Origin: Pseudomonadota bacterium
Lineage (GTDB): Bacteria > Pseudomonadota > Gammaproteobacteria > Burkholderiales > Burkholderiaceae_C
Assembly (NCBI GenBank): GCA_021815805.1
Contig: JAKAZQ010000034.1
Coordinates: forward strand, 1 to 32,939
Reading direction: 5' to 3'
Length of the DNA: 32,939 nt
In this document: positions 1 through 32,939 of the stretch, one piece after another
Layout: each line of letters starts with the position of its first letter
Position numbering within the stretch: position 1 is the stretch's first letter
Notes under the pieces: model-generated
The model's input: only the letters and a program-made list of their open reading frames with translations
The model's database searches: none
What the model was told of the DNA's origin: nothing
Position numbers and translations under genes: made by a program

Positions 1-247
<247 letters not shown>

Positions 248-268
248 TCAAACCATCGATGCAGGAAT

Positions 269-343
<75 letters not shown>

Positions 344-442
344 GCATGCTTGCCGACTCCCCGGGGATCCACGCAAGCCGACACGCGGGGCGTGCCTCAC
401 GAGCCTCGACGAACAGCGCCTGCGCCGCATGGCGGCGGAGAC

Positions 443-516
<74 letters not shown>

Positions 517-654
517 GCGTGCCGGCGTGTGTTTGTCGAAATCGTGTGGCGCTGCCTGTGCTGTCGTGCTCGTGTCGGTGCGTCGCCCGAGGGCTCCGCG
601 CAATTCCTGCAAAAGCTTGCGCGGATTTCCGTCGGGTTCGGCGCGCCGAACCCC

Positions 655-684
655 TGAAAGTCGTTGAAACTTGCTGAAACTCGT
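655..684. repeat. Three imperfect 10-bp direct repeats in the tRNA-Tyr/tRNA-Gly spacer
   Basis: Three consecutive 10-bp units, TGAAAGTCGT, TGAAACTTGC and TGAAACTCGT, sit in the 256-bp spacer between tRNA-Gly and tRNA-Tyr. Nothing else is recognisable in this spacer (517-772). The spacer is transcribed if the three tRNAs form one unit, so the repeats would lie in the precursor RNA. No function is assigned. Confidence 0.5.
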
Positions 685-772
685 TCTGCCAGCCGAGCCT
701 TCCGGCCTCGTGGCGCCTTGCGCTGTCGCACCGGCGGCCGACCGAGATCCGGAATGCTCGGGCTTGAAATCC

Positions 773-858
773 TGGTGGAGGAGGTTGGATTCGAACCAAC
801 GTAGGCGTAAGCCAACAGATTTACAGTCTGCCCCCTTTAGCCACTCGGGCACCCCTCC
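773..858 (-). tRNA. tRNA-Tyr (anticodon GTA)
   Basis: This is a class II tRNA of 86 nt with a long variable arm. The acceptor GGAGGGG pairs with CTCCTCC through one G-U pair, then A and an encoded CCA. The anticodon loop is CTGTAAA (GTA, Tyr) and the T-arm GGTTCGAATCC. It is the first gene downstream of the promoter at 873-901. Confidence 0.97.
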
Positions 859-872
859 GAGGCGAACCTAAA

Positions 873-901
873 ATTCTCAAGGCATCGGCGCGGTTTGTCA
901 A
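873..901 (-). promoter_or_regulatory. Sigma70-type promoter of the tRNA-Tyr/Gly/Thr-tuf unit
   Basis: Reading the minus strand, a perfect -35 box TTGACA (901-896) is followed by a 17-bp spacer and a -10-like GAGAAT (878-873). The predicted start is near 866, about 8 nt before tRNA-Tyr. The -35 box overlaps the trpC stop codon (900-898), so the stable-RNA promoter is set into the end of the trp unit. No terminator separates trpC from the tRNAs, so read-through is also possible. Confidence 0.7.
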
Positions 902-1743
902 CACCCGGCTTGCGTCGAGGCGCCGCGGGGCGCGTCGACGGCGGGCGTGGCGGTGCCGAACAGCGCTCGCAGCGCCGCGCCCGGGTCGGATTCGCGCATG
1001 AAGGCTTCGCCGACCAGGAAGGCATGCACCCCGTGCGCGCGCATGCGCGCGACATCGGCGGCCCGCGCGATGCCGCTCTCGGTGACCACCAGACGGTTGT
1101 CGGGGATGCGCGGCAGCAGGTCGAGGGTGGTCTCGAGGCGCGTGTCGAAGCTGCGCAGATCGCGGTTGTTGATGCCCAGCAACGGCGTGCGCAGGCGCAG
1201 CGCGCGCTCGAGTTCGTCGCCGTCGTGCACCTCGACGAGCACGTCGAGACCCAGGCCGAGCGCGCAGTTCTCGAGCTCGCGCAGCGTCGCGTCGTCCAGC
1301 GCCGCGACGATCAGCAGCACGCAGTCGGCGCCCATCGCCGCGGCTTCGAACACCTGGTAGGGATCGACCAGGAAGTCCTTGCGCAGCACCGCAAGCCCGC
1401 AGGCCGCGCGCGCCTCGCGCAGGTAATCCGGCGCACCCTGGAAATACTCCCGATCGGTGAGCACCGACAGGCAGGTCGCGCCGGCCGCGGCATACGACGC
1501 GGCGATTTCGGCCGGACGGAAGTCGGGGCGCAGCAGGCCCTTGGACGGGCTTGCCTTCTTCACCTCGGCGATGACCGCCGCGTGTCCGGCCTGGATGCTG
1601 CGGCGCAAGGCCGCGGCGAAGCCGCGTGGCGCGTCCGCGCGGCTGCGCGCCTGGCGCTCCAGCTCGCCCAGCGGCAGCGTGGCACGCGCGGCCTCGACTT
1701 CGCGCGCCTTGGTCGCCAGGATGCGCTGCAGGATGTCGCTCAT
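898..1743 (-). CDS. trpC: Indole-3-glycerol phosphate synthase TrpC
   Basis: TrpC is a cytosolic TIM-barrel enzyme that converts carboxyphenylamino-deoxyribulose phosphate to indole-3-glycerol phosphate in tryptophan synthesis. It has 281 residues; the family is usually about 260. Visible family signatures are [11 protein letters not shown] (residues 59-69, including a catalytic lysine), the VLRKDFLVD strand, LLGINNRDL, and VTESGI near the C-terminus. It is a monofunctional TrpC, not fused to TrpF. The start ATG overlaps the trpD stop by four bases (ATGA), which implies translational coupling. The roughly 20-residue tail after the last conserved helix is low-complexity and overlaps the -35 box of the tRNA promoter. 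Confidence 0.97.
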
Positions 1744-2795
1744 GACGCCTGCCCCGGGACTGCGCGCGCCGCCAGGCGCTGCGTGCAGGCGACGAAGGCG
1801 TCCAGGCGGGCGCGCGCGCTGCCGTCGGCGAGCGCGCGCCGCGCCCGCTCGATCCCGTCGGCCGGGCTGGTCGCGACATCGGCGGCGTACAGCGCGAAGC
1901 CGGCATTCAGCAGAACCACGTCGCGCGCCGGTCCGGCGCGATTCTCCAGAACCTGCTGCATGCGTGCCACCGATTCGGCGGGAGAGGCAACCTGCAACTC
2001 CCGCACATCACAGGGCGACATGCCGAAGTCCGACGGGCGCACCGAGTATTCGCGCACCTCGCCGTCGCGCAACTCGCCGATGCGCGTCGGCCCGCACAGC
2101 GAGATCTCGTCGAGTCCGTCGTCGCCGTGCACCACCAGCACATGGCGGCTGCCCAGGCGCTGCAGCACGCGCACCAGGATGCCGACCAGATCGGCATGGA
2201 ATACCCCGAGCAACTGGTTGGGGGCACCCGCCGGATTGGTCAGCGGCCCGAGGATGTTGAACAGCGTGCGCACGCCGAGCTCCTTGCGCACCGGCGCGGC
2301 GTGCTTCATCGCGCCGTGGTGATTCGGCGCGAACATGAAACCGATGCCGGTGTCGTGCAGGCATTGCGCAACCTGCTCCGGCCCGAGGTTCAGCTGCGCG
2401 CCGAGGGCCTCCACCACGTCGGCCGAGCCCGACGACGAACTCACGCTGCGTCCGCCGTGCTTGGCCACCCGCGCGCCGGCGGCCGCGGCCACGAACATGC
2501 TGGTGGTCGAGATGTTGAAGGTGTGCGCGCTGTCGCCGCCGGTGCCGACGATGTCGACCAGATGCGCGGTGTCGCGCAGCGGCACCTTGGTGGCGAATTC
2601 GCGCATGACCATGGCGGCGGCCGTGATCTCGCCGACGGTCTCCTTTTTCACGCGCAGGCCGGTGACCAGCGCGGCGATCATCACGGGGGACATGCCGCCC
2701 GTCATGATGCGGCGCATCAGCGCCAGCATCTCGTCATGGAAGATCTCGCGGTGCTCGATCACGCGCACCAGCGCCTCCTGGTTGGTGATGGTCAT
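1740..2795 (-). CDS. trpD: Anthranilate phosphoribosyltransferase TrpD
   Basis: TrpD transfers phosphoribose from PRPP to anthranilate, the second step of tryptophan synthesis. The 351-residue protein shows the PRPP-binding GTGGD at residues 84-88, then NISTTS at 94-99 and KHGGRSVS at 112-119. Later it has the anthranilate-site segment [19 protein letters not shown]. It belongs to the glycosyltransferase family 3 fold. It lies 15 bp downstream of trpG and overlaps trpC by four bases, so the three genes look like one operon. Length and motifs are complete. Confidence 0.97.
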
Positions 2796-2810
2796 GTCGG
2801 CGCGGCCTTT

Positions 2811-3383
2811 TCAGCGGGAGGGCATGTCGAGGAAATTGCGCAGCAGGCGATGGCCATGCTCGCTCTCGATGGATTCGGGGTGGAATTGCACGCCTTCGAT
2901 GGCGTGCCGGCGATGACGCACGCCCATGATCTCGCCATCCTCGGTGCGCGCCGAGACCTCGAGACACTCGGGCAGGCTTGCCGCGTCGATGGCCAGCGAG
3001 TGGTAGCGCACCACCGTGTAGGGGCTGGGCAACCCGGCGAACACGCCGAGGCCGTCGTGCTCGATGGCGCTGGTCTTGCCGTGCATGATGGTGCGCGCCC
3101 GCACCACGCGACCGCCGAAGGCGCTGGCGATGGCCTGGTGGCCGAGGCACACGCCGAGCATCGGCAGCCGGCCGGCGAAATGCCGCAGCACGTCGACGCT
3201 GATGCCGGCCTCGGCCGGCGAGCAGGGGCCCGGCGAGATGACGATGCGCTGCGGCGCCAGGCGTTCGATGTCGTCCAGTCCGAGTTCGTCGTTGCGCACG
3301 GTGTGCACGTCCTCGCCGAGCTCGCCCAGGTACTGCACGAGGTTGAAGGTGAAACTGTCGTAGTTGTCGATCATCAGCAGCAT
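2811..3383 (-). CDS. trpG: Anthranilate synthase component II (glutamine amidotransferase) TrpG/PabA
   Basis: This is a class I glutamine amidotransferase that supplies ammonia to TrpE for anthranilate synthesis, and possibly to PabB for folate. It has 190 residues. The N-terminus [20 protein letters not shown] and the PGPCSP oxyanion segment (51-56) are typical. The catalytic triad is visible as Cys79 (LGVCLGHQ), His168 and Glu170 (FHPES). The ATG at 3383 is chosen because AGGAG lies 9 nt upstream; an upstream start at 3542 would add a proline/arginine-rich 53-residue extension unlike the family. trpE is not adjacent. The 248 bp upstream (3384-3631) holds no gene I can support and no recognisable trp attenuator. 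Confidence 0.96.
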
Positions 3384-3631
3384 GTTCGCGAACTCCTGGG
3401 CTGCAACGCGGCGGGGCGCCGGTCGAGTCGCGCCGCCCGGGTGACGGGGCGGCGCAGCGGCCGGCGGCGCAAGTGCGGGGAAGGGGGTGTTCAGGCGCCG
3501 GGTCTGCGCCAGCGCCCGCACGGCCAGGCGCCGCGGCGCCATCGCGCGCGGCCGGGAATGTTCAGGAGCGTGATCCGGGCATGCATGAGGGGATTATCGC
3601 AACTCCGGCGCGACCCGCCGCGGCGCATGGC

Positions 3632-4639
3632 TCACGGCTTGTCGTGCACGCCCGAGTGCACGCGCCCGGCCGGGACGTGGCGCGCCGCCGATTCGACGTG
3701 TCCGGTCTGGTCGTCGAAAAAGAAATCGGGCTGGAACTCGCGCAGGAACGGCCCCTTGTCGAGTCCGCCCAGGAACATCGCCTCGTCCACCGCGATGTTC
3801 CAGGCCATCAGCGTGCGGATGGCGCGCTCGTGGGTCGGCGCGCTGCGCGCCGTGACCAGCGCCGTGCGCAGCCGCATCGCCACGGCGCCGCTGGTGGATG
3901 CCTGCTGCAGCCGGTGCAGGGCTTCGAGCAGGGGCTTGAACGGTCCCGGCGGCAACGGCAGCAGGGCCTTGCGGGTTTCATGGCGCGTGAAGCCGGGCAG
4001 CCCCTCGCGCTGGTATACGCGCTCGGCCTCGTCGGAGAACAGCACCGCGTCGCCGTCGAACGCGATGCGCACCTCGTGCGGATGCGCCTCGCCCGCGCGC
4101 ACCGACTGCGGGTAGACCTGCGCCGCCGGGAAATCGGCGGCCAGCGCGGCGCGCACGTCGTCCACGTTGGTCGACAGGAACAGCCCCGCGCCGAGCGCGC
4201 GCAGGTAGTGGTACGGCGGACGTCCGCGCGTGAACACGCCGCGCTCGATGGCCGTGGCGTGATGGCGCGCCGAGCGGAACACGCGCAGCCCCGAGACCGG
4301 GTCGTTGCGCGACAGCAGTACCACCTCGACGCGGTCGCGCTCGCGCTCGCTGGTGTTGAACGCCAGCAGCTTGCGCACCAGCTGCAGCGCCACGCCCGGC
4401 GGCGCCGGCACGTCCAGGCGCTCGAGCTGCAATTGCATGTAGGCGGTGTCGTCGGCCGTCTCGAATACCCGGTTCTCCTCCTCGAAGTCGAACAGCGCGC
4501 GCGAGGAGATCGCCACGACCAGCTTGCGCGGTGCGGCGTCCGCGTCCGCGGGCGCAGGCGTGGCGGCTTCGGGGTGCGCTTCGGGGTGCGCTTCGGGGTG
4601 CGCTTCGGGGTGCGCTTCGGGCTTGCGGGGTCGGGTCAT
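3632..4639 (-). CDS. Cytosolic 5'-nucleotidase family protein
   Basis: The 335-residue protein resembles the 5_nucleotid family (PF06189; bacterial relatives of eukaryotic cytosolic 5'-nucleotidase I), which removes phosphate from nucleoside monophosphates. The segment LVVAISSRALFDFEEENRVFE follows the N-terminal linker. VEVVLLSRNDP, RIAFDGDAVLFSDEAE and a C-terminal PDFFFDDQTGHVE are family-like, the last two being acid-rich HAD-type motifs. No signal peptide is seen, so it should be cytosolic. The N-terminus is a low-complexity linker with four PEAH units and one PEAA. ATG 4639 is chosen; an upstream in-frame start at 4708 would only add a basic, unconserved stretch. Substrate specificity cannot be read from the sequence. 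Confidence 0.85.
   Translation of the reverse strand: MTRPRKPEAHPEAHPEAHPEAHPEAATPAPADADAAPRKLVVAISSRALFDFEEENRVFETADDTAYMQLQLERLDVPAPPGVALQLVRKLLAFNTSERERDRVEVVLLSRNDPVSGLRVFRSARHHATAIERGVFTRGRPPYHYLRALGAGLFLSTNVDDVRAALAADFPAAQVYPQSVRAGEAHPHEVRIAFDGDAVLFSDEAERVYQREGLPGFTRHETRKALLPLPPGPFKPLLEALHRLQQASTSGAVAMRLRTALVTARSAPTHERAIRTLMAWNIAVDEAMFLGGLDKGPFLREFQPDFFFDDQTGHVESAARHVPAGRVHSGVHDKP
4567..4614 (-). repeat. 12-bp tandem repeat (four exact copies) coding for PEAH units
   Basis: On the plus strand the unit CTTCGGGGTGCG occurs four times exactly and is followed by a 6-bp partial copy (4615-4620). It encodes the Pro-Glu-Ala-His repeats in the N-terminal linker of the 5'-nucleotidase. The unit is a multiple of three, so changes in copy number would alter linker length without shifting the frame. 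Confidence 0.9.
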
Positions 4640-4780
4640 CGTGGGGCTGGGCGACGGACGGCCTGTCCACCACTGTAGCCCAGCCCGGCGCGCCAAGCGC
4701 GGCAGCACCCCCGGGCGGGCGTTGCCGGCCGCCTCGGGGGTGCGCCACGCGGCGACCGGCGGACGCCTCGTGGCGAGACG

Positions 4781-6088
4781 TCAGCGACGGTCGCGGGCGT
4801 CGTCGTCGCCGCGGTCGCCGGCGAACATCGTCGACATGGTCGCCGTGCTCAGGTCGCAGGCGTGGTTCAGGCAGGGCAGGCCGAATCCGCCCTCCAGCGT
4901 GCGCAGCAGCGAGAAGCTGGTGTACAGGGTCGGATCCGTGACCTGCGGGCCCTTGTGGTTGTTGAGCACCAGGGTCAGCACGCGGTTCGGAACGCCCGCG
5001 CTGTAGTCGTTCTCGTCCCAGGTCAGGACGATCGCGTTGTGCCCGTGGCGCCACGCCGGCGAGGCCGTGATCGCGTCGACCAGCCGGTGCACCATCACGT
5101 CGCCGCTGTACAGCAGCGCCGCGCCTTGGCAATCGGCGGTGGCGTTGCCGCGACCATGCTGGTCGTTGCACTGGTTCGGCGCGATGAACGAGAAGTTCGG
5201 CACATCCCCGCTGCGCAGGTCGGCGAACAGCCCGCGCGGCCCGTCGAAGCCGACGATGTCCTGGCGGCCCGGGCCGTCCTGGATGCTGCGGAAATAGATG
5301 AACGGGTCGTGCTTGGCCGCGTACAGCTGCACCATGGTGCCGGGTGCGGTCGGCGTGCTCAGCACGCCGGCGGCGTTGGTCACGCTGTTGTTGCCGCTGT
5401 CGTTGTCGTTGACGAACACGCCATCGCTGTAGTCCACACGATCGGCGCCGCCCAGCGGCAGGCTTTGCTGGTAGGTCTTCCAGGTCATGCCGGCGCGCAT
5501 GAGCTGGTCGGCGATGGTCATGCCCGCGGTCGGCGCAGAGGCGTAGCCGAGCTTGCCGTCGATGTCCCACGAGCCGTTCCAGACGGTGCGCAGCGCCGGA
5601 TTGGTGATCGCCGGGTAGTCTTCGTTGGTCCAGTCGATGGCCGGCGTCGCGGCGTCATAGCCGTGACCGGCGATCGGGCACACCACGGTGGCCTGGCCGA
5701 CCGGGTGGTTCTGGTCGAGCAGCTGGTAGCTGATCGAGTCGGCGGCGCTCGGCGCCAGGGTGCTCTGGGAGGTGGTGCTGTGCCAATCGGGCATGTCGTC
5801 GGCGCGCACGCCGAAATTCGAGCCACCCACCATTTCCAGGTAGTTGGTCAGGCTGGGATGGCCGACGCCGTAGTAGTTGGTCGCCACATTGGCGGTCTTC
5901 GCCAACTGGTTGATGTAGGGGACGTCGGGATTGCCCACTTCGGCGGTGTAGGGCTCGTTTTCCATCATGATCACCCAGACATGATCCAGGTGCGGCACAC
6001 CGCCCGGCACGGGGCCCTCGTCGGCGTGCGCGGCAGCGCAGGACAGCATCATCGCGCCGAGCAGCGCGGCAAGACTCTTGCGTTTCAT
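4781..6088 (-). CDS. Secreted phosphoesterase (phospholipase C / acid phosphatase AcpA superfamily)
   Basis: The 435-residue protein belongs to the phosphoesterase family PF04185, which includes bacterial phospholipases C and the acid phosphatase AcpA. Residues 1-22 form a Sec signal peptide (MKRKSLAALLGAMMLSCAAAHA, cleavage before DEG). There is no twin-arginine motif. Family landmarks are HVWVIMMENEPYT (metal-binding Glu-Asn), GHPSLTNYLEMVGGS, FSFIAPNQCNDQHG and IVLTWDENDYS near the C-terminus. The start at 6088 is preceded by AGAGGA at good spacing; the ATG at 6094 would sit on top of this site. It is on the same strand as the T2SS cluster and is the next gene after it, which makes it a candidate T2SS substrate. 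The exact substrate, phospholipid or phosphomonoester, is unknown. Confidence 0.9.
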   Translation of the reverse strand: MKRKSLAALLGAMMLSCAAAHADEGPVPGGVPHLDHVWVIMMENEPYTAEVGNPDVPYINQLAKTANVATNYYGVGHPSLTNYLEMVGGSNFGVRADDMPDWHSTTSQSTLAPSAADSISYQLLDQNHPVGQATVVCPIAGHGYDAATPAIDWTNEDYPAITNPALRTVWNGSWDIDGKLGYASAPTAGMTIADQLMRAGMTWKTYQQSLPLGGADRVDYSDGVFVNDNDSGNNSVTNAAGVLSTPTAPGTMVQLYAAKHDPFIYFRSIQDGPGRQDIVGFDGPRGLFADLRSGDVPNFSFIAPNQCNDQHGRGNATADCQGAALLYSGDVMVHRLVDAITASPAWRHGHNAIVLTWDENDYSAGVPNRVLTLVLNNHKGPQVTDPTLYTSFSLLRTLEGGFGLPCLNHACDLSTATMSTMFAGDRGDDDARDRR

Positions 6089-6240
6089 GGTCATCCTCTG
6101 CAATGGGGGTTCATCGGCAACAGGCGCGACTCGTCACGTATCGTTGCGCCCGCCACGTTTTGTAGGACTTTCATGCTGCAACTTGATGACAGTGCCCGGC
6201 GCCAGCCTGCCCCCGCGCAACGCGGGTTCCGTGTGCGGCT

Positions 6241-6304
6241 GGCAGGCGCGGCGACGCCGGTGCGCAACGGCAGCGGCGGGACGGCAGGCGCGGCAACGCC
6301 GGTG
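6241..6304. repeat. Imperfect 22-bp direct repeat, copies 42 bp apart
   Basis: The 22-bp unit GGCAGGCGCGGCRACGCCGGTG occurs at 6241-6262 and 6283-6304 with one mismatch (R is G, then A). It shares its GGCAGGCGC core with the 14-bp array that starts at 6309, so both parts probably expanded from the same seed. Confidence 0.75.
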
Positions 6305-6308
6305 GGGT

Positions 6309-6406
6309 ACGGCACGCGCAGTACGGCACGCGCAGTACGGCAGGCGCAGTGCGGCAGGCGCAGTGCGGCAGGCGCAGTGCGGCAGGCCCAGTGCGGCAGG
6401 CGCGGC
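6309..6406. repeat. Noncoding minisatellite: seven 14-bp units
   Basis: Seven head-to-tail 14-bp units run from 6309 to 6406. The consensus is RCGGCASGCGCAGT, with the first three units starting ACGGCA and the rest GCGGCA; the sixth has one further change and the seventh ends GGC. They fill much of the 352-bp gap (6089-6440) between the phosphoesterase start and the stop of the GspC-like gene. I see no gene in that gap. Fourteen is not a multiple of three, so the array is not maintained by a reading frame. Confidence 0.9.
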
Positions 6407-6440
6407 AGGCGGCCTCCCGGCCGCCGCGGCGCTGTGGCGT

Positions 6441-7004
6441 CTACCGAATATCGGACAGGTCGTCGTCGCGACCGAGCTGGTAGCGCATGTCGTCGTCGGA
6501 GCCGAAGCTGGAGCGGCGCCGGAGTTCGGGGCGTTGCGCGGCTTCGTCTTCGCGCCGCAGCGACGCCCGCTCCCGGGCATCCGGCGTGTGCAGCGTGGTG
6601 CGTGCGCCGCCCTCCTGCAGCACGGCCTCGCCGAAGCCGGTGCCGACCAGGCGCACGCCGGGGGCGATCTCGGCATCGATGCCGAACACCTTCGCCGGGG
6701 CATCGTCGATGCCGATCAGCGCCGCGCCGGCCCCCGGGCCGCCGCCGATGACCCCCCAAAGCCGGTACTTCGGCGGCGGCGCGGCCTTCACCGGCTGCGC
6801 GCCGTACATTTCCCGCGCGCCCTGCGCGATGTCGTCGAAGGACAGGCTGATCGGCCCGCGTGCCGCCAGCGGGGCGCCGCCGGACGGCGGCAGCAGGCGC
6901 CGTCCCCACTGCATTGCGCTGGCGGCGCAGGCCAGCAGCAGCAGGCCCGCCGCCAGATGCGCAGAGGACAGTCGGGCCAGCTTGCGCAGGGAGCCGTGAC
7001 GCAT
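6441..7004 (-). CDS. Second GspC-like T2SS inner-membrane protein (HR domain, no PDZ)
   Basis: The 187-residue protein has a short cytoplasmic N-terminus and one transmembrane segment at about residues 14-33. A GspC homology region follows: [47 protein letters not shown]. This closely matches the plus-strand gspC at 17993. In T2SS the HR domain binds the N0 domain of the secretin GspD and the TM segment joins GspL/GspM. There is no PDZ or coiled coil; the tail is a highly charged Arg/Asp-rich stretch. Its ATG lies two bases after the gspF stop, so it is the last gene of the gsp operon and probably translationally coupled. It may be a paralogue replacing or modulating GspC. Confidence 0.85.
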   Translation of the reverse strand: MRHGSLRKLARLSSAHLAAGLLLLACAASAMQWGRRLLPPSGGAPLAARGPISLSFDDIAQGAREMYGAQPVKAAPPPKYRLWGVIGGGPGAGAALIGIDDAPAKVFGIDAEIAPGVRLVGTGFGEAVLQEGGARTTLHTPDARERASLRREDEAAQRPELRRRSSFGSDDDMRYQLGRDDDLSDIR

Positions 7005-7006
7005 GG

Positions 7007-8224
7007 TTACCTCACCAGGTTGTTCATCTGGATGATCGGCATCATCACCGCCAGCACGATCAGCAGCACGACCACCCCCATGCCGAGGATCAGCAGCGGT
7101 TCGAGGATGGTCACCAGCGTGAAGGCGCGACGCTGCACCTCCTGCGAGTGCTGGTTGGCGGCACGCTGCAGCATGTCGGGAAGCGTGCCGGTCTGCTCGC
7201 CCAGGCGGATGAAGGTCAGCAGCACCGGCGGGTAGCGCTTGTGCAGGCCCAGCGCCGAGGCCAGCGACGAGCCTTCGCGCAACAGCGCCAGCGCCTCCTG
7301 GGCATCGGCCTTGAGCACGCTGTTGGACACGGTGTCGATGGCCGCCTGCAGCGCGCGCAGGATCGGCACGCCGGAGCCCGTGAGAATGGCCAGCGTGGAG
7401 GCGAAGCGCGCGGTGTTGAGCCCGCGGATCAGGCGGCCGAGTTGCGGCAGGCGCAGCAGCGACGCGTCGAACGCCGCGCGCGGCCCGGGCTGGCGCAGCG
7501 CCGTGCGCAGGATCACGCCGCCGATCAGCAGCAGCACGCCGATGGACCAGCCCCAGCGGCGCATGAAATCGCTCACCGCGATCAGCCCGATGGTCAGCAT
7601 CGGGAGTTTCTGGTGCGCCCCCTGGAACACCCCGACCACCTGCGGCACGACGTAGGTCAGCAGCAGCACGATCACGGCGATCGCCACCAGCACGACGATC
7701 ACCGGATAGGCGATCGCCTGCAGCAGCTTGGCGCGCAATTGCTGGGTGCTTTCCAGGTAGTCGGCCAGGCTGCCGAGCACCAGCCCGAGGTCGCCGCTGT
7801 CCTCGCCGGCGGCCACCAGCGCACGGTACACCTCGGAGAATTCGCGCGGATGCTGGCCGAGCGCGGCCGACAGGCTGTGGCCGCCCGCGACCTCGCTTTT
7901 CACCGCCTGCAGCAGGTCCGCGATCTCGCTGCGATCGGCGTCCTCGGCGAGCGCACCGAGGGCGCGCTCCAGCGGCAGGCCGGAAACCAGCAGGCCGGAG
8001 ATCTGGCGCGTCAGCAGCGCCAGCTCCTGGGCATTCAGGCGGCGCCGTCCGAAGCGACGCCCGGCGTCGGCGGCGCGGGCGTCGGCGACGATCGGCTCGA
8101 CCTGCAGCGGGATCAGGCCGCGCGAGCGCAGCAGCGCGCGCGCGCCGCGCGCGCTGTCGGCTTCGAGCACGCCGCGCTGTTCGGCGGAGTCGGAGTCGAG
8201 CGCCAGGAATCGGTAGGCGGGCAT
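7007..8224 (-). CDS. gspF: T2SS inner-membrane platform protein GspF
   Basis: GspF is the polytopic platform protein that couples the GspE ATPase to pseudopilus assembly. The 405 residues show the usual plan. An N-terminal cytoplasmic T2SSF domain contains LTRQISGLLVSGLPLERAL. The first hydrophobic segments are at about 170-195 and 224-243. A second T2SSF repeat has FASTLAILTGSGVPILRAL and FIRLGEQTGTLPDML. The final TM helix is near 375-400 and ends VMMPIIQMNNLVR. The length is normal. It follows gspE by 13 bp and is followed by a GspC-like gene after two bases. Confidence 0.97.
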   Translation of the reverse strand: MPAYRFLALDSDSAEQRGVLEADSARGARALLRSRGLIPLQVEPIVADARAADAGRRFGRRRLNAQELALLTRQISGLLVSGLPLERALGALAEDADRSEIADLLQAVKSEVAGGHSLSAALGQHPREFSEVYRALVAAGEDSGDLGLVLGSLADYLESTQQLRAKLLQAIAYPVIVVLVAIAVIVLLLTYVVPQVVGVFQGAHQKLPMLTIGLIAVSDFMRRWGWSIGVLLLIGGVILRTALRQPGPRAAFDASLLRLPQLGRLIRGLNTARFASTLAILTGSGVPILRALQAAIDTVSNSVLKADAQEALALLREGSSLASALGLHKRYPPVLLTFIRLGEQTGTLPDMLQRAANQHSQEVQRRAFTLVTILEPLLILGMGVVVLLIVLAVMMPIIQMNNLVR

Positions 8225-8237
8225 CGGCGCGGCCCCG

Positions 8238-9662
8238 TCAGTCGCGCGTCACGCGCATGAGCTCGGCCAGCGAGGTCTGGCCGCCCTGCACCCAGCGCAT
8301 GCCGTCCTCGCGCATGCTGTGCATGCCGGCCTGCACCGCCAGGCGCCGCAGTTCGGCCTCGGCGGCACGCTCGTGCACCGCGGCGCGGATCGCGTCGTCG
8401 GCCTCGAGCAACTCGAACACCCCCGTGCGCCCGCGGTAGCCGGTGTGGTTGCAGGCGGCGCAGCCGTCGGCGACGAATCCGGCGCCGTCGCTGGCGGGCA
8501 CGCGGCATTGCGGGCACAGGCGGCGCACCAGGCGCTGCGCCAGCACCCCCAGCAGCGACGAGGCGAGCAGGAACGGCTCGACGCCCATGTCGACCAGCCG
8601 GGTGATCGCCGACGGGGAATCGTTGGTATGCAGCGTGGCCAGCACCAGGTGGCCGGTGAGCGAGGCCTGGATGGCGATCTGCGCGGTCTCGAAATCGCGG
8701 ATCTCGCCGATCATGACCACGTCCGGGTCCTGGCGCAGGATGGCGCGCAGCGCGCGAGCGAAGGTCAGCTCGATGCGCGGATTGACCTGGGTCTGGCCGA
8801 TGCCCGCAAGGTCGTATTCGACCGGATCCTCGACGGTCATGATGTTCATCTGCGTGGCGTCGAGGCGTGCCAGCGTGGAATACAGGGTCGTGGTCTTGCC
8901 GCTCCCGGTCGGCCCGGTCACCAGCAGCAGTCCGTGCGGGTGGCGTACCAGGGCGTCGAAGCGCTCGAGCATCGGCGCGTCCATGCCCACCACGCGCAGA
9001 TCCAGGCGCGCCGCGGATTTGTCGAGCAGACGCAGCACGGCGCGCTCGCCATGCGCGCACGGCAGCGTCGACACCCGCACGTCGAGCGCGCGTCCGCCGA
9101 TGCGCAGCGAGATGCGCCCGTCCTGCGGCAGGCGCTTTTCCGCGATGTCGAGCTGGGCGAGGATCTTCACGCGGGAAATCATCGCCGCGTGCAGCGCCTT
9201 GTTCGGGCGCACGACGTCGTGCAACGTGCCGTCGACGCGAAAGCGCACCACCGACGAGCTCTCGAAGGGCTCCACGTGGATGTCGCTGGCGTTGTCGCGG
9301 GCCGCCTGCGTGAACAACGCGTTGAGCATGCGGATGATGGGCGCGTCGTCGGAGGTCTCGAGCAGGTCCTCGACGGCGGGGAGGTCCTGCAGCAGGCGCG
9401 ACAGGTCGACGTCGCCCTCGACCTCGCTCACCACCTCGGCGGCGCTGCCGTCGCGCGAGGCGTAGGCCACGCCGATGCGCTCCAGCAGATCCTCCTGCGC
9501 GATGCGCTGCACCTGCTGCACCGCATGGGTGCGCTGCACCTCGGCCATGCCGGCGGCGCGCGTGGACTCGCTGATCCACAGGCGCAGCATCTCGCCGTCA
9601 TGCTCGGCCAGCAGCGCCTGATCGCGGCAGAAGGCGTAGGGCAGGGGGTAGCGGGCGGACAT
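8238..9662 (-). CDS. gspE: T2SS assembly ATPase GspE
   Basis: GspE is the cytoplasmic hexameric ATPase that powers pseudopilus extension. Of 474 residues, the N-terminal ~100 form the GspL-binding N-domain. The catalytic part has Walker A GPTGSGKTTT (250-259), Asp box TVEDPVEYDL (276-285), Walker B DPDVVMIGEIRD (312-323) and His box LATLHTND (341-348). A zinc-binding loop with Cys383, Cys386, Cys401 and Cys404 is typical of GspE. All catalytic elements are intact. It lies between gspD (15 bp upstream) and gspF. Confidence 0.97.
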   Translation of the reverse strand: MSARYPLPYAFCRDQALLAEHDGEMLRLWISESTRAAGMAEVQRTHAVQQVQRIAQEDLLERIGVAYASRDGSAAEVVSEVEGDVDLSRLLQDLPAVEDLLETSDDAPIIRMLNALFTQAARDNASDIHVEPFESSSVVRFRVDGTLHDVVRPNKALHAAMISRVKILAQLDIAEKRLPQDGRISLRIGGRALDVRVSTLPCAHGERAVLRLLDKSAARLDLRVVGMDAPMLERFDALVRHPHGLLLVTGPTGSGKTTTLYSTLARLDATQMNIMTVEDPVEYDLAGIGQTQVNPRIELTFARALRAILRQDPDVVMIGEIRDFETAQIAIQASLTGHLVLATLHTNDSPSAITRLVDMGVEPFLLASSLLGVLAQRLVRRLCPQCRVPASDGAGFVADGCAACNHTGYRGRTGVFELLEADDAIRAAVHERAAEAELRRLAVQAGMHSMREDGMRWVQGGQTSLAELMRVTRD

Positions 9663-9677
9663 GATGGATGCGCGGAT

Positions 9678-12005
9678 TCAGGGTTTGGCGGCCGGCGCGT
9701 CGGAGGGCCCGAGGTCGGGCAGCACCGGGCCCGGCATGTCGGGCAGGCCGAAGCTCTGCGGCAGTTGCACCGAGCGTTCCTCCTGTTGCGCCTTGCTGTA
9801 GTCGCGCGTCGTGAGATCCGAGCCGATGGCCTGGTTGCGCACGATGATCGGGCGCAGGAACACCATCAGATCGGTCTTCACGGCGCTGCGCGCCTTGGCG
9901 CCGAACAGCAGCCCGAGCACCGGCACGTTGCTCAGACCCGGGATGCCCTGGTTGTTCTTGTCCACCTCGTCCTTCATCAGTCCTCCCAGCACCAGGGTCT
10001 GGCCGCTGTCGACCAGCACGGTGGTGCGGATCGAGCGCTTGTTGGTGATGAACAGGCCGGCAGCGGCGGCGTTCGCGGAGGTCGACGGCGCGACGCTGGA
10101 GTCTTCCGCGAACACGTCGAGCTTGACCACGTGGCCGGCGGTGACCTGCGGCCGGATCTGCAGGGTCAGTCCGACGTCGTGGCGCTCGAAGGTGGTGAAC
10201 GGGTTGCTCGGGTTGCTGCTGGTGCCGCCGGTCTGGGTGTACGAGCCGACCGAGAACGGCAGGTTCTCGCCCACCACGATCTTCGCCGTCTCGTTGTCCA
10301 GGGTCATCAGGTTCGGCTGCGACAGCACGTTCGCACCGATGTGGCTCTGCAGGAAATTCGCCAGCAGGCCGAGCGAGGTCACGCCGGCAATGCTGTGCAG
10401 CAGTCCGATGTTGAAGCCCGATGGCGGCGTGGCGGTACCGTTGAGCAGCGCCGTTCCGGCGTTGCCGCTGGCGATGGCGGCCTGCAGGTTGATGATGTTG
10501 GAGCCGCCGCTGCCGAAGTTGGTGCCGCCAAACACGGCATTGTTGCCGGTCGCGGTGCCGGCCGCCGACTGCCATTGCACGCCCAGCTGCGCCGCCTGGG
10601 TGGCGTTGATCTCGACGATCAGCGCCTGCACGTAGACCTGGGTCTGGCGCACGTCCAGCTTGGCGATCACGCTGCGCAGCTGGCGATACACCGGCGGCGC
10701 GGCGTTGATGATCAGCGCATTCATCGCCACGTCGGCGTACACCGAGCCGCCCTGCGGCAGCGCCACGGTCTGGTCCTCCTGGCCGGGACCGAACTCCGGC
10801 GTCGCGCCCAGGCCGCCACCCTGCGAGGAGCTGCTGCCGCCATAGCCGCCGGCGGACATCGACGACGACGACGCGCCGCCCGAGCTGCCGCCGCGGTAGG
10901 CCGAGCCGCCGCCCGCCGCCGAGCCCAGCGCGCGTGTCGCCGTCTGGCTGTACGAGCCGCTGTTGCTTTCGGCGCCGCTGCGCATGTTGGACAGCACGCC
11001 TTCGAGCACCTTGGCCAGCGCCGGCGCGCTGGCGTTGTGCAGGTACACCACATGGATCTCGTCGCCGCTGTCGTCCGACGGACGGTCCAGCCTGTGGATC
11101 ATCTGCTCGATCTGCATGAGCTGCGCGCCATTGGCCGCGCGTACGATCAGCGAGTTGCTGGCGACGTCGGGCAGCACCACCGCCTTCATGCCGTTGGCCG
11201 AGGTCATGCCGCTCGAGGCCGGCATGCGCGACGGAATCTGGCGCGCGTCCGAACCCGCCTGCAGGGAGATGAGCTTTTCCAGGGTCGACGCCAGATCGGC
11301 GGCCACCGCGTAGTGCAGCGGCACCACGTCGACCTCGCTGCCGGTGGGCACGTCCAGCCCCGCGATGATGCGGGCCAGGCGGCGCAGGTTGTCGGCGTAG
11401 TCGGTGATCACCAGCGCATTGCTGCCGGGATCGACGTTGATGGTGTTGTTCGGCGAGATCAGCGGGCGCAGCACCGGCAGCAGGTTGGTCGCCGCCTGGT
11501 TGCGCAGCTCGAATACCTGGGTGACCACCTGGTCGCCGCGCCCGGGAATGCGCGCGAGCGTGTCGCCGACGCCCACCGGCGTGGTCTGCAGGCGTGCGTC
11601 GGCCTCCGGCACGACACGGAACACGCCATCGTTGCCGACCACGGCATAGCCGGCCAGGCGCAGCTGGGTGAGCAGGGCCAGGTACACCTTCTCCGGGGGT
11701 ACCGGGGTCTTGAACTGCAGCGTGATCTGGCCCTTGACCCGGGGGTCGACGATGAAATTACGGCCCGTCGCCTCGGCCACCGCCTGCACCGCGCTGGCGA
11801 TGTCGGCATGCACCAGGTCGATGGTCATCGGCGGTTTCGCCGGCGCGCTGTGGCCGCGCCCGGGGTCGTGGCCCGCCACGCTGGCGGCCTGGGCTCCGGC
11901 CAGCGGCGCGGCGCTCAGCGCCATGCTGAGCAGCCAGGCCAGGACCGTGCGTGGGCCACGATGCACGTCATGGCGAGGTTGGTGGCGTGAGAAAAAAGCG
12001 CTCAT
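9678..12005 (-). CDS. gspD: T2SS outer-membrane secretin GspD
   Basis: GspD forms the multimeric outer-membrane channel of the T2SS. The 775-residue precursor has a signal peptide ending near residue 40 (AGAQA). The N0 domain begins MTIDLVHADIASAVQAV. N1-N3 repeats follow (VFELRNQAATNLLPVLRPLI; VVPLHYAVAADLASTL; VVYLHNASAPALAKVLEGVL). N3 contains a long Ser/Gly-rich insert, encoded around 10795-10975. The C-terminal secretin domain has VEINATQAAQLGVQW, VGENLPFSVGSYTQTGG and TVLVDSGQTLVLGGLMKDE. The tail after about residue 740 may bind a pilotin. No gspS is seen nearby. Confidence 0.97.
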   Translation of the reverse strand: MSAFFSRHQPRHDVHRGPRTVLAWLLSMALSAAPLAGAQAASVAGHDPGRGHSAPAKPPMTIDLVHADIASAVQAVAEATGRNFIVDPRVKGQITLQFKTPVPPEKVYLALLTQLRLAGYAVVGNDGVFRVVPEADARLQTTPVGVGDTLARIPGRGDQVVTQVFELRNQAATNLLPVLRPLISPNNTINVDPGSNALVITDYADNLRRLARIIAGLDVPTGSEVDVVPLHYAVAADLASTLEKLISLQAGSDARQIPSRMPASSGMTSANGMKAVVLPDVASNSLIVRAANGAQLMQIEQMIHRLDRPSDDSGDEIHVVYLHNASAPALAKVLEGVLSNMRSGAESNSGSYSQTATRALGSAAGGGSAYRGGSSGGASSSSMSAGGYGGSSSSQGGGLGATPEFGPGQEDQTVALPQGGSVYADVAMNALIINAAPPVYRQLRSVIAKLDVRQTQVYVQALIVEINATQAAQLGVQWQSAAGTATGNNAVFGGTNFGSGGSNIINLQAAIASGNAGTALLNGTATPPSGFNIGLLHSIAGVTSLGLLANFLQSHIGANVLSQPNLMTLDNETAKIVVGENLPFSVGSYTQTGGTSSNPSNPFTTFERHDVGLTLQIRPQVTAGHVVKLDVFAEDSSVAPSTSANAAAAGLFITNKRSIRTTVLVDSGQTLVLGGLMKDEVDKNNQGIPGLSNVPVLGLLFGAKARSAVKTDLMVFLRPIIVRNQAIGSDLTTRDYSKAQQEERSVQLPQSFGLPDMPGPVLPDLGPSDAPAAKP

Positions 12006-12024
12006 GGGGATCCGTCCGATAGAT

Positions 12025-12909
12025 TCACAGGGCGATACGCACGTGATCGCCCTCGGGCTGGCCCAGAAGGCCCAATAGCGTGGCCAGGGACTGCCGTTGC
12101 TGCGGCGCGGCGCGGGCCGTCCCCGAGAACGTCAGGCGGTTGCCGTTCCATACGCCGTCACCGGCCAGCCTGAGCGCGCCGTCGAGCGTGCTCAGGTGAA
12201 CCTGGGTGGTCGGACCCTGCCCGACGATGTCGACGCGGTAGCTGCCCAGCGGCGACAGCGTGCTCAGTCGCGAACTCATGTTCATGGCGTCGACGCGCAG
12301 TCGGCCTTGCAACTGCAGGCGTCCGGCCGCCGACGAAAGTCGCAGCGCGTCCAGGCCCACGCGCACCAGTCCGCGCGGCGCGATGGTGTTCCACGGCGTG
12401 CCCAGTCCCTGCAGCAGGATGGCCGCGACATTCGCGTGCCACTGCGCCGGCGAGATCTGGGTCAGGCTCCACGAGCCGATGCCGGCGCGGGCCCGCCAGC
12501 GCAGCGCGGTCTCGCTGGTCTGCGGCCAGCGCAGGCTCAGGTCGAGCACGCCGCGCCACAACTGGCGCAGGCCGACATGCCAGTGCAGCACGCCCGGCAG
12601 CACGCTCGAGTCGCGTCCGTCCGGTCCGGCGCTGAGCACCACGCGGGCGACGCCGTCGCGCCATTCGCCGCGGGCATCGCACAGCAGCAGGCGTTCGCCC
12701 GACAGGCGCGCCACGGCATCGGCGACCCATGACGCCGGCGCGTGCGCGACCAGCGCCCAGGCGATGCCGAGCAGCAGCGCCGCCGCAGGGTGCCAGCGCG
12801 CGCCGACACGGCCTGCGCGGCCGCGGCGCGGAGCGCGCGCAGGGCGTGCGGGTTGCGGCGCCGCAGGCCGTTGCGGCGGGTGCCCGGGGCGGTCGAGCGC
12901 GACGTTCAC
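12025..12909 (-). CDS. gspN: T2SS protein GspN
   Basis: GspN is an accessory inner-membrane T2SS protein with a periplasmic domain; its role is not well defined. The 294-residue protein has an Arg/Pro-rich cytoplasmic head of about 43 residues, a TM helix near 44-62 (AAALLLGIAWALVAHAPASW), and a beta-rich periplasmic domain including LSGERLLLCDARGEWRDGVARV and LAGDGVWNGNRLTFSGTARA. The GTG start at 12909 has GGAGG nine bases upstream. It is 19 bp from gspD and 76 bp from gspM. Confidence 0.9.
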   Translation of the reverse strand: MNVALDRPGHPPQRPAAPQPARPARAPRRGRAGRVGARWHPAAALLLGIAWALVAHAPASWVADAVARLSGERLLLCDARGEWRDGVARVVLSAGPDGRDSSVLPGVLHWHVGLRQLWRGVLDLSLRWPQTSETALRWRARAGIGSWSLTQISPAQWHANVAAILLQGLGTPWNTIAPRGLVRVGLDALRLSSAAGRLQLQGRLRVDAMNMSSRLSTLSPLGSYRVDIVGQGPTTQVHLSTLDGALRLAGDGVWNGNRLTFSGTARAAPQQRQSLATLLGLLGQPEGDHVRIAL

Positions 12910-12985
12910 GATGCCCGGCCTCCGGCGCTGCGTGCCGGACCGGGCGCGCGCATGAACGCGGCCCCGCGGGCTGCGCGCGGCCGGC

Positions 12986-13573
12986 TCATGGTGCCTCCTC
13001 CGGTGCCGGGGCGCCTTGCGCGGCGGGCTCGCCGGACGCGGAACCGGCTTCGCTGCCGACGGACTGCAGACCGATGCTGCCCGACAGGGTGTTGTCGGGG
13101 CCCAGCTTCAGCTTGGCCGACACCACGCGCGATGCCCACTGCGTGCGCGCCGTGCGCGCCAGATCGGCGAGCGCCCAGGCCGGCAGGTTCTGCACCTGCG
13201 CGGTGACGCTGCCGGGCAGTGCCGCGACCTGCGCCTGCGCATGCTGTTCCTTCAGCCATTGGCGCAGCGCCGCGCCGACATCGCCGACCTGCGCCTGCGC
13301 GGCGGGGAGCGCCGCCAGACGGCTGAGCTCGGCAGCCTCGGCCTGCGTGCGGGTCAGCGACGCCTGCAGTTCGGCGATGCGCTTCGGCGCTTCGGCGCGC
13401 ACGCGCAGCGCGGGGGCCAGCAGCAGCAGCCAGACGAGCGCCGCGCACACCAGCAGCGCCGCGACCCCGACCAGGCGGCGCTCGCGTGCCGACATCGTCG
13501 CCCAGTGCGAGCGTGCCGTCGCGGACAGGCCGTTCAGGCTCGAGGCAAGGCGTGGGCGTGCGGTTGCGGACAT
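12986..13573 (-). CDS. gspM: T2SS protein GspM
   Basis: GspM is a small bitopic inner-membrane protein that partners GspL. It has 195 residues: a basic N-terminus, a TM helix at about 35-53 (VGVAALLVCAALVWLLLLA), then a periplasmic alpha/beta domain beginning with a coiled-coil stretch rich in Ala and Glu. The C-terminal ~20 residues are Ala/Pro/Glu-rich and probably disordered. It is followed by gspN and preceded by gspL (13 bp). Confidence 0.9.
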   Translation of the reverse strand: MSATARPRLASSLNGLSATARSHWATMSARERRLVGVAALLVCAALVWLLLLAPALRVRAEAPKRIAELQASLTRTQAEAAELSRLAALPAAQAQVGDVGAALRQWLKEQHAQAQVAALPGSVTAQVQNLPAWALADLARTARTQWASRVVSAKLKLGPDNTLSGSIGLQSVGSEAGSASGEPAAQGAPAPEEAP

Positions 13574-13586
13574 GGCAGGTTCGTGG

Positions 13587-14747
13587 TCAACCGGGAGATT
13601 GAAGGCGCAGCGTGTTGCCGTCGACGCTGCATGTCAGGCCCTGCGCCGTGCAGCGATCCAGCGCTGCCCGCGCACGGCCGGCCGGCAGGCGCAGCTGCAA
13701 CTGCCCCGGAGCGAATTCCAGGCCGGTCGGTCGCGTGCCGCCGAGCACGTCCGCGGCCTCGCCCATCAGTACCTCGAGCCCGTCGCCGGTCGGCGCTCCG
13801 ACACGCTGGCGCGCCTCGTTCAGCGCCCGGCCCATCTGCAGGCTCGGGTCGAGAATCGCCGGCACCCCCGGCAAGGCCTGCTGCACCGTGCGCTGCAGCT
13901 GGCTTTCCAGGCGCGTGCGCTGATGGCGCAATTGCAGTGCGTACACATTCAGGCCGATGAGCTGCACCGCGCCGAGCAGGCCCAGCAGGATGCCGGCGCG
14001 GCGCCACGCCGGCGTCGCCGCCTGTTCGCGCAAGCCGCTCCACAGGCGTTGCGCCGCGGCCCGCGGGGCCAGCTCGAACTGGCGCATGTCCCAGGCGCAG
14101 GCCGCGGCCCGCGCCAGCCACTGCGCGCGATCGCAGGCCTGCAGCTCGACAGCGTCGCCGAACCAGTGCCGGGCGAGTTCCTCGAGCCCGGGCTCCACGA
14201 GAAGCCGCGAGGCCTGAGGACATACGGCGCTGGTCTCGTTCGCGTCGAGGTGCAGCCACGCGGCCTCGCCCTGCGCATCGCGCCAAAGCAGGCGCACGCG
14301 CGCGGCGTCCAGGCGCTGCAGGCAGGCCCAGCCGGGCTCCAGCAGCGCCGGCTCCGGCACCACGCGGTCGATGCTCTGCCAGGCTTCGTCGGCATCCGCC
14401 AGCGCGCGCGCCAGCGCGCTGCGCTCGCAGCATGCGACCCAGCCCACGCCGTCGCCGTCGCCTCGCGGGCCGGCCGCAAAATGTTGTCCCGAGATATCTC
14501 CCAGCAGGCGATCCTCCAGGGTTCCGGCCAGGGCCGCCTGCAGTCTCGCCGGCGGCATCGGCGGCAGCGTCACCGCCAGCAGGGTCGTGTGCTCGGCCGG
14601 CCACACGCCGATGGCCAGGGTCGAGCGCGGCAGCAGCGACAGCTGCGCCGTGCCGTGCTCGGCCGGCGCGCCGGCCGCATCCAGGCGGACATAGGCGGTC
14701 GAGCCGGCTTGCTTACCAACCGGTAGGCTGAAGACGAGGCGGGACAT
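13587..14747 (-). CDS. gspL: T2SS protein GspL
   Basis: GspL is an inner-membrane protein whose cytoplasmic actin-like domain recruits GspE. The 386-residue form begins MSRLVFSLPV. It has a cytoplasmic domain to about residue 255, a TM helix near 256-276 (RRAGILLGLLGAVQLIGLNV), and a periplasmic ferredoxin-like domain ending SVDGNTLRLQSPG. ATG 14747 is chosen because MSRLVFSLPV matches the family N-terminus; a GTG at 14792 would add 15 residues without a ribosome binding site. The 137 bp up to gspK contains no gene. Confidence 0.9.
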   Translation of the reverse strand: MSRLVFSLPVGKQAGSTAYVRLDAAGAPAEHGTAQLSLLPRSTLAIGVWPAEHTTLLAVTLPPMPPARLQAALAGTLEDRLLGDISGQHFAAGPRGDGDGVGWVACCERSALARALADADEAWQSIDRVVPEPALLEPGWACLQRLDAARVRLLWRDAQGEAAWLHLDANETSAVCPQASRLLVEPGLEELARHWFGDAVELQACDRAQWLARAAACAWDMRQFELAPRAAAQRLWSGLREQAATPAWRRAGILLGLLGAVQLIGLNVYALQLRHQRTRLESQLQRTVQQALPGVPAILDPSLQMGRALNEARQRVGAPTGDGLEVLMGEAADVLGGTRPTGLEFAPGQLQLRLPAGRARAALDRCTAQGLTCSVDGNTLRLQSPG

Positions 14748-14884
14748 GGGCGGCAATTGTAAGGAGCGAGAGCCGGGATTTCGTGGCTTCACCGGGCCAC
14801 GCCGAGGGTTTGACGCGGTATTGGTCGGTGTTTGATGCCGGCCTCACCGTGCCGGGCCTCGGGTTCGCGGGCAGCGTCCACGGC

Positions 14885-15844
14885 TCAGGCGCGCGGTGTC
14901 GGATCGGCCAGCCACGGCGCGATGCGCTGCGCGCGCAGGATCTGGCTGAAGCCGCCGAGGCGCTGGATCAGGGCGCGCTCCGCATATTCGAACCCGCCCG
15001 TGCGCACCCTGGCGAACACGTCGAAGAAGTCGCTGCCGGTGCCGATCAGCGCGGTGTTCAGGCGGGTCGGCGCCGACGTGCCGAGGAAGTTCTGCAGATC
15101 CTGGACATTGTCGAAGTGCTCCTGCTTGCGTCTGGCGAGCACGCGCGCCACCTGGTCCGACGGCACACCGAGCACCGCCGCGAGCACCTGCTGGCTGGCC
15201 GTGTTCACGTTCACCGGGGTGGTGCGCGGCAGCACCGTGACATACGGAGCGAGTCGCGGCAGGGCGGCGCGCAGCGCCGGCGCGATGCGCGCGACGTCCT
15301 GCAACTCGCGGATCGGCAGGGCCGTCGAGCCCGGAGCCTGAGCCGCGGCGATCGCCTTGGCCAGCACGCCTGCCAGCGCGGGATCGACGCCGACGCTGGT
15401 ACACAGGCGCTGCATGGCCTGCACGGCATCCTGGACCGGTTTGCCGAACATCGCGAGGTCGGTCAGGTTGAAGCGGCTTTGCGCATCCTCGATGCGCCCC
15501 TCGAGCCAGGTGCGGCCCAGTGTGTCGTTGTGGCCGGCGGTGAGAAAGCGCCCGAGGTCGGCTTCCGCCAGCGGCACCGCCCAGGGCTGGTCGAAGGCGA
15601 CGACACGCGACGTGCGCGCCGCCTCGTTCAGGATCAGGCGCGCCCAGTCGAAGGAGCCGCGCAGCAGCCAGCGCGCCTGCTCGCTCTGGCGTGCCGCCGT
15701 CTCACGCTGGATGGCGCCCCACTGGCGCCACAGCATGCCCGCGACCATCACCGCGGCGAGCGCCGACAACAGCAGCGCGGTGATCAGCGCGGCACCGCGG
15801 CTGCGTCCGCGGCGGTCGCGGCACCGGCGGCGTCCGCAGCTCAT
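14885..15844 (-). CDS. gspK: T2SS minor pseudopilin GspK
   Basis: GspK caps the pseudopilus tip together with GspI and GspJ. The 319-residue protein starts with an Arg-rich leader and then GAALITALLLSALAAVMVAGMLW, the GspK-type prepilin helix with the variant cleavage site G|AALI. A large C-terminal domain contains EDAQSRFNLTDL (calcium-binding region) and a helix-hairpin-helix-like TTPVNVNTASQQVLAAVLG. The start ATG overlaps the gspJ stop by four bases (ATGA). Length and motifs are normal. Confidence 0.95.
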   Translation of the reverse strand: MSCGRRRCRDRRGRSRGAALITALLLSALAAVMVAGMLWRQWGAIQRETAARQSEQARWLLRGSFDWARLILNEAARTSRVVAFDQPWAVPLAEADLGRFLTAGHNDTLGRTWLEGRIEDAQSRFNLTDLAMFGKPVQDAVQAMQRLCTSVGVDPALAGVLAKAIAAAQAPGSTALPIRELQDVARIAPALRAALPRLAPYVTVLPRTTPVNVNTASQQVLAAVLGVPSDQVARVLARRKQEHFDNVQDLQNFLGTSAPTRLNTALIGTGSDFFDVFARVRTGGFEYAERALIQRLGGFSQILRAQRIAPWLADPTPRA

Positions 15845-16536
15845 TGGCGTGTCTCCAGCAGGAATTCGCGTTCGATGCTGCCGTGCAGGCCGGCGCCGTC
15901 GAGCTGCAGCGTCAGGCGCAGCCCGCCCGGCGTGCGCAGTTGCGCCAGCATCGGGTTGTTGCCGGCCTGGCCGCCATCGGCGGCGGTGTAGGGGTTTACC
16001 CAGGCGCCGGACTGGCGCTGCAGGCCCAGGCCGGCGTAGCGGAACACCAGCACGCGCATGCCGACGGCCCCGTCGAGCATGGCGATGCCGTCGCCGGCGG
16101 GCCGGAGCATGGCATCCAGCAGCGGCGCGGCGGCGGCCGACGGCGCGCTGGCCCAGCGCAGCAGCCGGCCCGCACGGATGCCCCAGCGCACGACCTCGAG
16201 CTCCCCGGCATGCACCGGCAGGGCACCGCGCCAGGCGCGCAGGTCGGCCCCCAGCGGTTCCGCCCGGCGGCGCACGATCAGCAGGTCGCCGTTGCCGGCC
16301 AGGCTGACCGCGGGCAGCTCGCTGCCGGCGTCGCTGGCCGATGCGAGATCGGCGCGCAACTGCTGCATCGCCAGCTGCAACTGGGTGGCGCCCTGCATCT
16401 GCCGCGCCACCGCGCTGCGCGACTCGGCCACGCTGTCCAGGCCGCGCCAGCCGAGCATGGCGACCATCGCCATGATGAACGACGCGACGAGCATTTCCAG
16501 CAGCGTGAAGCCGGTTTGGCGCGCCTGCGCGGACAT
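15841..16536 (-). CDS. gspJ: T2SS minor pseudopilin GspJ
   Basis: GspJ is a minor pseudopilin of the tip complex, 231 residues long. It starts MSAQARQTGFTLLEML, with the prepilin peptidase site G|FTLLEM and a hydrophobic helix VASFIMAMVAMLGWRGLDSV. The globular domain contains GAVGMRVLVFRYAGLGLQRQ, typical of GspJ. Its ATG shares one base with the gspI stop (TGATG), and its stop overlaps gspK. An upstream in-frame extension to 16752 runs through gspI and is not used. Confidence 0.95.
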   Translation of the reverse strand: MSAQARQTGFTLLEMLVASFIMAMVAMLGWRGLDSVAESRSAVARQMQGATQLQLAMQQLRADLASASDAGSELPAVSLAGNGDLLIVRRRAEPLGADLRAWRGALPVHAGELEVVRWGIRAGRLLRWASAPSAAAAPLLDAMLRPAGDGIAMLDGAVGMRVLVFRYAGLGLQRQSGAWVNPYTAADGGQAGNNPMLAQLRTPGGLRLTLQLDGAGLHGSIEREFLLETRQ

Positions 16537-16916
16537 CACGGATTCCAGGTCAGCGCCACGACTCTCCAGGCGGACCAGCCCGAAGACGTGAGCACGCTGA
16601 GGTCGAGGCGCCGGAAGTTGGGGTTCGGCGTGCCCTGCACGTTGGCGCGGATGGTGAACGACTGGCCCGCCTGCGTGCAACGGCTCAGGTGCACGCCGAC
16701 CGCGGCGAAGCTCTGGCGCAGGCGCTGCTCGACCAGGAAATTCTGCGCGCACTGCTCGGCCAGCACGGAGTTGCGATAGCGTCCGGCGTCGTCCTGCAGC
16801 TGGCCGCTGGCGCGCATCGCGGCCAGCAGCGCCACCGAGACCACGGCCAGCGCCACCAGCACCTCCAGCAGCGTGAGGCCTGCGAACCGGCGTGGGGGTG
16901 GCATGCGGCGGGGCAT
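16536..16916 (-). CDS. gspI: T2SS minor pseudopilin GspI
   Basis: GspI initiates the pseudopilus tip complex. It has 126 residues. A basic leader (MPRRMPPPRRFAG) is followed by the processing site G|LTLLEVLVAL and the conserved hydrophobic helix. The C-terminal half contains SVLAEQCAQNFLVEQRLRQ and a final RRLDLSVLTSS strand. ATG 16916 is chosen; a second in-frame ATG at 16904 is possible. It sits 11 bp after the gspH stop and overlaps gspJ by one base. Confidence 0.93.
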   Translation of the reverse strand: MPRRMPPPRRFAGLTLLEVLVALAVVSVALLAAMRASGQLQDDAGRYRNSVLAEQCAQNFLVEQRLRQSFAAVGVHLSRCTQAGQSFTIRANVQGTPNPNFRRLDLSVLTSSGWSAWRVVALTWNP

Positions 16917-16927
16917 CGCGCGTCGGT

Positions 16928-17491
16928 TCAGCGTTGCTGTTGGAGCTGGAACGGCTGCGCGCCGTTGCTGGCCACCGTCAGGCGCTGCGTGTCGGTGTCG
17001 ATCTGCACGCGCATCGGTTGCGACACCGGCTCGGCGCCGAATACCAGCCAGCCGGACGGCGCACCCAGCGCACCGCCCCCCGTCACGCTGATGCGCACGC
17101 CGCCGCTGGACCAGCTCGACGCGTCGCTGCGCGGCTGGTAGTCCGCGGCGACGCTGCCGCCCATCCAGGACCAGGCGCGCGCCACCAGCGGGGCCTGGTC
17201 GATCGGCATCCAGCCGCGCGCCGTCGGCCGCAGGAAGGTATAGCCGGCCGGCCCGGCCGCCCACGCCACCGGCATGCCGAAGGCCGCAGCCTGCTCGCGC
17301 GCGGTGTCCAGCAGCGCCGCCAGGCGCTGCGCCTCGATGCGTGCGGATTCGTCGTGGCCACCGGGCAGCGCCAGTGCCACGAGCCCGCTGAGCATGGCGG
17401 CCACGACCAGCGTGACCAGCAGTTCGATCAGCGTGAAGCCGCGCGCCGCGCCGCGCCGCACGCCTCTACTGCCAGCTGCCGATGTCGGCAT
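16928..17491 (-). CDS. gspH: T2SS minor pseudopilin GspH
   Basis: GspH is a minor pseudopilin, here 187 residues from ATG 17491. The prepilin site [12 protein letters not shown] is followed by the helix [17 protein letters not shown]. Residues after it include [22 protein letters not shown] and a beta-rich C-terminus. The start is uncertain. ATG 17491 has GGGGGTGA eight bases upstream but overlaps the gspG end by 26 bp. GTG 17461, just after the gspG stop, would give a shorter, more usual leader. ATG 17539 lacks a good site. Confidence 0.9.
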
Positions 17492-17921
17492 TGTTGCCGT
17501 CACCCCCGGGTTTGCCGTCCGCGCCGTAGCTGAAGACATCCACGGGACCCCGAATGCCCGGGTTCAGGTACTGGTACGGGCGGCCCCAGGGGTCGGTGGG
17601 CAGTTTTTCCAGGTACGGCTTCCAGTTGCCCGGCACCGGCGGCGTGGTCGGCTTGGCGACCAGCGCCTGCAGGCCTTGCTGCTGGGTCGGGTAGACACCG
17701 TTGTCCAGCTTGTAGAGCTTTAACGCCTGCATGACCGTGGCGATATCGGTTTTTGCCGCGGTGATCCGGGCTTCGTCGGTTCGACCGATGATGTTGGGCA
17801 CGATCAGGGCCGCCAGGATGCCCATGATGACCAGCACCACCATCAGCTCGATGAGCGTGAAACCGTGGGATCGGCGGGGCTTTTTCGCAGAAGAATCGGG
17901 GGCTTGCATGCGTGTGCTCAT
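17466..17921 (-). CDS. gspG: T2SS major pseudopilin GspG
   Basis: GspG is the main subunit of the periplasmic pseudopilus. It has 151 residues. The leader ends SHG, cut before [20 protein letters not shown]. Diagnostic parts are the segment [22 protein letters not shown], the [22 protein letters not shown] core, and the calcium-binding C-terminus [20 protein letters not shown]. It is the first gene of the minus-strand gsp operon and diverges from gspC across 71 bp, so the operon promoter should lie at about 17922-17992. ATG 17909 is an alternative start. Confidence 0.97.
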
Positions 17922-17992
17922 CCGGCAGTGGCGGGGTCTCGGAGTCTCGTGGGCGTCCCGGCGTGCGGGCTCCAGTCCATAATAAGGGGGCC

Positions 17993-18577
17993 ATGCGACC
18001 TTTTTCCTATCTGCGCCGGCTTTCCACCGCGTCCGAGCAAGGGCTTGCCGACACGCAGCGCGAGCGCGCCCGCGTCCGTTCCCAGCGTCTGGGCTATCTG
18101 GTGTCGATCCTGCTCATGTTCGGCTGCGCCGAGCTTGCCGCGCACTGGGGCCTGCGTTTGCTGGCCGGCTCACGCGCCGTTCCAGCAGGTTCCCTGCAGA
18201 TCGGCGCCGACGCGGTCGATACCCTGGCCTCCCAGGGCGGGCGCCTGTTCGGCACGGCGCCGACGCGGCGCGTCGCGGCACCGACGCGCTATCGCCTGTA
18301 CGGGGTCATCGGCGGCGGCGAGCAGGCGGGCGCGGCGCTGATCGGGGTCGACGGCCAGGCGCCGCAGGCGCTGCGCGTGGGCGCCGAGATCGCCCCGGGC
18401 GTACGCCTGGTGTCGACCGGTTTCGGCCAGGTCGAGATCGAGCAATACGGCAAGCGCAGCGTGCTCGGCGTGCAACCCGGCGCCGCCGGCATGCCGGCCA
18501 TGCGCGGTTTCGGGCCGGCCGCGCCGCCCGGAGTCGCCGACCGCGTGCGCGAGCTGGAGGCGCGGCGTTACCGCTAG
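17993..18577 (+). CDS. gspC: T2SS inner-membrane protein GspC (divergent from the gsp operon)
   Basis: The 194-residue protein has a cytoplasmic N-terminus with repeated Arg residues and a TM helix near 41-60 ([20 protein letters not shown]). A GspC homology region follows: [46 protein letters not shown]. The HR domain contacts the GspD N0 domain. No PDZ domain follows, so it is a short GspC. ATG 17993 follows AAGGGGG closely. A -10-like CATAAT lies at 17978-17983, which would place transcription start almost at the ATG; I see no -35 box. It is a clear paralogue of the gene at 6441-7004. Confidence 0.9.
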
Positions 18578-18643
18578 TTGGCGCAGCGGACGAGTCCGAC
18601 CCCGCAGCATGAAACGCTTTTCCCTCAAGCCATCGCCGGGCCG

Positions 18644-18704
18644 CCCCAAGATGGCTTGACCCCCTGGGGGGGCGGGCTGGGCGCAGCCCGGCCCTGGGGG
18701 CTCT
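18644..18704. repeat. GC-rich palindromic intergenic element (REP-like)
   Basis: The short gap between the converging gspC and ilvA genes contains a CCCCC/GGGGG palindrome near 18660-18672. It also has a 7-bp stem CGGGCTG (18673-18679) and CAGCCCG (18684-18690) with a GGCG loop. There is no T-tract, so it is not a standard terminator. GC-rich dyads of this kind are common as dispersed repeats at gene ends in Burkholderiales; that it is dispersed here is inference. Confidence 0.4.
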
Positions 18705-18713
18705 CAGTCGTGT

Positions 18714-20255
18714 TCAGAGAAACATCCGCACCACCGGATTGCCGGTTTCCTCGACATGGGAGTATCCCAGCGAGTCGAGGAACGCGCCGAAGCGCCGCCG
18801 ATCCGCGGGCGGAACCTGGATGCCGACCAGCACCCGCCCGTTGTCGCCGCCCTGGTTGCGGTAATGGAACAGGCTGATGTTCCATTCGGGTTTCAGGTTG
18901 TCGAGAAAACGCATCAGCGCGCCCGGGCGCTCGGGGAAATCGAAGCGCAGGATGCGCTCGTGCAGCGGCGCCGCATCGTCGCAGCGCGGCGCGCGCCCGC
19001 CCACCAGATGGCGCACGTGCTGCTTGGCGAGTTCGTCGTCGCTGAGATCCAGCGTGGCATAACCGGCGCGCACGAGATGCGCGGCGATGCGCCGCGCGTC
19101 GTCGCGACTGCTGATGGACAGGCCGACGAACACCTGGGCCTGCGTCGGGTCGCCCAGGCGGTAGTTGAATTCGGTCACCGCGCGCGGCCCGAGCAGTGCG
19201 CACAACTTGCGGAAGCTGCCCGGCTGTTCGGGGATGGTCACGGCGAACAGCGCCTCGCGCGCCTCGCCGACCTCGGCCCGCTCGGCGACGAAGCGCAGCC
19301 GGTCGAAGTTCATGTTCGCGCCGCAGGTGATGGCCGCCAGCGCCTGCGACTTGAGCTTGTGCTGCGCCACGTACTGCTTGAGCGCCGCCACCGCCATCGC
19401 ACCCGACGGCTCGAGCACGCTGCGCGTGTCCTCGAACACGTCCTTGATCGCGGCGCACACCGCGTCGGTGTCGACCACCACGTAGTCGTCCACCAGTTCG
19501 CGCGCCAGGCGGAAGGTCTCCTCGCCCACGCGCTTGACCGCGGTGCCGTCGGCGAACAGGCCGACCTCCGCGAGTTCCACGCGGCGCCCGGCGCGCACGC
19601 TGCGCAGCATGGCATCGGAGTCCACCGTCTGCACGCCGATCACGCGCACCTCGGGGCGCACCGCCTTGATGTAGGCGGCCACGCCCGAGATCAGGCCGCC
19701 GCCGCCGATGGCGCAGAACACGGCGTGCAGCGGCCCCGGGTGCTGGCGCAGGATCTCCATGCCGATGGTGCCCTGCCCGGCGATCACGTCGGGGTCGTCG
19801 AACGGGTGCACGAAGCTCAGGCCGCGCTGCTCCTGCAGTTGCGCGGCGTGCGCGGCGGCGTCGCTGTAGCTTTCGCCTTCCAGCACGATGTCCACCGCGC
19901 CGGCGCCGAACGCGCGCACGGCATCGATCTTCACCTTCGGCGTGGTCGACGGCATGACGATCACGGCCTTGCAGCCGAGCTTGCGCGCCGACAGCGCCAC
20001 GCCCTGGGCATGGTTGCCGGCGGAGGCGCAGATCACGCCGCGGTCGCGTTCCTCGGCGCTGAGGCGCGACATCTTGTTGTAGGCGCCGCGCAGCTTGAAA
20101 CTGAACACGGGTTGCTGATCCTCGCGCTTGAGCAGCACGCTGTTGTGCAGGCGGCGGCTGAGGTTGTGCGCCAGGTCCAGCGGGGTCTCGTGCGCGACGT
20201 CGTACACGCTCGCGGTGAGAATGCGCTGCAGGTAGTCGATGGTCTTGCGGGTCAC
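18714..20255 (-). CDS. ilvA: Threonine ammonia-lyase, biosynthetic (IlvA)
   Basis: IlvA is a PLP enzyme that deaminates threonine to 2-oxobutanoate, the first step of isoleucine synthesis. It has 513 residues. The PLP lysine lies in VFSFKLRGAYNKM (about residue 54). Other catalytic-domain landmarks are SAGNHAQGVA and the phosphate-binding loop AIGGGGLISG. The C-terminal half holds two ACT-like regulatory domains (FAVTIPEQPGSFRKLC and RFDFPERPGALMRFLD), the long form inhibited by isoleucine. The start is a GTG with a weak ribosome binding site. A -10-like TAGAAT is at 20283-20288, without a good -35. Confidence 0.97.
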   Translation of the reverse strand: MTRKTIDYLQRILTASVYDVAHETPLDLAHNLSRRLHNSVLLKREDQQPVFSFKLRGAYNKMSRLSAEERDRGVICASAGNHAQGVALSARKLGCKAVIVMPSTTPKVKIDAVRAFGAGAVDIVLEGESYSDAAAHAAQLQEQRGLSFVHPFDDPDVIAGQGTIGMEILRQHPGPLHAVFCAIGGGGLISGVAAYIKAVRPEVRVIGVQTVDSDAMLRSVRAGRRVELAEVGLFADGTAVKRVGEETFRLARELVDDYVVVDTDAVCAAIKDVFEDTRSVLEPSGAMAVAALKQYVAQHKLKSQALAAITCGANMNFDRLRFVAERAEVGEAREALFAVTIPEQPGSFRKLCALLGPRAVTEFNYRLGDPTQAQVFVGLSISSRDDARRIAAHLVRAGYATLDLSDDELAKQHVRHLVGGRAPRCDDAAPLHERILRFDFPERPGALMRFLDNLKPEWNISLFHYRNQGGDNGRVLVGIQVPPADRRRFGAFLDSLGYSHVEETGNPVVRMFL

Positions 20256-20339
20256 GAGCGATGCCGGTTCGACAAAAAGGCCATTCTATCGACGGGGCGG
20301 CGCGCGCCCGGCGCCACGGAACCTGTCGTCGCGACGCGC

Positions 20340-20369
20340 AAAAAAAACCCAGGCCGAAGGCCTGGGTTT
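20340..20369 (-). terminator. Intrinsic terminator of the candidate small RNA
   Basis: The minus strand reads AAACCCAGGCC, loop TTC, GGCCTGGGTTT: a perfect 11-bp stem (20369-20359 with 20355-20345). Eight Ts run from 20347 to 20340, the first three being part of the stem. On the plus strand only three Ts follow, so it works in the minus direction. The nearest upstream minus-strand gene is coq7, more than 760 bp away with the plus-strand OsmC gene between, so the terminator most likely belongs to a short local transcript. Confidence 0.92.
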
Positions 20370-20437
20370 GAATCCACCTATGGAGGAGGGTGGAGGAGAC
20401 AAGAGGTGTCGATTGCCGCGAAAGCTTCAATCAACGT
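20340..20437 (-). ncRNA. Candidate small RNA with two anti-Shine-Dalgarno CUCCUCC motifs
   Basis: A free-standing unit of about 98 nt lies between ilvA and the OsmC gene, with its own promoter and intrinsic terminator. The predicted RNA folds by hand into three hairpins. Hairpin 1 is an 8-bp stem (20435-20428 with 20415-20408, one G-U) and a 12-nt loop. Hairpin 2 is a 5-bp stem, CCACC (20393-20389) with GGUGG (20378-20374), and its loop is CUCCUCCAUA. The third is the terminator. A second UCUCCUCC lies in the linker just before hairpin 2 and runs into its stem. No protein-coding frame is plausible. C-rich CCUCC-loop sRNAs that pair with ribosome binding sites are known in other proteobacteria (sX13 in Xanthomonas, CcsR-type RNAs in Rhodobacter). 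Membership of such a group is inference. Confidence 0.7.
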
Positions 20438-20443
20438 GATGGA

Positions 20444-20472
20444 ATATTAGTACAAACCCGAGTGATCCGCAA
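20444..20472 (-). promoter_or_regulatory. Sigma70 promoter of the candidate small RNA
   Basis: On the minus strand TTGCGG (20472-20467) is followed by exactly 17 bp and TAATAT (20449-20444). The predicted start is an A at about 20437. The AT-rich -10 region stands out from the GC-rich surroundings. Confidence 0.75.
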
Positions 20473-20673
20473 AGACCCTTGTCTACCCATGGTTTCAATG
20501 AAGCCATGAGCATGCACGCATGCAGGGGTGGCCGAAACCTTGCGCGCGGCTGCGCGGCGCTACGTCCTGCGCCGTTTGTCGCACAATGCCGCAGGCGTAT
20601 CGGCGGTCGCGGGCGTCGGGGCCGTGCGATGTGCCGGCCGCGCCGGTCGATCGCGGCACATGAGGTGAACGGG

Positions 20674-21120
20674 ATGGAATGCACAGTGCAATGGATGCAG
20701 CCCGCCGGAGGCGAAGGCATGGCCTTCGTCGCTACCACCGGCAGCGGGCACATGATCATGATGGATGGCGCGCCGGCGGCGCGTGCGGGCGAGCCGGGCG
20801 GCCACAACCTGGCGCCGCGCCCGATGGAGACGGTGCTGGCCGGCGCCGGCGCCTGCACGGCCTACGACGTGGTGTACATCCTCAAGCGCGCGCGCCTGGA
20901 CGTGCGCGACTGCAGCGTGCGCCTGCAGGCCGAGCGTGCCGACACAGACCCCAAGGTCTTCACCTCCATCCACATGCATTTCGTGGTGCAGGGGCGCGGC
21001 CTCGACCCGCAGCGGGTCGAGCGTGCCGTCGCGCTGTCCCACGAAAAGTACTGCTCGGCCAGCGCCATGCTGGCGCGCACCGCCAGCATCACCACCAGCG
21101 TCGAGATCGTCGAGGTCTGA
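20674..21120 (+). CDS. OsmC family protein
   Basis: The 148-residue protein belongs to the OsmC/Ohr superfamily, cytosolic thiol proteins whose characterised members reduce organic hydroperoxides. Two cysteines occupy family positions: Cys61 in GAGACTAYDVV at the start of the central helix and Cys127 in SHEKYCSASAML. The N-terminus (MECTVQWMQPAGGEGMAFVA) is closer to the YhfA-type branch than to Ohr, so peroxidase activity is not certain. The start is fixed by GAGGTGA six bases upstream of ATG 20674; longer upstream frames lack a site. It converges with coq7, with 17 bp between the stops. Confidence 0.9.
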   Translation: MECTVQWMQPAGGEGMAFVATTGSGHMIMMDGAPAARAGEPGGHNLAPRPMETVLAGAGACTAYDVVYILKRARLDVRDCSVRLQAERADTDPKVFTSIHMHFVVQGRGLDPQRVERAVALSHEKYCSASAMLARTASITTSVEIVEV

Positions 21121-21137
21121 GCCGCGCCCGCGCCGGC

Positions 21138-21821
21138 TCAGATCCAGTGCGCGGTGCCGGTCATGAGCTTGGCCGCGGCGCGCATGCCCCAGCGCACCGG
21201 CGCCGGCAGCGCGATGGCGCCGAGTTTCTCGGCCGCCAGCGCGTGCTCCACCTCGTCGGCCTTCATCTGCTCGACCACCGCGCGTGACGCCACGTCGGCC
21301 TGGGGCAGGCGCTGCAGATGCGACGCCAGGTGCTGCTCGACCTGATTCTCGGTCTCGACCACGAAGCCCAGGCTGACCTTTTCGCCGAAAGCCCCGGCCA
21401 GCGCGCCCAGCGCCAGCGCGCCGGCGTACCACAGCGGGTCGAGCAGGCTGGGGCGCGCATCGAGCTGCTGCAGGCGTTCGCTGCACCACGCCAGGTGGTC
21501 GCACTCGTCGCGCGCAGCCTGCCTGAAATGGGCGTGCAGCGCCGGGTCGCGCGCCACCAGCGCCTGGCCCTGGTAGAGCGCCTGCGCGCAGATCTCGCCG
21601 ACGTGGTTGACCCGCATCAGGCGCCCCGACAGCTCGCGTTGCTGTGGGTCGAGCGGCGTGTCCGGCGCCTGCTGCGCGGCTGCGGGCCGCGGCAGCGGGC
21701 GCGCCGGGTGCAGCCCGCCGACGAGGGTCTTGAGGGCGTTGTCGGCCACGGTCAGCAGCCGGTCCTGCAGCGAATCGACGCGCGCGGCGGGGCCCTGGCG
21801 CGTGGTGGGGCGAGCGGTCAT
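21138..21821 (-). CDS. coq7: Demethoxyubiquinone hydroxylase Coq7
   Basis: Coq7 is a membrane-associated di-iron hydroxylase of ubiquinone synthesis. The 227 residues contain the expected ligands: Glu76 in VNHVGEICAQ, Glu106 and His109 in RDECDHLAW, Glu156 or Glu158 in VETENQVEQHL, and Glu190 and His193 in KADEVEHALAAEKLGA. A hydrophobic hairpin at about 132-155 probably anchors it to the membrane. The first ~60 residues are a poorly conserved Pro/Ala-rich lead-in, as in other Burkholderiales Coq7. ATG 21821 gives the usual length; no strong ribosome binding site precedes it. Confidence 0.95.
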   Translation of the reverse strand: MTARPTTRQGPAARVDSLQDRLLTVADNALKTLVGGLHPARPLPRPAAAQQAPDTPLDPQQRELSGRLMRVNHVGEICAQALYQGQALVARDPALHAHFRQAARDECDHLAWCSERLQQLDARPSLLDPLWYAGALALGALAGAFGEKVSLGFVVETENQVEQHLASHLQRLPQADVASRAVVEQMKADEVEHALAAEKLGAIALPAPVRWGMRAAAKLMTGTAHWI

Positions 21822-21928
21822 GATGGAAAGCCGGGTTGCGAGGGGACAGCAGGCAATGCCGCCATTGTCGCGCAATCCCCGCCGCGCGCCTCGCGCCGGC
21901 CCGCCTGGTGGGTCGTCGGCGAGGCGCG

Positions 21929-21954
21929 AAAAAAAAACCGCCCGAAGGCGGTTT
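21929..21954 (-). terminator. Intrinsic terminator of the porin gene
   Basis: The minus strand reads AAACCGCC, loop TTCG, GGCGGTTT: an 8-bp stem (21954-21947 with 21942-21935). Nine Ts run from 21937 to 21929. It starts 56 bp after the porin stop codon and separates the porin from coq7, which therefore needs its own promoter between about 21822 and 21928. Confidence 0.92.
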
Positions 21955-22009
21955 CCCGAGGCCGGCAGCCCGGGGGCTGCGCGGCTTCGACTGCATCGAC
22001 TCGCGTCGA

Positions 22010-23146
22010 TCAGAACAGGTGGCGGATGCCCACGGCCACGCCGCTCGAGCTCTGGCCCGTCACGCCGCTGAAGCCGTCGGTCGAATCGCCCACCGCGAAC
22101 GCCGTGCCCGTACCCGCGACGCCGGTGCTGGCGCCGTTGGTCAGGTGCGCGTACGAAGCGTACAGGTTGGTCTGCTTCGACAGGCTGTAGGTGTAGCCGA
22201 TGGCGTACTGCTTGGCCTGGCCGTTGATCGCACCGGTATCGCGGTGGTTGTACGACGCCAGGATGGCGCCCGGGCCCACCGGCACGGTCACGCCCAGCAT
22301 GTAGAACTTCTGCGACAGCGTGTTGTAGTCGCCGGACGAGTGTTCGTAGATGCCCGAGACCTTGGCCACGCCGAAGTCGTAGGAGCCGAACAGCTGCCAC
22401 AGGCTGGACTTGCCGTTGTTCTGGCCGCCGACCGGGTCGACCACGGTGTTGGTCGCGTCGGTGTAGGACGCGCCCACGAGCACCGGGCCGTTGGCGTACT
22501 GGCCGTTGACGAACAGCGCGCGCGGCACGTTTTGCGTGGCCGCCGTGGTGCCCGGCAGGGTGCCGGTGCCGGTGGCTTGCAGCACGTAGGCGGCGGTGCC
22601 GGTGAAGCCCGAAAGGTCCGGAGTCACGTACACCAGGGTCTGCTGCACGCGCGGCACGGCCAGCGCCAGGGTGCCGATGTTGCCGGTCAGACCGTAGCCG
22701 AACGGATCCATGTTGGCTTCGTTGTCGAACGAGCCGGTGTACACGCGGCCGGCCAGCGCGGTACCGAAGTTGCCGGTCAGGCCGAGGTAGCTCTGGCGCT
22801 GCATGAAGCCGCCGGCGGGGCCGCCCGTGCAATAGCTGCCGGTGTTGGTGGCGCCGACCAGTTGGCCCTGGCTGGTGCCAGCGGCGCAGAAGCCGGTTTC
22901 AACGTCGAACATGGCGCTGAGGCCGCCACCGAGGTCTTCGGTGCCCTTCAGGCCGATGCGCGAGCCCGACTGCACGCCGGAGCTCAGGCCGGTGGAGCTG
23001 ACGGGGTTGGCGGTGCCGTTGCTCAGGCCGGTGAAGTGGGTCACGCCCAGGTCGATCACGCCGTACAGCTGAACGTTGTTGCCGCCCGCGAAAGCAGCAC
23101 CGGAGAAAGCGCCGAGCACGGCCAGCGCGATCAGGGATTTTTTCAT
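22010..23146 (-). CDS. General outer-membrane porin (Burkholderiales OmpC/Omp32 type)
   Basis: The 378-residue precursor has a signal peptide of 20 residues (MKKSLIALAVLGAFSGAAFA). The mature start GGNNVQLYGVIDLGVTHFTG is the usual first strand of betaproteobacterial trimeric porins. Further signatures are SRIGLKGTEDLGGGLSAMFDVETGF and RQSYLGLTGNFGTALAGRVYTG. The last residue is Phe (GIRHLF), the Bam recognition signal. It should form a 16-stranded trimeric channel. ATG 23146 is nine bases after GGAG; ATG 23155 would place the site too close. The 215-bp upstream region holds its leader and promoter, which I could not pin down. Confidence 0.95.
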   Translation of the reverse strand: MKKSLIALAVLGAFSGAAFAGGNNVQLYGVIDLGVTHFTGLSNGTANPVSSTGLSSGVQSGSRIGLKGTEDLGGGLSAMFDVETGFCAAGTSQGQLVGATNTGSYCTGGPAGGFMQRQSYLGLTGNFGTALAGRVYTGSFDNEANMDPFGYGLTGNIGTLALAVPRVQQTLVYVTPDLSGFTGTAAYVLQATGTGTLPGTTAATQNVPRALFVNGQYANGPVLVGASYTDATNTVVDPVGGQNNGKSSLWQLFGSYDFGVAKVSGIYEHSSGDYNTLSQKFYMLGVTVPVGPGAILASYNHRDTGAINGQAKQYAIGYTYSLSKQTNLYASYAHLTNGASTGVAGTGTAFAVGDSTDGFSGVTGQSSSGVAVGIRHLF

Positions 23147-23361
23147 CGTGAACATCTCCAGAGTTGTGATCCTTGAGGATCGATTTTGATGCTCGAACCC
23201 TTCCCGCGAGGGAGGGAACTGCTTTGTCCGGCCCTCAATGCAGCAGGGACGATCAATGCCAGACGGGACAATCCTAAGCGCATACCCCAGGCAAACCCCG
23301 TGATGAACTGCACGCGCGCAGGCGTTTGTTGCAGTCTGGCAACACTGGCCCGGCAGGGCCG

Positions 23362-24822
23362 TCAGGCCCCCGGCAGCGGCCTGGGCAAGCCCCGCACGAC
23401 CAGCTCGGCCAGCGCGATGAAACTCTGGAAGCTGTCGTACTGTTCCGCGCCGAGCGCGCGCCCCGACGGCAGGCGGTCGGCGTAGAAAACCCCGATCAAC
23501 TGTGCGTCGACGCAAAAGGGCGCGACAAAGCCCTGGCGGGCGCCACTGGCCTGCAACAGCGGGTCGTCGTCAGCCGAGACTGCGCACCAGCGTGGTGCAT
23601 CCAGCCGCGCGCGCACCTGGAACTCCGGGCTCCAGTCCCATTGCAGCGCCTCGCGCAGCACCTCGCTGTCGGGGCCGATGACCATGCGCGCGCCCAGGCG
23701 TGTGCGCCCGGCGTTGAGCAGGCACAGCACGCAGCGATCCAGCCCGACGGTACGGTGCAGGCCTTCCAGGCAGGTGCGCAGCAGCAGCGGGATGTCCTTG
23801 CGCGATTGTGCGACCTGGCCCATCTCGGTCAGCACGCGCACTTGCTGCTGCGCATCGGCCTCGACCTGCGCCGCGGCCGCGGGCGCGGCGGTTGCCGGCG
23901 CTTGCGGCGCCGGCGGCGCCGGCAGCGCGCCGTCGCTCGCCGGGATGTTGGCGGCGGCATCGTGCGCGCCCAGCGCCAGCGCCAGCTGCAGCGCCTGGCG
24001 CGCGCCCTGCCGCAGCTCGGCGAGGGTTTCGCGGGCGCCGCGGCCGCACAGCCGCGCAATGTCCTGGACTGCGGCGTCCACGCCGGGCTCGCTCCAGCCG
24101 CCGCCCGGCGCGTGGGCGGGGCCCGCGACCTGGCTGAGGCGCCGTGCCAGGCGCACCTCGGGGCTGTCGCGCAGCACGGCGTCGAGGCCCCAGGCGCGCA
24201 GCAGTTCACGCCCGAAGCCCTGCAAGGCGCTGCCGATCAGCGTGCTCTGTCCGGTCGGGCCGGCGCCCGACGCGCGCAGGGCCTGGTCGACACGCTGCGC
24301 CAGCGCCGCGCCGAAACACCAGAAGGCCAGCTCGCCGATGCCGCTGAGCAGCGCCTCGACGAACAGCTGCTCGGCGGCCGCCTTGTCGCCGTGCAGGCGC
24401 AGCCCCAGGTCGCGCGCCTGCACGGCGGCATGCAGCGAGCGCCCGAGGCTTTCCTGCGCGCGCCGCGCCAGGCGCGGACCCGCGGCCATCGCCTCCACCG
24501 TCAGCGCCGAGACGCACAGCGAGCGGATCGGGTTGAAGCCGAGCACGACCACGGCGCGGGTCACGGTGACCACGCGGGCATGGCTGCCGAGCCCGATATG
24601 CGCCGAGTTGGCGGCGCGCAGCACGCGCGAGGTCAGCGCCGGGTCGCGCAGCACGATGTCGGCGATCTGCCGCCCCGAGGTGTTGTCGCTGTCGGTGGCG
24701 GCGAACAACTCGCGCAGCGTGAGCCCGAACGCCGGCAGGTCGCGAGCGCCGACCTCGCGCGCGAGCTGGCGCAGGCTTTCGGCGTCGAGCGCGGGCAACT
24801 GCAGGGCGGGCGAGTCGGGCAT
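23362..24822 (-). CDS. HDOD domain protein with C-terminal GAF domain
   Basis: The 486-residue protein has an HDOD domain (about residues 20-220), recognised by SGRQIADIVLRDPALTSRVLRAANSA, VVVLGFNPIRSL and the helix FVEALLSGIGELAFW. The GAF-like domain spans about 320-480, with DRCVLCLLN, FVAPFCVDAQLIGVFYADR and FQSFIALAELVV. The two are joined by an Ala/Pro-rich linker near 290-315. HDOD proteins lack the metal-binding HD pair of the phosphodiesterase HD-GYP and act as regulators of motility, c-di-GMP signalling or cell cycle. It is cytosolic. It is divergent from a diguanylate cyclase gene, which suggests a shared signalling context. Confidence 0.88.
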   Translation of the reverse strand: MPDSPALQLPALDAESLRQLAREVGARDLPAFGLTLRELFAATDSDNTSGRQIADIVLRDPALTSRVLRAANSAHIGLGSHARVVTVTRAVVVLGFNPIRSLCVSALTVEAMAAGPRLARRAQESLGRSLHAAVQARDLGLRLHGDKAAAEQLFVEALLSGIGELAFWCFGAALAQRVDQALRASGAGPTGQSTLIGSALQGFGRELLRAWGLDAVLRDSPEVRLARRLSQVAGPAHAPGGGWSEPGVDAAVQDIARLCGRGARETLAELRQGARQALQLALALGAHDAAANIPASDGALPAPPAPQAPATAAPAAAAQVEADAQQQVRVLTEMGQVAQSRKDIPLLLRTCLEGLHRTVGLDRCVLCLLNAGRTRLGARMVIGPDSEVLREALQWDWSPEFQVRARLDAPRWCAVSADDDPLLQASGARQGFVAPFCVDAQLIGVFYADRLPSGRALGAEQYDSFQSFIALAELVVRGLPRPLPGA

Positions 24823-24974
24823 GGGGCGGAGGAAGCGCGGACGCGCCGATGGTAGCCGCTCGGAATGCGCGCCCGGCGCGGCGCGCGCCGCGCCCCGTGC
24901 TCCCCGCTTCGAGGGGGGAATGCGGGATGTCCCGAGGCCGTCGCTGCGCCGGGTCGGGCGCAGAATCCGAAGTC

Positions 24975-27353
24975 ATGTCCGCTCGCCGCCAGATTTCCTG
25001 CGATGCCGTGCCGCCCGCCGCCGGGCCGGCGCAGGGCGCGCTCGCCGACGCGCTGCTCGACGCGCTGGGCGCGATCGCGCTGCTGCTCGACGCCGGCGGC
25101 GCCGTCTTGCGCATGAATCGCGCCGCCGCGGCGTTCCTCGGCGCCGCGCAGGCCGACGCGTGCGCCGCAGCCCTGAGCTGGGAATGCTTCGTTCCGCCCG
25201 CGCAGCGGGAGCGCATGAGAGCGTGGCTCGCCGCCGCCGGCGCTGGCGACGAGACCCTTGCGGCGACCATGCCGGGCGTCGACGCGCAGGGCCGACCGCG
25301 GCTGCTGCGCTGGAGCCTGGCGCGGCTGGCGTCCGGCGCGCCGGGGCCGGGGCCTGTCGTGGCCATCGCCCACGACGTTACCGAGGAGCAGCGCCTGGTG
25401 CGCGCGAACGCACGGCTGGCCAGCTACCGCGCGTTCCTGGCCCAGGTCAGCCAGGCCATGGCGCAGGCGATTTCCGAGACCGACCTGGTGCGCGGCGTGT
25501 GCGAACTCGCCGTGCGTCATGCCGGCGTGCGCCTGGCCTGGGCGGGCGCGCCCGACGCGGGCGGGCGGGTGCGCATCATCGGCGCGGCCGGGCCTGCGCT
25601 CGACTACCTCGACGGCATCGAAGTCTCCGTCGACGAGCGCGTGCCCACCGGCCAGGGCACCTTCGGGCGCTGCTGGCGCGAGGGGCGCGCGCTGTTCAAT
25701 ATGAGTTTTTCGGCGCATCCGATGCTCGGATACTGGCGCGAGCGGGCCGAGGCTCACGGGCTGGAGGCCAGCGCCGTGCTGCCGCTCCGGCGCGGCCGGA
25801 GCATGCTCGCCGTGCTCATCCTGTACAGCGACGAGCCGGGTTTTTTCGACGCGGAACTGCAGGAGCTGCTGCTCGAACTGGTGCACGACATCGAGCAGGG
25901 GCTCGACCACCTGCAGCTGCGTCAGTTGAACAAGGCGCTGGTCGACCACGCCGACGCCGGCGTCGCCGTGGTGCGCGACTGGCACTGCCTGTACGCGAAT
26001 GCGCGCATGGCGCAGATGTTCGCGTACGCCGCGCCGGGCGAGCTGGAGGGCATGCCCCTGCGCGACATCGTGGGCGACCCCGAGGCCTGGCGCGCGGTGC
26101 ACGCCGGGCACGACGAGTTCGAGCATGCCGGCACCTTGCGCCTGGCCGCGCTGCCCATGCGGCGGCGCGACGGCGAACGCCTGTGGTGCGACCTCGTCGG
26201 CGTGCGACTGGATGCGCAGCGTTCGGTCTGGACCGTGCTCGACGTGACGGCGCGCGAACTGCAGCGCCAGGAGTCCGAGCAGTTGCAGCGGGTCTATCGT
26301 GCGCTGCTGGCCGAGGGCGAGGTCGTGCTGCGCGCGCGCGATGAAGTGCAGATGCTGCAGCAGACCTGCGAGCGACTGGTGCAGGACACGCCGTTCCACG
26401 CCGCGGCCTTGCGCCGCCCGGATGCGCGGGGCTGGTTGCAGACCCTGGCGATGGCCGGCCCCGGCAGTTCGGTGATGAACATCCTGCGCGCGCATGTCGA
26501 GGATTCCCGTTCGCTGGCCGCGCGCGCCTGGCGCGAGGCGCGGCCGGTGCTCAGCAATCGCAGCCTGGAGGAGCATCGCGACACGCCGTGGTGCTCGGAC
26601 ATGACGCGCCATGCCTGGGAGGCCGTGCTGGCGGTGCCGGTGCTGCGCGCCGGCAGCGTGTGGGCGGTGCTGGTGTTCGTCGCGCCGTCGCCCGACGCCT
26701 TCGGCGCGCAGACCCTGGAGACCTGCCAGCAGGTGTGCGAACTGCTCGGGCACGGGCTGGACGAACTCGACCTGAAGCGGCGTCTGCGCAGTCTGCAATC
26801 GGAAGAGGCGCATCGCGCGCGGCACGACATGCTCACGGCGTTGCCCAACCGCTTCGCACTGGAGCAGTACCTGCCGCAGGCCATGGCGCGCGCCGCGCGG
26901 CGCGCCAATTCGCTCGCCGTGGGCCTGATCGACCTGGACGACTTCAAGCTGGTGAACGACAGCTTCGGACACGCCGCCGGCGACCTGCTGCTGCAGCAAC
27001 TCGCGCAACGCCTGCGCCAACGCCTGCGCGCCGGGGATTTCGTCGCGCGCCTGGGTGGCGACGAGTTCGTCGTGGTGATCGAGGATCTGGATCTCGGCGA
27101 GGCCGTGCTGCAACTCGACATCGCGCTGCGCCGCCTGCATCGGGCGGTCGAGCACGCGTTCGAGCTGGGTCAGCAGCGCGAGGGGCGCATCGGCCTGTCG
27201 ATGGGCGTGGCGCTGTATCCGGCGCACGGCGAGGACGCCGGCGCGCTGCTGCGGCGCGCCGACACGGCCATGTACGACGTCAAGGCGCGCAAGCACCAGC
27301 GCCTGCGCTGGTGGCAGATCGCGCAGGCCGCGCCGTCGCTGTCGGCCGGGTGA
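24975..27353 (+). CDS. Multi-sensor diguanylate cyclase (PAS-GAF-PAS-GAF-GGDEF)
   Basis: The 792-residue cytosolic protein appears to have a PAS domain (about 20-140), a GAF domain (150-310), a second PAS (320-430), a second GAF (440-590) and a C-terminal GGDEF domain (620-785). The cyclase motif GGDEF is intact at residues 694-698. The metal-binding segment LIDLDDFKLVNDSFGHAAGD is present, and RAGD at 685-688 matches the product-inhibition I-site (RxxD five residues before GGDEF). It should make c-di-GMP and be feedback-inhibited. There is no EAL domain. ATG 24975 is chosen just before the first PAS; ATG 24927, preceded by GAGGGG, is a real alternative. The stop overlaps the next gene. Confidence 0.9.
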   Translation: MSARRQISCDAVPPAAGPAQGALADALLDALGAIALLLDAGGAVLRMNRAAAAFLGAAQADACAAALSWECFVPPAQRERMRAWLAAAGAGDETLAATMPGVDAQGRPRLLRWSLARLASGAPGPGPVVAIAHDVTEEQRLVRANARLASYRAFLAQVSQAMAQAISETDLVRGVCELAVRHAGVRLAWAGAPDAGGRVRIIGAAGPALDYLDGIEVSVDERVPTGQGTFGRCWREGRALFNMSFSAHPMLGYWRERAEAHGLEASAVLPLRRGRSMLAVLILYSDEPGFFDAELQELLLELVHDIEQGLDHLQLRQLNKALVDHADAGVAVVRDWHCLYANARMAQMFAYAAPGELEGMPLRDIVGDPEAWRAVHAGHDEFEHAGTLRLAALPMRRRDGERLWCDLVGVRLDAQRSVWTVLDVTARELQRQESEQLQRVYRALLAEGEVVLRARDEVQMLQQTCERLVQDTPFHAAALRRPDARGWLQTLAMAGPGSSVMNILRAHVEDSRSLAARAWREARPVLSNRSLEEHRDTPWCSDMTRHAWEAVLAVPVLRAGSVWAVLVFVAPSPDAFGAQTLETCQQVCELLGHGLDELDLKRRLRSLQSEEAHRARHDMLTALPNRFALEQYLPQAMARAARRANSLAVGLIDLDDFKLVNDSFGHAAGDLLLQQLAQRLRQRLRAGDFVARLGGDEFVVVIEDLDLGEAVLQLDIALRRLHRAVEHAFELGQQREGRIGLSMGVALYPAHGEDAGALLRRADTAMYDVKARKHQRLRWWQIAQAAPSLSAG

Positions 27354-28210
27354 ACGGGGTGCGCTGGTCGGACCTGCTGCGTCCCGCGGCATGGCTCAAC
27401 GCGCTCACCCCGCGCCGACGCCTGCGCCGACTGCAGGGCCTCGCCTACGGACAGCATCCGCGCCAGCGCCTGGACGTGTACCTGCCGCACCCGGCGCCGG
27501 CGGCTGGCGCGCGCGCGCTGGTCGTGTTCCTGTATGGCGGAAGCTGGCAGGCCGGCACGCGCGCCGACTACCTGTTCGTCGGCGAGGCGCTGGCGTCGCG
27601 CGGCTGCGTGGTCGTGGTGCCCGATTACCGCGTGTACCCGGAAGTCGTGTTTCCGGGCTTTGTCGACGACGCGGCCGCGGCGCTGAGCTGGGCGCGCGAG
27701 CATGCCCCGCGCTTCGGCGTCGATCCCGCGCGACTGTTCCTGATGGGACATTCGGCCGGGGCCCAGATCGCCACGCTGCTGGCCACCGATGACGCCTACC
27801 TGCGCACGCGCGGGCTCGGGCGCCAGGCCATCGCCGGGGTGATCGGGCTGGGCGGCGCGTACGATTTCCTGCCGCTGCGCGATCCGGTGCTGCGCCGCGT
27901 GTTTCCGGCGGATCTGCGCCGGCGCAGCCAGCCGGTGCATTGCGTGCAGGGAGCGGAGCCGCCGATGTTGCTGCTGGTCAGCACCGACGATCGCGTCGTG
28001 GATCCGGGCAACACGGAGCGCCTGGCGGCCCGCCTGCAAGCCGTCGGCAGCCGGGTGCGGGTGCTGCGCTACCGACGCCTCGGCCATATGCTGATCCTCG
28101 GCGTGCTCGGCACCACCTTGCGCGCGCTCGCCCCCGTGTTGCGCGAGATCAGCGACTTCATCGACGAGCACGCGCCCGCCGACCCGCCGGCGCCTCTCCG
28201 GTCGCCCTGA
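27350..28210 (+). CDS. Alpha/beta hydrolase (BD-FAE / carboxylesterase-like)
   Basis: The 286-residue protein has the esterase pattern of the hormone-sensitive-lipase/kynurenine-formamidase type. The oxyanion segment is YGGSW (62-66), a variant of HGGxW. The nucleophile elbow is GHSAG (Ser135), the acid is an Asp in STDDRVVDP (211-219), and His246 is in LGHML. VPDYRVYPEVVFPGFVDDA is also typical. No signal peptide is seen. The GTG start at 27350 overlaps the diguanylate cyclase stop (GTGA); GTG 27359 is possible. Coupled translation suggests co-expression, but the substrate is unknown. The last 53 bp overlap the converging Fur-family gene. Confidence 0.88.
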   Translation: MNGVRWSDLLRPAAWLNALTPRRRLRRLQGLAYGQHPRQRLDVYLPHPAPAAGARALVVFLYGGSWQAGTRADYLFVGEALASRGCVVVVPDYRVYPEVVFPGFVDDAAAALSWAREHAPRFGVDPARLFLMGHSAGAQIATLLATDDAYLRTRGLGRQAIAGVIGLGGAYDFLPLRDPVLRRVFPADLRRRSQPVHCVQGAEPPMLLLVSTDDRVVDPGNTERLAARLQAVGSRVRVLRYRRLGHMLILGVLGTTLRALAPVLREISDFIDEHAPADPPAPLRSP

Positions 28211-28643
28211 GCCCGGCTTCGGATGGCGGCGCGGCGCGGCTGCCGCGCGCCTCGGGGCCTTGCTCGGCGCGGCACTTCGGACACACCCCGTCGAGCACCA
28301 CGCGGTGTTCGAGGATCGACCAGCCGCTGACGCGCTCGGCTGCCCGCAGGTCGCGTTCGTGCAGCACGCAGTCGAGCGCCGCGAGCGCCTGGCAGTGCAC
28401 GCAGCGCACGTGGTCGTGATGCGCGCCGGCGAGCTCGTAGCGCGCCGCACCGTCGCCCAGCGCCACGCGCTGCACGGCGCGGCCGCGCAGCAGGCGCTCG
28501 ACCGCGCGCCATACCGAGGAGAAATCCGCCTGGTGCCCGGCGTCCTGCAGGCCGCTGGTGATCTGCTCCATGGTCCAGGCATGGCGTGCGCCATGCCGGA
28601 GCAGTTCCAGCACCTGTTCGGGAATGCGTGACGGACGGGGCAT
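28158..28643 (-). CDS. Fur-family metal-responsive transcriptional regulator
   Basis: The 161-residue protein has an N-terminal winged helix (TMEQITSGLQDAG, SSVWRAVERLLRG) and a C-terminal dimerisation domain. HHDH at 75-78 is a regulatory metal site. Cys81/Cys84 (CVHC) and Cys121/Cys124 (CPKC) form the structural zinc site. The ~37 residues after CPKC are Arg/Ala/Pro-rich, unlike the His-rich tail of many Fur proteins. They are encoded partly in antisense to the end of the hydrolase gene. It could be Fur, Zur or another paralogue. It is divergent from hemP, a gene usually repressed by iron-Fur, which hints at iron control. Confidence 0.88.
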   Translation of the reverse strand: MPRPSRIPEQVLELLRHGARHAWTMEQITSGLQDAGHQADFSSVWRAVERLLRGRAVQRVALGDGAARYELAGAHHDHVRCVHCQALAALDCVLHERDLRAAERVSGWSILEHRVVLDGVCPKCRAEQGPEARGSRAAPPSEAGLRATGEAPAGRRARARR

Positions 28644-28724
28644 GGCGCGGCGCGGGCGGGCACGGGTCTGGCGCCATGCTAACCGGCATGGCTTTCCGGC
28701 CAGCAGGGTCTTGCTCGACGCGCA

Positions 28725-28745
28725 AAATGCGAACGAACAGCATTT
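28725..28745. promoter_or_regulatory. Candidate operator dyad between the Fur-family gene and hemP
   Basis: AAATGC (28725-28730) and GCATTT (28740-28745) form an exact inverted repeat with a 9-bp spacer. The region is locally AT-richer than its surroundings. The 21-bp size fits a Fur box, but the match to the 19-bp consensus is weak. It lies 33 bp upstream of the preferred hemP start. Confidence 0.4.
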
Positions 28746-28778
28746 GCATGGTTGGTCCACCGGACATCGGAAACCCAC

Positions 28779-28979
28779 GTGCCGACACGGGATCCACGCG
28801 CGCAGACGCCGCTTGTTGCGGCACCGGCGGCTGCGGCACCGGCGTCCGCGGCTCCGGCCTTGCCGGTGCTGCGCAGCCAGGACTTGCTGGCCGGGGCGCG
28901 TGTGCGCGTGATCGAACACGCCGGTCAGCACTATTTCCTTCGCCTGACCCGCAACGGGGGTCTGATTCTCTGCAAGTGA
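28779..28979 (+). CDS. hemP: Hemin uptake protein HemP
   Basis: HemP (PF10636) is a tiny protein needed for, or strongly linked to, heme and iron uptake in Burkholderiales, where it is among the most Fur-repressed genes. The C-terminal 35 residues match the family: SQDLLAGARVRVIEHAG, then QHYFLRLTRNGGLILCK, close to the usual LRxTRxGKLILTK ending. The N-terminal half is Ala/Pro-rich. The GTG at 28779 gives 66 residues and has GGA nine bases upstream; a TTG at 28752 would give 75. Unlike many relatives it is not followed by a TonB-dependent heme receptor. Confidence 0.85.
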   Translation: MPTRDPRAQTPLVAAPAAAAPASAAPALPVLRSQDLLAGARVRVIEHAGQHYFLRLTRNGGLILCK

Positions 28980-29081
28980 GCACCCACACACTCCGAGCCA
29001 GCCAGTGAACCGGCGCGCGTCCCGGCGCGTCGTGCTTCCAGCCAGCGCAACCACCCATGCCCCGCGGGGCCGGGAGATGCC

Positions 29082-30221
29082 ATGTGCTGCAAGCGTGTCC
29101 AAGCGCCGCGTCGCGACGCGGCGAACCGAAACAGGGTGCGCCGAACGGCGCTGCGAAGCCTCGGGCTGGCCTGCAGCCTTGCCACGGCCATGCCGGCGGC
29201 CGCCGACACCGCGGAGGACTCCGACAGCCGGCGCGCGCTGCGCGCGTCGCTGACGCTGGATGCCGATGCCATCGAGCTGCTGCGCGGCGGGCTCGCGCGC
29301 GGCGGAGCCTGGGATGCACTGGCCCGGTTCGAACTGCAGCTCGACGGCATCGCACTCGGCCTGCCGCAGGGGTCGCGGCTGCAGGCCAGCGTGGCGCGTA
29401 CGCAGGGCGAGCCAGCGTCGTCCGGCCATGTCGGTGACGCCCAGGGGGTCAGCAACATCGAGGCCGACACGCGCAGTCGCGTGTACGAATGCTGGTATGC
29501 GCAGCCGGGCGCCGCGGGCTGGCTGTGGCGCGCCGGCCTGATCGCCGCCGATGCCCATTTCGATACCCTGGATGCCGCCGAAGCCTTGTTGAACGGCAGT
29601 TTCGGCGCCCAGCCGACCTGGGTCGGCAACACGCGAGCGCCGGTCTTCCCGACGGCCGGAGTCGGCTTGATGGCAAGCCGGGAGGCTGCGCCCTGGAGCC
29701 ATCGCATCGGGGTGTTCCAGGCCGACCCGGCCGAGCGCTCCAGCGCGCTGCGCCGCGGCGCGCTGATCATCGAGCAGAGTGCCTGGCAGGGCGTAGGCAG
29801 CTACAAGCTGGGCGGGTGGCTCTATCGCCCGCACGGCGCAGTCGCCGATGCTGCGCCGGCAGCCGGCTGGGGGCTGTACGCGTCGGCCGAATACCCGCTG
29901 CGCGCCGGCGCCGCGGCTCCGCGCGCGTTCCTGCGCGTCGGCTGGAGTCCGCCGCAGGATGCGCCGGTCGCCCACGACCTGCAGTTCGGCCTGCTCGTGC
30001 CGGGTCCGCTGCGCGGGCGCGCCGACGACCGCCTCAGCGTCGGCATCGCGCACGCCGCACTGCGCGGGCAGCGCGCCGAGACCGCGTACGAAGTGGCCTA
30101 CCGGCTGGTGCTGTCACGCCATGTGGCGCTGCAGCCGGACCTGCAATACGTGAGGCACCCGGGCGGGCGGCCGGGCGCGGCGCTGGTGGCGATGCTGCGC
30201 CTGCACCTGGCGTGGGAGTGA
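29082..30221 (+). CDS. OprB-family carbohydrate-selective porin
   Basis: The 379-residue protein looks like a short OprB-family outer-membrane porin (PF04966). Family features are GHVGDAQGVSNIEADTRSRVYECW, a stretch with paired aromatic residues (GWLWRAGLIAADAHFD), and FPTAGVGLMAS. The later LGGWLYRPHG and WGLYASAEYPL strands are typical beta-barrel. A basic N-terminus precedes a hydrophobic signal region, cleaved near residue 41 (MPAAAD). ATG 29082 follows GGGAG by seven bases. It is about 100 bp after hemP on the same strand and could be part of the same transcript. The C-terminus ends WE rather than Phe or Trp, which is unusual for Bam-inserted proteins. Confidence 0.85.
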   Translation: MCCKRVQAPRRDAANRNRVRRTALRSLGLACSLATAMPAAADTAEDSDSRRALRASLTLDADAIELLRGGLARGGAWDALARFELQLDGIALGLPQGSRLQASVARTQGEPASSGHVGDAQGVSNIEADTRSRVYECWYAQPGAAGWLWRAGLIAADAHFDTLDAAEALLNGSFGAQPTWVGNTRAPVFPTAGVGLMASREAAPWSHRIGVFQADPAERSSALRRGALIIEQSAWQGVGSYKLGGWLYRPHGAVADAAPAAGWGLYASAEYPLRAGAAAPRAFLRVGWSPPQDAPVAHDLQFGLLVPGPLRGRADDRLSVGIAHAALRGQRAETAYEVAYRLVLSRHVALQPDLQYVRHPGGRPGAALVAMLRLHLAWE

Positions 30222-30244
30222 GCGTCGCCGCGCCGCGTCCGCCG

Positions 30245-30667
30245 TCACTCGCCGAGTTGCGCGCGGATGCGTTGCGCGATCTGCTCGAGCCTGGCCGGGT
30301 CGGCGCGCTCGCGCGCGTGCATGCGCAGGTCCGTGCCCTGCCAGCGCGGGATCACGTGGAAATGCACGTGGGGCACCGTCTGGCCCGCGGCCGCGCCGTT
30401 GAACTGGCCGATGAACACGCCGTCCGGGGACAGCGCCTGGCGCACGGCCACGGCGATGCGCCGGGTCATGCGCGCGGCCGCGACCAGCGCGGCGTCGGGG
30501 AGTTCGAACAGGAATTCGCTCGGCGCCTTCGGGATCACCAGGGCGTGGCCGTCGGCCTGCGGCATGATGTCCATGATGGCCAGCACGTCGTCGTTCTCGG
30601 CCAGCTTGATGCTCGGCCATTCGCCGCGCAGGATCCTGGCGAAGGGGTTGTCTTGGTCGTAGGGCAT
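30245..30667 (-). CDS. HIT family protein (histidine triad nucleotide hydrolase)
   Basis: The 140-residue protein has the histidine triad HVHFHV at 100-105 and the helix PSEFLFELPDAALVAAARMTRR. The N-terminal NPFARILRGEWPSIKLAENDDVLAIMD resembles HinT-like and Fhit-like enzymes, which cleave AMP-linked substrates in the cytosol. The N-terminal CxxC zinc motif of some HIT proteins is absent. It is separated by 121 bp from the Rieske gene upstream on the same strand and converges with the OprB gene (23 bp). Confidence 0.95.
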   Translation of the reverse strand: MPYDQDNPFARILRGEWPSIKLAENDDVLAIMDIMPQADGHALVIPKAPSEFLFELPDAALVAAARMTRRIAVAVRQALSPDGVFIGQFNGAAAGQTVPHVHFHVIPRWQGTDLRMHARERADPARLEQIAQRIRAQLGE

Positions 30668-30788
30668 GGAAGTCTCCGACGGGGATGGGGCCCGATGCTA
30701 ACGGCTGCGCCGGCCGGCGTCGCGCGCCCGCGCCGCGGCATGGGCTCGGCAAGCGCGCGCAGGCTGCTTGCCGAAGCCCGGCAGCGCT

Positions 30789-31886
30789 TCAAGCAAGCGT
30801 CGCAGGCGGTGTCTGCAGCATGCCTTGCCGGGCGCGCGCGCAGGCCTGCGTGCGCGCCCGGCGCAGCAGCAGCCGGCGCACGCGCAGCAATGCTCCGTCG
30901 CTGCGGCACGGGAATTCGCGTTCGCGCGCGTGCTCCGGCATGTTCTCGAGAACCAGGCGGTCCTGTTCCAGCACGGCCCAGTGCAGGGCCTCGAGCCGAT
31001 TGCGGTAGAGAAAGCGCCAGACATCGCGTTGCCAGCCCTGCACCTTGCGCGTGCGCCAGAAGTAGGCCTGGCAATGCTGCGGGTCGATGCCGGTGACGAA
31101 GCCGACGATGCCGAAATCCCCGCCCGGTCCGTAGCGTCGCTTGTAGGGCAGCCCGAGGCGCACCCACAGGCAGTGCGTGTCGCCGAACTCGACCCAGTCG
31201 AAATGACCGCCATGCCCATGGTGCCTGTCGAAGCGCAGGCCCGTGGGCGTGGCGCGCAGCGTGGTGTCGGCGCGCCGCGCGCCCTGGCCCAGCGCATGCG
31301 AGACAGCGTGCAGGAAGGCGCCGTGCGCCGGATCCATGAAATTGTCCAGCGCGTAGCGATAGCCGGTGCGCCAGTTCGCCACGCACAGGAAGCGCGCGTG
31401 CGCATCCGACGTCAGTTCCTCCGGAAGTCGCAGTGGCGCGGGCGGCGCGTCGGGGTCCAGCCCGAACCAGACGAACACCGCACCGGCGGCCTCGCGCACG
31501 GGATAGCTGCGCAGCTGCCGGGTGCCGCGCATCGGGCAATCCGGCTCGGCCGGCACCGCCGTCACGATGCCGCGGCGGTCGACCTCCACGCCGTGGTAGC
31601 GGCAGGCCAGCCGCTCCCCGAGGTTCCAGCCCAGCGACAGGCGCGCTCCGCGGTGCGGGCAACGATCCTCGAGCGCATGCACCCGGCCGCCGGCGTCGCG
31701 CCACAGCACCAGCGGCTCGCCCAGGCGGCTCAGGCCCACGGGTTCGCGCTCCACCTGCCGGCTCGGCGCCACCGGATGCCACAGATCGCGCAGGCCGGTG
31801 TCCAGGATGCGCCTGGCGTCCGCCGCGACGCCGTCGCAGCGGTGCGCTCGCGGCCGGCCGCGAACGGGCGCAGGCGGCGTGCTCAC
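30789..31886 (-). CDS. Rieske (2Fe-2S) aromatic ring-hydroxylating oxygenase, large subunit
   Basis: The 365-residue protein has a Rieske domain (about 35-140) with the complete cluster motif: Cys76 and His78 (CPH), Cys95 and His98 (CRYH). The catalytic domain contains DNFMDPAHGAFLH, where His188 and His193 are the likely mononuclear-iron ligands and Asp185 bridges to the Rieske centre. It resembles VanA-type or pheophorbide/phenoxybenzoate-type oxygenases. The GTG start at 31886 overlaps the stop of the small upstream gene (GTGA). No reductase or ferredoxin gene is in the window, so its electron donor must be elsewhere. The substrate is unknown. The C-terminus is unusually Arg/Ala-rich. Confidence 0.9.
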   Translation of the reverse strand: MSTPPAPVRGRPRAHRCDGVAADARRILDTGLRDLWHPVAPSRQVEREPVGLSRLGEPLVLWRDAGGRVHALEDRCPHRGARLSLGWNLGERLACRYHGVEVDRRGIVTAVPAEPDCPMRGTRQLRSYPVREAAGAVFVWFGLDPDAPPAPLRLPEELTSDAHARFLCVANWRTGYRYALDNFMDPAHGAFLHAVSHALGQGARRADTTLRATPTGLRFDRHHGHGGHFDWVEFGDTHCLWVRLGLPYKRRYGPGGDFGIVGFVTGIDPQHCQAYFWRTRKVQGWQRDVWRFLYRNRLEALHWAVLEQDRLVLENMPEHAREREFPCRSDGALLRVRRLLLRRARTQACARARQGMLQTPPATLA

Positions 31887-32149
31887 GCGCCGAGCCGCGC
31901 CATGGCGGCGCGGAAGCGATCCACCGTCCAGGCCCGTTGGTCGGGGTCGGCGAGCGCCTGTGCATTCAGGCTGTACACGATTTGCTCCAGGCTTTGCGCG
32001 CCGTGTTCGAAGGCCTGTTCCAGCGCGTCGGCCAGCGCGTTCTCGTAGGCCGTGGGCTCGACCGCGCGGCTTTGCCAGGCCGTGTTCCCGACCTCGTCGG
32101 GGTTCTCGATGCGCACCGCCCGGTGCGCGGCAGGGGAATCGCGATCCAT
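31883..32149 (-). CDS. Small helical protein coupled to the Rieske oxygenase (recombinase-like helix-turn-helix domain)
   Basis: The 88-residue protein begins MDRDSPAAHRAVRIENPDEV. Its second half, ENALADALEQAFEHGAQ then DPDQRAWTVDRFRAAMARLGA, resembles the helical domain of serine recombinases (long helix, LN loop, W, terminal helix), without any catalytic domain. I recall such small proteins beside Rieske oxygenases, so it may be a partner or regulator of the enzyme; this is not proven. GGAGG six bases upstream fixes ATG 32149. Its stop overlaps the Rieske start by four bases. The 247 bp upstream (32150-32396) hold no gene I can support. Confidence 0.75.
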   Translation of the reverse strand: MDRDSPAAHRAVRIENPDEVGNTAWQSRAVEPTAYENALADALEQAFEHGAQSLEQIVYSLNAQALADPDQRAWTVDRFRAAMARLGA

Positions 32150-32396
32150 GGCGCCCTCCGGAGTCGGCCGGGACCGCGCCCGCGTGGCGCGCCCGTGGCT
32201 TGCATGAGACCCCAACTTGCGCGACCTGTCCCGACCCTGCGGCCGACCGCGTCTTGGCCCACGCCTCGGCGCCGGGGCGCGGCCCGGGCGCAACAACGAA
32301 AGGCTCACGCCGGGCTGGCGCGGGGCGCGCGCCGGAACTCATGCGATGCCTGCGCCGGGCATGCACCGGGCATGCGCGCGGGCTCGGCGCAGGGGC

Positions 32397-32675
32397 TCAG
32401 CGCGCGGCGTCGGGTCGTGCGCAGCATGGCGTGCGCGCAGCCGCCTGCCTGGGCGGGCACGGCACGTCGCCATAGGAGCAGAACACGCAGCAGTCGCCGG
32501 GCGCGGGGCGCAGCAGGCTGCCGCAGGCCTCGCAGGTGTAGAACCACAGGCAGGCGTCGGTGGGCATGGTTTGCGTGCTGGCATGTGCGCAGATCGGGCA
32601 GACCAGGCGCGAGCGCAGCGTCAGGCCGTCCGTCTCGGCGGCCGCCGGGGAACCAGGGCTGGAGCAGCAGGGCAT
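32397..32675 (-). CDS. GDCCVxC-domain cysteine-rich protein (Cys form of a selenoprotein family)
   Basis: The 92-residue protein has CPIC at 26-29, MPTDACLWFYTCEACG (37-52) and GDCCVFCSYGDVPCPP (60-75). This matches the family annotated as GDCCVxC domain (seleno)proteins, in which a selenocysteine can replace one of the motif cysteines. Here all these codons are ordinary Cys codons and no in-frame UGA is needed. The Cys pairs suggest metal binding or thiol redox chemistry, but no function is established. The ATG at 32675 has only a weak ribosome binding site. The C-terminal 15 residues, with another CC pair, look unconserved. Confidence 0.85.
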   Translation of the reverse strand: MPCCSSPGSPAAAETDGLTLRSRLVCPICAHASTQTMPTDACLWFYTCEACGSLLRPAPGDCCVFCSYGDVPCPPRQAAARTPCCARPDAAR

Positions 32676-32889
32676 GGTGCGTGGCTCGCCAGCGGGGCGA
32701 TCGCGTCCCGCTGGTTCACATGCTACGCCGACCTGCTTTCGCGAAGCGCCGGGCGTCGCGCCACCTGCAGGCACACGCGGCGCACGCGCCGCCTGCCGGG
32801 CATGGCGGGGCTGGGCGATCCCTACAATGCCGCTGCCCGCGGGCTCGCGGGCGGCGCTGTCGCCCCACCGAATTCCGGAGGCTCCCGAA

Positions 32890-32939
32890 ATGCAGGAACA
32901 TCCCAACAAGCTGCTGGTTCGCCGGTACATCGAGGAAAT
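32890..32939 (+). CDS. Probable SnoaL-like / ester cyclase family protein, 5' end only
   Basis: Only 16 full codons are present: MQEHPNKLLVRRYIEE. An N-terminal helix of the form NKxLVRRYIEE is typical of SnoaL-like polyketide cyclase family proteins (NTF2-like fold). ATG 32890 has GGAGG eight bases upstream, so translation start is well supported while the family call is tentative. A -10-like TACAAT is at 32822-32827, without a clear -35. The gene is divergent from the GDCCVxC gene, with 214 bp between them. Confidence 0.55.
   Translation, partial: MQEHPNKLLVRRYIEE

Follow-up and report, generated by a model that had tools for sequence, protein, structure and literature searches.

The closest described relatives of the small RNA (sRNA) reported here belong to the Rfam family RF02278 ("Betaproteobacteria toxic small RNA"), of which NcS27 of Burkholderia cenocepacia is a studied member (PMC5688073). 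NcS27 is processed, its overexpression slows growth and antisense of its CU-rich 5' end speeds growth (PMC5688073), and a review describes it as balancing metabolic shutdown on nutrient loss (PMC10987360). It adjoins the divergent BCAL3349 (PMC4603805), and four RF02278 members are listed for Herbaspirillum seropedicae (PMC7011215). S17 of Bordetella pertussis, which lies next to coq7 (PMC11722255), appears from its sequence and this neighbourhood to be a further member. RNase E cleavage of its long form, S17L, yields the Hfq-bound S17S, which directly represses BP2158 (lacZ fusion); 70 of the 92 genes that are upregulated without S17S carry complementary sequences at or near the ribosome binding site (RBS), and in Escherichia coli BL21 S17S showed none of the toxicity that gave the family its name, apart from a modest late effect (PMC11722255). 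How the accumulation of sRNAs, RF02278 members included, is regulated in B. cenocepacia is described as yet unknown in PMC5688073.

We analysed a 32,939-nt stretch of DNA from a Burkholderiales genome (contig JAKAZQ010000034.1; hereafter, the window), in which the original prediction had placed an sRNA unit with CUCCUCC anti-Shine-Dalgarno motifs on the minus strand between ilvA and an OsmC gene. Sequence, predicted fold and family match together confirm this observation as a whole, and the gap measures 418 bp (20256–20673), as had been stated. It is bounded by ilvA (threonine dehydratase; 18714–20255), downstream of the sRNA on the same strand, and by a divergent OsmC-like gene (20674–21120, plus strand), both gene names being taken over from the original prediction. 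A coq7 homologue of 227 codons follows (21138–21821, minus strand), recognized by its frame and place and named from its sequence. Our main reading, to which we assign a probability of roughly 0.86, is that the unit is a member of RF02278 that has its own promoter, is trimmed by RNase E and acts with Hfq to repress mRNAs at their Shine-Dalgarno regions, and that a PhaR-type operator found at this promoter in most other lineages examined is absent in the window's clade.

On the minus strand, the predicted -35 element TTGCGG (20472–20467) is separated by 17 bp from TAATAT (20449–20444), and transcription would start at an A near 20437 and end with a T-run at 20340, giving a predicted full-length RNA of about 98 nt (20340–20437, from sequence and fold). 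The proposed promoter was upheld in its letters and spacing, but it falls below the consensus threshold of our scan, which returned no promoter-like sites, and TTGCGG matches TTGACA in three of six letters. The predicted fold of 20339–20437 (99 nt) agrees with the three hairpins that had been drawn by hand, at −40.2 kcal/mol versus −22.0 kcal/mol for shuffled sequences (z −5.94; none of 200 shuffles was as stable). These comprise a 5' hairpin, P1 (GUUGAUUG...CAAUCGAC; 20408–20435, from the fold and paired changes in the genus), a middle hairpin, P2 (UCCACC-loop-GGUGGA; 20373–20394, from the fold and the genus alignment), and an intrinsic terminator stem-loop (20345–20369) whose 11 pairs, predicted correctly, enclose a loop of 3 and precede the T-run. 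The terminator scan found one such element versus 0.5 expected in shuffles (sd 0.7). Regarding the two CUCCUCC stretches, the one assigned to the middle loop is there (20388–20382), whereas the one assigned to the linker (20398–20392) lies there only with its 5' part, its last UCC forming the base of the middle stem. The heptamer CTCCTCC by itself is not rare (6 in the window versus 3.63 expected; 20 of 100 shuffles reach as many). It is the fold and the RF02278 match that raise the unit above chance.

The view that no betaproteobacterial counterpart could be named proved wrong, as cmscan matched positions 20339–20401 (minus strand) to RF02278, a family with experimentally studied members, at 67.3 bits (gathering cut-off 50, E 1.1e-11) over model positions 1–64 of 64. 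The window unit is a new member of this already known family and, by prediction, has its double hairpin, CU-rich unpaired stretches and intrinsic terminator. At E ≤ 1e-3, the window's genome (71 contigs, 94% complete) contains one copy. The search for relatives covered 100 genomes (its own included), of which 80 have a match at this threshold and 63 one above the cut-off; none was found in 14 control genomes. A pattern scan of named genomes yielded at least 120 stretches, and among the matches listed a hairpin and T-run came next in 74 of 78 with the exact 18-base form and in 3 of 44 with other spacings. By their titles, the hairpin-bearing records included named Burkholderiales and Rhodocyclales, besides MAGs placed only at higher rank.

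The stems are kept in relatives, both within the genus and in diverse members of the family. In the genus alignment (22 members, 20 distinct), the whole structure showed 20 cells changed on both sides versus 8.3 in shuffles, of which 0/500 reached 20; the number of pairs with both-side changes (6) was matched by 38/500 shuffles, and that of further pair types by 103/500. For P1, five of eight pairs changed on both sides somewhere and 85% of cells were paired, figures biased towards this stem because it was derived from the window fold and then inspected visually against the alignment, where rows L006–L009 are poorly aligned. All six P2 pairs are invariant in the genus, and across 42 diverse members 99.2% of P2 cells are paired, with one both-side change. 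Since 50/500 shuffles reach that number, the middle stem is conserved rather than supported by covariation. The expectation that both CUCCUCC motifs would be conserved held for the first, present in all 70 covariance-model copies (the 30 best plus 40 weaker ones), each of which starts with GUCUCCUCC; it did not hold for the second, which is complete in 32 of the 70 (24/30 best, 8/40 weaker), with CCUCC at the same place in 58. The first motif is, therefore, a near-invariant part of RF02278 and the second a variable one, and a mechanism requiring two sites is no family constant. The invariance of TCTCCTCCA in the alignments arises by construction, as the patterns used both to select the loci and to analyse their promoters and neighbours required it; the covariance-model copies are free of this effect. 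The sequence at the presumed RNase E site (start of UGUCUCC) is kept in the genus alignment.

The neighbourhood of the unit bears on whether it acts in cis or in trans. The coq7 side is the place of S17 in B. pertussis, so the window copy is of the S17 type by position; the neighbours that define this type, coq7 and/or a divergent osmC, are both present. In all 29 whole-genome loci with enough flank (the window included), a divergent osmC lies upstream of the sRNA and ilvA downstream. As ilvA begins about 85 nt past the terminator on the same strand, the sRNA could be read as a prematurely ended ilvA leader that attenuates the gene in cis. However, ilvA is close downstream in only 2 of the 66 named loci listed from other lineages, with osmC or coq7 still upstream in 50 of 61, and the homologues act in trans (PMC5688073, PMC11722255). 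An attenuator is thus improbable and, as other lineages lack ilvA downstream, we reject it as the main role; an extra cis effect on ilvA may occur within this family. Nor does the terminator merely serve a longer transcript in the sense of an ilvA leader, a possibility that had been raised against the unit, because nearly all other-lineage loci listed have the unit but no ilvA after it. Two further readings concern the product itself. With three TTG and one GTG in the window RNA, and a putative 32-codon frame in S17L of Bordetella (PMC11722255), a short peptide might be made, but the 98-nt RNA has no ATG, for which we reject this reading, and changes fall at P1 pairing positions; we regard a peptide as very improbable indeed. 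A stable scaffold displaying two copies of a short motif might instead be chiefly a sponge that takes up a protein or another, GGAGGAG-bearing RNA. This is hardly probable given that S17S represses a reporter fusion directly and that RBS complementarity is so frequent among its affected genes (PMC11722255), and the second motif is often incomplete in relatives.

The preferred reading, that of a trans-acting RNA directed at Shine-Dalgarno regions, agrees with the anti-Shine-Dalgarno role originally proposed and with work on the homologues (PMC5688073, PMC11722255). From its own predicted promoter, the unit at 20472–20340 would yield the ~98-nt RNA, which RNase E would probably trim to ~62 nt, starting near 20401 with UGUCUCC on the model of the S17S 5' end (PMC11722255). 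With Hfq, the CUCCUCC stretches would then pair with the Shine-Dalgarno regions of many mRNAs and repress them. Transcription, processing, Hfq use and repression are predicted for the window's genome by analogy with the homologues. What the analysis itself shows is that the unit belongs to the family, that its predicted three-hairpin fold is stable, that the unit and the synteny of its locus are conserved, and that hfq and phaR genes are present. The suggested search for targets with GGAGGAG-type leaders returned GGAGGAG-N2-10-ATG 32 times in the genome versus 7 times for the reversed pattern, an excess that any strong Shine-Dalgarno signal would produce and from which targeting does not follow. 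Of 30 matches fetched, 28 were examined (two overlapping duplicates being left out), several of which sit in short or questionable frames; a further two had no locus. Nine candidates, chosen by eye and named by Pfam, are an amino-acid permease, a TonB-receptor plug, a xanthine/uracil-type permease, a response regulator, a periplasmic binding protein, a NiFe hydrogenase small subunit, a FadL-type porin, a short-chain dehydrogenase and a threonine synthase. The threonine synthase frame has its GGAGGAG leader at G000:C58:91516-91533 (L179), and the sRNA itself lies upstream of the threonine-using ilvA, which is possibly a coincidence.

In promoters of relatives, reading of the sequences showed the TTGC over the -35 element extended to TTGCRNYGCA. 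This resembles the sites of PhaR, a PHB-sensing regulator. The centre of the Ralstonia eutropha PhaR consensus, YTKNTGCRNYGCANMAR, equals TGCRNYGCA (PMC12849132), the Herbaspirillum PhbF site TG[N]TGC[N]3GCAA, footprinted at one promoter, agrees with it (PMC3206438), and so do Sinorhizobium meliloti sites, including one at the sRNA MmgR, whose promoter PhaR binds (PMC12542648). An initial motif, TGCTGCNNNGCAGCA, matched at 10 of 12 letters in no more than 29/105 loci and gave way to TGCRNYGCA (the S. meliloti form), which we sought within 220 bp upstream, dropping loci with less than 220 bp and identical upstream rows. The core occurred in 72 of 100 loci listed versus 4.21 expected from shuffles when the window's clade was not split off, and in 71 of 86 outside that clade (3.32 expected), mostly over the -35 element; 49 of these 71 had the -35/-10 layout (0.07 expected). 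In named loci alone, the count was 56 of 71 listed. Downstream control stretches contained the core in 14/100 cases (9/86 outside the clade), which is above the shuffle prediction. Because TGCRNYGCA was chosen once the named loci had been inspected with the initial motif, and before the R. eutropha consensus was compared, the held-out set is limited to 39 copies from the search for relatives (paralogues included; one of 40 dropped as too short). Of these, 27 carried the core, versus 2.03 expected, and 15 showed the layout, versus 0.025 expected. Among the 86 non-clade loci, 15 had no core, including all three Burkholderia loci tested (L047, L074 and L150), and it was absent from two of three Cupriavidus loci (L060 and L078; L035 has it). 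Given these Burkholderia loci, PhaR may not control NcS27 itself.

Of 51 genomes, 49 have PhaR (PF07879), and the window's is among them. Upstream of the best-scoring phasin gene, two cores lie 56–60 bp apart in 9 of 10 genomes, again including the window's. In the tenth, we could not locate where the best phasin (L258) starts, and the second (L259) had one core; lower-scoring phasins of the nine genomes had none (0/8). Within 300 bp upstream of phaR, the core was found at only 3 of 33 genes (L219, L230 and L277; 33 of 37 phaR loci gave a start), so the PhaR autoregulation described elsewhere finds no support from TGCRNYGCA here. A 13-mer, TTGCRNCGCAGCA, searched across eight genomes was too loose, with no phasin beside the eight matches inspected. 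We consider PhaR a likely controller of most RF02278 promoters outside the window's clade, as judged from these sites. In those lineages, PHB granules would draw PhaR off its operator, which usually covers the -35 element, and thereby release the sRNA.

Additional and diverged copies of the RNA show varied promoters. One genome (G066, contig C1) has nine RF02278 matches at several places; of six checked, one has a box in promoter layout and two have a core further upstream. Second copies of 30–33 bits in some congeners of the window (L279, L280, L281 and L283, from G020, G006, G021 and G003) begin close after TTGTCG...TAGAGT-like promoters, with no box in 160 bp upstream; a LysR-like frame, identified by eye, lies near L280. 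Upstream of the extra copies L330 (G040:C3) and L331 (G034:C1) are TGGCACG-N5/6-TGC-like stretches that resemble sigma-54 promoters, as compared with the sigma-54 consensus, and no PhaR-type box. Two diverged RF02278-like RNAs of 33–34 bits, below the cut-off (L284, G037:C7:55980-56053; L286, G045:C1:447443-447519), begin about 95 nt past the stop of a phasin gene (a PF09361 match at L284, alike by sequence at L286), and the interval holds a TATAAT- or TACAAT-like element. They represent a second possible link between RF02278 and PHB granules.

In the window's clade, which was delimited after the promoters had been seen, the operator is missing. No PhaR-type core lies within 220 bp of the window's sRNA promoter; where many relatives have the TTGC of TTGCRNYGCA, the window reads TTGCGGATCA. 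The 17-mer consensus matched the window seven times with up to two mismatches, always away from the sRNA promoter (5.94 expected by chance). Of the 14 clade loci, one has a core, off position at -155, and L006 and L008 have TGC-N3-GCA with CAT in the middle, perhaps an operator relic. The ilvA genes are consistent with the clade, with 88–95% identity to the window's versus 78–84% for the six box-bearing congeners measured. The clade instead has an element of its own, GGGTTTGTNCTAANAT, which is present in 13 of 14 loci, with a single-base difference in L007, and absent from all eight other congeners; in the window it corresponds to GGGTTTGTACTAATAT (20444–20459, minus strand), spanning spacer and -10 element. 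Allowing up to one mismatch, it matched once per genome in 5/5 clade genomes, with none for the reversed-pattern control. The loss of the PhaR box is not general in the window's genome because the promoter of its main phasin (L256; G000:C42, phasin 77610-77903) retains a pair of complete PhaR-type palindromes, TTGTTGCGACGCAACAA and TTGTGCATTGCACAA.

From the promoter sequences, we predict that PhaR controls the sRNA in many relatives and that this control has been lost at the window copy, where the sRNA would answer to another signal. We see even odds for a broader scenario, in which RF02278 at coq7/osmC would be the ancestral RNA arm of a betaproteobacterial PHB-sensing PhaR regulon, with an operator over the -35 element, release of the RNA by granules, and shut-down of transport and catabolism genes via Shine-Dalgarno sites; the window's clade would have severed this connection and substituted a promoter element that is conserved and unique to it. 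The sRNA itself is of a known kind; what is new, as far as the searched literature shows, is the PhaR-type control. The words PhaR, PHB and phasin are absent from the accessible text of PMC5688073, PMC11722255 and PMC4603805, all of which name RF02278, and in that of PMC7011215, which also names it, the sole mention of PHB is in a cited title. Our literature search found no paper treating NcS27 and PhaR together; it did not extend to Kimelman 2012 (PMC3317161) or Sass 2019 (doi 10.1099/mic.0.000848). If PhaR operators do occur at most RF02278 promoters, carbon storage would be coupled, throughout the class, to a wide-ranging brake on translation; the window's clade, which lacks the operator, is a natural case for comparison.

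Among known systems, sX13 of Xanthomonas and the CcsR-type RNAs of Rhodobacter presumably share CCUCC-bearing loops with the window RNA; the Rfam scan of the sRNA stretch gave RF02278 only. For the box-bearing relatives, MmgR of the alphaproteobacterium S. meliloti is an analogue, with an sRNA promoter that is bound and repressed by PhaR at a similar palindrome (PMC12542648). The window copy differs from MmgR in having no operator, and the likeness is one of analogy, with no common descent implied. A 20-base stretch of the window, TGTCTCCTCCACCCTCCTCC, is identical in Bordetella loci L071 and L091, and S17 shares with the window copy the coq7 neighbour and its own promoter with a TTGC -35 element, the layout of which (TTGCAT-17-TACTAT; PMC11722255) is that of the box-bearing L071 and L091. 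S17L is longer (190 nt versus the ~98 nt predicted for the window RNA) and, as a further difference, S17 is enhanced by BvgA (PMC11722255). Unlike the window copy, the two Bordetella loci tested, of genomosp. 2 and 12, keep a PhaR-type box. With the double-hairpin RF02278 RNAs of B. cenocepacia (NcS27, ncS03, ncS05 and ncS62), the window copy shares sequence and structure over 64/64 model positions, CU-rich stretches and a terminator, and with NcS27 also a longer, processable 5' part (PMC5688073). It differs in copy number, with one in the window's genome (E ≤ 1e-3) versus four in B. cenocepacia (PMC5688073), and is set apart from its RF02278 relatives by the clade-specific promoter element.
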